64,000 nucleotides of DNA from Bathymodiolus japonicus methanotrophic gill symbiont (GTDB taxonomy: Bacteria; Pseudomonadota; Gammaproteobacteria; Methylococcales; Methylomonadaceae), in assembly GCF_019721995.1 (NCBI RefSeq), contig NZ_BLYC01000014.1, positions 1 to 64,000 of the forward strand, given 5' to 3'. A program made the translations under genes and the position numbers. Below, in pieces: positions 1-64,000 of the stretch; within the stretch, counting starts at the first letter, position 1; every line of letters starts with the position of its first letter. Under the pieces are notes generated by a model. That model did not search any database, was not told where the DNA came from, and worked only from the letters and a program-made list of their open reading frames with translations.

Positions 1-150
1 ATTTACTGAGTATTAAACAGAAAAAAACAACAGTAGCTTTTAGTGAATGATTGTTTTTAAGGTGGTGCGTTAAAATCGCTCTAAATGGCTAAAAATCGCA
101 AATGCTCTCTAACACCTCAACAATCAAAAAAGATAAGAATATTTACTCCT

Positions 151-248
151 TGACGGTATATTTGACGGTATAAATATTAATATAATTTATCAATTACTTT
201 AATATCAATTGGTTGTTTGTCTGTTTTGAGTACTGCCATCGGGCACCA
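151..248 (+). other. Duplicated att/arm-site region
   Basis: Two direct copies of TTGACGGTATA (about 150-173) are followed by GCCATCGGGCACCA at 235-248, which resembles the 3' end of the tRNA-Leu at 12797. This is the mirror copy of 6050-6147 and probably was duplicated with the arm. Confidence 0.5.
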
Positions 249-282
249 ATAGAAAATCCGGCAAATTCCGGTTAAGTACAGG

Positions 283-316
283 AAGCTCAAGAGCCATAAG
301 ACCTTGGGCTTTTTTA
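283..316 (+). terminator. Intrinsic terminator
   Basis: AAGCTCAAG (283-291) pairs with CTTGGGCTT (303-311), with one G-T pair, and is followed by a T run. It lies just downstream of the tRNA-end-like site. The mirror copy is at 5982-6015. Confidence 0.6.
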
Positions 317-440
317 TGTCTTAGGGTACACGCAGCTCGAAAAACTCTCAATATACCATTACCAGAGGTACGTATAAAAGCACTTAGGTTCTACTAATAA
401 GTGTGTTGTCCAACTCTATTAATCGTTTCAGTTTGATTTT

Positions 441-652
441 CAGGCGCGCCATGCTACCTCACGAAATTCCGGGACTCCTGTCGCCATAATTCGTTCACCT
501 ACGCAGCGGATGGGAGATGCCCTGAACGCCCTGCGTCCGCAACGACTACGCACAAAAGCCGCTTCGTCATTACTATCTCACTGGCTGGACGGCTATTCGG
601 AATGCAATTCTTGCTCCTCTCGCGTGCTGCTAGCACACGTCGAATCAGCGAA
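441..652 (+). repeat. A element, truncated (A1)
   Basis: It starts with the standard left end CAGGCGCGCC but stops at ATCAGCGAA, 68 bp short of the 280-bp unit, and is joined there to the middle of the IS4 transposase gene. The first 26-30 codons of that gene are missing. The mirror copy is at 5646-5857. Confidence 0.9.
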
Positions 653-1813
653 GGGTTATTACGCTGTATCAGTGTAGTCGATAGTGGTCGCCATTTCCTC
701 CAAACCAATGAACAGATTTATGGCCAGCTGCTTCCCCACTCAACGTATTTTAAATCACTGAAGTCGCATAGACGAACAAGTATGCTTGAGGCATTTGAAC
801 AGCAGAGCTATCATCTTCACGCTGAAACACTGCTGTCGCAAGGCATTGATTATCTTAAAGCATTCCCGGAACTTGACGAATACACCATAGAAGCAGCGGA
901 TGGACATTTTATTGATCATGCCTGCCATACTGAAAAAAACAGCAAGGGGAAAGTTTATGCGGCTGGGGGGATTTACGCGTTGAATCTCAGAAGTGGGTTG
1001 CTCAGATTTCTTTGTCTGGTGACAAACGGAACTCAGAGGCATCAAGAAATACCTGTGTTACGAGATCATATTGAAAAGCAAAACAAGGGAAATAACAGCT
1101 CTCAGAAACATCTCTATGTCTACGATAAAGCCGTCACCGACTTTGTCTGGTGGGATCGGCAGAAACGACATGCTAATTACATGATTTCAATGCTAAAAGA
1201 AAATTCAATTGCGACTCTGGTTGAGTCTATCCCTTTTGACTCCCGCCATGAGATCAATACAGGGGTTGAAGCATACAGTGTGTACGAAAACAAGGGCATC
1301 AAATTTAACGTGGTGGATTACCGTGATCCAGAAACCGGAAAACTTCACCGGTTTGTGACAACCTTGCCAATGACTATTAACCCTGGAACCATTGCCATGC
1401 TGTATTTCAAGCGATGGACGATTGAAAAGACATTCAATAACACTAAAAGTAATTTCAAGGAAACTAAAGCTTGGTCTTCCAATACCCGCTCACTTGAAAA
1501 TCAAATGCGCCTGACTGCAATGAGCTATAATTTAATGCGCGTGTTTGAAGAGATTTCAAAAACACAACAGCCAGAATTGATTCATCCATCGGATAAAAAA
1601 TATAGCGAGGCTCTGGAGATAAGGCAGCAACAGGCTCAAAAACGAGATCGTTTTGTGAATCCATTATTTTTCCAGGCAAGAATATCTCGTATCAGCTCGT
1701 ATACCATTCGGGCAGTTCAAAACGCAATAATAACAGGAATGTCTTTACAGTGCTTTATGAGCTCTCTTGTGGCGAGGTTAGTTTCACGGCATCAATTGAT
1801 AGGGGAACACTGA
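602..1813 (+). pseudogene. IS4-family transposase, N-terminus replaced by A element
   Basis: From GLLRCISVVDSG onwards (base 653) this is the IS4-type transposase found elsewhere in the window. The catalytic C-terminal motif Y-2-R-3-E-6-K is visible as YFKRWTIEKTFNNTK. The intact N-terminus (MLKDLPLSEHIHQHC, seen at 47803 and 63078) is absent; the open frame instead begins inside the A element with MQFLLLSRAAS. The IS right end GGGGAACACTGATGA closes at 1816. The chimeric frame is uninterrupted but lacks the native start and promoter, so function is doubtful. Confidence 0.85.
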
Positions 1814-1816
1814 TGA

Positions 1817-1995
1817 CCAGCATAGGGAATAATAAAGCCTGGTTATATTTACCCGAAAAGACGATTGTACTTGGGCATGCATTTTCATTATTCAGTTCCT
1901 GTCAGGATACTATCAGCGGAGAAACATTTGATTTTAGCGTGCAAGTCAGGCTTGATGATCAGTTATATACAGGTTGCGGCAGGTCATTGCTTTAA
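1817..1995 (+). pseudogene. 3' fragment of COG3650-like periplasmic/lipoprotein gene
   Basis: After the IS4 end the frame continues as about 58 residues containing the pattern FSSCQDTISGETFDF and GCGRSLL at the C-terminus. That spacing (a Cys-Asp-x-(M/I)-S block, then an R-L-D-x-x-x-Y-x-G-C-G ending) is typical of the C-terminal domain of COG3650/DUF306-like envelope proteins. The 5' part is missing, removed or displaced by the IS. A mirror copy lies at 4303-4481. Family assignment is from pattern only. Confidence 0.45.
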
Positions 1996-2264
1996 ACATA
2001 AAGCTAGTGTAATAAAAATGGTAAAATGACATCTACAATTTAACATAATATACATTATACGAAGTAAATAACGGTACCTCTTAAAAAACTTTCGTTTAAG
2101 AAAATAATAAAAATCACGAGTGATTGAACGAATAAGAACGGATAGTATTTGAATCATGAGAGCCAGGAAAGTTAATTCTGATTAATGTATAGCAAAGATC
2201 AGGCATACATACAGAAGGTGTAAAGGTTTTTGATAAATATTGAGGGATATTACATCTAACAGAT
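1996..2264. other. AT-rich non-coding stretch
   Basis: I see no gene in this part of the arm. It contains ATACATTATACGAAGT at about 2048, a half-lox look-alike with no partner arm, and ends where the two arms diverge. Confidence 0.5.
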
Positions 2265-2499
2265 ACAGCTACCAAACAATTTACAGAGGCTACAAATGAG
2301 CTATACACACCTATGTCCTGAAGAAAGATATTATATAGAAATTGAATTAAAAAAGGGAACTTCACAGAATAAAATAGCAGAAGCCTTAGAACGAAGCCAA
2401 AGCAATATTTCACGCGAGATTAAACGCAATACAGGTCAAAGAGGCTACAGGCATAAACAAGCAGAAGATTTTTCCCAAGAACGACACAAAAACAAGCCT

Positions 2500-3077
2500 T
2501 CGGGGAGTCGCTATTTTTGCGAAAGCTTGTTTTGGGCATCCCAGCCCAAGCAAGCAGCAAAAACTTAACGCGACCACTTATGCCTCCGGCGGCCCCGATT
2601 CGTCCTCGTCACCTCGTCCCGACCCAACAAGGGGTCGGAACATAGGCTCCAAATGACTTGACGCCGTGTCGGATGGCCTTTTATTTTGTCTCCACCTTCG
2701 CTAACGCTCAGACTCCGACAAAACACAGGCGCGCCATGCTACCTCACAACATTCTGGGACTCCTGTCACCAACATTCATTCGCCTACGCAGCGAATGGGA
2801 GATGCCCTGGTCGCCCTGCGTCCGTCTCAACTACGCACAAAACCCTGCTCCGTTAAGACTACCTCAAATGGCTGGACGGCTATTCGGAATGCAATTCTTG
2901 CCTCCCTCGCGCGCTACTAGCGCACTTCGGATCAGCGAATTGCCCTGTCGCCTACCAGGGACTAAAAATCATCACTCCGCTTAGGCTCCGTTTCCCTGAT
3001 TTTAAGCGACGGCCCTACGGCTATCGCGGACTAAAAATCTTCACTTCGCTAAAGCTCCGTTTCCAGGATTTTCAGCG
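2500..3077 (+). repeat. C element (C1) carrying a nested D element
   Basis: It starts TCGGGGAGTCGC and ends GATTTTCAGCG. Without the nested D element (2726-3008) it is 295 bp, the same as the other C copies. It inserts precisely in the IS30 gene with no target duplication; the right flank is AAAG. Confidence 0.93.
2726..3008 (+). repeat. D element nested in C1
   Basis: It starts CAGGCGCGCC and ends GATTTTAAGCG, 283 bp. Deleting it restores GACAAAACA-ACGGCCC, exactly as in the uninterrupted C copy at 28264. It shares its left block with A and B but has its own middle. Right flank ACGG. Confidence 0.93.
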
Positions 3078-3442
3078 AAAGAGGTTAAATTAACGGATGA
3101 AATAAAAGGCATTGTTAATGTTCGCATTGAGGATGACTGGAGTCCTGAGCAGATTGCAGGGCGGTTAAAACAAGAAGGTATAATTAGTCTTCATCATGAA
3201 ACAATCTATCAGCATATTCTGGCGTACAAAAAGGCAGGGGGTGAACTATACAAGCATCTTCGGCATCAGAACAAAACCTATCGCAAGCGGTATGGGTCAG
3301 CCCATAATAGGACAGGAATCCCTAATAGAGTCGATATAGATGAGCGTCCTGAAGAGGTCAACAACCGTAAGCGTATAGGTGGTTGGGAGGCAGATACAAT
3401 CATTGGGGAAAATCACAAAGGGGCGATTGTTAGGCCTATCTC

Positions 3443-3931
3443 ATGATAAACGGGCTTGTTGTTAATCAAGTGTTTTTGGCGACCGGCGTTACTGATATGC
3501 GTAAATCTATCAATGGTCCTCCGTATTTATATATTCCTGAAGTTAGTCAGCGCCTTGAAGGTACGACGATAGGCCTAGGTGCGCAGAATGTTGCAACACA
3601 TTCAGAAGGTGCCTATACAGGTGAAATAGCGGCAGTAATGCTGAAAGATTTTAGCTGTAAATATGCCATCGTAGGACATTCTGAGCGTAGAGCAAACTAT
3701 GCAGATACTGATGAGACCGTTGCACAGCGATTTAAGCAAGCGCTTGATGCAGATATCATTCCCGTTCTGGCTATCGGCGAACTACTCGAAGAAAGAGAGC
3801 AGGGTGTTACCTTTGATGTTGTTGCCAAGCAGTTAAATGCGGTTATAGATTTTGCTGGTATCGACAGCTTTCAAAATGCGGTTATTGCATATGAGCCTGT
3901 ATGGGCGATAGGCATCAGCTTTATTCTTTAA
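3443..3931 (+). pseudogene. Chimera: IS66 tnpB start fused to internal tpiA fragment
   Basis: The first 27 codons (MINGLVVNQVFLATGVTDMR) are the start of an IS66 TnpB. From about 3519 to 3915 the sequence is a near-identical copy of the middle of the tpiA gene at 13335-14087 (one mismatch seen near the join), reading in frame through GHSERR and AYEPVWAIG and then leaving the match. The tpiA piece has neither the N-terminal Lys (NWKM) nor the C-terminal phosphate-binding loops, so it cannot be an active isomerase. Confidence 0.9.
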
Positions 3932-4302
3932 TTGATTTACAGCGTCTTTCTGTCGGCAGAGGGTTATGCACTTATTATACGAATTCAGGTCTTTTGATCG
4001 TTTACCGTCCAATTGTTTAATTTTTTCCTCTAAATCTGTTAGATGTAATATCCCTCAATATTTATCAAAAACCTTTACACCTTCTGTATGTATGCCTGAT
4101 CTTTGCTATACATTAATCAGAATTAACTTTCCTGGCTCTCATGATTCAAATACTATCCGTTCTTATTCGTTCAATCACTCGTGATTTTTATTATTTTCTT
4201 AAACGAAAGTTTTTTAAGAGGTACCGTTATTTACTTCGTATAATGTATATTATGTTAAATTGTAGATGTCATTTTACCATTTTTATTACACTAGCTTTAT
4301 GT

Positions 4303-4481
4303 TTAAAGCAATGACCTGCCGCAACCTGTATATAACTGATCATCAAGCCTGACTTGCACGCTAAAATCAAATGTTTCTCCGCTGATAGTATCCTGACAGG
4401 AACTGAATAATGAAAATGCATGCCCAAGTACAATCGTCTTTTCGGGTAAATATAACCAGGCTTTATTATTCCCTATGCTGG
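4303..4481 (-). pseudogene. Mirror copy of COG3650-like 3' fragment
   Basis: Identical in reverse complement to 1817-1995, including the GCGRSLL C-terminus. It is part of the inverted duplication and carries no extra information. Confidence 0.45.
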
Positions 4482-5696
4482 TCATCAGTGTTCCCCTATC
4501 AATTGATGCCGTGAAACTAACCTCGCCACAAGAGAGCTCATAAAGCACTGTAAAGACATTCCTGTTATTATTGCGTTTTGAACTGCCCGAATGGTATACG
4601 AGCTGATACGAGATATTCTTGCCTGGAAAAATAATGGATTCACAAAACGATCTCGTTTTTGAGCCTGTTGCTGCCTTATCTCCAGAGCCTCGCTATATTT
4701 TTTATCCGATGGATGAATCAATTCTGGCTGTTGTGTTTTTGAAATCTCTTCAAACACGCGCATTAAATTATAGCTCATTGCAGTCAGGCGCATTTGATTT
4801 TCAAGTGAGCGGGTATTGGAAGACCAAGCTTTAGTTTCCTTGAAATTACTTTTAGTGTTATTGAATGTCTTTTCAATCGTCCATCGCTTGAAATACAGCA
4901 TGGCAATGGTTCCAGGGTTAATAGTCATTGGCAAGGTTGTCACAAACCGGTGAAGTTTTCCGGTTTCTGGATCACGGTAATCCACCACGTTAAATTTGAT
5001 GCCCTTGTTTTCGTACACACTGTATGCTTCAACCCCTGTATTGATCTCATGGCGGGAGTCAAAAGGGATAGACTCAACCAGAGTCGCAATTGAATTTTCT
5101 TTTAGCATTGAAATCATGTAATTAGCATGTCGTTTCTGCCGATCCCACCAGACAAAGTCGGTGACGGCTTTATCGTAGACATAGAGATGTTTCTGAGAGC
5201 TGTTATTTCCCTTGTTTTGCTTTTCAATATGATCTCGTAACACAGGTATTTCTTGATGCCTCTGAGTTCCGTTTGTCACCAGACAAAGAAATCTGAGCAA
5301 CCCACTTCTGAGATTCAACGCGTAAATCCCCCCAGCCGCATAAACTTTCCCCTTGCTGTTTTTTTCAGTATGGCAGGCATGATCAATAAAATGTCCATCC
5401 GCTGCTTCTATGGTGTATTCGTCAAGTTCCGGGAATGCTTTAAGATAATCAATGCCTTGCGACAGCAGTGTTTCAGCGTGAAGATGATAGCTCTGCTGTT
5501 CAAATGCCTCAAGCATACTTGTTCGTCTATGCGACTTCAGTGATTTAAAATACGTTGAGTGGGGAAGCAGCTGGCCATAAATCTGTTCATTGGTTTGGAG
5601 GAAATGGCGACCACTATCGACTACACTGATACAGCGTAATAACCCTTCGCTGATTCGACGTGTGCTAGCAGCACGCGAGAGGAGCAAGAATTGCAT
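4482..5696 (-). pseudogene. Mirror copy of chimeric IS4 transposase
   Basis: The reverse complement of the 602-1816 transposase, with the same A-element-derived N-terminus and the same Y-R-E-K motif. The identity over more than 1.2 kb shows that the duplication came after the A-IS4 fusion. Confidence 0.85.
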
Positions 5697-5857
5697 TCCG
5701 AATAGCCGTCCAGCCAGTGAGATAGTAATGACGAAGCGGCTTTTGTGCGTAGTCGTTGCGGACGCAGGGCGTTCAGGGCATCTCCCATCCGCTGCGTAGG
5801 TGAACGAATTATGGCGACAGGAGTCCCGGAATTTCGTGAGGTAGCATGGCGCGCCTG
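5646..5857 (-). repeat. A element, truncated (mirror of A1)
   Basis: Reverse complement of 441-652, with the left end GGCGCGCCTG closing at 5857 and truncation at the transposase junction. Confidence 0.9.
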
Positions 5858-6049
5858 AAAATCAAACTGAAACGATTAATAGAGTTGGACAACACACTTA
5901 TTAGTAGAACCTAAGTGCTTTTATACGTACCTCTGGTAATGGTATATTGAGAGTTTTTCGAGCTGCGTGTACCCTAAGACATAAAAAAGCCCAAGGTCTT
6001 ATGGCTCTTGAGCTTCCTGTACTTAACCGGAATTTGCCGGATTTTCTAT

Positions 6050-6147
6050 TGGTGCCCGATGGCAGTACTCAAAACAGACAAACAACCAATTGATATTAAA
6101 GTAATTGATAAATTATATTAATATTTATACCGTCAAATATACCGTCA
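6050..6147 (-). other. Probable attR of the tRNA-Leu island, with integrase arm-type repeats
   Basis: On the minus strand GCCATCGGGCACCA (6050-6063) matches the tRNA-Leu 3' end GCCATCGGCACCA apart from one extra G, in the orientation expected for the far end of an island at 12797. About 60-80 bp into the island lie two TATACCGTCAA repeats (6125-6147). The same ATACCGTCA motif occurs twice near the integrase at 12661-12682. Shared core and arm-like repeats at both ends fit P4-type integration; the divergence in the core leaves doubt. Confidence 0.5.
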
Positions 6148-6311
6148 AGGAGTAAATATTCTTATCTTTTTTGATTGTTGAGGTGTTAGAGAGCATTTGC
6201 GATTTTTAGCCATTTAGAGCGATTTTAACGCACCACCTTAAAAACAATCATTCACTAAAAGCTACTGTTGTTTTTTTCTGTTTAATACTCAGTAAATCAT
6301 TAGCCACTCGC

Positions 6312-7243
6312 CCAGAGTCGCAATTGAATTTTCTTTTAGCATTGAAATCATGTAATTAGCATGTCGTTTCTGCCGATCCCACCAGACAAAGTCGGTGACG
6401 GCTTTATCGTAGACATAGAGATGTTTCTGAGAGCTGTTATTTCCCTTGTTTTGCTTTTCAATATGATCTCGTAACACAGGTATTTCTTGATGTCTCTGAG
6501 TTCCGTTTGTCACCAGACAAAGAAATCTGAGCAACCCACTTCTGAGATTCAACGCGTAAATCCCCTCGGCCGCATAAACTTTCCCCTTGCTGTTTTTTTC
6601 AGTATGGCAGGCATGATCAATAAAATGTCCATCCGCTGCTTCTATGGTGTATTCGTCAAGTTCCGGGAATGCTTTAAGATAATCAATGCCTTGCGATAGC
6701 AGTGTTTCAGAGTGAAGATGATAGCTCTGCTGTTCAAATGCCTCAAGCATACTTGTTCGTCTATGCGACTTCAGTGATTTAAAATACGTTGAGTGGGGAA
6801 GCAGCTGGCCATAAATCTGTTCATTGGTTTGGAGGAAATGGCGACCACTATCGACTACACTGATACAGCGTAATAACCCAAGGCGAATAAAGTCGATATC
6901 CTTCAACTCTGGGCATGAACGAGCCCACAAAGGATGACGCTCTGCTAACAGGGCACGTTCCATACTTTCATTGCAGTGTTGGTGAATATGTTCAGAGAGT
7001 GGTAGGTCTTTAAGCATGGGTGATATCCGTTTATGAGGTGATTAAAACGGAAATTTTTAGAAAAATTTTTTCGGCAATTGCAAGCTTTATTTGAAATTAT
7101 TTGTTGTTTTTTTACGGTGCCTACAGAGTGTCTATTTGCTGTGATAAGTGATTAAAATCAAAAAGATGGAAATATTCGAGTGGTGCTACATTCAGGTAGG
7201 TTATAGGCTGCTTTGTTTAGGTACTTCTTCTTTCAATGGGAAC
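6312..7243 (-). pseudogene. IS4 transposase, 3'-truncated, with IS left end
   Basis: The native start is present (MLKDLPLSEHIHQHC, 7017 downwards) and the frame runs to KENSIATL, then is cut at 6311 by the end of the inverted arm; the catalytic Y-R-E-K half is missing. Upstream, 7018-7243 is the IS leader and left end up to CAATGGGAAC; the last bases of the terminal repeat (ACTGATGA) are missing. Confidence 0.88.
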
Positions 7244-7494
7244 TAGGTTTATGCCTTAGAATCTTACCTCCAATGGCGAATTTAATTATTAGCTATTGGT
7301 GGGCTATTACCCAGCCGTCGTTATTTCAATACTTATTAACGTTACACTGTAATGCTTAGTTAGTTCGTTACAGTGTAACATTAATTATCATTGTTTTATG
7401 CCGAGTGGCTGGTTTTAAAGTATAGGGCGTTTTGGCCATTGCTTCAATTATAAGATTAGTTTTTATTTGATGACTATTCTTCAAAAAAACCATG
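7244..7494. other. Intergenic with a 12-bp perfect inverted repeat
   Basis: GTTACACTGTAA (7341-7352) and TTACAGTGTAAC (7368-7379) form a perfect 12-bp stem with a 15-nt loop. There is no T run, so it is not a standard terminator. It could be an operator or recombination site of the island. No gene is seen here. Confidence 0.55.
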
Positions 7495-8541
7495 TTATCC
7501 CTTAATATCTCCCTTTGCTCGTTTTATCATAGATTCCACAGCATTATTAGTATTTTGGTAAGCAATTTTAATATTTGGGTGTCTTTGGTGATAGACCCTA
7601 AATATTTCATCGGCAAAAGCTTGACCAATAGATTCTACATCTTCAAAGTCAAAAAACACATATTCAAAGTTTTCAATTCGTATTAGCAACCTTTTTGCCT
7701 GACTCCTAGAGACTAAATTTTCTTTATTAATTCTTGCCATATTAACTGGAATAATTGTTTTATTGAAAGCATAACCTTCATTCTCACTACCACTAAATTT
7801 GTCAAAAACTTCTTTATCTGTTCGTGTTGAGTCGAGAGAAATTGCCATATAAACACCTGTTCCCTCTTCTGGGTTTGTTACATCGTTATCACTGATAACA
7901 TCAAGATCCCTTTCATGGTGATGGTTAAAAAATAATTCGTGGGAAAGAATATAAAAATTATCAAACATTTTAGAAGTAAAGAAAATCCCCTGTCCTGAAT
8001 GGTTTTCTGGGTCTGTTGTTAACTTTCCTTTATATAGCTCTAAAATGGCTTGTTTTTCATCAGATAATTCTTTGAGTCTGGTAATACGTTTGAAGATGCC
8101 TTCTCCATCATCAATAATAGTAATCGACACCTCCTCTTTATTCCTTTTTACTGAGATAAAACAATTTTCACCTTGAGAATGGTCAATAGCATTGTTAAGC
8201 ATTTCTGTAAAACCATAAAAAATGATGTCTTCTATATTTTTAGGCAAACCATCTATAATAAAGGAAAATTCATGGGCATAAATACTATGCTCTGAAGCAT
8301 TACCATCTAATGGCAGAATAATTTCATTTTCTCTTCGTTGGCCTAATTTATAGATTTTTTTTCTAGTTGTGCCAGTCGCTTCAAGCCAGTCCTCATCTAC
8401 TAACCTTTTTAAATGCTTATATACTGCTTGCTTTGAAATTGAAAATATTTGACTAATGTGTTGAGCAATATCATTTGGATGATATTTAACATCCCTTAAT
8501 ATTTGACGGCGAATAGTTTTACCGCGAGTTCTTAAAGTCAT
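7495..8541 (-). CDS. HTH / HATPase / STAS-like (DUF4325) regulator
   Basis: A 348-residue protein not named with confidence but with three readable parts. Residues 1-70 are a winged helix (NDIAQHISQIFSISKQAVYKH). Residues 75-210 form a GHKL-type ATPase with an N-box-like FTEMLNNAIDHSQG, a G1 DDGEGIF and a G2-like SGQGIFFTSKMF. The last 80 residues, including FEDVESIGQAFADEIF, look like the STAS-like DUF4325 fold. The architecture suggests a DNA-bound regulator with anti-sigma-like ATPase and partner domains. It is AT-rich and sits inside the tRNA-Leu island. Promoter and function are unknown. Confidence 0.7.
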   Translation of the reverse strand: MTLRTRGKTIRRQILRDVKYHPNDIAQHISQIFSISKQAVYKHLKRLVDEDWLEATGTTRKKIYKLGQRRENEIILPLDGNASEHSIYAHEFSFIIDGLPKNIEDIIFYGFTEMLNNAIDHSQGENCFISVKRNKEEVSITIIDDGEGIFKRITRLKELSDEKQAILELYKGKLTTDPENHSGQGIFFTSKMFDNFYILSHELFFNHHHERDLDVISDNDVTNPEEGTGVYMAISLDSTRTDKEVFDKFSGSENEGYAFNKTIIPVNMARINKENLVSRSQAKRLLIRIENFEYVFFDFEDVESIGQAFADEIFRVYHQRHPNIKIAYQNTNNAVESMIKRAKGDIKG

Positions 8542-8640
8542 TGTTTGTATAATTAAAATTATTTAGGATAACTATTGTCAACCTTTGTTTATTTTATTGT
8601 CAACCTTAAATCAAGTGATGAGATAATGACTGGGTAAAGG

Positions 8641-10061
8641 CACCTCCTTACACACAAGTCCTAAAATACGCCTTTTAGCTTTCTGGCCATTTGAATACCA
8701 TATACGCAGTCCTGAATCCTCTGAAAACCGATCCAAATACTTTTCGCACCAGGGTCACCATCTGATTTACGCCCTAAAAAACCACCCAATGTCGCTAAAT
8801 TTCTTAACACGGCATTCAGTGTAGGCACTTTTTTGGGTATCTTTTTGTCCAATAAACCATAAGATGATTTCCATTCTAAAGGATCAAAGATTAATTCAGC
8901 AGGCAAGTCAGGACAGATGCGACCTAAGCGCATAAGATACATCACCCGCCAAGCAATAACCATGGCCATGACTAAGGCTTTTTCAATGCGCTCTTTACTG
9001 GATAATTGAAGCTTTTCAACCTTGCAGCCCACTTTCAAAATATCAAAAAACATTTCTATTTCCCAGCGACAGCGATACCAGTCAATCAACTCACAGGCTT
9101 GATCTTCACTTTCTACCCTTCGATTGCTTAATAAGCGCCATATGAGCGGTGACTTCCCTTTAGGCGGGTTGATTTCTTTTGCCTGAACCAAAGTTACTTC
9201 AATACCTTCTTTCCCTTTTACGGGGAAAGTGCAGCGTAACACTTTAATTTCTTGCTGAACTTGTCGCGATTTTTCGCCTTTTTTTCGTGGCTTAATAAAA
9301 CTAACGCGACTCATAACCTCTTGCTTATCGACGCTATCCCACAGTGTTTCATCCGCTGATAATTTACGGTTATGCCTGGCTCTTACTAGCCAGTCAGCAG
9401 GCGTATTTAACGCCTTACTTCTCTGCATAAGACTTAAAATATCACCTTCTCTATCGGCCACATAAACGAGCCGACTTTTAGGGCAACGTTCGGCCATTTC
9501 AGCGACACGTTCATAACCTTCTATCCAGCGATCACTTTCTTTTATCGTGGGATTATTTTGATCTTCTGCTTTGCTTTTTCCTCTTGCCCACATCCACGCA
9601 TCACTAACCCCTAAAGGGAGCCGGTCTGGTGTAATGCAGAGTGTCGGATGCAAGTACATGCCTCTTTGGGCATCGTAAGATAAGCGACCTAAATCCTCAG
9701 TTTCTTGTCCATTAAAATCTAATTCTGTCGTATCTTGTAAGCATAAAATAACGGGCTCTTCACTGACTATAATGCGCTGTTCAACTTGATCTGTATGGGC
9801 GACTAACAACTTTTCCCATGTCACATTTTCATTTGCATAAAATCGATAAGTCGCTTGTGTTTCAGCCCAGCCTTGGCAAGCCTGAGGAATGCTTAGTTTA
9901 GGCGCTTTTACAAAAGTTTCTATCAATTTAACTGCTCTTTTATTAAGCCGTGAATCACCTAAATCTAAATTACAAAATTCCATTTCTGCCCAAGTCTCAG
10001 TCATCGTTACTAAAATAATGAGATTTTACACTCTTATATCAGACTTGTGTGTAAGGAGATG
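8641..10061 (-). mobile_element. Intact IS4-family (IS50/Tn5-like) insertion sequence
   Basis: The 1421-bp element has terminal inverted repeats CACCTCCTTACACACAAG / CATCTCCTTACACACAAG (one mismatch) and a perfect 9-bp target duplication GGGTAAAGG at 8632-8640 and 10062-10070. It carries one full transposase gene. The perfect ends and duplication mark it as recent. It interrupts non-coding island DNA between the regulator and the membrane-protein gene. Confidence 0.95.
8661..10004 (-). CDS. Tn5/IS50-like transposase
   Basis: The 447-residue DDE transposase has the Tn5-type N-terminal domain (WAEMEFCNLDLGDSRLNKR, QACQGWAETQATYRF), the first catalytic Asp in CLQDTTELDF, the second in VYVADREGD, and the YREK-type block DWYRCRWEIEMFFDILK with the catalytic Glu. 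Length is close to Tn5 transposase (476). It is uninterrupted, starts 57 bp inside the IS right end, and is probably functional. No passenger gene is present. Confidence 0.93.
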   Translation of the reverse strand: MTETWAEMEFCNLDLGDSRLNKRAVKLIETFVKAPKLSIPQACQGWAETQATYRFYANENVTWEKLLVAHTDQVEQRIIVSEEPVILCLQDTTELDFNGQETEDLGRLSYDAQRGMYLHPTLCITPDRLPLGVSDAWMWARGKSKAEDQNNPTIKESDRWIEGYERVAEMAERCPKSRLVYVADREGDILSLMQRSKALNTPADWLVRARHNRKLSADETLWDSVDKQEVMSRVSFIKPRKKGEKSRQVQQEIKVLRCTFPVKGKEGIEVTLVQAKEINPPKGKSPLIWRLLSNRRVESEDQACELIDWYRCRWEIEMFFDILKVGCKVEKLQLSSKERIEKALVMAMVIAWRVMYLMRLGRICPDLPAELIFDPLEWKSSYGLLDKKIPKKVPTLNAVLRNLATLGGFLGRKSDGDPGAKSIWIGFQRIQDCVYGIQMARKLKGVF

Positions 10062-10119
10062 GGGTAAAGGTTGGTAAACCTTATACTGGATACTATGTTA
10101 TACAGGAGTGAACAATAGT

Positions 10120-10442
10120 TTACTTTTTGGGAGGAAATAAATTTTTTGTTATAACCAGTACGATTCCAAAAACTTCAGCAAGCGTTCCTCCCATATATAA
10201 ATCTAAAGTCCACTTTTCAAACTCTAAAACCTTTAGACCCGCAAAAATAAAAACGCAATTCATTATCAGAAGTTGGACAACCAATATTAATATAAAGTAC
10301 TTTGCATACTTTTCTTTTAGTAGCCTATCGGATTCTGCATCTTTTACTTTTGAGTGGTTAATGGATCTGCTTTAGTGGTTACATTTGTATCGGCAAGGGC
10401 TGTTTTAATTTTTGCGGAAAGAGTCTCTTTATTTTTGAGCAT
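10120..10442 (-). pseudogene. Two-helix membrane protein, frameshifted
   Basis: ATG at 10442 opens a frame (MLKNKETLSAKIKT...) that stops after 32 codons, but a +1 shift near 10340 continues as KVKDAESDRLLKEKY and two hydrophobic helices (YFILILVVQLLIMNCVFIF and LAEVFGIVLVI), ending NLFPPKK. The combined product would be about 107 residues, with a charged cytoplasmic N-terminus. It lies 8 bp downstream of the ImmA/IrrE peptidase gene on the same strand, so it was probably its operon partner. I do not recognise the family. The shift may be a sequencing error. Confidence 0.5.
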
Positions 10443-10449
10443 TTATTCT

Positions 10450-10938
10450 TCAGCAAAGTAAGTTTAAATTTTGTAACCTATATTTCATTGCTTCATTTGA
10501 AACGCCGAAAAATAGAGCCATAGCCATGTGGCTTTTTTTTGATTGACTTAATTCTTGTACTTTTTCTTTTGGCATTAATAAACAGGCAGCAAATTGATTA
10601 GCAAATACTTCATCTTTTTTATCTCCATTGGATGAAGTATGGTCACGAAAGTCTATATATTCATACTCTTTATCTTCATTATTCGATTCAACCCTTGAAA
10701 CGTAATGTCCTAATTCATGGGAACAACTAAAACGTTTTCTGTTATTGCTATCTAAGTGATGAATAACAATCTTTGCATCTTCTCCTATTTCTTTTATAAG
10801 CGCACCAGAAACTTGATTAGGTAATGATGTTTCCAATACGTCAACACCGATAGTCCTAGCAATAGTTACAGGGTCAACAGGAAAACCATGCTCCCATGTT
10901 AATTCTATTAATTGTTTAGCCGCTAGTTCTGGATTCAT
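10450..10938 (-). CDS. ImmA/IrrE-type zinc metallopeptidase
   Basis: A 162-residue protein with the zinc motif SCSHELGHYVSR (HExxH, about residues 73-84) and the second block DEVFANQFAACLLMP, both diagnostic of the ImmA/IrrE (COG2856) family. In phages and integrative elements such peptidases cleave a repressor and trigger excision; here no repressor gene is next to it. It is followed by the small membrane protein at 10442. The start ATG (10938) has a GAGGAG-like ribosome site. Role in the island is inferred. Confidence 0.85.
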   Translation of the reverse strand: MNPELAAKQLIELTWEHGFPVDPVTIARTIGVDVLETSLPNQVSGALIKEIGEDAKIVIHHLDSNNRKRFSCSHELGHYVSRVESNNEDKEYEYIDFRDHTSSNGDKKDEVFANQFAACLLMPKEKVQELSQSKKSHMAMALFFGVSNEAMKYRLQNLNLLC

Positions 10939-11194
10939 TGTTAACTCCTCTTAAAATTAATGATAAAGCGAATAAATATATTTAGTGTGCATTAAAGTCT
11001 ATCTGAGTGTATTTGGTTCTATTGTCCTATTTATAAAAGGTAAACGCAATGTACCAATAGCTTGTAAATATAGACAATAAAATAACTTTTTTCCAAAAAA
11101 ACTCAGTGCTATAAGGTTTATAAGTTAAATTATTTAACTCAATGCTATTTTATATTTTTGGTAAAATACTTAAAAATATTTAGGAGTGTTTACC

Positions 11195-11446
11195 ATGCGT
11201 GTATCTTGTCCCCATTGCCAAACTAAAGCAATAATCACCTCCAGTAATAAAATGAGTGATACCGTGAAAGATTTATATTGCCAATGTGAAAACACTCGAC
11301 ATTGTGGGGCAAGTTTTGTTTTTACATTAGCTTATAAACATGATCTTAACCCACCTGTTAACAGCACCTTAGATATTGCCCACAATTTAATTAATCGACT
11401 AAGCAAAGAAGAAAAGGCTAATTTACAAGCTAATGTATTTAGTTAA
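11195..11446 (+). CDS. Ogr/Delta-like zinc-finger protein
   Basis: An 83-residue protein starting MRVSCPHCQTKA with a second cysteine pair CQCENTRHCGASFVF, the C-x2-C...C-x4-C pattern of the Ogr/Delta activators of P2/P4-type phages. The ATG at 11195 is preferred over an upstream GTG (11186) because AGGAG at 11182-11186 lies 8 bases before it. It diverges from the ImmA gene and lies beside the integrase, supporting a phage-satellite origin for the island. Confidence 0.85.
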   Translation: MRVSCPHCQTKAIITSSNKMSDTVKDLYCQCENTRHCGASFVFTLAYKHDLNPPVNSTLDIAHNLINRLSKEEKANLQANVFS

Positions 11447-11458
11447 TTATTTTTATTG

Positions 11459-12634
11459 CTAATGGTTGGTGTTTCTTAAATTATCTAAATAATTTCCCCA
11501 GTCTTGCATCAACCGCCTACGTTCATCTAAATACTGCGCCCGATTATAAGCTGCTCTTACGGCATCTTTTGGCATGTGGCATAACTGCCTTTCAATAGCA
11601 TCTGGAGACCAGCCTTGTTCATTAAGCAAAGTAGAGGCAGTTGTTCTAAATCCGTGGGCTGTCATGGTGTTACTATCATAGCCTAGTGTTTTTAGTGCGG
11701 TAAGAATCGTACCGCTAGACATAGGACGACCATCACCACGACTAGAAGGAAAAACATATTGACCATTACCCGTTAAAGGCTTAATTTCATTTAATATTGC
11801 TATGGATTGGGTTGATAATGGCACAATGTGTAGCACCTTAGTTTTAGTGACAAAATAACGCCATTCCTTCGCCTTAAAATCAATATCTTTCCATTCCATT
11901 TGTCGAATTTCACCAGGACGTTGAAATAATAGCGGGGATATTTTAAAAGCACATTGCACAACAAACGTTCCATTGTAATGATAAATATCTCTTAATAGTT
12001 GGGCTACGTCTTTGGGTTCAGTTAATGCGGCTCTATGGGTTACTTTTTGTGAAGGAATTTGTGGGGCTACTGCTTGGGCGGGGTCATAATCTATTAAACC
12101 ATGTGCTATGGCATAACTAAAAACTAGGCTTATTTCACTGTGTATGCGGTGAGCTGTTTCTAATTTTTTACTCTCAATCATCGGTTTTAGTGATTGATAA
12201 ATATCTGGGGACTTTATATCACCAATAGGCATAGCCCCAATATTGGGGAAGGTATGTAATTCAAACCGCCTTATTTTCTTATGTTGGGTGGTTTCATTAA
12301 CATTATGGGCAATAGATGCTAAATAATCACGGGTACTTTTTTCAAAAGTATGATTAGTAGCGGTTTTTTCTATTTTTTTCTTTTCGTTGGGGTCAATACC
12401 TTGCGCTAATGCTTCTCGTGCTTTGGTATGTTTCTCCCTTGCTTGTTTTAAGCTGGTGTCAGGATAAATACCCAATGCTAATGTTTTTCGTTTACCTTCA
12501 AACCGATAATCAAACCTAAAATATTTACTACCATTAGGGCGTACTAATAAATACATGCCTTTTTCATCAGACACCTTGAAAGCTTTATCTTCTCTGGGTT
12601 TAAGTTTTTTTATAGCGGTATCAGATAGTGACAT
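11459..12634 (-). CDS. int: P4-type tyrosine integrase
   Basis: The 391-residue integrase has the DUF4102 arm-binding domain at the N-terminus (MSLSDTAIKKLKPREDKAFKVSD), the core-binding domain, and a C-terminal catalytic domain with the Arg in RPGEIRQMEW, the H-x-x-R box in MTAHGFRTTAST and the nucleophile Tyr in AAYNRAQYLDERR. The gene starts near tRNA-Leu and reads away from it, as in P4 and CP4-57. It should catalyse integration and excision at the tRNA 3' end. It appears intact. Confidence 0.93.
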   Translation of the reverse strand: MSLSDTAIKKLKPREDKAFKVSDEKGMYLLVRPNGSKYFRFDYRFEGKRKTLALGIYPDTSLKQAREKHTKAREALAQGIDPNEKKKIEKTATNHTFEKSTRDYLASIAHNVNETTQHKKIRRFELHTFPNIGAMPIGDIKSPDIYQSLKPMIESKKLETAHRIHSEISLVFSYAIAHGLIDYDPAQAVAPQIPSQKVTHRAALTEPKDVAQLLRDIYHYNGTFVVQCAFKISPLLFQRPGEIRQMEWKDIDFKAKEWRYFVTKTKVLHIVPLSTQSIAILNEIKPLTGNGQYVFPSSRGDGRPMSSGTILTALKTLGYDSNTMTAHGFRTTASTLLNEQGWSPDAIERQLCHMPKDAVRAAYNRAQYLDERRRLMQDWGNYLDNLRNTNH

Positions 12635-12660
12635 GACGGTACATTTTTTAGTGATTTAAA

Positions 12661-12682
12661 ATATACCGTCATTTATACCGCC
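12661..12682. promoter_or_regulatory. Integrase arm-type repeats near attL
   Basis: ATATACCGTCA and TTATACCGCC lie in tandem between the integrase start and tRNA-Leu. The same motif occurs near the presumed attR (6125-6147). They are likely integrase or excisionase binding sites overlapping the int promoter. Confidence 0.5.
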
Positions 12683-12796
12683 AACTATCGCTGGATGTCA
12701 ATACACTTCCTTGGACTCCAGCGGACAGTAAAAAACCCGTAAGCCTTACCAGCTCACAGGTTCTTGCACTTCGTTGGACTTGCTTGTACTATTTAT

Positions 12797-12881
12797 TGGT
12801 GCCGATGGCCGGAGTTGAACCGGCACGACTTGCGTCACCACCCCCTCAAGATGGCGTGTCTACCAATTTCACCACATCGGC
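12797..12881 (-). tRNA. tRNA-Leu (GAG)
   Basis: The 85-nt sequence starts GCCGATGTGGTGAAATT and ends CATCGGCACCA with encoded CCA. The anticodon stem CCATC/GGTGG closes the loop TTGAGGG, giving anticodon GAG. A long variable arm is present, as in class II tRNAs. It starts 5 bp after secG, the usual gammaproteobacterial order, and its 3' end is the island attachment site. Confidence 0.95.
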
Positions 12882-12886
12882 TTTTC

Positions 12887-13333
12887 TTATGGTGTTACTA
12901 CATCGTCTTCAATAACAATTTCGTCTGTTTCAATCGTAGGTACAGCTTCCTCAGTAACAACGTCTTCAATAACGACTGCTTCAGGTACTTCTGCTTCATC
13001 AATTACTGGTTCATCAACAATAACCTGCTCACCATCAACAATAGGCATTTCAGTTTCTAAACTTTCAACCACGGGAGTATCCATAATATCTGCATCTGTT
13101 CCAGAATTGCCACTTAGCATTGCCAATCCTAAACTAGTTGAGAAAAAAACCGCTGCAAGTACTGCCGTTGTTCTGGATAAAAATGAGGCTGAACCTTGCG
13201 CACCGAATACAGTACCTGATGAGCCACTACCAAACGCAGCCCCAGCATCAGCACCTTTCCCGTGCTGCATTAAGACTAATCCTATAACGGCTAAACCAAC
13301 TAATACATGGCCTATGATAATAACTTGATACAT
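12887..13333 (-). CDS. secG: Protein translocase subunit SecG
   Basis: A 148-residue inner-membrane protein. The first 75 residues match SecG: a first helix (VIIIGHVLVGLAVIGLVLMQ), the conserved GKGADAGAAFGSGSSGTVFG loop and a second helix after FLSRTTAVLAA. The remaining 70 residues are an acidic low-complexity tail rich in Glu, Val and Asp, longer than in E. coli (110 residues in all). It supports SecYEG-mediated export. It follows tpiA with one base between and precedes tRNA-Leu by 5 bp, so the three are probably co-transcribed. Confidence 0.95.
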   Translation of the reverse strand: MYQVIIIGHVLVGLAVIGLVLMQHGKGADAGAAFGSGSSGTVFGAQGSASFLSRTTAVLAAVFFSTSLGLAMLSGNSGTDADIMDTPVVESLETEMPIVDGEQVIVDEPVIDEAEVPEAVVIEDVVTEEAVPTIETDEIVIEDDVVTP

Positions 13334-13334
13334 T

Positions 13335-14087
13335 TTATTTTTGAAATGAAGAGTAAATCTTTAAAAAAGAGTCCGCATTTAACGAATCTCCACCAACTAG
13401 CGCGCCATCAATATCAGGCATTGCAAATAAAGCTTGTGCATTTTGTGGTTTAACGCTACCACCATATAGAATTTGAATTTTTTCGGCAATTTGCTGGTTC
13501 TTACCCGCTAGCAATTGACGAATATACTGGTGTACTTCCTGTGCCTGTTCTGCTGATGCAGTTAGTCCTGTGCCTATCGCCCATACAGGCTCATATGCAA
13601 TAACCGCATTTTGAAAGCTGTCGATACCAGCAAAATCTATAACCGCATTTAACTGCTTGGCAACAACATCAAAGGTAACACCCTGCTCTCTTTCTTCGAG
13701 TAGTTCGCCGATAGCCAGAACGGGAATGATATCTGCATCAAGCGCTTGCTTAAATCGCTGTGCAACGGTCTCATCAGTATCTGCATAGTTTGCTCTACGC
13801 TCAGAATGTCCTACGATGGCATATTTACAGCTAAAATCTTTCAGCATTACTGCCGCTATTTCACCTGTATAGGCACCTTCTGAATGTGTTGCAACATTCT
13901 GCGCACCTAGGCCTATCGTCGTACCTTCAAGGCGCTGACTAACTTCAGGAATATATACATACGGAGGACAAACGACTATGTCAGCATCTTCGGAAGGCAG
14001 ACCAGCAATAATTTCACCAATTAGCTTCTGCGCACTTTGCTGGTTAATTTTCATCTTCCAGTTGCCAACAACAAGATTTCTACGCAT
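13335..14087 (-). CDS. tpiA: Triosephosphate isomerase
   Basis: A 250-residue TIM barrel that interconverts dihydroxyacetone phosphate and glyceraldehyde 3-phosphate. Catalytic Lys is in NWKM near the start, His in VGHSERR (about residue 97), Glu in AYEPVWAIGTG (about 167), and the phosphate loop is YGGSVKPQN. All are intact. It lies in the glmM-tpiA-secG operon. A 397-bp internal piece of this gene is duplicated at 3519-3915. Confidence 0.98.
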   Translation of the reverse strand: MRRNLVVGNWKMKINQQSAQKLIGEIIAGLPSEDADIVVCPPYVYIPEVSQRLEGTTIGLGAQNVATHSEGAYTGEIAAVMLKDFSCKYAIVGHSERRANYADTDETVAQRFKQALDADIIPVLAIGELLEEREQGVTFDVVAKQLNAVIDFAGIDSFQNAVIAYEPVWAIGTGLTASAEQAQEVHQYIRQLLAGKNQQIAEKIQILYGGSVKPQNAQALFAMPDIDGALVGGDSLNADSFLKIYSSFQK

Positions 14088-14141
14088 TATAAACTCCAGA
14101 ATTAAATAAACCGCTTATGATAGCTATTATGGCCTTGTATT

Positions 14142-15482
14142 TCAAGCAGTGATTGCATTCTCGACATCATTAACCAGGGAATGTGCATATTTTTTAACTT
14201 TCGCTTCATCTGCACCTTCAACCATTACCCTGATCAGCGGCTCGGTGCCTGATGCGCGGAGTAATACCCGCCCCTGATCGCCTAGTGCTTTTTCGACCGA
14301 CTTTACTGCTTTTTGTATCGTTTCGTTGTTATTTATATCTACCTTTTTAGTGACTCTGACATTCAGTAATATCTGCGGGTATTTACGCATTCCGGATTTC
14401 AAATCATACAGGGTTTTTCCGGTTTTATGCATTTCGGCCAGCACCTGCAAAGCGGCAACTATTCCATCTCCCGTTGTAGTTTTGTCCAGGCAAATAATAT
14501 GTCCCGAGCTTTCCCCGCCTAAAATTCCTTTATGTTTTTTCATTAGTTCCAGCACATAACGGTCGCCGACCTTAGCGCGAAGCAGATCAATTTTGAGTTT
14601 TTTTAGGCCATGTTCCATACCCAGATTGCTCATTAATGTACCGACAACAGGCCCATGTAGATCACCTGAATCCTGACGCGCTTTAGCGATGATATAGATT
14701 AACTCATCACCATCGACTATTTCGCCTTTACCATCCACCATTATCAGGCGGTCTCCATCACCATCCAAAGCAATGCCTAAATCAGCTCGAAATTCAATCA
14801 CCGCTTCCTGTAATTGCTCCGGCTTGGTAGCACCACAATTTTCATTGATATTGATACCATCAGGATCAGAAGCAATGGTAATAACCTCGGCGCCAACTTC
14901 AGAAAAAACATGTGGGGCTATATGGTAGGTAGAGCCATTTGCGCAATCAACAACAATTCTCAGCCCATTAAAATCGATATTTGCCGGAATACTTGCTTTG
15001 CAATATTCGATATATCGACCTGCTGCATCAGGAAGTCGCTTAGCCTTGCCCAGCTTATCTGATGCGACCGTAGTCATGTGCTGATCCAGATAGTGTTCAA
15101 TTTTATATTCTAATTCATCGGCTAATTTAGTGCCTTCGGTGGAAAAAAACTTAATGCCATTGTCATAGTATGGATTATGTGAAGCACTGATAACAATCCC
15201 CGCCTGCGCACGTAATGTCCGCGTTAAATAAGCTATGCCAGGAGTAGGCATAGGGCCTAACAGACGCGTATTGACACCGGCAGCAGACAGCCCTGCTTCT
15301 AATGCTGATTCAAACATATAGCCGGAAATCCGGGTATCTTTACCAACCAGAACAAACCCCTGCCCTTCTTCGGCAAATACTCGCCCTGTAGCCCAACCAA
15401 GTTTCAGGAAAAAATCTGGCGTAATAGGCTGCTCTCCGACCGTACCGCGAATACCATCTGTACCAAAATATTTCTTGTTCAT
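14142..15482 (-). CDS. glmM: Phosphoglucosamine mutase
   Basis: The 446-residue enzyme converts glucosamine 6-phosphate to glucosamine 1-phosphate for peptidoglycan and LPS precursors. The phosphoserine loop is [19 protein letters not shown], the metal loop [10 protein letters not shown], the sugar loop GGESSGHII and the phosphate-binding end [12 protein letters not shown]. Length and ends are normal. In most gammaproteobacteria folP sits between ftsH and glmM; here that place is occupied by an A element and no folP is seen. Confidence 0.98.
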
Positions 15483-15515
15483 ATTTCTCTATCCTATTTT
15501 TTTCTAGAAACCTCA

Positions 15516-15795
15516 CAGGCGCGCCATGCTACCTCACGAAATTCCGGGACTCCTGTCGCCATAATTCGTTCACCTACGCAGCGGATGGGAGATGCCCTGA
15601 ACGCCCTGCGTCCGCAACGACTACGCACAAAAGCCGCTTCGTCATTACTACCTCACTGGCTGGACGGCTATTCGGAATGCAATTCTTGCTCCTCTCGCAT
15701 GCTGCTAGCACACGTCGAATCAGCGAATTGCCCTGTCGCCTATCAGGGACTAAAAATCACCACTTCGCTAAGCTCCGTTTCCATGATTTTCAGCG
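15516..15795 (+). repeat. A element (A15), 280 bp
   Basis: Full unit from CAGGCGCGCC to TTTTCAGCG in the glmM-ftsH gap. Right flank GTTG. The surrounding 150 bp (15796-15940) hold no recognisable gene. Confidence 0.95.
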
Positions 15796-15940
15796 GTTGA
15801 GCGCAGATTTATGCAAAAAACTGTGGAGCGAAGCACACTCATCCAACAGGTGACAGTTTTTTCGCTCATTAGTGTAATACTCAGATGCTTTTTTAATGTT
15901 TTATAGTACTCGACTGCGGTTTCAATATATATTCATATCA

Positions 15941-15975
15941 AAAAAAAGGAGTAGCGACTGACTACTCCTTTTTTT
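15941..15975 (-). terminator. Intrinsic terminator of ftsH
   Basis: AAAAAAAGGAGTAG (15941-15954) pairs with CTACTCCTTTTTTT (15962-15975). It begins 2 bp after the ftsH stop codon on the minus strand and has T runs on both sides, so it may act in both directions. Confidence 0.9.
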
Positions 15976-15977
15976 AT

Positions 15978-17912
15978 TTAGTTTTGCTCTGCTGTATTTA
16001 TATTAGGTGCATCTGGCTCTTTAGACTCAGCCTCAGTCGCTCTTGCAACCTCGACCCCCTGATTCGGCGGTTCGGTATCATCCCAACCTTTTGGGTCTCT
16101 TACTGGTCGGCGCGCCATCAGGTCATCAATCTGATCTTTATCAATGGTTTCATATTTCATTAAGGCATCAGCCATGGCATGCAGTATATCTTCATTTTCC
16201 TGCAGGATTTTTTCTGCACGCTCATAGTTTTTATCAATAATCGAGCGTATCTCTTCGTCAATTGTATGCGAAGTTTCATCGGCAACACTCTTATGCTGCG
16301 TAACTGAACGCCCTAAAAAGACTTCACCTTCTTCTTCACTATATGCCAAAGGTCCCAGACGCTGCGATAAGCCCCACTTAGTCACCATGTTTCTTGCCAG
16401 CTCGGTTGCACGTTCGATATCATTCGATGCCCCAGTAGAAACCTGCTCCCAGCCAAAAATCTGCGCTTCCGCAATACGTCCGCCATATAAACTGGAGATC
16501 ATGCTATCTAATTTACATTTACTGGCACTGTATTGATCCTTTTCCGGCAGGAACATAGTCACACCCAGAGCACGGCCTCTCGGCATGATACTGACTTTAT
16601 AAACCGGGTCATGCTCAGGCACAATTTTACCAACTATTGCATGCCCTGCTTCATGATAAGCGGTCATTTTTTTCTCTTTAGGATCCATCACCACAGAGTG
16701 CCTTTCCGCCCCCATAATAAGCTTATCCTTAGCCTTCTCCAGGTCAAACATACTAACCAGTCGCTTATTCATTCTCGCGGCAAACAAAGCAGCTTCATTA
16801 ACCAGGTTTGCTAAATCAGCACCCGAAAATCCGGGGGTCCCTTGGGCGATATATTTGATTTCCACATCTTCTTCAGCAGGAACTTTGCCCATATGCACAG
16901 CCAGAATTTTTTCACGCCCTTTGACATCAGGCAAACTAACCGTTATCTGACGATCAAAGCGTCCCGGACGCAATAATGCAGCATCTAGTACATCAGGTCT
17001 GTTAGTTGCGGCAATCACAATAACGCCTTCATTGCCTTCAAAACCATCCATTTCAACTAATAACTGATTCAGGGTTTGCTCGCGCTCATCATTACCACCA
17101 CCTAATCCTGCACCACGCTGACGGCCAACGGCATCAATTTCATCAATAAAGATAATACAAGGTGCATGACGCTTTGCCTGTTCAAACATATCTCTGACAC
17201 GCGAAGCACCGACACCGACGAACATTTCAACAAAGTCAGAACCTGAAATGGTAAAAAACGGAACTTTCGCTTCGCCAGCAATCGCCCTGGCCAGTAGCGT
17301 CTTACCTGTTCCAGGCGGCCCGACCATGAGTGCACCACGAGGAATTTTTCCACCGAGTTTCTGGTATTTTTCTGGATCCTTAAGAAAATCCACCATTTCT
17401 TCTACTTCTTCTTTCGCTTCATCACAACCCGCGACATCGGCAAAAGTCACTTTAATCTGGTCTTCTTCGAGCATTCGCGCCTTACTTTTACCAAAGCTCA
17501 TCGGTCCACCTTTGCCACTCATACCACCTTGCATCTGACGCATAAAGAACACCCAGACACCAATCAATAACAGCATTGGGAACCAGGAGATAAATATTTG
17601 CATCAGCATGGACTCTTCCTGCGCTGCTTGCGCTTTAATTTCCACACCATTGGCTAATAAATCATCCACCAGATGCGGGTCATTGGGCGCATAGGAGGTA
17701 AAAGTCTCTCTACCTTGCAGTTGACCCTTTATGCCATTTTCATCATCCAGAATAACATTTTGTACTTGTCCTGATTTAACCGCATCAATAAACTGCGAAT
17801 AAGAAAGCACTTCCTTTTTTTGCGTTCCCCGGGCACCAAAATTATTAAATACAGACGTCAATACCACAGCAATGACTACCCATAAAAGTATATTTTTAAA
17901 CATATCGTTCAA
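15978..17912 (-). CDS. ftsH: ATP-dependent zinc metalloprotease FtsH
   Basis: A 644-residue inner-membrane AAA+ protease. Two membrane helices (about residues 7-23 and 104-124) flank a periplasmic domain; then Walker [10 protein letters not shown], Walker [13 protein letters not shown], the pore motif [10 protein letters not shown], the SRH segment [19 protein letters not shown], and the zinc site [12 protein letters not shown]. All key residues are present and the length equals that of E. coli FtsH. It is followed by a strong terminator. It lies 152 bp downstream of rlmE, as in many gammaproteobacteria. Confidence 0.99.
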
Positions 17913-18064
17913 TTTTTTCGCCCCTGACCAGAACAGTCCTTATCAAAAATTTATTAGCAAGTGATTATATCAGCAATAATATGTTCTGACTTATCACTAT
18001 TCATGCCTGTATAGCACAAGCTTATCGAAAATAAAGCAGTAAGTATTTACAATAAGGGCTATTA

Positions 18065-18685
18065 TCATTTTTTAAAGCCCCTGGCTAAAATATAAACTTC
18101 ATTACTGCGTGCTCGGGATGACTTGGGTTTTCTAATCAGCACCTTATTAAATGAAGCGGCTACCTGATTTTTATAGACTTCAAAACCAGCCCCCTGAAAC
18201 ACTTTAACCAGAAACGAGCCACCCTCGACCAAAATAGCTTCTGCTGTTTCTAACGCTAATTCACACAAGTACATTGCTCCAGGCTGATCTATTGCCTTAT
18301 TGCCGCTTAAATTTGGCGCCATATCGGACAAGACCACATCAATAGGAGCGCCATCCAGAATTTCATTTAGCTGCTCATAAACTTCATTTTCCCTAAAATC
18401 TCCCTGAATAAAATCCACGCCATCAATAGGATCTATACCCAGAATATCCAGTGCAACAACTTTCTGTTTCTTACCCACGATACCACGCACATATTCAGAC
18501 CAGCCACCTGGTGCCGCGCCTAGATCCACAACATTCATCCCTGTCTGCACCAGTTTGTCTTTTTCGATGATTTCAATCAACTTAAATGTGGCCCTGGATC
18601 GATACCCTAAGGCTTTTGCCTTTTTGACATATTCATCATTCAGATGCTCTTGCATCCATTGATTGCTACTTTTACTGCGCGCCAT
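18065..18685 (-). CDS. rlmE: 23S rRNA 2'-O-methyltransferase RlmE
   Basis: A 206-residue SAM methyltransferase that modifies U2552 of 23S rRNA. The SAM loop is VVDLGAAPGGWSEY and the catalytic tetrad can be placed at Lys in KAKALGYRSRATFKL, Asp in VLSDMAPNLSG, Lys in SFLVKVFQG and Glu in RSNEVYIL. It starts 56 bp from yhbY on the opposite strand, sharing a divergent promoter region, the standard E. coli order. Confidence 0.98.
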   Translation of the reverse strand: MARSKSSNQWMQEHLNDEYVKKAKALGYRSRATFKLIEIIEKDKLVQTGMNVVDLGAAPGGWSEYVRGIVGKKQKVVALDILGIDPIDGVDFIQGDFRENEVYEQLNEILDGAPIDVVLSDMAPNLSGNKAIDQPGAMYLCELALETAEAILVEGGSFLVKVFQGAGFEVYKNQVAASFNKVLIRKPKSSRARSNEVYILARGFKK

Positions 18686-18741
18686 ATATAATCTTATTAG
18701 TGTAGAATTACATTACAATTTATATTTGAAGGAAATACTGA

Positions 18742-19056
18742 GTGAATTCTGAACAACTGAAACAAATGAAAACCCAAGCTCACGAACTAAAGCCGGTTAT
18801 TATGATCGGCCAGGCGGGCTTAACGGACGCAGTGCTCAAGGAAATTGAGCTAGCGTTGGATACTCACGAGCTGATTAAAATTAAAATTCGGGCAGAAAGA
18901 GCAGAGCGTAAGCAACTCCAGGAACTAATCTGTACAAAAACAAAATCTGAATCCATCCAAAGCATTGGACAAGTTTTTGTTATTTACCGCAAAAAACCCG
19001 AACAAGCCAAAAAGAAACCGGCGCCGCATACCAGAAGAAGAGACGGCACCCGGTAG
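18742..19056 (+). CDS. yhbY: CRM-domain ribosome assembly protein YhbY
   Basis: A 104-residue RNA-binding protein with the CRM fold: KPVIMIGQAGLT (GxxG loop) and HELIKIKI. It starts at GTG 18742 behind AAGGAA. The C-terminus is Lys/Pro-rich (KKPEQAKKKPAPHTRRR). Members associate with pre-50S ribosomes. It diverges from rlmE and is followed by a palindromic repeat interrupted by an A element. Confidence 0.95.
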   Translation: MNSEQLKQMKTQAHELKPVIMIGQAGLTDAVLKEIELALDTHELIKIKIRAERAERKQLQELICTKTKSESIQSIGQVFVIYRKKPEQAKKKPAPHTRRRDGTR

Positions 19057-19072
19057 AATATTTAGCCTCTGT

Positions 19073-19417
19073 AGGGCGTGGCTTTAGCCCGCTATTATCC
19101 ATATTTTGATACAGGCGCGCCATGCTACCTCACGAAATTCCGGGACTCCTGTCGCCATAATTCGTTCACCTACGCAGCGGATGGGAGATGCCCTGAACGC
19201 CCTGCGTCCGCAACGACTACGCACAAAAGCCGCTTCGTCATTACTACCTCACTGGCTGGACGGCTATTCGGAATGCAATTCTTGCTCCTCTCGCGTGCTG
19301 CTAGCACACGTCGAATCAGCGAATTGCCCTGTCGCCTATCAGGGGCTAAAAATCACCACTTCGCTAAGCTCCGTTTCCATGATTTTCAGCGTTAGCGGCT
19401 AAAGCCACTCCCTACAT
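19073..19417. repeat. Palindromic repeat split by an A element
   Basis: TAGGGCGTGGCTTTAGCCCGC on the left and GCGGCTAAAGCCACTCCCTA on the right of the A element are the two arms of an intergenic hairpin repeat also found at 29627-29688. A half-like copy (GTGAAGCCACGCCCGA) lies near 19990. It may act as a bidirectional terminator. Confidence 0.8.
19112..19391 (+). repeat. A element (A19), 280 bp
   Basis: A full unit inserted in the loop of the intergenic palindrome. Right flank TTAG. It differs from the other A copies by single bases only. Confidence 0.95.
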
Positions 19418-19427
19418 CGTAAAAAAA

Positions 19428-19904
19428 CTAAATATACTGGATAGACAAAATCTCGTAATCCACTTCACCACCCGGTGTTTTAACCGTAATGACATCCTCT
19501 TCTTCCTTACCAATCAGTGCTCTGGCTATAGGCGAGCCTACTGAAATACGCCCTTGCTTAATATCTGCTTCATCTTGACCGACAATCTGGTAGGTCACTT
19601 TTTTCTCAGACTCTAAATCTTCAATTTCCACCGTTGCGCCAAAGATCACTTTTCCATTGGCATCAATTTTCGTCACATCTATAATTTGTGCATTAGATAA
19701 CTTTGCTTCAATTTCATTGATCCGCCCTTCTGAAAAACTCTGTTGTTCACGCGCTGCATGATATTCAGCATTTTCTTTTAAATCACCATGCGCTCTTGCC
19801 GTTGCAATTGCTTCGACTATACGTGGCCTGGTCACTGTTTTTAATTCTTCTAATTCAGCCTTTAACTTATCGGCTCCAACAACTGTAAGAGGTACCTTAT
19901 CCAT
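19428..19904 (-). CDS. greA: Transcription elongation factor GreA
   Basis: A 158-residue protein that stimulates RNA polymerase to cleave backtracked transcripts. The N-terminal coiled coil carries the acidic tip in [19 protein letters not shown], and the C-terminal domain has [16 protein letters not shown]. The ATG at 19904 is chosen over an in-frame TTG at 19916 because GGAG lies 6 bases upstream and the length then equals E. coli GreA. It lies downstream of carAB, as in many gammaproteobacteria. Confidence 0.97.
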
Positions 19905-20081
19905 CCAAAACTCCAAACTTTAATATTATTCTATAAATCAAAAACAAGTGTTAAAGGCGAACTACCCCCTACTGTTTCTAACGGCTGGGTGAAGCCACGC
20001 CCGACAAATACCTGGAAATTAATCAGCAAACACAACAAAGGCTGACGTAAGCCAGCCCTTAAAGTTAATGATACACTGATC

Positions 20082-23000
20082 TTAATGTAGATTTTTATGC
20101 AAGTCCTGTAAACAATTCACATCCCCTGCATCTAATTCACCTAAAGCATAGCAGGCTGCTTTTGCACCTGCCATAGTAGTGTAATAGGTTACATGATGCT
20201 GTAGCGCTTCTCTACGCATAGTGAAAGAATCTGCGACCGCTTTTACACCTTCAGTGGTATTTACAATTAATTGAACCTGGTCATTTTTAATCATATCCAC
20301 AGTATTAGGCCGGCCTTCATTAACCTTATAAACCACTTCGCAATCTATTCCAGCATCCTTAATGACCCTCGCTGTTCCCCGGGTTGCAACGATCTGATAA
20401 TTTTTTGTAATCAGCATCTGCGCTATTTCAACTACTTTCGGCTTATCTGCTTCGCGGATACTCATCAGTACTTTACCGCTATGGCTTAAATCCACACCTG
20501 CGGCACGCTGTGACTTAGCAAAGGCCTCGCCAAACGTCTTGCCTACACCCATCACCTCACCGGTAGACTTCATTTCCGGCCCAAGCAATGGATCTACACC
20601 AGGAAATTTAACAAAGGGAAATACCGCTTCTTTAACTGAAAAATACTCCGGAACCCGCTCTTTAGTAATGCCCTGCTCTTTAAGTGACTTTCCTGCCATA
20701 CACAGCGCAGCTATTTTCGCCAGGGGATATTCCGCAGCTTTAGAAACAAATGGCGCAGTACGCGATGCACGCGGATTAACCTCTAAAACATAGATATTTT
20801 CACCCTGAATCGCAAACTGGGTATTCATCAAGCCGCGTACACCCAGCGCTTCGGCCATTTGCTTTACTTGCACCCGTAACTGATCCTGTAAATGCGGTGC
20901 TAAATCATATGGTGGAATCGAGCAGGCCGAATCACCCGAATGCACCCCAGCTTGCTCGACGTGCTGCATTAGGCCACCGATTAATAAGGTTTCACCATCA
21001 TAAATTGCATCCACATCCATTTCAATAGCATCATCCAGAAAACGATCCAGCAGCACCGGAGAGTCATTTGATACATTGATTGCTTCCTGCATATAACGTT
21101 GTAGTGCTTCTTCGTTATAAACGATTTCCATACCTCGTCCACCTAAGACATAAGAAGGGCGCACTACTAATGGAAAGCCTAACTCTTTGGCAACATTCAG
21201 TGCCTGTTCGGTTGAACTAGCCGTGCCATTAGGCGGCTGCTTCAAATCTAATTTAGTGAGTAATTTCTGAAATCGCTCCCGGTCTTCTGCCAAGTCAATT
21301 GCATCAGGCGAGGTACCAATAATGGGCGCGCCTGCTGCTTCTAAAGCACGTGCCAGTTTAAGTGGCGTCTGACCACCATATTGTACAATCACGCCTTTGG
21401 GTTTTTCCAGATGAATAATCTCCAGCACATCTTCCAGCGTTAAAGACTCAAAATATAAGCGGTCTGAAGTATCAAAATCGGTGGACACTGTTTCCGGATT
21501 ACAATTCACCATAATGGTTTCAAAACCTTCTTCACGCAGCGCTAAAGCCGCATGCACACAACAGTAATCAAACTCGATTCCCTGCCCGATCCGGTTTGGA
21601 CCGCCACCCAAAATCATAATTTTCTCTTTATCAGACACCCGCGCTTCACATTCACGCTCATAGGTAGAATATAAATAGGCAGTATCTGATGAAAACTCGG
21701 CTGCACAAGAATCAATGCGCTTATAGACAGGACGGATATTCTGCTTATGTCGTGCATTGCGAATATCCGATTCTTTGGTATCCAGCAGTTTTGCTAGGCG
21801 CGCATCAGAAAAGCCCTTCTGCTTTAAGCGAAATAACTCGTCGCCCTTAATAGTTGCCAAGGTTTTTGTTGCCAGAGATTTCTCGGTTAACACCAGGTCT
21901 TCCACTTGCGCTAAAAACCATGGATCAATTTTACTTGCTTCATGCACATCATTAAATGACATACCACTGCGGAATGCATCTGCCACATACCATAAGCGGT
22001 CAGGCCCGGGATGACGCATTTCACGCTGTATTTTATCGCTGGCATCTGATTCGTTAAAATCGACAATTTCATCCAGACCATCAACCCCAATTTCCAGGCC
22101 ACGCAAGGCTTTTTGTAATGACTCCTGAAACGTACGCCCGATAGCCATAACTTCTCCGACTGATTTCATCTGCGTGGTCAGTCTATCGTCTGCTTGAGGG
22201 AATTTTTCAAAGGTAAAGCGTGGTACTTTAGTCACCACATAATCTATTGATGGCTCAAATGAAGCTGGGGTAGCGCCACCAGTAATTTCATTTCTCAATT
22301 CATCCAGCGTATAGCCCACTGCCAGTTTAGCCGCCACTTTGGCAATTGGAAATCCGGTTGCTTTTGATGCAAGTGCCGAAGAGCGTGACACTCTTGGGTT
22401 CATTTCAATTACCACCATACGACCATCGGCCGGATTAATGGCAACCTGCACATTCGAACCACCTGTGTCTACACCAATTTCACGCAATACTGCAAGTGAG
22501 ACATTACGCAGAATCTGATACTCTTTATCAGTTAGTGTTTGCGCAGGTGCAACAGTAATTGAGTCACCCGTATGTACGCCCATCGGGTCAAAGTTTTCGA
22601 TAGAGCAGATAATGATGCAATTATCATTGCTATCACGCACCACTTCCATTTCATACTCTTTCCAGCCGAGCACCGACTCTTCAATCAACAATTCATCAGT
22701 TGGCGATAAATATAAGCCGCGCTCACAAATCTCAATAAATTCCTCTTTATTGTAGGCGATACCACCACCACTGCCGCCCATTGTAAATGATGGGCGAATT
22801 ACTGTTGGATATCCGACTTCTGCTTGCGCTGCAAAAGCCTCTTCCATACTATGTGCGGTTTTCGAACGCGCGACTTCAAAACCCAGCCTTCCCATCGCCA
22901 AGTTAAACAACTCTCTATCTTCGGCCATATTAATGGCTTCTTTCGTTGCTCCGATCATTTCTACGCCGTATTTTTCCAATACGCCATGCTTATCCAGGTC

Positions 23001-23300
23001 TAAGGCACAATTTAATGCTGTCTGTCCACCCATGGTCGGTAATACCGCATCAGGGTGCTCTTTTTCAATAATTTTCTCGACTGTCTGCCAGTCTATAGGT
23101 TCGATATAAATGGCATCCGCCATTTCCGGATCGGTCATAATCGTAGCCGGATTGGAATTCACCAGGATAATTCGATACCCTTCTTCGCGCAAAGCTTTAC
23201 AGGCTTGTGTACCTGAATAATCAAATTCACAGGCTTGACCAATTACAATCGGCCCCGCTCCTAATAATAAAATGGATTTTATGTCGGTTCTTTTTGGCAT
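20082..23300 (-). CDS. carB: Carbamoyl-phosphate synthase large subunit
   Basis: A 1072-residue enzyme making carbamoyl phosphate from bicarbonate, ATP and ammonia supplied by CarA, for pyrimidine and arginine synthesis. It has two homologous ATP-grasp halves, each with a [18 protein letters not shown]- or [13 protein letters not shown]-type start and a [20 protein letters not shown] or [14 protein letters not shown] block. The C-terminal MGS-like allosteric domain is present. Full length with no disruption. It follows carA by 24 bp. Confidence 0.99.
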
Positions 23301-23324
23301 ACTAGTATCATTACTCTGCTGTGA

Positions 23325-24461
23325 TTAATTGGCTTGCTGCATCATTGCCATAAAGTCATCAAATAATGACTCTACATCATGCGGACCCGGGCTCGCTTCT
23401 GGATGTCCCTGAAAACTCATGGCCGGAATATCAGTACGCGCTACCCCTTGTAAACTGCCATCAAATAAAGAGTGATAGGTTGCAGTTAAATTATCCGGCA
23501 AGGTTTTTTCATCTACTGCAAAACCATGGTTCTGGCTACTGATCATCACCCGCCCGCTAGATTTCTCTTGTACCGGATGATTAGCACCATGATGGCCGAA
23601 CTTCATTTTTTCTGTTTTCGCACCGCAGGCCAGAGCTAATAACTGATGTCCCAGGCAAATTCCAAATACCGGTATCTGCTTTTCTAAAATTATCTGAATA
23701 GCCTCTATCGCATAGGTACATGGCTCTGGATCACCCGGACCATTCGAGAGAAAAACACCATCTGGGTTCATGGCCAGAACATCTGCTGCAGTAGTTGTTG
23801 CCGGCACTACCGTCACCCGGCATCCGCGATTCGCTAATAAGCGCAGAATATTACGCTTAACCCCGAAATCATAGGCGACCACATACTTAGTGGAATTCTC
23901 TGCCTGAATATAGCCTTGTTGTAAATCCCAGGTATTTTCCGTCCACTCATAAGACTCTGTGGTGCTTACCTGCTTTGCTAAATCCATCCCTTTAAGTCCA
24001 TGAAATGCATCGAGTGCTTTTTTAGCTGCAACCTCATCAATTTCCTCACCCGCGATGATACAGCCCCGCTGCGCACCCTTGTCACGTAACAAGCGAGTTA
24101 ATTGACGGGTATCAATATCGGCGATAGCAACCACATTATTAGCCTGTAAATATTCAGACAGGCCTTTTTGCGAGCGGAAATTACTGGCAAGCACGGGCAG
24201 GTCACGAATAACCAGTCCACTGGCAAAGACCCCGGTTGATTCATTATCCTCATCATTGGTACCTACATTACCAATATGCGGATAGGTTAAGGTAACGATT
24301 TGCTTCGCGTAGGATGGATCGCTCAGGATTTCCTGATAACCGGTTAAAGAGGTATTGAACACCACTTCTCCAGCAGAACAACCATCCGCGCCTATGGATA
24401 CACCATGAAATACGGTTCCATCTTCTAACATTAATAATGCAGGTTTGTTCAATGTAAGCAC
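23325..24461 (-). CDS. carA: Carbamoyl-phosphate synthase small subunit
   Basis: The glutaminase subunit, 378 residues from GTG 24461; a TTG at 24452 behind AGGTG gives [12 protein letters not shown] and is an equally likely start. The triad glutaminase domain shows the nucleophile Cys in [13 protein letters not shown] and His-Glu in [13 protein letters not shown]. The N-terminal half carries [11 protein letters not shown]. It is the first gene of carAB. A terminator-like hairpin lies immediately upstream (24473-24504). Confidence 0.98.
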
Positions 24462-24472
24462 CTAAAATGTAT

Positions 24473-24504
24473 AAAAAACGGGAAGCACCTCGCGGCCCTT
24501 CCCG
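24473..24504 (-). terminator. Terminator-like hairpin directly before carA
   Basis: On the minus strand CGGGAAG (24504-24498) pairs with CTTCCCG (24485-24479) and is followed by six T, ending about 12-20 bases before the carA start. It could end transcription of the upstream gene or act as a carAB attenuator. I see no clear antiterminator partner or leader peptide. Confidence 0.75.
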
Positions 24505-24678
24505 TTATAGAATAAATACGCCCAACAACAGCGTCATCCGGATTACCGAATTATTAGAACGATTTTACTGAATTATCAGAGTGCGGTCATTAATATTTTT
24601 AAAAAATATCCCCTCGTTATAACTATACCTGTCTTTGTGCTTGCTATTAACTAACCGTATCAATAGAGTTCATTACTC

Positions 24679-25417
24679 TTATCCATACTTCCGGTATCGC
24701 CATACAGCATAGCTGCCCCCAACATTCAGCTTCCGTGCTTCCAGTACCTCACAAATAACTAATTGGTGATCACCAGCCGAAGTTTCATGGCTTACTTTAC
24801 AATCAAAATACGCTAGACTCTCTTGCAGCACTGGCGCCCCGGTCGATGCAGCCACCCAGGTTCCGACTGCCATTTTATCGCTAATTCCAGACTGGCCAAA
24901 ATGCTCGGCAAAATGGCTTTGTTCCTGACTTAAAACATTAACACTGCAAACCAGGCGCGCCATGCTACCTCACGGAATTCCGGGATTCCTGTCGCCATAA
25001 TTCGTTCACCTACGCAGCGGATGGGAGATGCCCTGAACGCCCTGCGTCCGCAACGACTACGCACAAAAGCCGCTTCGTCATTACTACCTCACTGGCTGGA
25101 CGGCTATTCGGAATGCAATTCTTGCTCCTCTCGCGTGCTGCTAGCACACGTCGAATCAGCGAATTGCCCTGTCGCCTTTCAGGGACTAAAAATCACCACT
25201 TCGCTAAGCTACGTTTCCATGATTTTCAGCGATTGCCTTTTTTAAGCAATTGATATGAGTAATGTTCAGGATTAATGCTGATAGCTAATAGTACCGGTGA
25301 AAAAGACACCTGCATCACCCATGCTGCAGTAAAGGCATTGGTTTTATCTCCATCGGCAACACCAACCACATACACGCCTTGGGTAATATGTTGCAGTATA
25401 TTTGCTATGTCTTGCAT
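24679..25417 (-). pseudogene. Flavin reductase-like (FMN-binding split barrel) gene split by A24
   Basis: The N-terminal part is MQDIANILQHITQGVYVVGV...FSPVLLAISINPEHYSYQLLKKGN and the C-terminal part VCSVNVLSQEQSHFAEHFGQSG...ICEVLEARKL. Removing the 280-bp element rejoins GGCAAT-GTTTGC in frame, giving one protein of about 150 residues with the split-barrel signature of NAD(P)H:FMN reductases. The element itself carries stops in this frame. It overlaps the end of nadC by 13 bp, so the two were one operon. Confidence 0.88.
24952..25231 (+). repeat. A element (A24), 280 bp
   Basis: Exact insertion in the flavin reductase gene without duplication or loss. Right flank ATTG, left flank GCAAAC. 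Confidence 0.96.
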
Positions 25418-26247
25418 GACTTTCGCTCCAAAACGATACGCATGGATAAATCGATAGCCTGGATATTTTTAGTTAACGCGCCTATGGAAATGTAATTAAC
25501 TCCAGTCTCGGCAATCTCGCGTATATTGCTTAATACAACATTACCCGAGGCTTCCAGAGCACAGAGGCCAGCTACTTTTTTAACCGCTTGTTTTAACTGC
25601 GCAACAGAAAAATTATCCAGCATAATTCTATCCGGCTGCGCTGCTAATGCCTGATCTAGCTCAGCCATAGTCTCGACCTCGACTTCCAGTAATTTATCAC
25701 TGATCTTCCTTGCCTGGACAATGGCTTTTGCAATAGAGCCCGCCGCGATAATATGATTTTCTTTAATTAAAATACCATCATATAAGCCAATGCGCTGGTT
25801 ATAACAACCACCACAGGCCACCGCATATTTTTGCGCATTCCGTAAACCCGGAATGGTTTTGCGGGTATCCAGCACATTACAATTAGTCCCTGCAACTTCC
25901 TTTGCATATAAACTTGCCTGGGTAGCAACCGCCGACAGCGTTTGTAATAAATTTAGCGCAGTTCGCTCTCCGGTTAATAATGGCCTGGCTTTGCCCTTTA
26001 GTGTACATAATAAAGTACCAGATTCTAACCACTGCCCTTCTTGAACATGCCACTGTACAGTTATACTTGGATCTAATTCTTGAAAAACAGCATTAAACCA
26101 GTCTTGCCCACAACAAACCATCGCCTCACGTGTAATGACTTTCGCAACAGCCTCAATCGATTGCGGAATGATTAAGGCGGTAATATCACCACTACCTATA
26201 TCTTCATCCAGAAAAGCTTGAATATTGATAGGGTCGGAATAAGTCAT
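25405..26247 (-). CDS. nadC: Nicotinate-nucleotide pyrophosphorylase (quinolinate PRTase)
   Basis: A 280-residue enzyme converting quinolinate and PRPP to nicotinate mononucleotide in NAD synthesis. Recognisable are FLDEDIGSGDITA at the N-terminus, the DTRKTIPGLRNAQKYAVACGG active-site block, LIKENHI, and IMLDNFS with EASGNV. Length is normal. It is the first gene of a two-gene unit with the now-split flavin reductase. Confidence 0.97.
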   Translation of the reverse strand: MTYSDPINIQAFLDEDIGSGDITALIIPQSIEAVAKVITREAMVCCGQDWFNAVFQELDPSITVQWHVQEGQWLESGTLLCTLKGKARPLLTGERTALNLLQTLSAVATQASLYAKEVAGTNCNVLDTRKTIPGLRNAQKYAVACGGCYNQRIGLYDGILIKENHIIAAGSIAKAIVQARKISDKLLEVEVETMAELDQALAAQPDRIMLDNFSVAQLKQAVKKVAGLCALEASGNVVLSNIREIAETGVNYISIGALTKNIQAIDLSMRIVLERKSCKT

Positions 26248-26343
26248 TTATAATAAGAAAATAACAAAGAAAAAATTAAGGCGTGTTTTAAGAATATGAT
26301 ACGCAGCATATCATTCGCACTACGCACCAGTGATCAATCGAGA

Positions 26344-26868
26344 CTATTTCGATTCTTGCAATTTACTCAAAACAATACTCATTAATTGCGTATCATAATG
26401 ACGCTTTAAAGTTGAATCTGTAGGTCGCGGCGGCATTGTTGCTTCAGTTTCTGCAACCAGTTGTTGAATAACATCACGCTTAACTTCCTTTTCTACAGGA
26501 ATCTCAGTTGTTGTCATTACTGGTTTTACTGGCTCAACCACTGAATCTTTAGCGTCAGCAGAAGCGCTAGAATCAATATCTTTTTGATCTTGAGCTGCCT
26601 GGTTCTGTAGAAAATGGCGTCTTAATGCAGAATCTTCAGGAATCTCGTTAACCGCCTCATCCAGCTCTGTTACTACCTGTTCGGTTTTTACTGGCTCTGG
26701 CTCTGCTGCTGTAACTTCAGGTTCTTCTATACTAGGCTCTGGCTGCGGTGTCTCAGGGGGTTGCTTAGCTTCAGGTATAGATGACGAACCTTCTATATCA
26801 TTATTTTTTTTGCTCCAATAAAACCATCCTGCAGCTGCAATTAATAGAACCACGATAAATTCAAACAC
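26344..26868 (-). CDS. Single-span membrane protein with Pro/Glu-rich tail
   Basis: I do not recognise this gene. From GTG 26868 (AAGGGG six bases upstream) it encodes about 174 residues: one N-terminal membrane helix (FEFIVVLLIAAAGWFYW), a long Pro/Glu-rich linker (residues 25-80), and two similar segments near the C-terminus, DSALRRHFLQNQ and DSTLKRHYDTQLMS. The repeated S-x-L-(K/R)-R-H motif suggests paired binding elements. A frame extends upstream to 26940, but the ribosome site favours 26868. It diverges from ampD. Confidence 0.7.
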   Translation of the reverse strand: MFEFIVVLLIAAAGWFYWSKKNNDIEGSSSIPEAKQPPETPQPEPSIEEPEVTAAEPEPVKTEQVVTELDEAVNEIPEDSALRRHFLQNQAAQDQKDIDSSASADAKDSVVEPVKPVMTTTEIPVEKEVKRDVIQQLVAETEATMPPRPTDSTLKRHYDTQLMSIVLSKLQESK

Positions 26869-27022
26869 ACTATTCCCCTTGCTAATTATTATTGTAAAGA
26901 TAGACGTTAAGAGCATCACTGATAAATACCCATAACTCAAGCCGCATTATTCCATATAATAAAGCGGATAGTAATAGATTTTTTATATACTCGGTTTTTT
27001 CCTTTCCACCTTGCGTTTAATA

Positions 27023-27574
27023 ATGAAAATCAACAACCACTGGCTAACAACAGCAGATAAAATTAACTCGCCCAACTGTGATGCACGTGAAGATGAAAGC
27101 GACATGTCACTTATTGTCATTCATTGCATCAGCTTGCCAGAAGGTCAATTCGGCACACCCTACATAGCGCAATTATTTACTAATCAACTCGATGCACTAG
27201 CTGATCCCGGTTTTACTGAAATCTGCCATTTACATGTATCCAGTCATATTGTGATCCAGCGTGATGGCTTAATAACACAATACGTCCCTTTCAATAAGCG
27301 CGCCTGGCATGCTGGAGCCTCCGAATATAAAGGGCGTGATAAATGTAATGACTTTTCTATCGGCATAGAGCTAGAGGGAACCGTGTGCTGTGCATTTACC
27401 GAAGCACAATATTCTCAACTAGCAACTGTAATTCAGAACTTGATTGCTACCTACCCTAAACTAAACCTGAGTGACATTACCGGGCACAGTGATATTGCTC
27501 CACAGCGTAAAGCCGACCCGGGGAAATACTTTGACTGGGGAAAGCTAAATCAGATGTTAAAAACTACAGGCTAG
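27023..27574 (+). CDS. ampD: 1,6-anhydro-N-acetylmuramyl-L-alanine amidase AmpD
   Basis: A 183-residue cytoplasmic zinc amidase of peptidoglycan recycling. The zinc ligands are His in IVIHCISLPEGQFG, His in the GHSDIAPQRKADPG block and Asp in the same block; HVSSHIVIQRDG and FSIGIELEG complete the family pattern. ATG 27023 fits AmpD length better than the TTG at 27011. It stands alone and diverges from 26868. Confidence 0.97.
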   Translation: MKINNHWLTTADKINSPNCDAREDESDMSLIVIHCISLPEGQFGTPYIAQLFTNQLDALADPGFTEICHLHVSSHIVIQRDGLITQYVPFNKRAWHAGASEYKGRDKCNDFSIGIELEGTVCCAFTEAQYSQLATVIQNLIATYPKLNLSDITGHSDIAPQRKADPGKYFDWGKLNQMLKTTG

Positions 27575-27687
27575 ACGATAAAAAGTCGGGTTTGTTGTGT
27601 CTACAGCCATCAAGTATCCCTACCAAACAACTCCTTCCTTACTTCAATAACTCGCTAAAAACTTTGCATGTAAAAACAAGCTGCTTA

Positions 27688-27967
27688 CGCTGAAAATCAT
27701 GGAAACGGAGCTTAGCGAAGTGGTGATTTTTAGTCCCTGATAGGCGACAGGGCAATTCGCTGATTCGACGTGTGCTAGCAGCACGCGAGAGGAGCAAGAA
27801 TTGCATTCCGAATAGCCGTCCAGCCAGTGAGGTAGTAATGACGAAGCGGCTTTTGTGCGTAGTCGTTGCGGACGCAGGGCGTTCAGGGCATCTCCCATCC
27901 GCTGCGTAGGTGAACGAATTATGGCGACAGGAGTCCCGGAATTTCGTGAGGTAGCATGGCGCGCCTG
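27688..27967 (-). repeat. A element (A27), 280 bp, at a rearrangement joint
   Basis: A full unit. Its left flank is the IS4 transposase (…AACAGCAA), but its right flank (TAAGCAGC) is not the continuation of IS4, so the 3' half of the IS was lost at this element. Confidence 0.95.
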
Positions 27968-28926
27968 TTGCTGTTTTTTTTCAGTATGGCAGGCATGATC
28001 AATAAAATGTCCATCCGCTGCTTCTATGGTGTATTCGTCAAGTTCCGGGAATGCTTTAAGATAATCAATGCCTTGCGATAGCAGTGTTTCAGCGTGAAGA
28101 TGATAGCTCTGCTGTTCAAATGCCTCAAGCATACTTGTTCGTCTATGCGACTTCAGTGATTTAAAATACGTTGAGTGGGGAAGCAGCTGGCCATAAATCT
28201 GTTCATTGGTTTGGAGGAAATGGCAACCACTATCGACTACACTGATACAGCGTAATAACCCAATCGGGGAGTCGCTATTTTTGCGAAAGCTTGTTTTGGG
28301 CATCCCAGCCCAAGCAAGCAGCAAAAACTTAACGCGACCACTTATGCCTCCGGCGGCCCCGATTCGTCCTCGTCACCTCGTCCCGACCCAACAAGGGGTC
28401 GGAACATAGGCTCCAAATGACTTGACGCCGTGTCGGATGGCCTTTTATTTTGTCTCCACCTTCGCTAACGCTCAGACTCCGACAAAACAACGGCCCTACG
28501 GCTATCGCGGACTAAAAATCTTCACTTCGCTAAAGCTCCGTTTCCAGGATTTTCAGCGGGTGAATAAAGTCGATATCCTTCAACTCTGGGCATGAACGAG
28601 CACACAAAGGATGACGCTCTGCTAACAGGGCACGTTCCATACTTTCATTGCAGTGTTGGTGAATATGTTCAGAGAGTGGTAGGTCTTTAAGCATGGGTGA
28701 TATCCGTTTATGAGGTGATTAAAACGGAAATTTTTAGAAAATTTTTTCGGCAATTGCAAGCGTTATTTGAAATTATTTGTTGTTTTTTTACGGTGCCTAC
28801 AGAGTGTCTATTTGCTGTTATAAGTGATTAAAATCAAAAATATGGAAATATTCGAGTGGTGCTACCTTCAGGTAGGTTATAGGCTGCTTTGTTTAGGTGC
28901 TTCTTCTTTCAATGGGAACACTGATG
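27968..28926 (-). pseudogene. IS4 copy, 5' portion only, carrying C2
   Basis: It has the left end (…CAATGGGAACACTGATG, 28926), the leader, the start codon and about 120 codons of transposase ending at CHTEK, where element A27 cuts it. A C element lies at 28264-28558 between the PELK..FI and LGLLRC segments. The catalytic half is absent. Confidence 0.88.
28264..28558 (+). repeat. C element (C2), 295 bp
   Basis: Uninterrupted reference copy of C. Removing it restores AACCCAA-GG(T)GAATAAAG, the same as the intact IS4 copies apart from one substitution. Right flank GGTG. Confidence 0.96.
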
Positions 28927-29132
28927 TCGGTGATAGAGATATATGCAAAAGCACCATAGCCTTTATTAAGCAAAAAGGCTTCATGCAATTGGGCAATAAA
29001 ATTAATCCGCTGTTCAGCTAGTTCTGTCATTGTTGCACTTTGATTAGCTATTTTTGTTGTCTGTGGTTGATTGCCTGAAGTCTGCAGGGGCTTTACCAAT
29101 GTTTCGCTCAACTTACGCAATAGATTGGTCAT
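28927..29132 (-). pseudogene. 5' fragment of unknown gene coupled to lspA
   Basis: About 68 codons (MTNLLRKLSETLVKPL...LLNKGYGAFAYISITDIS) survive before the IS4 end. Its ATG overlaps the lspA stop (TGATG), so it was translationally coupled. The residues AEQRINFIAQLHEAFLL suggest helical structure, but I cannot name a family. Confidence 0.5.
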
Positions 29133-29599
29133 CAGCCTTCCTGCTCTTTATGTATAAAAGATTCTAATAACATAAGAGCTACACCTGCAGTTATTGCTGA
29201 ATCGGCAATATTAAATACCGGCCAGTGCCAGCTCTGATAATAGACATCAAAAAAGTCGATAACATAGCCATACATAACCCGGTCAATTAGATTACCGATA
29301 GCTCCACCGAGAATTAAGCTAAGTGAAATCGCTGACAAGATTTCCTGTGGTTTCAGGCGTTTTATCCAGAAAACGATGCCAACACTGATTGACGCAGCAA
29401 GTAGTGCAAAAAACCAACGCTGCCAACCGCCCTGATCACTCAGAAAACTAAAAGCCGCACCAAAATTATGTACATAAGTAATATTAAATCCAGGAAATAC
29501 CGGAATAGATTGATATAGACTCATCGTGCTACCAATCCAGATTTTACTTAGCTGATCTAATATCACTGCCAAAATAGACAGCCATAGCCATTTCATCAT
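29132..29599 (-). CDS. lspA: Lipoprotein signal peptidase
   Basis: A 155-residue aspartic protease with four membrane helices that cleaves prolipoproteins. The catalytic Asp pair is in GAIGNLIDRV and VFNIADSAI; DQLSKIW and HNFGAAFSFL are also conserved. The start MMKWLWLS (29599) is chosen because the longer frame runs into the upstream palindromic repeat. It follows ileS in the classical ribF-ileS-lspA order, but a 98-bp gap containing the repeat separates them. Confidence 0.95.
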   Translation of the reverse strand: MMKWLWLSILAVILDQLSKIWIGSTMSLYQSIPVFPGFNITYVHNFGAAFSFLSDQGGWQRWFFALLAASISVGIVFWIKRLKPQEILSAISLSLILGGAIGNLIDRVMYGYVIDFFDVYYQSWHWPVFNIADSAITAGVALMLLESFIHKEQEG

Positions 29600-29626
29600 A
29601 ATAATTGTTTTAAAAAGTAAGCATAT

Positions 29627-29688
29627 GTAGGGCGTGGCTTTAGCCCGCTTTTTCTGATATTGGCGGGCTAAAGCCACGCCCTACAGTG
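29627..29688. repeat. Intergenic palindromic repeat
   Basis: TAGGGCGTGGCTTTAGCCCGC and GCGGGCTAAAGCCACGCCCTA form a 21-bp stem between ileS and lspA. It is the uninterrupted version of the repeat split by A19. Confidence 0.9.
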
Positions 29689-29696
29689 TAGTAAGC

Positions 29697-32528
29697 TTAG
29701 GCAAACTGCCGAACTTCACCCTCGCCAGCTACGTTTTCTATGCAACGCTCACAAAGTTCCGGGTGTTCGTCATGACTACCGATATCTCCTCGATAATGCC
29801 AGCAGCGCACACATTTTTCATGTTCGGAAGCCACAACTTTAACTTTCAATCCATCCAGCTCAGTCTCTGCCGTATCACTTTGTGCTTCTTCTATTGCTAA
29901 CACCTGTGCCTGGGAGGTAATAAAAATAAAGTGTAATTCATCACCTAGTTTGTTTAAAACACTCGCATAATCCTTACTACAATATAAAGTCACTTCTGCA
30001 TTTAGCGAAGCTCCGATTACATCAGACTTGCGCAACTGCTCAAGCCGTTTACTAACAGCTTCACGTACCGACATTATTGTTTCCCAGTCTGTATTGCAAA
30101 ACATTGCATCATCCGCTAATGGGAATAAGCCTTGGTACCACGTTTCCAGTAGCACTGACTCACTACGTTCACCCGGCATGTATTGCCAGATTTCATCGGC
30201 AGTATAGCTGGTAATTGGCGCTAGCCAGCGCACTAGCGCCTCCATCACATGATACATGGCTGTTTGCGCTGAGCGTCGCGCCGGACTATCTTCCTGGGCG
30301 GTGTATTGACGATCTTTGATAATATCCAGATAAAAACCGCCTAGATCCATCGCGCAAAAATGATGTACTTGCTGATTAATCACATGAAACTGATATTGAT
30401 CATAAGCCTGTATAACATCTTCCTGTAACTGATATGCCCGATCGACAATCCAGCGATCTAAAGCCAGCATATCCTCAGCCTGCACACAATGTAGCGCTGG
30501 GTCAAAGCCATTCAGGTTGGATAATAAAAAACGTGAAGTATTTCTCAAGCGCCGGTAAACATCCGAAGTTCGCTTTAAGATCTCATCGGATACTGTCATC
30601 TCACCCCGATAATCTGTACCCGACACCCAAAGCCGCAAAACATCAGCGCCTAAAGATTTCATTACTGTTTGTGGCGCTACCACATTACCACGTGACTTAG
30701 ACATTTTTTTGCCTTCGGCATCCACAGTAAATCCGTGGGTTAAAACAGCTTTATACGGAGCCACACCATTGATTGCAACCGAGGATAATAATGATGACTG
30801 AAACCAGCCACGATGCTGATCAGAACCTTCCAGATAAAGATCAGCGGGAAAGCTCAGTTGCTCACGCTGATGCAGCACTGCCTCGTGAGTAACACCTGAA
30901 TCAAACCAGACATCCAGCGTATCCGACGTTTTTTCATAGTGCTCGGCCTCATCCCCTAACCATTCCGCCTTATCCAGTGCGAACCAGGCTTCTATGCCTT
31001 TTTGCTCTATATGTAGCGCAATATCTTCAATCAATCTATCTGTTTCAGGATGTAGCTCCTGCGTTTCTTTATGTACAAAGAATGGAATCGGTACTCCCCA
31101 GGTACGTTGCCTGGAGATACACCAATCTGGCCGGTTTTCCACCATACCTTCAATTCGCGCTTGCCCACAGTCAGGGATCCACTCGACTTTTTCGATTTCC
31201 TGCATCGCCTTTGCCCGCAATTCGCCTTTGTCCATGGAAATAAACCATTGCGGTGTTGCGCGAAAAATAATCGGTGTTTTATGTCGCCAGCAGTGCGGAT
31301 AGCTATGGAGTAATGCTTCGTGATGCAGTAACTTATGCTTGCTCGTTAATACTTCAATCACATGGTCATTCGCCGAGAACACATGTTCCCCGGCAAACAA
31401 CTCTGTATTGGGTAGAAACACGCCATTATCACCCACCGGATTATCCACTGGCAGACCATAACGCTGACCTACGACATAGTCATCCTGCCCATGACCAGGT
31501 GCAGTATGTACTGCACCTGTACCGGCCTCAGCAGTTACATGATCACCTAAAACGATAGGCACTTTACGGTGATAAAAAGGATGCATCAGCAATTGATTTT
31601 CCAGTGCATCCCCATTGCAATAAGCCAGCACACGGCAGTTTTCCATGCCATAGCGTGCCACAGCATCATTCCATAATTGATTGACCAGTACCAGACGCTC
31701 TTTCTGCCCGTCTTTCTCGCACTGCACAACGACATATTCATACTTAGGATTCAGGCTGACCGCCTGATTAGCCGGCAGAGTCCAGGGCGTGGTAGTCCAG
31801 ATCACTACTGATAGCGGCCCTTCTCCTTCATGTTCAGGCACATGATGACAGCTGGCAAAAAACTGCTTTTCATCAATCACTTCAAAGCGCACATCAATTG
31901 CTGGTGACTGCTTGTCTTCATATTCTACTTCTGCTTCCGCCAAAGCAGAGCCGCAATCTGTACACCAGTGTACTGGTTTAGAGCCCTTGCTCAGATGTCC
32001 TTTTGCATTTATTTTACCCAGGGAGCGAACAATATCTGCTTCGAATTTATAATCCATAGCCAGATATGGCTTATCCCATTCGCCCAAAACACCCAGACGC
32101 ACAAACTCATCTTTTTGCATTTTGACCTGTTTGCTCGCATATTCTCGACAGGCTTTACGAAATACCTCAGCAGAAACTTTGCCTCCTGCCTTACCTACTT
32201 TCTTCTCAACCATTAACTCAATCGGCAGACCGTGGCAATCCCAGCCAGGCACATACGGGGTATCGTAGCCAGAGAGAGTTTTAGACTTCAAAATAATATC
32301 TTTCAGTACTTTATTTACCGCATGACCAATATGAATGGCACCGTTCGCATAAGGAGGGCCATCATGTAATATAAATTGCGGCTTGCCTGCAAATTGCTTG
32401 CGAATTTTTTGATAAAGTTGCGCTTCAGTCCATTTTTTTAGGCGCTCAGGTTCACGCTGTGCCAAATTACCTTTCATAGGAAAAGCTGTTTTGGGTAGGT
32501 TAAGTGTCTGTTTATAATCGATGGTCAT
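29697..32528 (-). CDS. ileS: Isoleucyl-tRNA synthetase
   Basis: A 943-residue class I synthetase. The HIGH motif is in [21 protein letters not shown] in [12 protein letters not shown], the editing domain carries [12 protein letters not shown] and the C-terminal zinc site is [10 protein letters not shown]...CERC. It is intact and of typical length. It lies 8 bp after ribF. Confidence 0.99.
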
Positions 32529-32536
32529 TAGTATTT

Positions 32537-33466
32537 CTAATTTTGCATTAAAGTCTTTGCCTGTGCAGTATCCAATTGAATCTGCCGTTTTAAATCATCC
32601 ACTGATTGAAAGCGCATCTCATTCCTCATTTTGTGTTTAAAATGCACTTCTACATACTTTTCATAAATATCCTGGTCAAAATTAAACAAATGCGTTTCCA
32701 GCAACACCTTTGCTCCGCCATTAACCGTTGGCTTGGTACCGACATTGGCTACCCCGCATATCGGATCGCTACCGATCCCGGTCATAGTCACCGCAAACAC
32801 GCCCTGTATTGGAGTATTTTTACGTTGCATCTGAATATTCGCAGTAGGAAATCCAATCTTGCGCCCCAGTTGTTCACCATGCACTACTCTGCCACATACC
32901 GAGTAGTGACGTCCTAACATTGATTCAGCGGTTGCCAAATCACCATTACTCAGCGCATCCCTAATCAAGGTACTACTGACTCGACTGCCTTTAACTGAAT
33001 ATGAGGCGGTATCAATCACCTTAAAATTAAATTGCTTGCCGGCTTGCTGCAGTAATGCAAAATTTCCGCGTCGCGCTTTACCAAAATGGAAATCATCACC
33101 GACGACCAAGTATTTAACATTTAGGCGCTGTACTAAAATTTCCTGAATAAAATACGCGGGATCTAAATTTGCAAAGCTCTGATTAAAATTAACAATCAGC
33201 AAATTATCAACCGGCAAATGTTTAAAGTGGATAATTTTTTCTCTTAGCCGCGTTAGTCGCGAAGGCGCATTGTCTTTCAGAAAAAATTCCTGTGGTTGTG
33301 GTTCAAATACCATAACCACAACGGGTAAGCCCAGTAACGCACCTTTTTCAGCTAACCTGTGGATGACAACACTATGCCCCTTATGCACACCATCGAAATT
33401 TCCGATAGTGAGTACACAGCCGGAAGCATAGGAGGGTAGGTTTTTTATACCACGAATTAACCGCAT
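32537..33466 (-). CDS. ribF: Bifunctional riboflavin kinase / FAD synthetase
   Basis: A 309-residue enzyme that phosphorylates riboflavin and adenylylates FMN. The N-terminal FAD synthetase half has [13 protein letters not shown] and SSTLIRDAL; the C-terminal kinase half has [11 protein letters not shown] and the [14 protein letters not shown] block. It heads the ribF-ileS-lspA group. Confidence 0.97.
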
Positions 33467-33571
33467 TCAATTCAGCTTTTGAAAAAACCAGTATATTAAC
33501 ATTTTTACAAGCGCTCGGCACTCAGGATTCACCGGTTCAAAACTTATATCGCCTAAAGCCGAGTAACAGCA

Positions 33572-34686
33572 CTAGCGGATATTTATTAAGGCTTCTCGCA
33601 ACTCCGCTACTGATTGAGGGGGATCTTCAGGATTTACCTCCATAGCCTAGTCAATAACTGCTAGCAGCCTACTATCAAATTTACCTGCATGCGCTTTTTG
33701 CGCCAAAGGAAAATCATTATTATCCACCCGGTCAGGTGCCTGAGGCGGCACACTTAAATCCAGGCAAGTGCGCATACTACCCCCCTACTGCATAGATATT
33801 AGAACAGGCGCGCCATGCTACCTCACGAAATTCCGGGACTCCTGTCGCCGTAATTCGTTCACCTACGCAGCGAATAGGAGATGCTCCAGCCGCCCTGCGT
33901 CCGCCACAGACTGAGCACAAAGCAGCTCAGTCATGGCTACCACAAATGGCTCTACGGCTATTCGGGATAAAATTTTAGCCTCCCTCGCGCGCTATCGCGC
34001 ACTTCGGATTGGCAAATTTCCCTGCGCCTTCTGGAGACTATCAGCCCGTCCGGGGCTGACAGCGTATGCGCCCAAAACACCTGTTGCAGAATATTGTTCG
34101 ATAGGCGAAAAACCTTTACTTAACACCTGGGCTTTCTGTTTATTACTGCTTAGCGGAAAGGCCTGAATAGCACCAAAACCAAGCAACACAACACTATTAC
34201 CAGGCCCGATCATTAGATTAGCAGGCCTGATATCCAAGTGCAGAAAATTATGCTGATGAATTAACTGTAAGCCGTCTAGCAATGTGCTAAATACCTGTAT
34301 TAACCAGGCATTATTAATATTGATTTTTTGCATTAGCAATAACTTATCCAGCGTAATACCATAAATGTACATCATGACCAGATAAACAGTAGAATTAGCA
34401 TGAAAGAAACTGACCACCTCAACAATATTCGGGTGTTTTAATATAGCTTCTGCGATTCATCACTATTTGCGACGATATCATTATTCCAGGTGCGATGTGC
34501 CAACTTGCGCGGTAAATATTCTTTAATCGCCACCTGCACTTGAGTTACCCTGTGCCGGGCTAAATACACCGAGCTAAAACCGCCATGCGCAATCTCACGC
34601 TCGATAATATAGTCATCAACTACTGTACCAGGCTGAAGATAATTCCATTGTGATGGATAGGTTTCTGGGTCGTAATATTCGGCCAT
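33572..34686 (-). pseudogene. Ser/Thr protein kinase, split by a B element and frameshifted
   Basis: From MAEYYDPETYPSQW (34686, AAGGGAG upstream) the kinase shows the glycine loop IAHGGFSSVYLA, VAIKEYLPRKLA with the ATP-binding Lys, then after a short deletion and frameshift at about 34430, LKHPNIVEVVSFF, the catalytic loop FLHLDIRPANLM and a GFGAI (normally DFG) segment, then FSPIEQYSATGVLGAY. The B element follows; its removal gives GVLGAY-SNIYAVGG in frame. A six-G run (normally five) shifts the frame before SMRTCLDLSVPPQAP, and a stop replaces the Trp in VIDWAM. It is clearly dead. Confidence 0.88.
33805..34064 (+). repeat. B element (B33), 260 bp
   Basis: From CAGGCGCGCC to GGGGCTGACAGCG. 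It is an exact insertion in the kinase gene with right flank TATG. Confidence 0.96.
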
Positions 34687-34908
34687 AAAACTCCCTTGTG
34701 AAAGTGTGCCTGCGAAACTTACAAATACTTGCATTACTGTCTGGACACTATTGTCATATGCTAACACGTAACCAGTAAAAATCAGGGCAAAATAGCTAAT
34801 TTACATAAATACAGTCTGAGCGTACTATTTTTATTCTCCTGCGTCTGAGTTCTTAAAAAGTTCTGCTATACTAATTTTTAAACACATCCACAATCTAAGG
34901 TCACCTGA

Positions 34909-35734
34909 TGAAATTTAACAAAACAATTGCCTTGGCTTTATTCACCAGCCCTTTTATCTCTTTTGCCAGCTTAACCCATCTTCGTCACTTTCATCTTTCT
35001 AAGCCATTGATTCATCGGTTTAAGCGATTTTTTGTCGAAAAATTCTCTTTAAAATCAATGGTGTTTTTTTTGAAAGTTTTGTAGTGCCATTTATATTATT
35101 TTTGTCGATAAATTCATTGACTTTTGTCAAAAAAATCATCATTATTTGAGTGTAATTTACATGCGACAAAAATACTCTAAAAAATCCAACGTTTTATACA
35201 AAAACACAAAATCTGTAGTGCCAACTGGCTACTTTTTAAAATTTCAACCAATTGATTTATAACAACTACATCATCAATAGTGACGAAGATGGGTTAAGCA
35301 ATGCAACTGAAACAGCAGCACCCGAGTCGACTGAAAAGTCATATGGCGCTAAAATAGGCAATAAAACCCTGATTGCTTTAGCTAATATTTCTCTCGGCAT
35401 CATTGAAATCCCCAAAAATATTATTATCGTGACTAACCGAACCAATCTACTTTATGGCCTGACCGGTGGTACTGGGCTAGGTGTACTCAATACAGCCGGA
35501 CGTATTTCTGTTGGCCTGCTGGATCTACTTACCTTCCCACTACCAACACAACCTATTGCACGACCTGTTTACCCCTGGAATCAGTACTTAGACGTTTACA
35601 CTAGCTATAATGATATGTTTGTAATGGATTATCAAAGTGAAAGCATGCTCGGGAAAGAAACGCTGTCAATATGCGCCAATATTAGCCAGTCTAACGCAAA
35701 AAATTACCAGCCTTACTTGCCTTTTTGCTCCTGA
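34909..35734 (+). pseudogene. Exosortase-associated TIGR04073-like protein, split by a 327-bp MITE
   Basis: The signal peptide MKFNKTIALALFTSPFISFA (34909) is followed immediately by the MITE. Removing one TTAA-to-TTAA unit gives FAS-LSNATETAAPESTEKS in frame, then YGAKIGNKTLIALANISLG, EIPKNIIIVTNRTN, YGLTGGTGLGVLNTAGRISVG and PVYPWNQYLDVYTS, the conserved pattern of the TIGR04073 family of small exported proteins linked to exosortase/EPS systems. It is about 165 residues when repaired. A TATACT -10-like box lies at about 34868. Confidence 0.75.
34971..35297 (+). mobile_element. 327-bp MITE with TTAA target duplication (copy 1)
   Basis: The terminal inverted repeat is CCCATCTTCGTCACT...AGTGACGAAGATGGG, flanked by TTAA on both sides. 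The interior is AT-rich and non-coding. Copy 2 (57051-57637) has the same length after its B element is removed. Both insertions restore a reading frame when one TTAA is kept. Confidence 0.95.
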
Positions 35735-35940
35735 CTAAACGACCTCAATCGTCATGTAGAATAACTATGCTCCTCTTGAGGTAGTTTGACCAGAATCAAA
35801 AACTCTTCGCAATCTTGGTAGCTTTATTCCATCAAACTGCCTAAAAACTGCTTTAAACCCCATCATTAAAAACTATTGCCAGACTATTTCAGTCAGACGT
35901 GACTCACAATGGGGTTTGAAAATGATAGGCTTATTGTTTG
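35735..35940. other. Intergenic with inverted repeat
   Basis: No gene is seen. AAACCCCAT near 35845 and ATGGGGTTT near 35913 form an inverted repeat of about 9 bp around a 60-nt centre, close to the sbcC stop codon. Confidence 0.4.
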
Positions 35941-38900
35941 CTACTCCTGCAGCACAATACGACTCATTCCATTAGGTTCTTTAATAAGTTCCACTTGCGC
36001 TTTAATGCGTTCTTTAATGCCTTGAACATGGGAAATAATACCTACTGTCTTACCATGCGCTTTTAAAGACTCTAATGTACTCACCACTGTATATAAGGTC
36101 TCTGCATCCAGATTACCAAAGCCTTCATCAATAAACAGCGAATCAATGGCCCTGCCATTATTGGCTATTTCAGATAAGCTCAATGCCATCGCCAGACTAA
36201 CCACAAAAGTCTCGCCTCCCGACAACGATTTTACTGCCCGTCTGCTTTGCTTCTGCTTATTATCAATAATCTCAATTGCCAGCCCCTGCTCACTAGGCAC
36301 ACTTGCCACATGATAGCGGCCATTAATTTTATCCAGAAAACTATTAGTCAACACCAGCAGCTTTTCCGCAACCGCTATCTGCACCCTGCGGCGGAAAATA
36401 TTTTCCGGCTCGGCATCAATCTTCTGTTGCTGTTGCTGCTTTTCTTGCAAGGATTGTTTCTGCTGCTCAACATGTTTAAGCAATTGTGCATTTTGCTGAT
36501 GTAACTGCTGCTGCTTTTGCAGGCTGTTTGCTATTGTTGCCACTTCTTGCTGCGCAATTTCCATCTGCACCTGCTTATCCCTAAGCTGAATCGAAAGCTC
36601 TTCAAGCGTTTCCTGAGTAGAAATATTTTCTCGCTCAGCATCAAGCTGCTTCTGTAACGCCTCAATTTCGGCAGGGTATTGCGCAATATTTTTCTCTAAC
36701 TGCAATAATGAAGCCTGAATATCATCCCTGTGAGCACTGAGATCTATCAATTCCCTGACCTTATCCAAGGACGGGTACCCAGAATGTTGTAATTGAACAT
36801 TTAAAGCAGCAAGCTTTTGATTTAATTCCAGCTCTAATTGCGCAATAGTTTTTTTCTGCCCTGTCAGCTGCGCTTGCAGGTCCAGTTTAGAAAAATACAT
36901 TTGCGCTATTTCCTGCTCACGAATTTGCGCAAACAATGCCTGTAACTGCTGATCCTGTTCATGTAATACTTCATTACTCGCCGTGACTTTAGCGCTTATT
37001 TGCGCTATCTCATCAGCCAGGGATTTTTGCCGATAATTGTAGCTCTGGTAATCTTGCCGACGCCTACTAAGCAAATCATACAAACCATCTTCTTTACCGG
37101 AACCAGGAAATTTCTCATCTAGCTCGGCTAATATGGTACTGGTCAGCTTAGCCAGACTACTTTCTTCCTGCATACATTTAGCCAGTTCTGCTTCCATAAC
37201 AACTATTTCTTGCGGCCGCCCCTGCCCACTTTCATCAAGTACCTTTTGCTTAGCCTGCAATTTTTCCAGTGCAGTCTGTTTTTTTACAATCCAGACATCC
37301 TGTTTAGCGATTTCTTTATTCTTCCCCTGATAGCGCTTTATCAAGTCAGTAATTTCTTTCAGGTCTTGTTTCTCTTTTTTTATCCGGCTTTTCATGCCCC
37401 GAAAACCACCAATGTCAAAGCCATCACTGACTGCATTAAGCCGCGTACACAAGCTCAGCCATTCTGCTTCCACTCGATTAATTCGTTCTGCATGTTCTCT
37501 GTTTTTGTCTTTTACCTTAGTATATGCAGCTAACTGCTGAGAAATTCGTTTCACATCATTCTGCAATGCTTTTACGATAGCGGATTGGTCACTTAGCGCT
37601 TTTCGCGAATCATTAGGATTAGGCGCATGACTCGTGTACGGGTGCGTCAAAGATCCGCATAAGGGGCAAGGAGTGTCATATTCAAGATTTTTTCGATCTT
37701 CGGTCAGTTTAATCGTTAATTGTTCACGATAAACTGTTTTTTCTAAGATTTTCTGAATATTTTGCGCTTCTTCAATTTTCCTCTGTTTAACTTCTAGCTG
37801 ATGCTCTAATCGCGCTTTGTCAAAATGCTCATAACGCTTAGAAAAGCCTTTCTTAACAAAACGTCTATGTACTTTTGCCAAACTGAGTAATTCAACAAAA
37901 TTCGCTACGCGTTCCTTTTGCTCAGCATGTAAGGCAAGCATCTCTTCAAAAGTATGTCCATCAGCGATAAACTCCAGCTGATGATGTAGTTTCTCAAGAT
38001 ATTTCCTGGCAGCGCTAATTTCCTTTTTGGAAGATGCCAGACGCTTTAGATTTTTAACCGATGCTGAAGTGCTGTTTTTATGAATTTTGTTATAGGCTTT
38101 AAGCTGCTTTTGGATATCAGCACTACGATTACGCAGATTTTTTAAGCGTCCTAGTTCAGGCATATTCTCAATTAGAATATGATCTTTTTTCCGCTCTGAC
38201 AACCAGCTATCCACCGTTGATAGCGTCTGCTTTTTTTCTGGCAATTGCACTTCTATTGCATTTAACAGCGCAGCTTCCGATTGCCTATCGGTTTTAATCT
38301 GTGCAACTTTAGTTTTAAAGTTAGCGATTCTTCGCTGCACCACTGAAGTATCCTGCCGAGGCAAGGTAGCTAATTTACTTTCATCGGCACCATCAACTGC
38401 AAGTTTATCCTGAATTTTCTGCAAATCCTGTTGGTAAATTGCTTGTTGCTTTTGTGTCTGGTCTATTAGCGCTTGTTTCTCGGCGACACTATCCAGTCCT
38501 GATTTGAATTCCAGTACATCTGTAGACTTAGCAATGGTCGCAAGGCCTTCCTGCGCTTGAACTGTACGTTGCTGATCCTCGGCTTGCGCTTGCTGTAACT
38601 GGCTAATACTCTGCTCTAGTTTTTGCAGATTCTGTAAACCTGCCTGTAATTGCAACAAGCTGGTATTTTGCTGTTTTAACTCAGAAAAAGTGATTTTCTG
38701 ATCTGCTAAATCCAGTTCAGCAGCTTCAAGCTGCGCATCGGACATCAAATCGATCTCATCCAGGCGTATTTGCAAGCTTGCTAATTGCTGCTCCGCCTGC
38801 TGGGTTAGCAGATGAATCTGTTGCTTATAATCAGTATAAATATCCTTACTGATAATACGCTCTAGTATATCCAGGCGCTCAGCATCAAGGGCATTTAGAA

Positions 38901-39375
38901 AAGCCGCAAAATCACCTTGCGCCAGCATAATCGAGCGACTGAAACGGCGAAAATCCATGCCTGTTATTTCAGTATTAAACGCCCGCACCTTATGCGCTTC
39001 ACGTTCGATAATTTCATCCGCGCCATTAACATGAACCAGCTGCATCTGCGAAGCCTGAACTTTACCCTCAGGCGCATCATCCTGGCGTTTTACCTGCCAG
39101 CTAGAACGATATTTTTCACCGCTGACGATAAATTCAACCTGTGCAAAACACACGGCTGTATTTCTGGTCATAACATTTTCAGCCGGCTTCTTAAAGCGAA
39201 ATGTCTCGCCATATAAAGCCAGGCTAATTGCATCTAAAATACTGGTTTTTCCTGAACCATTCGGCCCGGTAATCGCAAATACACCGACATCCGCAATAGG
39301 CGCTTTATCAAAGTCAATCCGGCTTTCACCTGCCAGGGAATTGATATTATTAAAATAAACATTCAGTATTTTCAT
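35941..39375 (-). CDS. sbcC: Exonuclease subunit SbcC (Rad50-like ATPase)
   Basis: A 1144-residue SMC-like ATPase that with SbcD processes DNA hairpins and ends. ATP loop FAITGPNGSGKTS near the N-terminus, two long coiled coils joined by the zinc hook CPLCGSLTHPY (mid-protein), and the C-terminal ABC signature KSLSGGETFVVSLA with Walker B DSLFIDEGFGNLD. Start ATG 39375 (MKILNVYFNNINSLAGES) is chosen over the upstream frame start. The expected sbcD partner is not adjacent: upstream sequence holds a MITE and the CRISPR relic. Confidence 0.96.
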   Translation of the reverse strand: MKILNVYFNNINSLAGESRIDFDKAPIADVGVFAITGPNGSGKTSILDAISLALYGETFRFKKPAENVMTRNTAVCFAQVEFIVSGEKYRSSWQVKRQDDAPEGKVQASQMQLVHVNGADEIIEREAHKVRAFNTEITGMDFRRFSRSIMLAQGDFAAFLNALDAERLDILERIISKDIYTDYKQQIHLLTQQAEQQLASLQIRLDEIDLMSDAQLEAAELDLADQKITFSELKQQNTSLLQLQAGLQNLQKLEQSISQLQQAQAEDQQRTVQAQEGLATIAKSTDVLEFKSGLDSVAEKQALIDQTQKQQAIYQQDLQKIQDKLAVDGADESKLATLPRQDTSVVQRRIANFKTKVAQIKTDRQSEAALLNAIEVQLPEKKQTLSTVDSWLSERKKDHILIENMPELGRLKNLRNRSADIQKQLKAYNKIHKNSTSASVKNLKRLASSKKEISAARKYLEKLHHQLEFIADGHTFEEMLALHAEQKERVANFVELLSLAKVHRRFVKKGFSKRYEHFDKARLEHQLEVKQRKIEEAQNIQKILEKTVYREQLTIKLTEDRKNLEYDTPCPLCGSLTHPYTSHAPNPNDSRKALSDQSAIVKALQNDVKRISQQLAAYTKVKDKNREHAERINRVEAEWLSLCTRLNAVSDGFDIGGFRGMKSRIKKEKQDLKEITDLIKRYQGKNKEIAKQDVWIVKKQTALEKLQAKQKVLDESGQGRPQEIVVMEAELAKCMQEESSLAKLTSTILAELDEKFPGSGKEDGLYDLLSRRRQDYQSYNYRQKSLADEIAQISAKVTASNEVLHEQDQQLQALFAQIREQEIAQMYFSKLDLQAQLTGQKKTIAQLELELNQKLAALNVQLQHSGYPSLDKVRELIDLSAHRDDIQASLLQLEKNIAQYPAEIEALQKQLDAERENISTQETLEELSIQLRDKQVQMEIAQQEVATIANSLQKQQQLHQQNAQLLKHVEQQKQSLQEKQQQQQKIDAEPENIFRRRVQIAVAEKLLVLTNSFLDKINGRYHVASVPSEQGLAIEIIDNKQKQSRRAVKSLSGGETFVVSLAMALSLSEIANNGRAIDSLFIDEGFGNLDAETLYTVVSTLESLKAHGKTVGIISHVQGIKERIKAQVELIKEPNGMSRIVLQE

Positions 39376-39464
39376 AAAGTATTTATTAATCAGTCTACTA
39401 TCAGCATAAGCAAGGAAAAACAAACCGCACTGGCAAACCTATTTTCTGCGCTTATATAACTCAC

Positions 39465-39669
39465 CTGAAGTTTCCCAATAATTATTTATGGTAAAATTGA
39501 AACTATGCTACAACTATATGAAAAAAAATAGTCTTTTCATTCGTTTCAAATGCTATTGCCTAAGGGGAATTAAGTAGGGGTTTGCTATAAACATGGCAAA
39601 ACCACCTAAAATAAACCTCGATACACCAGCATTGTGTATTTCAGCTACTCAATAATTGGGAAACTTCAG
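39465..39669 (+). mobile_element. 205-bp MITE with 8-bp target duplication
   Basis: The ends CTGAAGTTTCCCAATAATT and AATTATTGGGAAACTTCAG are inverted repeats. TAACTCAC is duplicated at 39457-39464 and 39670-39677. The interior has a short frame (MAKPPKINLDTPALC) that may be the start of the parent transposase. Other copies: 46845-47047 and a half at 53143-53224. Confidence 0.93.
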
Positions 39670-39728
39670 TAACTCACTTACTTAATTATAAATCAAAAAA
39701 AAAGGTTCTAATTTATTTATGAAGTCTG

Positions 39729-39816
39729 TTTAGCATTTTCCTGTATTGCAGTGACCGATAAATATATTTTTGCATCTGTTGTTACTGGTTTCTAAACTGC
39801 CTGTGCGGCAGTGAAC
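39729..39816 (-). CRISPR. Relic type I-F CRISPR array: one repeat, one 32-nt spacer, one degenerate end repeat
   Basis: On the minus strand 39816-39789 is a 28-nt unit beginning GTTCACTGCCG and ending GGCAGTTTAGAAA; CTGCC/GGCAG forms the 5-bp stem with a 5-nt loop recognised by Cas6f. After exactly 32 nt (39788-39757) comes a second 28-nt unit (39756-39729) that keeps GTCACTGC, ACAGG and TAAA but has lost the stem, the usual look of a trailer-end repeat. Cas6f is encoded 590 bp away on the same strand. Leader and other spacers are gone. Confidence 0.88.
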
Positions 39817-39824
39817 ACATTATA

Positions 39825-40399
39825 TCGGGGAGTCGCTATTTTTGCGAAAGCTTGTTTTGGGCATCCCAGCCCAAGCAAGCAGCAAAAACTTAACGCGACC
39901 ACTTATGCCTCCGGCGGCCCCGATTCGTCCTCGTCACCTCGTCCCGACCCAACAAGGGGTCGGAACATAGGCTCCAAATGACTTGACGCCGTGTCGGATG
40001 GCCTTTTATTTTGTCTCCACCTTCGCTAACGCTCGCTGAAAATCATGGAAACGGAGCTTAGCGAAGTGGTGATTTTTAGTCCCTGATAGGCGACAGGGCA
40101 ATTCGCTGATTCGACGTGTGCTAGCAGCACGCGAGAGGAGCAAGAATTGCATTCCGAATAGCCGTCCAGCCAGTGAGGTAGTAATGACGAAGCGGCTTTT
40201 GTGCGTAGTCGTTGCGGACGCAGGGCGTTCAGGGCATCTCCTATCCGCTGCGTAGGTGAACGAATTATGGCGACAGGAGTCCCGGAATTTCGTGAGGTAG
40301 CATGGCGCGCCTGCAGACTCCGACAAAACAACGGCCCTACGGCTATCGCGGACTAAAAATCATCACCTCGCTTAGGCTACGTTTCCCTGATTTTCAGCG
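39825..40399 (+). repeat. C element (C3) between CRISPR relic and cas6f, carrying nested A40
   Basis: It starts TCGGGGAGTC and ends TTTTCAGCG, 295 bp without the nested A element. Left flank TATA is array DNA, right flank GCGG is the cas6f 3' end. It may mark a recombination joint that removed the leader and most of the array. Confidence 0.93.
40034..40313 (-). repeat. A element (A40) nested in C3, 280 bp
   Basis: Deleting it restores TAACGCT-CAGACTCC, exactly the sequence of the other C copies, with no duplicated base. Right flank AGCG. Confidence 0.97.
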
Positions 40400-40932
40400 G
40401 CGGTTTTACTTAAACCAAAAAAGTCAAATTTACCTTCACTATTTGACTTAACAGGTTCACCAAAAGCTATATAGCGCCTATGTTTATGCCCATTGGATAA
40501 ACTATCCAATTCAAGGTACGGGTTATCAAGCCATTTTTGAAACATTTTGGCTTTATACCCTTTAATCTCATCTAATGAAATAGAATCTCTTTTAATTAGC
40601 CTTCTTAATTTTGCTTCTGTCATATTTGATTGCTTACGCGAAATAGTTCGGTAAACGACTTCGTTAGGAATTGCTTGTATAGGGCTCACATCACAATAAC
40701 CAGCCGACCCTCCAAGCCAATCAGTGGCTTGTAATTCAGTCAGCTTTTCTTCTATTCCATGTATTCTTAGTCTATTGCCTAGCATGACTTTGTATTGAGG
40801 AAAGCTTACACCAATTCCCGTTGAGTTTAGTGTAAATAATGCTTTTTGGAGTTTAGTATAGACTTTATTGAGCAATACATTTTTTCGCATTTCTGCATCG
40901 GGCTTAATCAAAATATCAATATAGTGATTCAT
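40400..40932 (-). pseudogene. cas6f: Type I-F crRNA endonuclease Cas6f (Csy4), 3' end replaced by C3
   Basis: The N-terminus MNHYIDILIKPDAEMRKN and blocks GIGVSFPQYKVMLGNRLRIHG, LQATDWLGG, RTISRKQSNMTEAKLRRLIKR and YLELDSLSNGHKHRRYIAFGEPV follow the Csy4 pattern in order. The His near residue 33 of canonical Csy4 is not obvious here (GIGVSFP). The gene runs to FFGLSKTA, where the C3 element starts; canonical proteins end a few residues later (TVPWF-like). About 178 residues remain. Function could survive a few lost residues, but the rest of the system is missing. Confidence 0.85.
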
Positions 40933-41021
40933 CTTGTTAGCTCCCTTGTATCAATCTCCTGAGAAATATAGGCTAAGCCTTTTTTACCCAAATAAAAACT
41001 GGAAACGCCTGCATTTTCAAC
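40929..41021 (-). pseudogene. 3' fragment of the gene upstream of cas6f
   Basis: Thirty codons (VENAGVSSFYLGKKGLAYIS...) end 4 bases into the cas6f start region (ATGA-type overlap), so it belonged to the cas operon. By position it should be the I-F Cas7f or a Cas5fv-type subunit, but the fragment is too short to decide. It is cut by the B41 element. Confidence 0.5.
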
Positions 41022-41281
41022 CGCTGTCAGCCCCGGACGGGCTGATAGTCTCCAGAAGGCGCAGGGAAATTTGCCAATCCGAAGTGCGCGATAGCGCGCG
41101 AGGGAGGCCAAAATTTTATCCCGAATAGCCGTAGAGCCATTTGTGGTAGCCATGACTGAGCTGCTTTGTGCTCAGTCTGTGGCGGACGCAGGGCGGCTGG
41201 AGCATCTCCTATTCGCTGCGTAGGTGAACGAATTACGGCGACAGGAGTCCCGGAATTTCGTGAGGTAGCATGGCGCGCCTG
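41022..41281 (-). repeat. B element (B41), 260 bp, at a joint
   Basis: Left flank is an IS4 right-end remnant (…CTCTCTTGT), right flank GTTG is cas-operon DNA. The two flanks are unrelated, so the element marks a fusion point. Confidence 0.95.
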
Positions 41282-41325
41282 ACAAGAGAGCTCATAAAGC
41301 ACTGTAAAGACATTCCTGTTATTAT
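41282..41325 (-). mobile_element. IS4 3'-end remnant
   Basis: 44 bp match the IS4 sequence just inside its right end (reverse complement of ATAATAACAGGAATGTC...CTCTTGT). No ORF. Confidence 0.85.
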
Positions 41326-41398
41326 CCCCCCGTGTCAGGATAGTTTTCGCCTTATTTGAAAAATAATAACTCAAACAAGGGGCGGAAAAATAAAACCA

Positions 41399-42102
41399 TG
41401 ACAACTCAATACCCAAAAGAAAGAAAAGATGCCATCATTAACAAAATGCTTCCGCCCTTAAGTATGAGCGTACCTGAATTAGCTAAGGCCGAAAATATTC
41501 CTTACGGAACGCTGTATACGTGGAAGCAAACTTATGTTGATAAGAAGTGCAAAAACACTAAAAACACAAGCCATTCTCCTATACAGTGGACAGCCGAGAA
41601 AAAATTATCAGCCATTATAGAAACAAGTACCCTGAGCGAGCAAGAGTGTAATGAATATTGTCGTACACATGGGCTTTATAAAGCTGAACTTGAGTCCTGG
41701 AAGACCCATTTTATTAAAGGATCAGAGCAAAACGTGACGCAAGAAAAAACAGATAAAAACGTATTAAAACAATTACGTAGTGAAAACAAAAAATTAAAGA
41801 AAGAGCTTAATCGCAAAGAGAAAGCACTTGCAGAAACAGCGGCCTTATTGGTGCTTAGAAAAAAGCTGGATGCGCTCTGGGAGGAAAACGAGGACGCTTA
41901 ATTCCTCACTCAGAGCGCGTAAATTATGTCACATGGATCAATGAAGCTATTGAACAAGGTGCCAGAAAGGGCAAAGTCTGTAATATTGTTGGTATCAGCA
42001 TTCGTACCTTACAAAACTGGCAAGTTAACGGAGGAGTAGAGGCCGATAGAAGGTCGGATGCCATACGCCCATCTCCTAATAATAAATTAAGCAATTACAA
42101 GC
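41399..42102 (+). pseudogene. IS3-type element: OrfA plus start of OrfB, truncated
   Basis: OrfA (41399-41901) begins MTTQYPKERKDAIINKML, has the HTH VPELAKAENIPYGTLYTWK and a Leu/Lys coiled coil (LRSENKKLKKELNRKEKAL) ending LRKKLDALWEENEDA. OrfB follows in the next frame (HSERVNYVTWINEAIEQG...IRTLQNWQVNGG...RPSPNNKLS) and is cut at about 42102 where a class V aminotransferase gene begins mid-sequence. No DDE domain remains. Confidence 0.8.
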
Positions 42103-43297
42103 CTTGTTGAACGCCCCCTGCACTACTGATATTGCGCTGGTAAAAAACACCTCGGAAGCGCTGTCATTTGTCGCCTACGGCCTGGATTGGCAAGTTGGAG
42201 ATAATATCGTATCGAGTAATGAAGAATTCCCATCCAACCGTATCGTCTGGCAGTCCCTGGCTGACCAGCAAGTTGAGTTTCGCGAAGCAAACCTGTCTAC
42301 TGCCGAAACACCCGAGGATGCGCTGTTTGCATTGGTAGACAAGCATACGCGTTTAATTAGCATTAGCTCGATACAATTTGCCAGTGGCTTGCGTATGAAC
42401 CTTCAAAGAATTGGTGAGTTTTGCAAACAGCAGCATATTTTATTTTGTATTGATGCCATACAAAGCATTGGTGCAGTACAATTTGACGTGCAAAAATATC
42501 AGGCTGATTTTGTTATGGCCGATGGGCATAAATGGATGCTGGGGCCCGAAGGCCTGGGGGTATTTTATAGTAGCCCTGCGGCACGAGAGCAATTAAAACT
42601 GACTCAATATGGCTGGCATATGATGCACGATACGCATAATTATGAAAATAAGCCATGGGATACCCACCCTGCAGCGCAGCGCTTTGAGTGCGGTAGCCCA
42701 AATACCTTAGGTATACATGCATTATCAGCTAGTTTATCAGTATTACTTGACACTGGTATGGCTACAGTAGAAAGGCAAGTGCTGGCTAATGCCCGTTATT
42801 TAATGGATGCGATACAGTCACACCCCCGTTTAGAGTTATTAAGCAATGCATCGGCTCACTTACAATCAGGCATAGTAGTTTTTAGGCATACGCAAATGAC
42901 CCAGCAAGCTTTGTATACACATCTGCAGGAAAATAACGTGGTGTGCGCCATGCGTGGCGGTGGGATTCGGTTTTCAGCGCATTTTTTTTATAATGTAGCG
43001 CAGGCGCGCCATGCTACCTCACGAAATTCCGGGACTCCTGTCGCCGTAATTCGTTCACCTACGCAGCGAATAGGAGATGCTCCAGCCGCCCTGCGTCCGC
43101 CACAGACTGAGCACAAAGCAGCTCAGTCATGGCTACCTCAAATGGCTCTACGGCTATTCGGGATAAAATTTTAGCCTCCCTCGCGCGCTATCGCGCACTT
43201 CGGATTGGCAAATTTCCCTGCGCCTTCTGGAGACTATCAGCCCGTCCGGGGCTGACAGCGGAAGAACTTGATGCCGCAGTGGGGTTAATACCTGAAT
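42103..43297 (+). pseudogene. Class V aminotransferase (cysteine desulfurase-like), 5'-truncated and split by B43
   Basis: The PLP-binding Lys lies in VMADGHKWMLGPEGLG, the PLP-stacking region in ISISSIQFASGLRMNL, and the phosphate/substrate region in RFECGSPNTLGIHALSAS. The first 80 or so residues, including the usual start, are missing at the IS3 junction. After the B element the frame continues EELDAAVGLIPE and stops; joining GTAGCG-GAAGAA restores ...HFFYNVAEELDAAVGL in frame. Family is clear, substrate is not. Confidence 0.88.
43001..43260 (+). repeat. B element (B43), 260 bp
   Basis: Exact insertion near the aminotransferase 3' end. Left flank GTAGCG, right flank GAAG. Confidence 0.96.
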
Positions 43298-43365
43298 AAC
43301 AGCTGTTCAGTACACTTACATGGGTTAAAATAGCGTAACTGCAACTTATAACAATATTTTTAATT

Positions 43366-44088
43366 ATGACTCAAGACAATATTTCGACAAAACCCATTCC
43401 GACTAATGAACGACTTATAATGGCGCTGGACTTCCCTAGCATTGCGCAAGCAAAGGTATTAGTCGAGGAGCTCGGTGATACGGTGGTTTACTACAAAGTG
43501 GGCATGGAAATATTTATGTCTGGTGACTATTTCGCATTTATAGAATGGTTAAAATCTCGAAATAAAAAAATATTTGTTGATCTGAAATTTTTTGATATTC
43601 CGGCTACTGTGGGTCGTGCGATTAAAGCGTTACGCAGCAAAGGCGTTGATATGGCAACTATTCACGGTAATGATTCGATTATGCAGGCGGCTACTAAAGA
43701 GAAAGGAGACTTGAAAGTGCTGGCCGTTACGGCGTTAACTAGCCTGGATCGGGGCGATCTAGATGATCTTGGATTTCAATGTGATGTACAACAACTGGTA
43801 CTTTCTCGAGCTAAACGTGCACTGGCTATAGGCTGTGATGGTATCGTCTCATCCGGTCTGGAAGTTCCAATGTTACGTGAACAACTGGATCATAAATTAC
43901 TGGTAATTACCCCAGGTGTACGTCCTATTGACAACCGTATAGAAGATGATCAGAAACGTGTCGTTAGCGTAGAGCAGGCTTTTCAGAATGGTGCGGATTA
44001 TATAGTAATCGGTCGCCCTATTCGTGATGCGGAAAACAGCAAAGCAATGGCAGAAAAAATTCAGTTGCAAATTGCGTCACAGTTTTAG
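43366..44088 (+). CDS. pyrF: Orotidine 5'-phosphate decarboxylase
   Basis: A 240-residue TIM-barrel enzyme for the last step of UMP synthesis. The N-terminal LIMALDFPS, the catalytic Asp-Lys-x-x-Asp in IFVDLKFFDIPATVG, and the C-terminal VITPGVRP and YIVIGRPI phosphate-binding blocks are all present. It stands alone between the dead aminotransferase and element A44. TTAAAATAGC at about 43325 could be part of its promoter. Confidence 0.97.
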   Translation: MTQDNISTKPIPTNERLIMALDFPSIAQAKVLVEELGDTVVYYKVGMEIFMSGDYFAFIEWLKSRNKKIFVDLKFFDIPATVGRAIKALRSKGVDMATIHGNDSIMQAATKEKGDLKVLAVTALTSLDRGDLDDLGFQCDVQQLVLSRAKRALAIGCDGIVSSGLEVPMLREQLDHKLLVITPGVRPIDNRIEDDQKRVVSVEQAFQNGADYIVIGRPIRDAENSKAMAEKIQLQIASQF

Positions 44089-44103
44089 GCTCTAAACTCT
44101 TCA

Positions 44104-44383
44104 CAGGCGCGCCATGCTACCTCACGAAATTCCGGGACTCCTGTCGCCATAATTCGTTCACCTACGCAGCGGATGGGAGATGCCCTGAACGCCCTGCGTC
44201 CGCAACGACTACGCACAAAAGCCGCTTCGTCATTACTATCTCACTGGCTGGACGGCTATTCGGAATGCAATTCTTGCTCCTCTCGCGTGCTGCTAGCACA
44301 CGTCGAATCAGCGAATTGCCCTGTCGCCTATCAGGGACTAAAAATCACCACTTCGCTAAGCTCCGTTTCCATGATTTTCAGCG
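44104..44383 (+). repeat. A element (A44), 280 bp
   Basis: A full unit 16 bp after the pyrF stop. Right flank GGAG. Confidence 0.96.
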
Positions 44384-44390
44384 GGAGTAA

Positions 44391-44713
44391 TATGCTGTGT
44401 TTATTCACGTTACAAGTGCTAAATATTTACAAGACTATAAAGTGAAAGTATCGTTTAATAACGGTCGGGAAGGTATTGTTGATTTAGCAGATGCTTTGCA
44501 AGGAAAAGTATTTGAGCAATTAAAAAATAAAGCTGAGTTTCAAATTTAGTGGTTGATAAGGAATTAGAGACTATTGTTTGGCCAAATGGCACAGATTTAG
44601 CACCTGAGTATATTTTTCTCCAGGCGTTCAAAAATGAACCCGAGTTACAAAGTCAATTTAAAGCATGGGGGCTATTTAAAATAGCATTAGTTTCTGGCCT
44701 TACATCCCTGTAA
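44391..44713 (+). pseudogene. DUF2442-like gene, frameshifted twice
   Basis: Reading across two frame changes gives IHVTSAKYLQDYKVKVSFN, GREGIVDLADALQGKVFEQL, VVDKELETIVWPNGTDLAPEY and LQAFKNEPELQSQFKAWG, the pattern of DUF2442 proteins that accompany DUF4160 partners. GGAG precedes an ATG at 44391, but the frame shifts within a few codons and again near 44545. The product is not made. Confidence 0.7.
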
Positions 44714-44729
44714 GTAATTTAGCTTCCTT

Positions 44730-44989
44730 CGCTGTCAGCCCCGGACGGGCTGATAGTCTCCAGAAGGCGCAGGGAAATTTGCCAATCCGAAGTGCGCGAT
44801 AGCGCGCGAGGGAGGCTAAAATTTTATCCCGAATAGCCGTAGAGCCATTTGTGGTAGCCATGACTGAGCTGCTTTGTGCTCAGTCTGTGGCGGACGCAGG
44901 GCGGCTGGAGCATCTCCTATTCGCTGCGTAGGTGAACGAATTACGGCGACAGGAGTCCCGGAATTTCGTGAGGTAGCATGGCGCGCCTG
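44730..44989 (-). repeat. B element (B44), 260 bp
   Basis: A full unit; its left end lies 7 bp beyond the amidase stop codon. Right flank AAGG. Confidence 0.96.
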
Positions 44990-44996
44990 AAACATG

Positions 44997-46325
44997 TTAA
45001 ATCCCTACCGGGATAGATAATACCTGCCCTACCCTAATATTATTGCTTTTTGAAATGGCATTCGCCTGTTTAATCTGGTCTAAAGTAATTCCATATTTTA
45101 GTGCTATTCCTAATAATGTCTCCCCCTTAGAAATTTTATGCGCGGATACATCGGCAAATGCTGAAGAGCCATTTAACGCGAGGGAATGTTTCGCAGCATA
45201 AGACATAATGCCTTTTTTAATAGCATTCGCCATTTGCAATTGATATTTACTACTTTTCAATCGGCGCTCTTCTTTAGGGTTAGAGATAAAAGCAGTTTCA
45301 ACCAGAATGGACGGGATGTCCGGAGATTTCAGTACCATAAATCCAGCTTTTTGTACTTTATGCGAATGCAGGTCACCAATGCGGGCAAGGTTCTTCAGCA
45401 CTTCCTGTGCTACCAGCTGGCTAATATCCTGTGAAGCTGTTTGTGATAAATCTAATAACACCGATGCGAGAATATCATCTTTGTCATCCAGACTAACCCC
45501 GCCAATTAAATCTGCGGCATTTTCATGTTTTGCCAGCCAGCGTGCTGCTTCACTCGATGCACCACGACGAGACAAGGTGAAAACCGAGGCGCCGGTTACA
45601 TTGGACTTTCTAAAGGCATCGGCATGGATGGAAACAAATAAATCAGCATTGGCTTTTCTGGCAATCTTCATGCGCTCGCGCAAGCTAACATAATAATCCC
45701 CCTTACGTACCATAATGGCTTTCATGCCGGGTTGATTATTAATCAGGGCGGCCAGCTTGGTGGCAATTTGAAATACAACCTTTTTCTCCAGCGTTCCATG
45801 CTTGCCTCTTGCGCCAGATGCCTTACCCCCATGCCCTGCATCAACAGCGACTATAAAGGGCTTGGCATAGCGACTAGCGGTTTTAACGGGTTTATATTTT
45901 TTTGTGGGCGCTGTTTTCGCAACCCGCGCTTTACCTTTAATTGGCAGATCAATCACGATGCGTGGCCCATACTTTTTATTTGCCTGTAAGACAAAACTTT
46001 TGGGGGCAACCGCTTGCTGTAAATCGATCACCACGCGCAAATCTTTTTTATTCCGATGCGCCGTGCGTAACCTGCTTAATAAGGGGTGTTGTTTTTCAGG
46101 CTGGCTCAGGTTTTTTTCTAAATAAGAATTGCTGAAATCAATAACCAACCTGTCCGGGTTTGTTAAGCGAAAAACCTTATGAGTCGGAATCACAGACACA
46201 TCAAATACCAAGCGTGTATTGTCGCTGGACGAACTGATACGCATTGATTTTATTTTAGTTTGTGCCGCAAAACTGGCTGAGATACTAAAAATAACCAGAA
46301 TAAATAAAATACTTAGTTTTCGCAT
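44997..46325 (-). CDS. amiC: N-acetylmuramoyl-L-alanine amidase (AMIN, Amidase_3, LysM)
   Basis: A 442-residue exported cell-separation amidase. Residues 1-20 are a signal peptide (MRKLSILFILVIFSISASFA), 25-130 an AMIN domain (LVFDVSVIPTHKVFRLTNPDRLVIDF), 155-380 the zinc amidase with IVAVDAGHGGKASGARG, the Glu in TLEKKVVFQ, SIHADAFRK and VETAFISNPKEE, and the last 45 residues a LysM repeat (HKISKGETLLGIALKYGI). Full length. The symbol amiC or amiB cannot be told apart from sequence alone. Confidence 0.95.
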   Translation of the reverse strand: MRKLSILFILVIFSISASFAAQTKIKSMRISSSSDNTRLVFDVSVIPTHKVFRLTNPDRLVIDFSNSYLEKNLSQPEKQHPLLSRLRTAHRNKKDLRVVIDLQQAVAPKSFVLQANKKYGPRIVIDLPIKGKARVAKTAPTKKYKPVKTASRYAKPFIVAVDAGHGGKASGARGKHGTLEKKVVFQIATKLAALINNQPGMKAIMVRKGDYYVSLRERMKIARKANADLFVSIHADAFRKSNVTGASVFTLSRRGASSEAARWLAKHENAADLIGGVSLDDKDDILASVLLDLSQTASQDISQLVAQEVLKNLARIGDLHSHKVQKAGFMVLKSPDIPSILVETAFISNPKEERRLKSSKYQLQMANAIKKGIMSYAAKHSLALNGSSAFADVSAHKISKGETLLGIALKYGITLDQIKQANAISKSNNIRVGQVLSIPVGI

Positions 46326-46527
46326 ACCTCCTCCTCAAGAGTCTATAATCTTAGTTGTATTATAGCAGTATGTGATTGTTTTTACTACTGGAAGATTGCT
46401 ATTTATATCATTATTATAGACTAGTCCACGTCTGTTCCAGGGATTTAATAAGTGAATTTAACGATAAATCCGCTTTTAAAATAAAGATTTACCCAGGTTG
46501 AATGCATGCCTTTTACCTTGCATCTAG
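46326..46527. other. Intergenic upstream of amiC
   Basis: I see no gene. The amiC promoter must lie here; AGGAGGAGG-like bases on the minus strand just upstream of 46325 provide a strong ribosome site. Confidence 0.4.
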
Positions 46528-46787
46528 CGCTGTCAGCCCCGGACGGGCTGATAGTCTCCAGAAGGCGCAGGGAAATTTGCCAATCCGAAGTGCGCGATAG
46601 CGCGCGAGGGAGGCTAAAATTTTATCCCGAATAGCCGTAGAGCCATTTGTGGTAGCCATGACTGAGCTGCTTTGTGCTCAGTCTGTGGCGGACGCAGGGC
46701 GGCTGGAGCATCTCCTATTCGCTGCGTAGGTGAACGAATTACGGCGACAGGAGTCCCGGAATTTCGTGAGGTAGCATGGCGCGCCTG
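46528..46787 (-). repeat. B element (B46), 260 bp
   Basis: A full unit. Right flank CTAG; left flank GTAGCGA. Confidence 0.96.
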
Positions 46788-46844
46788 TCGCTACAATATC
46801 GCGATAAGAAAGGCTGGGCATTAATATAGTGCTGTATCAATTAG

Positions 46845-47047
46845 CTGAAGTTTCCCAATTATTGAGTAGCTGAAATACACAATGCTGGTGTATCGAGGTT
46901 TATTTTAGGTGGTTTTGCCATGTTTATAGCAACCCCTACTTAATTCCCCTTAGGCAATAGCATTTGAAACGAATGAAAAGACTGTTTTTTTCATATAGTT
47001 GTAGCATAGTTTCAATTTTACCATAAATAATTATTGGGAAACTTCAG
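46845..47047 (-). mobile_element. 205-bp-type MITE (reverse copy, 203 bp)
   Basis: Same terminal repeats as 39465-39669 in opposite orientation. The flanks TCAATTAG and TTAAGTGT do not match, so its target duplication has been lost or the copy lies at a rearranged site. Confidence 0.9.
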
Positions 47048-47310
47048 TTAAGTGTTCTTGCCGGCCAGTAAACCCCCTGATATTCGCGTTGCCAGATCTG
47101 TCCGGTATTTTCTCTTTGCTTAAACTCGATGTTCAAGTTTTTTAACTGATTGATTTTATTGATAATTTTACTGACAAAGAAAGCATCAACATCATTGTAA
47201 ATCAATCACTTATAAAACAAAGCCGGAAGAATTTACTTTTCTTAGCCCAGTTATAGCTGAAAACTTGAACATCGAGTTAAAAGAGCTAAAAGTATAACGA
47301 TACACGATGG
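47048..47310 (-). pseudogene. C-terminal gene fragment split by a 152-bp MITE
   Basis: With the MITE and one TTAAA removed, the minus strand reads VYRYTFSSFKQRENTGQIWQ, then REYQGVYWPARTLN and a stop. The block resembles the C-terminus of lipase-maturation-factor-like membrane proteins (TGxxWxRxxxGxYxPP), a weak assignment. The rest of the gene is not in the window. Confidence 0.4.
47125..47276 (+). mobile_element. 152-bp MITE with TTAAA duplication
   Basis: The ends CTCGATGTTCAAGTTTT and GAAAACTTGAACATCGAG are inverted repeats shared with the IS at 54334-55863. TTAAA is duplicated at 47120-47124 and 47277-47281. It is an internally deleted or unrelated-core derivative of that IS. Confidence 0.95.
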
Positions 47311-47590
47311 CAGGCGCGCCATGCTACCTCACGAAATTCCGGGACTCCTGTCGCCATAATTCGTTCACCTACGCAGCGGATGGGAGATGCCCTGAACGCC
47401 CTGCGTCCGCAACGACTACGCACAAAAGACGCTTCGTCATTACTACCTCACTGGCTGGACGGCTATTCGGAATGCAATTCTTGCTCCTCTCGCGTGCTGC
47501 TAGCACACGTCGAATCAGCGAATTGCCCTGTCGCCTATCAGGGACTAAAAATCACCACTTCGCTAAGCTCCGTTTCCATGATTTTCAGCG
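47311..47590 (+). repeat. A element (A47), 280 bp, at a joint
   Basis: A full unit. Its right flank GAAG is the IS4 left-end region, its left flank GATGG is unrelated, so the outer 25 bp of the IS are missing. Confidence 0.96.
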
Positions 47591-48137
47591 GAAGAAGTAC
47601 ATAAACAAAGCAGCCTATAACCTACCTGAAGGTAGCACCACTCGAATATTTCCATCTTTTTGATTTTAATCACTTATAACAGCAAATAGACACTCTGTAG
47701 GCACCGTAAAAAAACAACAAATAATTTCAAATAAAGCTTGCATTTACCGAAAAAATTTTCTAAAAAATTCCGTTTTAATCACCTCATAAACGGATATCAC
47801 CCATGCTTAAAGACCTACCACTCTCTGAACATATTCACCAACACTGCAATGAAAGTATGGAACGTGCCCTGTTAGCAGAGCGTCATCCTTTGTGGGCTCG
47901 TTCATGCCCAGAGTTGAAGGATATCGACTTTATTCGCCTTGGGTTATTACGCTGTATCAGTGTAGTCGATAGTGGTCGCCATTTCCTCCAAACCAATGAA
48001 CAGATTTATGGCCAGCTGCTTCCCCACTCAACGTATTTTAAATCACTGAAGTCGCATAGACGAACAAGTATGCTTGAGGCATTTGAACAGCAGAGCTACC
48101 ATCTTCACTCTGAAACACTGCTATCGCAAGACATTGA
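47591..48137 (+). pseudogene. IS4 transposase, 5' part (continues at 51873)
   Basis: The native start MLKDLPLSEHIHQHCNESME (47803) runs to ETLLSQDI, where an IS66 element enters. The sequence resumes at 51873 after an 8-bp duplication (GACATTGA). The two parts were one IS4 copy. Confidence 0.92.
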
Positions 48138-48153
48138 GTAACTACTCAGCGTA

Positions 48154-48444
48154 CGCTTAAAATCAGGGAAACGGAGCCTAAGCGGAGTGATGCTTTTTAG
48201 TCTCTGGTAGGCGACAGGGCAATTCGCTGATCCGAAGTGCGCTAGTAGCGCGCGAGGGAGGCAAGAATTGCATTCCGAATAGCCGTCCAGCCATTTGAGG
48301 TAGACTTAACTGAGCAGGGTTTTGTGCGTAGTTGAGTAGTTGAGACGGACGCAGGGCGACCAGGGCATCTCCCATTCGCTGCGTAGGCGAATGAATGTTG
48401 GTGACAGGAGTCCCAGAATGTTGTGAGGTAGCATGGCGCACCTG
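48154..48444 (-). repeat. D element (D48), 291 bp
   Basis: Runs from CAGGTGCGCC (48444; the left end has one change) to GATTTTAAGCG. It lies just inside the IS66 left end. Right flank TACG. Confidence 0.92.
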
Positions 48445-48528
48445 AATAATTAAAAAAGTTCTTGACAGGGTTTTAGTCTGGTTTTTGTGATTTTTAGTAA
48501 ACTGCCCAACAGTCGATTAATCCACGCT

Positions 48529-48788
48529 CGCTGTCAGCCCCGGACGGGCTGATAGTCTCCAGAAGGCGCAGGGAAATTTGCCAATCCGAAGTGCGCGATA
48601 GCGCGCGAGGGAGGCTAAAATTTTATCCCGAATAGCCGTAGAGCCATTTGTGGTAGCCATGACTGAGCTGCTTTGTGCTCAGTCTGTGGCGGACGCAGGG
48701 CGGCTGGAGCATCTCCTATTCGCTGCGTAGGTGAACGAATTACGGCGACAGGAGTCCCGGAATTTCGTGAGGTAGCATGGCGCGCCTG
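48529..48788 (-). repeat. B element (B48), 260 bp
   Basis: A full unit in the IS66 leader, 20 bp before the tnpC start. Right flank AGCG. Confidence 0.96.
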
Positions 48789-48917
48789 AAAGCAATACAG
48801 GTTACCCTTTGAAAATAGACTTCATCTATGTTGATTCCGCAATCAGTCATGCCAAACAGTTACTTGAAACTGAGCGTGATATATCGCCTGCGCTAAAATC
48901 AGCACTGGAAGTGATTC

Positions 48918-49220
48918 GTAACTACTCAGCGTATTTTTTAACTTTAAAAATAAAACAATACCTTCGCCAAAATGAAAATACACTCATTTTTATGAATCTT
49001 ACAGACTATAAGCGATTGATTTATATAGGTGTAAGATTGTCATTTTTGGCTTAAATTAAAATTGGCGACGGTATTGATAAAATGGATATATTTTATTCTG
49101 ACCTAATTTTAGTCATATTTACCTTAAAAATGGGTGAAAATTAAACTAAGAACCAGAGAGATACATTAATTATATTTTTAAATCAATATGTTATGAATTT
49201 AAATTACGCTGAGTAGTTAC
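48918..49220 (+). mobile_element. 303-bp IS66-type MITE inside tnpC
   Basis: Ends GTAACTACTCAGCGTA and ACGCTGAGTAGTTAC are inverted repeats matching the IS66 ends. AGTGATTC is duplicated at 48910-48917 and 49221-49228. One copy removed restores LEVILLLVTV in tnpC. The core is AT-rich, without a gene. Confidence 0.93.
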
Positions 49221-49587
49221 AGTGATTCTATTATTAGTCACGGTATTACTCAATCGAGTGACACTGAACAGCAAAAATAGCAGTAAACCACCTGCAAGTG
49301 ATCCCAACCGTAAAAAAGGGAATCGAAAAAAATCAGATAAGCCTTCTGGCGGACAAAAATCGCATGTCGGCACGACACTTCAAAAAATAGATGACCCGGA
49401 TGAAATCGAGATCATTACCATTGATCGCCGTACCTTGCCAAAAGGGCGATACACGGCAGATGGCTTTGAAACACGCCAGGTATTCGATATTGATATCTCA
49501 AGGGTAGTGACAGAATACCAGGCGCAACGGTTGATAAATGGAAAAGGTCAGTGTTTTATCGCTCCTTTTCCAGATGAGGTTACTAAG

Positions 49588-49882
49588 TTGGGGAGTCGCT
49601 ATTTTTGCGAAAGCTTGTTTTGGGCATCCCAGCCCAAGCAAGCAGCAAAAACTTAACGCGACCACTTATGCCTCCGGCGGCCCCGATTCGTCCTCGTCAC
49701 CTCGTCCCGACCCAACAAGGGGTCGGAACATAGGCTCCAAATGACTTGACGCCGTGTCGGATGGCCTTTTATTTTGTCTCCACCTTCGCTAACGCTCAGA
49801 CTCCGACAAAATAACGGCCCTACGGCTATCGCGGACTAAAAATCATCACTTCGCTTAGGCTCCGTTTCCCTGATTTTCAGCG
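49588..49882 (+). repeat. C element (C4), 295 bp
   Basis: Starts TTGGGGAGTC (second base T instead of C). Exact insertion: ACTAAG-GCTGCG restores Lys-Ala-Ala in tnpC. Right flank GCTG. Confidence 0.95.
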
Positions 49883-50877
49883 GCTGCGCAATATGGTAAT
49901 GGGATAAAAGCCCATGTGGTCTATCTTTCGCAATATCAGTTATTGCCCTACAACCGAATACAGGAGTATTTCGCTGATCAATTAGGTATGCCGATTAGTG
50001 AAGGCTCTATCTATAATTTCAATGAACTGGCCTATGAGAAGTTGGCTGGGTTTGAAACTATCAGTAAAGAACACTTAGTCGAATCAGCGTGCATTCATGC
50101 GGATGAAACAGGCATTAATATTAATGGTAAGCGCCATTGGCTACATGGGGCCTCCAATGTTCAGTGGACACACTTCTTTCCCCATGCCAAACGTGGCACA
50201 GAGGCAATGAATGACATTGGTATTTTACCCCATTTTCATGGGATTTTATGTCATGATCATTGGAAGCCCTACTATAAATATGATTGTACTCATTCGCTTT
50301 GTAATGCACATCATTTGAGGGAATTAACGCGCGCCTGGGAGCAGGATAAACAGGAGTGGGCGCTTGAAATGAAACGACTACTTGAAAAAATGAATGATGC
50401 CGTCAATGAAGCAGGTGGCATGCTACTACATAAAGAAGCAGAAAAATGGAAGGTACAATACAGAGAATTACTTGGCAAAGCGGAGATCGAATGCCCACCA
50501 CCCGATAAGCCTAAAGAAGTAAAACGGGAGCGAATAAAACGCAGTAAAGCTAGAAACTTACTGGAAAGGCTGATTAATTATGAAGAGGATGTCTTGCGCT
50601 TCATGACAAATACCTGGGTGCCATTTACCAATAATGCCGCAGAAAATTCGATTCGGATGACCAAGGTTCAACAGAAAATATCCGGCTGCTTTCGTAGTAC
50701 CAAGGGTGCAGAGATATTTTGTCGTGTCAGAGGGTATTTATCAACGTGCCGTAAACAAGGTCTAAGTGCAACTCAGGCAATGACCTTGGTCTTTGAGGGA
50801 AAGTTACCTGAATTTGCTTTATAATTTCATTGAACTACTCAGCTTCGCTGAGTAGTTACACATAAAGAAGCAGAAAA

Positions 50878-51458
50878 CAGGCGCGCCATGCTACCTCACG
50901 AAATTCCGGGACTCCTGTCGCCCGCTGCCAGCCATGGAGAGCGAACGCGAGGGCTGGTAGTCCCCAGAAGGCGTAGGGCCGTTGTTTTGTCGGAATCGTA
51001 GCGCTAGCGTAGGTGTAGACAAAATAAAAGGCATTCCGGAACGCCGTCCAGTCATTTGAGGGAGTGTTACGAAGCCAGCACCGAGTTTACGATGGTAATG
51101 GCGAAGTGGCACGTACGCAGGACGTCTGGGGCGCCGAAGGCATTAGTGGTCGCGTTAAGTTTTTGCTGCTTGCTTGGGCTGGGATGCCCAAAACAAGCTT
51201 TCGCAAAAATAGCGACTCCCCGTATAATTCGTTCACCTACGCAGCGGATGGGAGATGCCCTGAACGCCCTGCGTCCGCAACGACTACGCACAAAAGCCGC
51301 TTCGTCATTACTACCTCACTGGCTGGACGGCTATTCGGAATGCAATTCTTGCTCCTCTCGCGTGCTGCTAGCACACGTCGAATCAGCGAATTGCCCTGTC
51401 GCCTATCAGGGACTAAAAATCACCACTTCGCTAAGCTCCGTTTCCATGATTTTCAGCG
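50878..51458 (+). repeat. A element (A50) carrying nested E
   Basis: 280 bp once the 301-bp E element (50923-51223) is removed. Exact insertion in the second tnpC copy. Right flank ATGG. Confidence 0.95.
50923..51223 (-). repeat. E element nested in A50, 301 bp
   Basis: Starts ACGGGGAGTCGC (C-type left module) and ends CATGGCTGGCAGCG (its own right hairpin). Deleting it restores GTCGCC-ATAATTCG of a normal A element. Right flank GGCG. This is the only copy seen. Confidence 0.92.
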
Positions 51459-51872
51459 ATGGAAGGTACAATACAGAGAATTACTTGGCAAAGCGGAGAT
51501 CGAATGCCCACCACCCGATAAGCCTAAAGAAGTAAAACGGGAGCGAATAAAACGCAGTAAAGCTAGAAACTTACTGGAAAGGCTGATTAATTATGAAGAG
51601 GATGTCTTGCACTTCATGATAAATACCTGGGTGCCATTTACCAATAATGCCGCAGAAAATTCGATTCGGATGACCAAGGTTCAACAGAAGATATCCGGCT
51701 GCTTTCGTAGTACCAAGGGTGCAGAGATATTTTGTCGTGTCAGAGGGTATTTATCAACGTGCCGTAAACAAGGTCTAAGTGCAACTCAGGCAATGACCTT
51801 GGTCTTTGAGGGAAAGTTACCTGAATTTGCTTTATAATTTCATTGAACTACTCAGCGAAGCTGAGTAGTTAC

Positions 51873-53142
51873 GACATTGATTATCTTAAAGCATTACCGG
51901 AACTTGACGAATACACCATAGAAGCAGCGGATGGACATTTTATTGATCATGCCTGCCATACTGAAAAAAACAGCAAGGGGAAAGTTTATGCGGCCGGGGG
52001 GATTTACGCGTTGAATCTCAGAAGTGGGTTGCTCAGATTTCTTTGTCTGGTGACAAACGGAACTCAGAGACATCAAGAAATACCTGTGTTACGAGATCAT
52101 ATTGAAAAGCAAAACAAGGGAAATAACAGCTCTCAGAAACATCTCTATGTCTACGATAAAGCCGTCACCGACTTTGTCTGGTGGGATCGGCAGAAACGAC
52201 ATGCTAATTACATGATTTCAATGCTAAAAGAAAATTCAATTGCGACTCTGGTTGAGTCTATCCCTTTTGACTCCCAGCATGAGATCAATACAGGAGTTGA
52301 AGCATACAGTGTGTACGAAAACAAGGGCATCAAATTTAACGTGGTGGATTACCGTGATCCAGAAACCGGAAAACTTCACCGGTTTGTGACAACCTTGCCA
52401 ATGACTATTAACCCTGGAGCCATTGCCATGCTATATTTCAAACGATGGACGATTGAAAAGACATTCAATAACACTAAAAGTAATTTCAAGGAAACTAAAG
52501 CTTGGTCTTCCAATACCCGCTCACTTGAAAATCAAATGCGCCTGACTGCAATGAGCTATAATTTAATGCGCGTGTTTGAAGAGATTTCAAAAACACAACA
52601 GCCAGAATTGATTCATCCATCGGATGAAAAATATAGCGAGGCTCTGGAGATTAGGCAGCAACAGGCTCAAAAACGAGATCGTTTTGTGAATCCATTATTT
52701 TTCCAGGCAAGAATATCTCGTATCAGCTCGTATACCATTCGGGCAGTTCAAAACGCAATAATAATCGGGGAGTCGCTATTTTTGCGAAAGCTTGTTTTGG
52801 GCATCCCAGCCCAAGCAAGCAGCAAAAACTTAACGCGACCACTTATGCCTCCGGCGGCCCCGATTCGTCCTCGTCACCTCGTCCCGACCCAACAAGGGGT
52901 CGGAACATAGGCTCCAAATGACTTGACGCCGTGTCGGATGGCCTTTTATTTTGTCTCCACCTTCGCTAACGCTCAGACTCCGACAAAATAACGGCCCTAC
53001 GGCTATCGCGGACTAAAAATCATCACTTCGCTTAGGCTACGTTTCCCTGATTTTCAGCGCAGGAATGTCTTTACAGTGCTTTATGAGCTCTCTTGTGGCG
53101 AGGTTAGTTTCACGGCCTCAATTGATAGGGGAACACTGATGA
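51873..53142 (+). pseudogene. IS4 transposase, 3' part, carrying C5
   Basis: It continues the IS4 copy of 47591-48137 from DIDYLKALPELDEYTIEA through the Y-R-E-K block to the C-terminus, interrupted at NAII by C5, and ends at GGGGAACACTGATGA (53142). It abuts half of a 205-bp-type MITE, so the IS probably had inserted in that MITE. Confidence 0.92.
52765..53059 (+). repeat. C element (C5), 295 bp
   Basis: Removing it restores AATAATAA-CAGGAATG, identical to the uninterrupted IS4 at 1725-1740. Right flank CAGG. Confidence 0.97.
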
Positions 53143-53224
53143 TAAACATGGCAAAACCACCTAAAATAAACCTCGATACACCAGCATTGTGTATTTCAGC
53201 TACTCAATAATTGGGAAACTTCAG
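53143..53224 (+). mobile_element. 3' half of 205-bp-type MITE
   Basis: Matches 39588-39669, starting at TAAACATGG next to the IS4 right end and ending AACTTCAG. The other half is not nearby. Confidence 0.85.
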
Positions 53225-54018
53225 TTACTGATACCGTGTTAGCATTATAATTTGCTACATATACTCGCGTACCATCAGAGCTGACACCTATACCGGTAGG
53301 ACCATCATCAACGAGGACTGGAAGACCAATCGCTGAAAATCCTGGAAACGGAGCTTTAGCGAAGTGAAGATTTTTAGTCCGCGATAGCCGTAGGGCCGTT
53401 GTTTTGTCGGAGTCTGAGCGTTAGCGAAGGTGGAGACAAAATAAAAGGCCATCCGACACGGCGTCAAGTCATTTGGAGCCTATGTTCCGACCCCTTGTTG
53501 GGTCGGGACGAGGTGACGAGGACGAATCGGGGCCGCCGGAGGCATAAGTGGTCGCGTTAAGTTTTTGCTGCTTGCTTGGGCTGGGATGCCCAAAACAAGC
53601 TTTCGCAAAAATAGCGACTCCCCGAAACAGGGTTACTGGCAGTATCAACAACAGACACTGTATCACTGCCAAAGTTGGCAACATACACGCGGCTATTATC
53701 TGGGGTAATTGCGACACCTATAGGCAATGAACCAACAGTGACAGCAGTACCGATAAGCGTATTATTAACAGCATCTATTGTAGACAGCGTGCCGCTACCA
53801 AGGCTGCCAATATACACACGTTTGCCGTCAGAGCTAGTTGCAACACCATAGGGCTTACCAGTAACAGGTATTGTGTCGACAACCGTATTACTCACAGTAT
53901 CAATCACTGATACCGTGTCGCTATCGAAGTTTGTAATATAGGCAAAAGGCGCGGCATTAACTACCGAGCTTATTTGACTTAATATTACAAATAAAAACAG
54001 GCGGAATAATGTGTGCAT
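53225..54018 (-). pseudogene. Exported YVTN beta-propeller (PQQ-cluster type), split by C6, 3'-truncated
   Basis: Signal peptide MHTLFRLFLFVILSQISSVVNA, then YVTN-type repeats: AYITNFDSDTVSVIDT, GKRVYIGSLGSGTLSTID, SRVYVANFGSDTVSVVDT and, after C6, TRVYVANYNANTVSV. Removing C6 joins CCTGTT-ATTGGT in frame (NPV-IGLPVLVDDG). The 3' end is cut by the MITE half at 53224. Such propellers accompany PQQ-dependent alcohol oxidation clusters; that role is inferred from its neighbours. Confidence 0.82.
53331..53625 (-). repeat. C element (C6), 295 bp
   Basis: Exact insertion in the beta-propeller gene, left flank CCCTGTT, right flank ATTG. Confidence 0.96.
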
Positions 54019-54072
54019 TTTTTACCCCTCAAAAAAGACTGGTTTTAAGCCGGCATGAAAAATACAATACGC

Positions 54073-54279
54073 TCAAGGTGAAACAGTATAGGATTTGGTA
54101 TAAGTCTTGCCCGACTGACAAACACTACGGCTCACCGGGCTTTCGCAGGAGGTATCGGTAAACTCAGCTTTTAAGACTCCTTTTTCAGTGGGTACAAAAT
54201 AAAAACGAAAATTAGGATCAGCGCTGATTGCAATATCTGTTTTAGCCGTCAGGATAGGTTTATCGTTAAAGGTGACTTT
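54073..54279 (-). pseudogene. C-terminal part of SoxYZ-like carrier gene
   Basis: About 68 codons: KVTFNDKPILTAKTDIAISA, DPNFRFYFVPTEKGVLKAEF, then TDTSCESPVSRS and a stop at 54073. This is the SoxZ-like C-terminal domain of the quinoprotein-dehydrogenase-associated SoxYZ-like carrier whose N-terminal part is at 58669-59269. The two halves join exactly (HFIKQI-KVTFND) when the A element and everything inside it are removed. Confidence 0.88.
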
Positions 54280-54333
54280 CGCTGAAAATCATGGAAACGA
54301 GCTTAGCGAAGTGGTGATTTTTAGTCCCTGATA
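54280..54333 (-). repeat. Right end of a split A element (A54/58)
   Basis: The last 54 bp of an A element (TGATA to TTTTCAGCG), with one base deleted in AAACG(G)AGC. The rest is at 58439-58668. The pieces are separated by a composite transposon with TGATA duplicated on both sides. Right flank AAAG. Confidence 0.93.
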
Positions 54334-55863
54334 CTCGATGTTCAAGTTTTTCCATCCCATTGCCATCAAACTCTTACCTTCACCCAGCAGAACAATACTT
54401 TAATGATGCTGTTGGCCCTAAGCGCCCTAAATCTCTGCCAGTCATATGTTTTCCTGATGGCATCAGTTGAAACACATCCTTTATTAATTCACCTAACTCT
54501 TTCAGCTTATCACCAGGATCTGGAAACTCTAGCAATGACGTGATGAACTCAAGCAGTACATCCATTTGAGACTTGCGCTGTAAGCTTCCTACGGTATACG
54601 CAGGTAGTTTGCTTTCAATGCGGGCTATTTGCTCTGGGTGAAGGAGAAGGCAATGGTCAAACAAAAGACTCAGAACCAGGCCACGGCTTGATCCCTCTTC
54701 ATCTAATTGTTTGGCCTCACGCCCCCATCCTTCATAAAGCTTCCAGTCCTCAAAGAAAACCTCAATCAGCCATCTCAACGTATAGGCTTGAATAATATCT
54801 TGTGTGCGCCAAGTCAGGTCTGTCGCCACTAAATAGCGATAGTCGTTTTCACCGTCATATTTTAAGGCAATGACAAAGCGTTTTTTACTGTGAGAACTCA
54901 CCTTTAATCGTGCACTGCTGACAGTCACTTTAATCTCTTTGCCGCCACGTACACGTATTATCTGATCAATGCCTTTGTTAATCGAATTAAAGTAGCTCTC
55001 GACTGACCTTATTCTACCTCTATATTCAATTTTTTGGTTTTTACGTAATTGGCTAATCACCTGCGAGCCTCCAGATTCTTTAGCGGCTTCGTCCATAAAG
55101 GCTTTTCACCATACAGCGCATCAGCCAGTACGCCTTTAATTTTAATCAGGCTATGCGCAACTTTAAACTCTTTTAATAAGCCTAATGCAATCTCTGTTTT
55201 GGTCGGGTAGGCACTGTCACGTTCAGGCTTAATAGGCCGATCTTTTTTTGCTATACCGCTCTTTTTCAACCGTTTATCTTCTTTATCCCACTGCTTTAAG
55301 GCTGGATCCGGCATATAAAAGAAAAAACCGACAGGCACTGTAATGGATGAGGTAACTAGCAGCAATAATACTATCGTTTGTCCATTAACATACCCGCCGG
55401 AGCCTTTGTGTTTCTGCTTGTAACCTTTATAAATACGTTTTGTAGACTTAGATCGTGCTCGGTCTGATTCATCAAAGGCCAACACACCTTCAGTAATGCC
55501 ATAACGTTTTAAAATTAAGACCACACTCACCCGTAGCAACCAGTCCCAGGGTATACTTGCTTTACGAAACACCCAGGATAATGCGGCTACTTTGCAATCT
55601 CCAAGGCTTGCTCGCTCAAACTTAGCCCAGCAAACAAAGTTCATTAGCAGTATGCCCGTTAAACAAGTGCCCAACCAAACGGCTTGAATCCTTGTCAAAG
55701 CGGCTCCGGGTTTTAGCTGATTGAGCGAATCATTTAAATCGTCAATATAGCTTTGGATAAAGGTGGCTGGGGCATTCATTAACATGGGCTTACACCGATA
55801 AAATTACAACAACCTCAGAATACCTGGTTTTACCTTCTCAATATCAAAAACTTGAACATCGAG
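54334..55863 (-). mobile_element. 1530-bp IS, parent of the 152-bp MITE
   Basis: Terminal repeats CTCGATGTTCAAGTTTTT and CAAAAACTTGAACATCGAG. It carries one transposase gene now in two overlapping frames. It inserted next to an IS4 scrap on its right side. Confidence 0.92.
54380..55785 (-). pseudogene. DDE transposase (IS4-superfamily), frameshifted
   Basis: Frame 1 (55785-55057) begins MLMNAPATFIQSYIDDLN and has the first Asp in GVLAFDESDRARSK and the second in GVLADALYGEK. Frame 2 (55096-54380) starts MDEAAKESGGSQVISQLR and carries the Glu in LRWLIEVFFEDWKLYEGWG. The overlap contains one surplus base in GAAAAGCCTTTATGG: the natural reading would be LYGEKPFMDEAAKES. It may be a true inactivating shift or programmed; the family resembles IS4/IS701-type elements. 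Confidence 0.82.
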
Positions 55864-55914
55864 TTATAGGCTGCTTTGTTTAGGTACTTCTTCTTTCAAT
55901 GGGAACACTGATGA
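55864..55914 (-). mobile_element. IS4 left-end scrap
   Basis: 51 bp from TTATAGGCTGC to GAACACTGATGA match the IS4 left end. It lies inside the composite transposon between the IS and the ABC gene. Confidence 0.9.
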
Positions 55915-57050
55915 TTAAATCAGTAGAATGTGGTTTTATAAATTAGGTTGAAGGTGTCACTGTCGGTGCACATTTTATCTTAAATTAATTCAGCATGTAC
56001 CTACTGTAATGAATGTTTGATTACAACATCTCACTAAACTGCAACGTCGCTAGCCTGGCATAAAGCCCCTTTTGCTCAAGTAATTGCTGATGACTCCCAA
56101 TAGCATCAATTTTACCGTGGTTCATCACGACAATTCTATCCGCCTTTAGCACGGTCGCAAGGCGATGTGCAATAACCAGAGTCGTGAGATTTTGCATTAA
56201 ATGCTGTAGCGCATCCTGAACCAGTTTTTCACTTTCAGCATCCAGCGAACTAGTGGCCTCATCCAGTAATAATATAGGCGCATTTTTGAGAATGGCGCGG
56301 GCAATTGAAATTCGTTGACGTTGGCCTACAGATAACCGCAGCCCTCGTTCACCTAGAAAAGTATCATAACGCGCTCGGGTAAGTGCTGGATAAATTCATC
56401 GGCTGCTGCGGCTTTGGCAGCCATTCTGACTTCTTCATCACTGGCATCCAGTTTGCCAAAGCGGATATTTTCTAGCACACTAGTGGCGAATATTGAGGTT
56501 TCCTGATGAACGATGGCAATGTGCTGTCGAAGTTGGGTGGTATCAGCTTGCGCAATATCAACTCCATTGATGCAGATTTTCCCCTGCTGCATTGCATAAA
56601 AACGCAATAACAATTGAAAAACGGTACTTTTACCTGCACCTGAAGGGCCTACCAGTGCGACTGTTTCGCCAGCTGTAATATCCAGTGTAAAATTATGCAG
56701 TGCATGCTGTTCTGGTCTTGAGGGATAATTAAAAAAGACATTCTGTAAGCTGATGGCTTGAGGTTTAGCAAGGGGGATAGCAACAGGGTTTTGCGCTGAA
56801 ACAATGCCCGGTTGAGATTTTAACAATTCTAAAATACGCTCCATAGCACCAGCAGCCCGTTGGATATCGCCCCAGACTTCACTTAATGCCGCAGAATTGG
56901 TGGCAACCATCACGCCATAAAGCAAAAACTGGCTGAGCTCACCCAGCGACATTTTTCCTGCTTGTACCCATTGGGCACCTAACCAGATAATTGCCATTAA
57001 GCCAGCGAACACTGTGAATATGGCAAAAGCAGCCAGCAAGGCTCGGGCAG

Positions 57051-57637
57051 TTAACCCATCTTCGTCACTATTGATGATGTAGTTGTTATAAATCAATTGG
57101 TTGAAATTTTAAAAAGTAGCCAGTTGGCACTACAGATTTTGTGTTTTTGTATAAAACGTTGGATTTTTTAGAGTATTTTTGTCGCATGTAAATTACACTC
57201 AAATAATGATGATTTTTTTGACAAAAGTCAATGAATTTATCGACAAAAATAATATAAATGACACTACAAAACTTTCAAAAAAAACACCATTGATTTTAAA
57301 GAGAATTTTTCGACAAAAAATCGCTTAAACCGATGAATCAATGGCTTAGAAACAGGCGCGCCATGCTACCTCACGAAATTCCGGGACTCCTGTCGCCGTA
57401 ATTCGTTCACCTACGCAGCGAATAGGAGATGCTCCAGCCGCCCTGCGTCCGCCACAGACTGAGCACAAAGCAGCTCAGTCATGGCTACCTCAAATGGCTC
57501 TACGGCTATTCGGGATAAAATTTTAGCCTCCCTCGCGCGCTATCGCGCACTTCGGATTGGCAAATTTCCCTGCGCCTTCTGGAGACTATCAGCCCGTCCG
57601 GGGCTGACAGCGGATGAAAGTGACGAAGATGGGTTAA
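57051..57637 (-). mobile_element. 327-bp TTAA MITE (copy 2) carrying B57
   Basis: Same ends and same length as 34971-35297 once the 260-bp B element is removed. TTAA is duplicated; keeping one restores CACCGC-TTAA-CTGCC in frame in the ABC gene. Confidence 0.95.
57353..57612 (+). repeat. B element (B57), 260 bp, in the MITE
   Basis: Deleting it gives GGCTTAGAAA-GATGAAAG, identical to the uninterrupted MITE at 34971. Right flank GATG. Confidence 0.98.
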
Positions 57638-58286
57638 GCGGTGCCTGGCGGTAGCAAATGAATTTTCAACGGAGGCGTTAAAACGCTGAGCATAAAATTT
57701 CTCCAGATTATAGGATTGTAATACATGTATCGCATTAAAGGTTTCTCCAGCTATACCACTGGATTCGGCGATGCAGTCCTGGTTTTTTCTGGATAGGCGT
57801 CTGACTTTACGTCCGAAAATGATTAATGGCAGAATAATGAGTGGGGCGATAATTAAAATTAAACCGGTCAATTGCAGATTAGTCACTGATAACATGATCA
57901 AACTACCGACGAGTAGCAAAGTACTACGCAAGGTGACTGAAATACCTGCACCGACTACGGATTGAACTATTGTGGTATCCGTCGTCAGCCGCGACAGCAC
58001 TTCGCCAGTGGAAGTAGACTCAAAAAAAGCAGGCTCCATCTGTAGAATATGTTGATATAGTTTTGCGCGTATATCGGCAACAATGCGCTCACCTAGCCAC
58101 ATAACCAAATAATATCGAGTAGCAGAAAATACCGCCATGAGGGTAACTATACCCAGTAGCAGGAGAAAGTATTGATTCAGTTTATCACTCTGCTGTAGTA
58201 AATATCCCTGATCAATAATCAATTTAACCGCGACAGGTAATGCCAGCGCAGCAGCTGCGGCAATAATCAAAACGGAAAGCCTATTA

Positions 58287-58438
58287 CTCGATGTTCAAGT
58301 TTTTTAACTGATTGATTTTATTGATAATTTTACTGACAAAGAAAGCATCAACATCATTGTAAATCAATCAATTATAAAACAAAGCCGGAAAAATTTACTT
58401 TTCTTAGCCCAGTTATAGCTGAAAACTTGAACATCGAG
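58287..58438. mobile_element. 152-bp MITE (copy 2), right end of composite transposon
   Basis: Differs from 47125-47276 by only a few bases. Its outer end forms the right end of the composite transposon. Confidence 0.95.
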
Positions 58439-58668
58439 TGATAGGCGACAGGGCAATTCGCTGATTCGACGTGTGCTAGCAGCACGCGAGAGGAGCAAGA
58501 ATTGCATTCCGAATAGCCGTCCAGCCAGTGAGGTAGTAATGACGAAGCGGCTTTTGTGCGTAGTCGTTGCGGACGCAGGGCGTTCAGGGCATCTCCCATC
58601 CACTGCGTAGGTGAACGAATTATGGCGACAGGAGTCCCGGAATTTCGTGAGGTAGCATGGCGCGCCTG
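58439..58668 (-). repeat. Left 230 bp of the split A element (A54/58)
   Basis: Runs from CAGGCGCGCC (58668) to CCTATCA. Together with 54280-54333, minus the duplicated TGATA, it makes a 279-bp A unit. Confidence 0.95.
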
Positions 58669-59269
58669 AATCTGCTTGATAAAATGCGCTCTTCTCTTAA
58701 ATCGTGTGACCTGATCCATTTGCATACCGGTGACGTTGGGATGACTGATCAGTAATTGCGCCATGGTCGGCTTGCCATTTTGTATATCCTTATCCAGTCT
58801 GAATTTCATTTTACCCAGGCGTTGCATGGCGGCATCATAATCTGCGCCTATCGGTGCAGAGCAACCGCCACTGGCTTTGACAAATTTTTTCACCATATAC
58901 AAATCACCGTTATTCATTTGGGCAATCGCTCGTATGTAACTATAGGTGTTGACCCTTACGCGCATAGCAATATCAGCCTTGCCGCTCTCAGGCGTAAATT
59001 CAAATTCGCCAATTAAAGGCACCGGGTTTTTATCAATCAGTAATATAATTCGCTTAATATATTTTTCTTTAGTCTGGGGTAGGCTTGCTGTCACCTTCCC
59101 TGATTTTCAGCGTAAGCTGGATAATATCATTCCCTTTTTTTATCGTTTTCCCAGCAAAGAACTGCGGTTTTAACACCTGATTCCAGGTCTTTTCATCCTT
59201 TGCAGCAAAACACAGACCTGGCAAGGCAAAAGCAATAAGTAGCAACAAACAATTTTTTGATCTTTTCAT
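58669..59269 (-). pseudogene. N-terminal part of SoxYZ-like carrier gene, with internal scar
   Basis: Signal peptide MKRSKNCLLLLIAFALPGLCFA, then TWNQVLKPQFFAGKTIKKGND, IIQLT. An 18-bp scar (ACGCTGAAAATCAGGGAA, 59095-59112) replaces the segment normally between this and the SLPQTKEKYIKRIILLIDKN block, and the frame shifts. The SoxY domain continues with FVKASGGCSAP (a Gly-Gly-Cys) and HPNVTGMQMDQVT to HFIKQI, where the A element enters. The family carries intermediates for PQQ-dehydrogenase-linked systems; here it is dead. Confidence 0.88.
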
Positions 59270-59288
59270 AAAACACCTATATAAGAAT

Positions 59289-59936
59289 TTAGTGATTGAT
59301 TACGCCAGACAATAACGCAATATGAGTGAGTTCTGCAACTGTTTCCACATTTAATTTTTTCTTAATCTGGGTACTGTAATTAGCGATAGTTTTATAACTT
59401 AAACACAGCTCTTGCGAAATCTTATGTGCTGTTTTTCCTTTGGCTAATAATAAAAATACATCGAACTCCCTGCTAGACAAGGTATCGATTATTGTTTGAT
59501 GGTCGATAGGCAATGCCTTATTCTCCTGCATTTCAGCCTGAGTTAAGCCTTCTTCCATATAAGATTTGCCGCTAATAATATGCTGTATGGCATCAATTAA
59601 TATATCAGCTGCACTGTTTTTACTAATAAAGCCTTTTGCCCCAGCCTTGATCGCCTGATTAATAAAGACCTGCTCATTATGTACGCTGAATACCAGAATC
59701 TTCGCCTGATAATCGCGTGCGCATATACGCCGGATAGCCTCTAGCCCACCGATTCCAGGCATGGAAATATCCATCACCATTATGTCAGGTTGCAGATCTT
59801 TATATAGCTGCATGGCTTCCTCGCCACGCTCGGCTTCAGCTATCACTTCGACCTGATCATTAGTTGCCAGTAACATTCTGAACCCTGCCCGCACTACGGC
59901 ATGGTCATCGACCAGTATTATTTTAATTTTCTTCAT
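59289..59936 (-). CDS. NarL/LuxR-family response regulator
   Basis: A 215-residue regulator. The receiver domain has IILVDDHAVVRAGF and the phospho-acceptor Asp in DIMVMDISMPGIGG (about residue 55) with FSVHN and Lys in GAKGFISKNS. The C-terminal LuxR HTH is LSSREFDVFLLLAKGKTA...SYKTIANYSTQIKKKL. Start ATG 59936 overlaps the stop of the kinase gene (CTATGA), so the pair is translationally coupled. It probably controls the neighbouring quinoprotein genes. Confidence 0.94.
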   Translation of the reverse strand: MKKIKIILVDDHAVVRAGFRMLLATNDQVEVIAEAERGEEAMQLYKDLQPDIMVMDISMPGIGGLEAIRRICARDYQAKILVFSVHNEQVFINQAIKAGAKGFISKNSAADILIDAIQHIISGKSYMEEGLTQAEMQENKALPIDHQTIIDTLSSREFDVFLLLAKGKTAHKISQELCLSYKTIANYSTQIKKKLNVETVAELTHIALLSGVINH

Positions 59937-61279
59937 AGCGGTATCTTCGCCATAATAGTCATTCCCTGCTGTTCGCATGAGCTAATATTAAGTTCCCCGC
60001 CTAGCGTCGTTATTCTCTCGCGCATACCGCGCAACCCAAATCCCGAATTTACTTTATCCATATCACATCCCTGACCATCATCTTTGACCATTAAAAAAAC
60101 GGTATTGTTGTTGATGTTTAACTCGACTTGCACATGCCGCGCTACCGCATGGCGTACGATATTTGTCAGACATTCCTGGATCACTCGAAACAGGTGGATG
60201 GTCACTTCGGGCGGCAGAGCATCTACGCTGTCAGAGCATTCTACTGATACACTTAAATCCGGGTGTCTGCCCTGCCATTGTTTCAGCATATTATCCAGTG
60301 CTGCTTTTAAGCCCAGCTCGGTTAATATCAAAGGATGCAACTGATACATCATAGTACGTACCACCTGGATTAAATGGTCGCAGATCTCGGTAATCGTCTG
60401 GGTGATTTTCTGGGTATCGGATTTGGGGTGCCGTGCGGTCACCGCCATGACTTTAATCGCTGTCAGGGATTGGCCCAGTTCATCATGCAGTTCCTGCGCA
60501 AGTAGCTGGCGCTCTTTTTCCTGAATATTTAACAGGTGTTTTGTTAGCGCGCTATTTTCCTGCTGTGCAAACCTTAATTCAGCGGTCATATGATTGATAG
60601 CATTGGCTATGCTGGCATATTCCTGGGTATTAAACGCAGGTAATTGCTGCTGATAATTACCTGTCTCGATAGCTTTTAAGCCGGCAACAATCTGCTCGAT
60701 AGATTTAAGCGAGCGATTAAATGCCAGATTGACGGTAATAAATGCTAGCAAGGTAAATAATAATAAAGAAATAAAAAACAAGATGGTTTCTTGCCAGGCT
60801 TCGGTAATTTCATCCATTGGGTTCGCCTGGATCATCAGGATAATCTGCTGATCATCTGCGCTGATAACTGGATACTCAGTGGGCGGGTAGGACTTGCCGA
60901 CTAGATTGATAAACCAGCTGGGCGGCGTTCCCTGTTGCTCATCTGGGTAATTTTCCTTGAGCAGGCTAATCACCTTGCCCGAAGATTTCTTTAATTGGAT
61001 ATTTAAGTGGCGTATTGAGTTGAGCGCATTAAGTGAATTCAATTGCATAATCCAGGCACGGTTATTCAGGCTTAATGCAGTATTATTTTCATAGCTCAAT
61101 TCGATCAACTGAACAGCTAACTTAACAGAAGAGGCAACTTCTGTCTCGATAGCATTGCGCGCATGCCAGATAGAAATCGACCCGCCTAGTAGCAGAATAA
61201 ATAAAGCAGAAAAAAAAATCCGTAGATTTATCTGATAACGCAGGCTCTTGCTAATATTTTGCCGCTTTAGTCTTCCCAT
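59933..61279 (-). CDS. NarX-type sensor histidine kinase
   Basis: A 448-residue membrane kinase. Helices at about residues 16-36 and 165-187 bracket a periplasmic sensor region; a HAMP-like linker (KSIEQIVAGLKAIETGNYQQ) leads to a HisKA_3 domain with the phospho-His in LLAQELHDELGQSLTAIK and a GHKL ATPase (VIQECLTNIVRHA, DGQGCDMDK, GFGLRGMRERI). Intact. It overlaps the metallohydrolase gene by 13 bp and the regulator by 4 bp, so the three are one operon. Confidence 0.94.
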   Translation of the reverse strand: MGRLKRQNISKSLRYQINLRIFFSALFILLLGGSISIWHARNAIETEVASSVKLAVQLIELSYENNTALSLNNRAWIMQLNSLNALNSIRHLNIQLKKSSGKVISLLKENYPDEQQGTPPSWFINLVGKSYPPTEYPVISADDQQIILMIQANPMDEITEAWQETILFFISLLLFTLLAFITVNLAFNRSLKSIEQIVAGLKAIETGNYQQQLPAFNTQEYASIANAINHMTAELRFAQQENSALTKHLLNIQEKERQLLAQELHDELGQSLTAIKVMAVTARHPKSDTQKITQTITEICDHLIQVVRTMMYQLHPLILTELGLKAALDNMLKQWQGRHPDLSVSVECSDSVDALPPEVTIHLFRVIQECLTNIVRHAVARHVQVELNINNNTVFLMVKDDGQGCDMDKVNSGFGLRGMRERITTLGGELNISSCEQQGMTIMAKIPL

Positions 61280-62217
61280 TCGAGCTCAGCATAAGCGCTA
61301 CTCAGATTTTTCTTATGAAAGTCATTGAATAATTGCCACTGCTGTTTATCCGGGTAACTAACTGTCTGCAAAACCTCTTCCAGAAAAACGCCTTGCTGGA
61401 TTTTGCTGCGCACAACTTTTTGCAGATATTGCAAATAGTGTTTTTCTGCCTGTATACCCTCCGGCCAGTCACGCACGATGGGGCCATGCCCTGGAATTAC
61501 CACATCAAACTGGCGGTGCTCCAGTTTGTTTAGTTCAGCAAGCCAGCCCAGCAAACTGCCATCTAATACCGGCAAGTGGCCGATAAATAATAAATCTGAT
61601 AACCAGATTGTATTGGTTTTTTTATCTAGTACACTTAAATCATTGTCAGTATGCGCGGTTAATACCAGCTTACGTCCGCCTAAATCTAGAGTTAAGCTAT
61701 TAGCGACTGTAAGAGTCGGGATAACGATATCGTGCCTGTTCAATTTGACGCCAATCTGCTCTTGAGAGCGCGCAATATAAAAAGCCCCCCGTTCAGCCAT
61801 TGCCCTGGCAAGTTTTTTATGCCCGACAAATTTTATATTGGCTATCTGTTTAAAGGCACTATTACCAAAGATATGGTCAGGGTGAACATGGGTATTAATA
61901 ACATAGCAAATCGGCACTGAGGTGACTTTCTTTATGCTGTGTTTTAATTGCTTACCTTGTGCAGGCGAGCCGCCACTATCAATCACGGCAACACAGGTTT
62001 TACCAACGATAAAACCTATATTGGCGATGGCGTCATGATTATGTACATTGGGGAGTTCTATAAGCCCTTGATGCACATAGATGCCTTGCGTAACCTGTTT
62101 AATATTAAACACGGCCCATGCAGGACTTACCGCTAATGACAATATAATCAGTAATACAACAGACACGCACTTACTCCAGAAATAGTGAATCAACTTAGGG
62201 TGTTTTCTTGCATACAT
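61267..62217 (-). CDS. Quinoprotein relay-type zinc metallohydrolase (SoxH-like MBL fold)
   Basis: A 316-residue exported metallo-beta-lactamase-fold protein. A signal anchor (VSVVLLIILSLAVSPAWA) follows a basic N-terminus. Zinc motif VINTHVHPDHIFGN (HxHxDH), a further Asp in SGGSPAQG region and His in VIPGHGPIV. The pattern and its neighbours (SoxYZ-like carrier, beta-propeller, kinase) fit the quinoprotein relay system metallohydrolases of methylotrophs. It appears intact though its partners are broken. Confidence 0.85.
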   Translation of the reverse strand: MYARKHPKLIHYFWSKCVSVVLLIILSLAVSPAWAVFNIKQVTQGIYVHQGLIELPNVHNHDAIANIGFIVGKTCVAVIDSGGSPAQGKQLKHSIKKVTSVPICYVINTHVHPDHIFGNSAFKQIANIKFVGHKKLARAMAERGAFYIARSQEQIGVKLNRHDIVIPTLTVANSLTLDLGGRKLVLTAHTDNDLSVLDKKTNTIWLSDLLFIGHLPVLDGSLLGWLAELNKLEHRQFDVVIPGHGPIVRDWPEGIQAEKHYLQYLQKVVRSKIQQGVFLEEVLQTVSYPDKQQWQLFNDFHKKNLSSAYAELEWED

Positions 62218-62843
62218 AATTTTAGAAAAGCTTTGGTTGCACGAGATTGCAAGGCAGGCTTTGGCGCAATAATATTTAATTGCCAGGTAAGTCCCTGTTG
62301 CGATCCTATTCTGCGTGACACAAGTCCCCTGGTTTCATTTTTTAACGCAAGCGATGATGAAAAACCGATGCCTAACCCGGCTCTGACCGACTCTTTTACA
62401 GCAGAAACGCCGGTTACTTCGATATTAACCGGAGCATTTATGCCTGCAGCAGCCAGAGCCGCTTCAACGACCTGTCGGCCACCTGAGCTTTGCTCCCGCC
62501 AGATAACCTGATGCTGGGTAAATACGTCCAGCGGAACAAATTCATTATATTGCATGGTAAGCTCATGATTTTCAGGTATTACCAGTACGATTTCATCTTG
62601 CTGCCAGGGAATAAACTGATAATTACTGGGAAGTTCAACGCCTTGTAACGAGCCTTCAATAAAACCCAGGTCCAGACTATACAAATCATCTAACGTCCAA
62701 GCTGTATCCAGGGTTTTCATAAACACCTGGACACCCTCATGATTTTTCTGTAATTCAACAACAAATTTAGGCAAATAATAACTAGCAATGGTCATGGTAG
62801 CGCTGATATGCAGAACCCCGGTACTTATTTTTTGCAAGCTACG
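62190..62843 (-). pseudogene. LysR-type regulator, effector domain only
   Basis: 215 residues, KISTGVLHISATMTIASYYLP to KAFLKLCMQENTLS, cover the substrate-binding domain (VLVIPENHELT, VSAVKESVRAGLGIGF). The N-terminal DNA-binding helix-turn-helix is missing; the IS4 left end lies at 62844. It overlaps the metallohydrolase gene by 28 bp on the same strand and was likely the first gene of that operon. Confidence 0.88.
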
Positions 62844-63680
62844 TCATCAGTGTTCCCATTGAAAGAAGAAGTACCTAAACAAAGCAGCCTATAACCTACC
62901 TGAAGGTAGCACCACTCGAATATTTCCATCTTTTTGATTTTAATCACTTATCACAGCAAATAGACACTCTGTAGGCACCGTAAAAAAACAACAAATAATT
63001 TCAAATAAAGCTTGCAATTGCCGAAAAAATTTTTCTAAAAATTTCCGTTTTAATCACCTCATAAACGGATATCACCCATGCTTAAAGACCTACCACTCTC
63101 TGAACATATTCACCAACACTGCAATGAAAGTATGGAACGTGCCCTGTTAGCAGAGCGTCATCCTTTGTGGGCTCGTTCATGCCCAGAGTTGAAGGATATC
63201 GACTTTATTCGCCTTGGGTTATTACGCTGTATCAGTGTAGTCGATAGTGGTCGCCATTTCCCCCAAACCAATGAACAGATTTATGGCCAGCTGCTTCCCC
63301 ACTCAACGTATTTTAAATCACTGAAGTCGCATAGACGAACAAGTATGCTTGAGGCATTTGAACAGCAGAGCTATCATCTTCACGCTGAAACACTGCTATC
63401 GCAAGGCATTGATTATCTTAAAGCATTACCGGAACTTGACGAATACACCATAGAAGCAGCGGATGGACATTTTATTGATCATGCCTGCCATACTGAAAAA
63501 AACAGCAAGGGGAAAGTTTATGCGGCCGGGGGGATTTACGCGTTGAATCTCAGAAGTGGGTTGCTCAGATTTCTTTGTCTGGTGACAAACGGAACTCAGA
63601 GACATCAAGAAATACCTGTGTTACGAGATCATATTGAAAAGCAAAACAAGGGAAATAACAGCTCTCAGAAACATCTCTAT
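62844..63680 (+). pseudogene. IS4 copy, 5' portion with intact left end
   Basis: The left end TCATCAGTGTTCCCATTG (62844) is complete and the transposase starts natively at 63078 (MLKDLPLSEHIHQHC). It runs to SSQKHLY and is cut at 63680 by unrelated sequence. The catalytic half is absent. This copy supplies the best reference for the IS left end and promoter region. Confidence 0.92.
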
Positions 63681-64000
63681 AGACTTTCAGAAAATTAATT
63701 TCCGAACAAACAAAAACGACAGAGGGGAAACTGGCTTATAATTTTCGTCCCAACACTAACGGAAACAGTCAAAAATGGTATCCCTCACTTTTTCAAAGTC
63801 AATTGTAGACCGACTAAAAAAAATATGGCGACAGCTCTCAAGCTAAGTAATATTTGTTTATATCGATTAACTCAAGCTCTACTCTGGTTCAGTGAATGCA
63901 TGGGAATCAAAGAAATAGCACGCCTAATGTGAGTCTGTGAAAAAACCATTATAAATTGGCTGAAAACATTCATGCATAAAGGTGTCGGTTGGTTAATAGG
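63681..64000 (+). pseudogene. N-terminal fragment of an unidentified transposase
   Basis: From ATG 63824 the frame reads MATALKLSNICLYRLTQALL then WFSECMGIKEIARLM, a stop, then VCEKTIINWLKTFMHKGVGW to the window end. The helix-turn-helix-like GIKEIARLMxVCEKTIINWL is typical of the start of IS transposases. The in-frame TGA suggests decay. The family cannot be fixed because the window ends. Confidence 0.5.

Follow-up and report, generated by a model that had tools for sequence, protein, structure and literature searches.

The usual description of a circular chromosome has a single dif site. In eukaryotes, template-switch rearrangements carry short pieces from elsewhere at the joint. The closest described case to the locus presented here is that of the L. 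bulgaricus terminus repeats (El Kafsi et al. 2017, PMC5345009), in which the repeat contains dif, and dif is accordingly duplicated and opposed within an inverted repeat. These repeats are 18.7 to 37.7 kb long as against 3.2 kb here and, in the available text, are conserved in five strains and backed by complete genomes and sequencing depth, whereas the present case comes from one draft (PMC5345009). L. bulgaricus belongs to the Firmicutes, while the genome analyzed here belongs to the Methylococcales. The authors of that study looked for a role of insertion sequences (IS) and, as far as the available text goes, found no trace of one, whereas an IS end lies at the outer edge of the repeat here (PMC5345009). 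A core-gene scrap at the turning point is likewise not described in that text, whereas a piece of tpiA is found there in the present locus (PMC5345009).

Other systems share single features with this one. In Bacillus thuringiensis 4Q7, long inverted repeats surround the terminus after a rearrangement, similar to the situation here; that strain is laboratory-derived, however, and according to the available text its 553-kb duplication lies next to a deletion of 492 kb spanning dif (PMC8116677). Single-chromosome Vibrio cholerae strains offer, as does this locus, a natural chromosome with two dif sites, but in the available description these sites come from two fused chromosomes, lie far apart, are not identical, and are not part of an inverted copy (PMC5603330). 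Eukaryotic fold-back inverted duplications and microhomology template-switch rearrangements resemble the locus in having a break-derived inverted copy with few shared bases, going by the portions of these reports available (PMC3907307, PMC10622511, PMC11790251). The differences are that the present case is bacterial and located at dif, and that base overlap exceeds zero at two joints only. In a limited search of the open-access literature, with sources available in part, L. bulgaricus was the sole precedent for an inverted repeat that gives a natural chromosome opposed dif sites, and no report came up of a terminus repeat whose turning point holds part of a core gene. Two opposed dif sites should, according to the L. 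bulgaricus account, hinder dimer resolution (PMC5345009), and extra dif copies arising from over-replication of the terminus are discussed as a dimer-resolution problem in the accessible text of two further papers (PMC8347550, PMC10331603).

The window, meaning the whole stretch of 64,000 nucleotides that was analyzed, corresponds to G000:C14:1-64000, so that window base 1 is base 1 of contig C14. The assembly of this genome (G000) comprises 4,971,076 bases in 109 contigs and is 98.86% complete. An inverted duplication occupies the start of the window. Arm 1 (positions 1-2264, minus strand) matches the reverse complement of positions 4034-6297 with 0 mismatches over 2264 bases, and arm 2 (4034-7243, plus strand, 3210 bp) stops on its outer side about 7 bp before an IS end. 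Because the window begins at C14 base 1, the inverted duplication runs off the contig, and arm 1 continues in contig C76. This contig of 11,696 bp matches window 4702-7243 with 0 mismatches and one gap near its end, and carries other genes beyond; the inner part of that stretch, C76:1-1597, equals window 1596-1 in reverse with one gap. Free of mismatches, the arm measures 2264 bp within C14, and 3210 bp if arm 1 is read on into C76. The arm is thus flanked differently on its outer side in C14 and in C76, as must be the case in a real inverted duplication. Two flanks could also come from a sample that contains both orientations, but such a mixture could not alone produce the two arms on C14.

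The outer edge in C14 cuts the IS about 7 bp short of an end that is present in C76 and in two further copies that continue alike, and dozens of copies of this IS exist in the genome. Either arm may be the original: the IS end is longer in C76, whereas arm 2 may continue naturally into the 44 bp next to it. The locus, with identical arms and with dif, GC skew, and XerD as markers, is an inverted repeat at the replication terminus of a draft assembly. It works in the manner of the L. bulgaricus repeats, but at 3210 bp it does not belong to the very large repeats above 8 kb to which the search in the L. bulgaricus paper was limited.

Each arm carries one dif site. The 28-mer ACTTCGTATAATGTATATTATGTTAAAT is found at positions 2038-2065 on the minus strand in arm 1 (21-mer core at C14:2038-2058) and at positions 4233-4260 on the plus strand in arm 2 (21-mer core at 4240-4260). 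These are the only two matches to the 21-mer in the genome at up to 2 mismatches, and they are opposed and 2.2 kb apart, as in the L. bulgaricus type of terminus. The 28-mer fits the arrangement of XerC box, center, and XerD box and is close to published dif sites. Those published, as given in the accessible parts of the sources, are GGTGCGCATAATGTATATTATGTTAAAT for E. coli, ATTTCGTATAATGTATATTATGTTAAAT for Nitrosomonas europaea, and TATGCGCATAATGTATATTATGTTAAAT for Methylococcus capsulatus (PMC2731167, PMC3025954). With up to 2 mismatches, the 21-mer was matched in 51 of 61 genomes including the present one, most of them having one match each, and a reversed-pattern control was matched in one of the 61 (G008). 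With at most 1 mismatch, a match was found in 212 of 311 genomes of the order, again with the present one included; the 99 genomes that lack a match include divergent sites and incomplete genomes. Two matches occurred in seven of the 311 (G000, G001, G011, G019, G024, G070, and G223), and G000 is the only one among these in which both lie on one contig, although many of the 311 genomes are drafts and a second dif on another contig could be close by in the real chromosome. In G024, both matches (G024:C53:19-39 and G024:C269:2-22) lie within 40 bases of contig starts, and the pair may be one dif seen from two contigs or another rearranged terminus. The opposed duplication of dif is a rearrangement of the terminus, a feature that was absent from the reading in the preliminary description of this DNA. 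The duplicated, opposed dif sites are the main point of the locus, and the fusion of tpiA to TnpB described below is probably incidental to it. A Xer-dependent mobile element at dif was considered as well. Xer-dependent integration yields direct repeats, and the repeats here are inverted, so this candidate was rejected.

The location at the terminus is supported by GC skew and XerD. The skew of C14 ranges from −0.11 to −0.20 over 8-40 kb (negative outward) and is near zero beyond 40 kb, while on C76 outside the arm it amounts to −0.14, −0.04, and −0.04 in successive 3-kb steps, with one slightly positive value in finer steps. XerD was detected at 382.6 bits against a curated cut-off of 329.6, and a second Xer-like protein, which scores 292.6 bits against the XerD model, is probably XerC. 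The KOPS motif GGGNAGGG occurs eight times outside the arms, and all eight copies are oriented toward the palindrome. All other arrangements of the same letters summed to 55 against 119 in that same direction, and local G bias alone gives eight of eight with p ~0.05, so KOPS was downgraded as proof of the terminus. An aminotransferase-like gene lies at most 1.3 kb from dif in three of the seven same-genus dif loci compared (G008, G009, and G016), and is found at about 42.1 kb here. This aminotransferase class V gene (42104-43174), about 38 kb from dif, has an end that runs into a repeated short element, and the stretch that follows it (43366-44088) resembles pyrF by eye.

Between the arms lies a center of 1769 bp (2265-4033) that is composed of pieces of different origin. 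It starts with the body of an IS30-type transposase (2265-3430, plus strand) that lacks its 5′ end, contains HTH_38, and matches many copies; short nested elements lie inside it at 2500-3077. In an uninterrupted IS30-type copy, rve is below cut-off. The next piece is a 90-bp tnpB start of IS66 type (3429-3518, plus strand), which is 100% identical to C4:31261-31350, the only full-length match at 100% among the matches listed. Its assignment to tnpB follows from the longer copy in C4, which matches PF05717 at 117.6 bits. The tpiA fragment (3516-3914, plus strand) comes thereafter, followed by 41 bp of unmatched origin (3915-3955), by a 34-bp IS30 end without its body (3956-3989, minus strand) that matches the left end of many IS30-type copies, and by 44 bp of single-copy DNA (3990-4033) adjoining arm 2. 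Neither the 41-bp nor the 44-bp piece has a second match in its own genome at up to 3 mismatches, and no source for them was found in 40 relatives when positions 3915-4485 were used as the query, of which the gene, dif, and IS30-end parts were matched. The tpiA copy had been placed between two IS pieces. It adjoins one directly on its left side, the 90 bp of IS66 tnpB, but not on its right side, where the 41 unmatched bp intervene before the 34-bp IS30 end.

Templated pieces from several places (IS30 body, IS66, tpiA, and IS30 end) are thus joined in series, as in FoSTeS/MMBIR-like rearrangements. Overlaps were read from the sequence at three joints, at two of which, IS30/IS66 and IS66/tpiA, both sources are known on comparable copies. 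The IS30/IS66 joint shares GT (2 bases), the IS66/tpiA joint shares GTC (3 bases), and the arm/IS30 joint shares none. By our own arithmetic, a random joint would share at least 2 bases with p ~0.16 and at least 3 bases with p ~0.05, and the observed overlaps, little beyond chance, are suggestive only.

The fragment derives from the resident intact tpiA (13335-14087, minus strand), which encodes 250 amino acids and matches PF00121 at 303.8 bits. The named genomes with the best tpiA matches are mostly Methylococcales. Positions 3516-3914 on the plus strand align without gaps to 13571-13969 on the minus strand, with 398 of 399 bases identical, and cover nucleotides 119-517 of the resident gene, including the complete codons 41-172. 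On this alignment, chance cannot account for a match of 399 bp at 99.7% identity. The preliminary description thus correctly recognized an internal, nearly identical copy of tpiA inside the center of the inverted duplication, which is real in the assembly, although the copy measures 399 bp and not the 397 bp given there. It also correctly stated that the copied part is not bordered by IS ends in the source gene. In the 4.97-Mb assembly, tpiA DNA occurs in two places only, among the 40 of 133 candidates scored with positions 3400-4040 as the query, and the tpiA pair is the only low-copy duplicate recognized as a core gene in a self-comparison of C14 plus C76. The remaining low-copy pairs in these contigs resemble IS pieces by eye or are short pairs of no recognized identity. 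Carriage of the same fragment by relatives had also been raised, and no match spanning the IS66-tpiA joint was seen in 60 other genomes, with at most nine candidates scored per genome.

The sole mismatch between the fragment and the resident gene lies at fragment base 12 (window 3527), where the fragment has T and the resident gene has G. Of the 14 tpiA loci read from the 16 same-genus genomes with a tpiA match, 11 have T at this position and three have C. Judged by these relatives, the fragment seems to keep the older state, and it was most likely copied before one substitution arose in the resident tpiA. A consensus error in the resident tpiA or a piece from another strain is a possible source of the difference as well. 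An error of template switching was initially considered for this mismatch and dropped once the relatives showed the fragment's base. The near-identity had been taken to show a recent origin, a conclusion that is not supported in this form, as the fragment has the relatives' base and the resident gene differs. Had the fragment been a misassembled or chimeric copy of the resident gene as it is today, it would have G at this base; such an origin is disfavored.

The fusion creates a chimeric ORF of 162 amino acids (3443-3931, plus strand) consisting of 25 TnpB codons, partial TpiA, and four stray codons. The tpiA piece had been described as following the first 27 tnpB codons in frame; the frame agrees, and the codon count is 25. 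Residues 25-157 match PF00121, but only profile positions 38-169 of 245 are covered, and both ends of the TIM barrel are absent. The ORF cannot yield a whole isomerase, and its sequence suggests no evident function. The in-frame character of the fusion is probably incidental and, as a 1-in-3 event, calls for no explanation.

The best explanation for the locus, and one that we hold to be somewhat better than an even bet, is fold-back copying with template switching after a terminus break or stalled fork. It is suggested by the combination of perfect arms with two flanks, two opposed dif sites, and a core-gene piece without IS ends. The reaction would start with a chromosome break, a fork collapse, or over-replication near dif. 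In recB mutants of E. coli, breaks in the dif region occur at cell division, as reported in the accessible part of the source (PMC5638614), and a fold-back rescue has been proposed for the L. bulgaricus terminus in the available text (PMC5345009). Subsequently, the DNA end would be extended on successive wrong templates through short pairing, one of them being tpiA, which lies some 6.3 kb past the outer edge of arm 2. A strand switch beside dif would then lead to copying back outward through dif for about 3.3 kb, and the new end would finally be attached to the flank at 7244. Of this process, the tpiA piece would be an inert by-product and, provided that the structure is real, two opposed dif sites the lasting consequence. 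The pieces of the center may stem from one event. Repair with template switching, as already proposed in the preliminary description, thus stands as the best reading, although the microhomology is weak (2, 3, and 0 bases at the three joints). The center may have flipped since the event, given the perfect arms and the opposed dif sites. Such a flip could proceed via XerCD at dif or via homologous recombination between the arms, and because either could turn the center around, the way the fragment is oriented today reveals little about the original event.

The center could also have accreted stepwise, with the inverted duplication formed first and the IS66 start, the tpiA piece, and the IS30 end added later by separate repair or end-joining events that eroded the center of the palindrome. 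The center is indeed asymmetric, with the 44 bp and the IS30 end beside arm 2 and not beside arm 1, and nested and broken IS pieces abound in the genome; in L. bulgaricus, later deletions are believed to have shaped the center, according to the available text (PMC5345009). Such a history requires more events, however, and the 0 mismatches over arms of 3210 bp suggest a short time unless recombination homogenizes the arms, which leaves accretion a minority view that we regard as unlikely. A further option is that recombination or aberrant transposition at IS copies made or closed the inverted copy and carried the tpiA piece along. In C14, an IS end is found about 7 bp from the outer edge; this end is complete in C76, and with dozens of IS copies available, the chromosome could have been closed by recombination with a copy at the C76 flank. 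Yet the inner edges at 2264 and 4034 are no recognized IS ends, the IS in C14 stops short of its end and so offers no clean IS boundary, and the tpiA and IS66 pieces are left unexplained; we consider an IS-driven origin quite improbable. A clean exchange between complete IS copies was considered for the outer joint, as both arms extend to an IS end; it is weakened because C14 is without the last bases seen in C76, and stays among the alternatives.

The whole structure (palindrome, tpiA piece, and two dif sites) rests on one draft assembly and lies at a contig end, and the main doubt about it is this reliance on a single assembly. A chimeric or misassembled contig end, produced by a fold-back read, an amplification chimera, or a strain mixture, would mean that the fragment and one arm exist in no single chromosome. 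The structure starts at contig base 1, and two flanks for one arm could arise solely from a population in which the dif segment occurs in both orientations. Amplification is known to generate fold-back chimeras that share few bases and have nearby sources. On the other hand, the fragment carries the base of the relatives and not that of the resident gene, C76 provides an independent second flank for the arm, and the center holds single-copy DNA that is present nowhere else in the genome. The joints share 0-3 bases, unlike the long-repeat joins made by assemblers. Weighed together, these observations make an artifact improbable.

More tentatively, fold-back copying with template switching may be extended to the proposal that a single break-rescue event gave rise to a natural gammaproteobacterial chromosome with two opposed dif sites 2.2 kb apart and a core-gene piece from nearby. 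In such a chromosome XerCD or RecA may flip the segment, which would make the locus a two-state terminus and a base-by-base fossil of repair; we see this as possible but the less probable outcome. If true, the locus would be a second case, from a different phylum and with the turning point kept, and would back fold-back copying as a rescue of broken termini. The locus would also serve as a system for asking which templates repair uses and how XerCD and FtsK handle opposed dif sites.

Several smaller features were observed in neighboring repeats and genes. A repeat family of about 294 nt has seven copies in the window (428-721, 15503-15796, 19099-19392, 24939-25232, 44091-44384, 47298-47591, and 51166-51459). 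These copies begin near GGCGCGCCATGCTACCTCAC, often lie within IS elements or at gene ends, and are MITE-like. Positions 34996-35297 and 57051-57352 form an inverted pair of 302 bp that is about 99.7% identical and low-copy in C14 and C76. On contig C4, locus L086 (G000:C4:30500-34500) has the IS66 tnpB copy that matches the 90-bp piece of the center at 100%, about 0.2 kb from an IS30-type element of opposite orientation, which is itself interrupted by other elements. Near tpiA, an integrase-like ORF (11459-12634) lies beside tRNA-Leu (12797-12881) and perhaps represents the remains of an integrated element.
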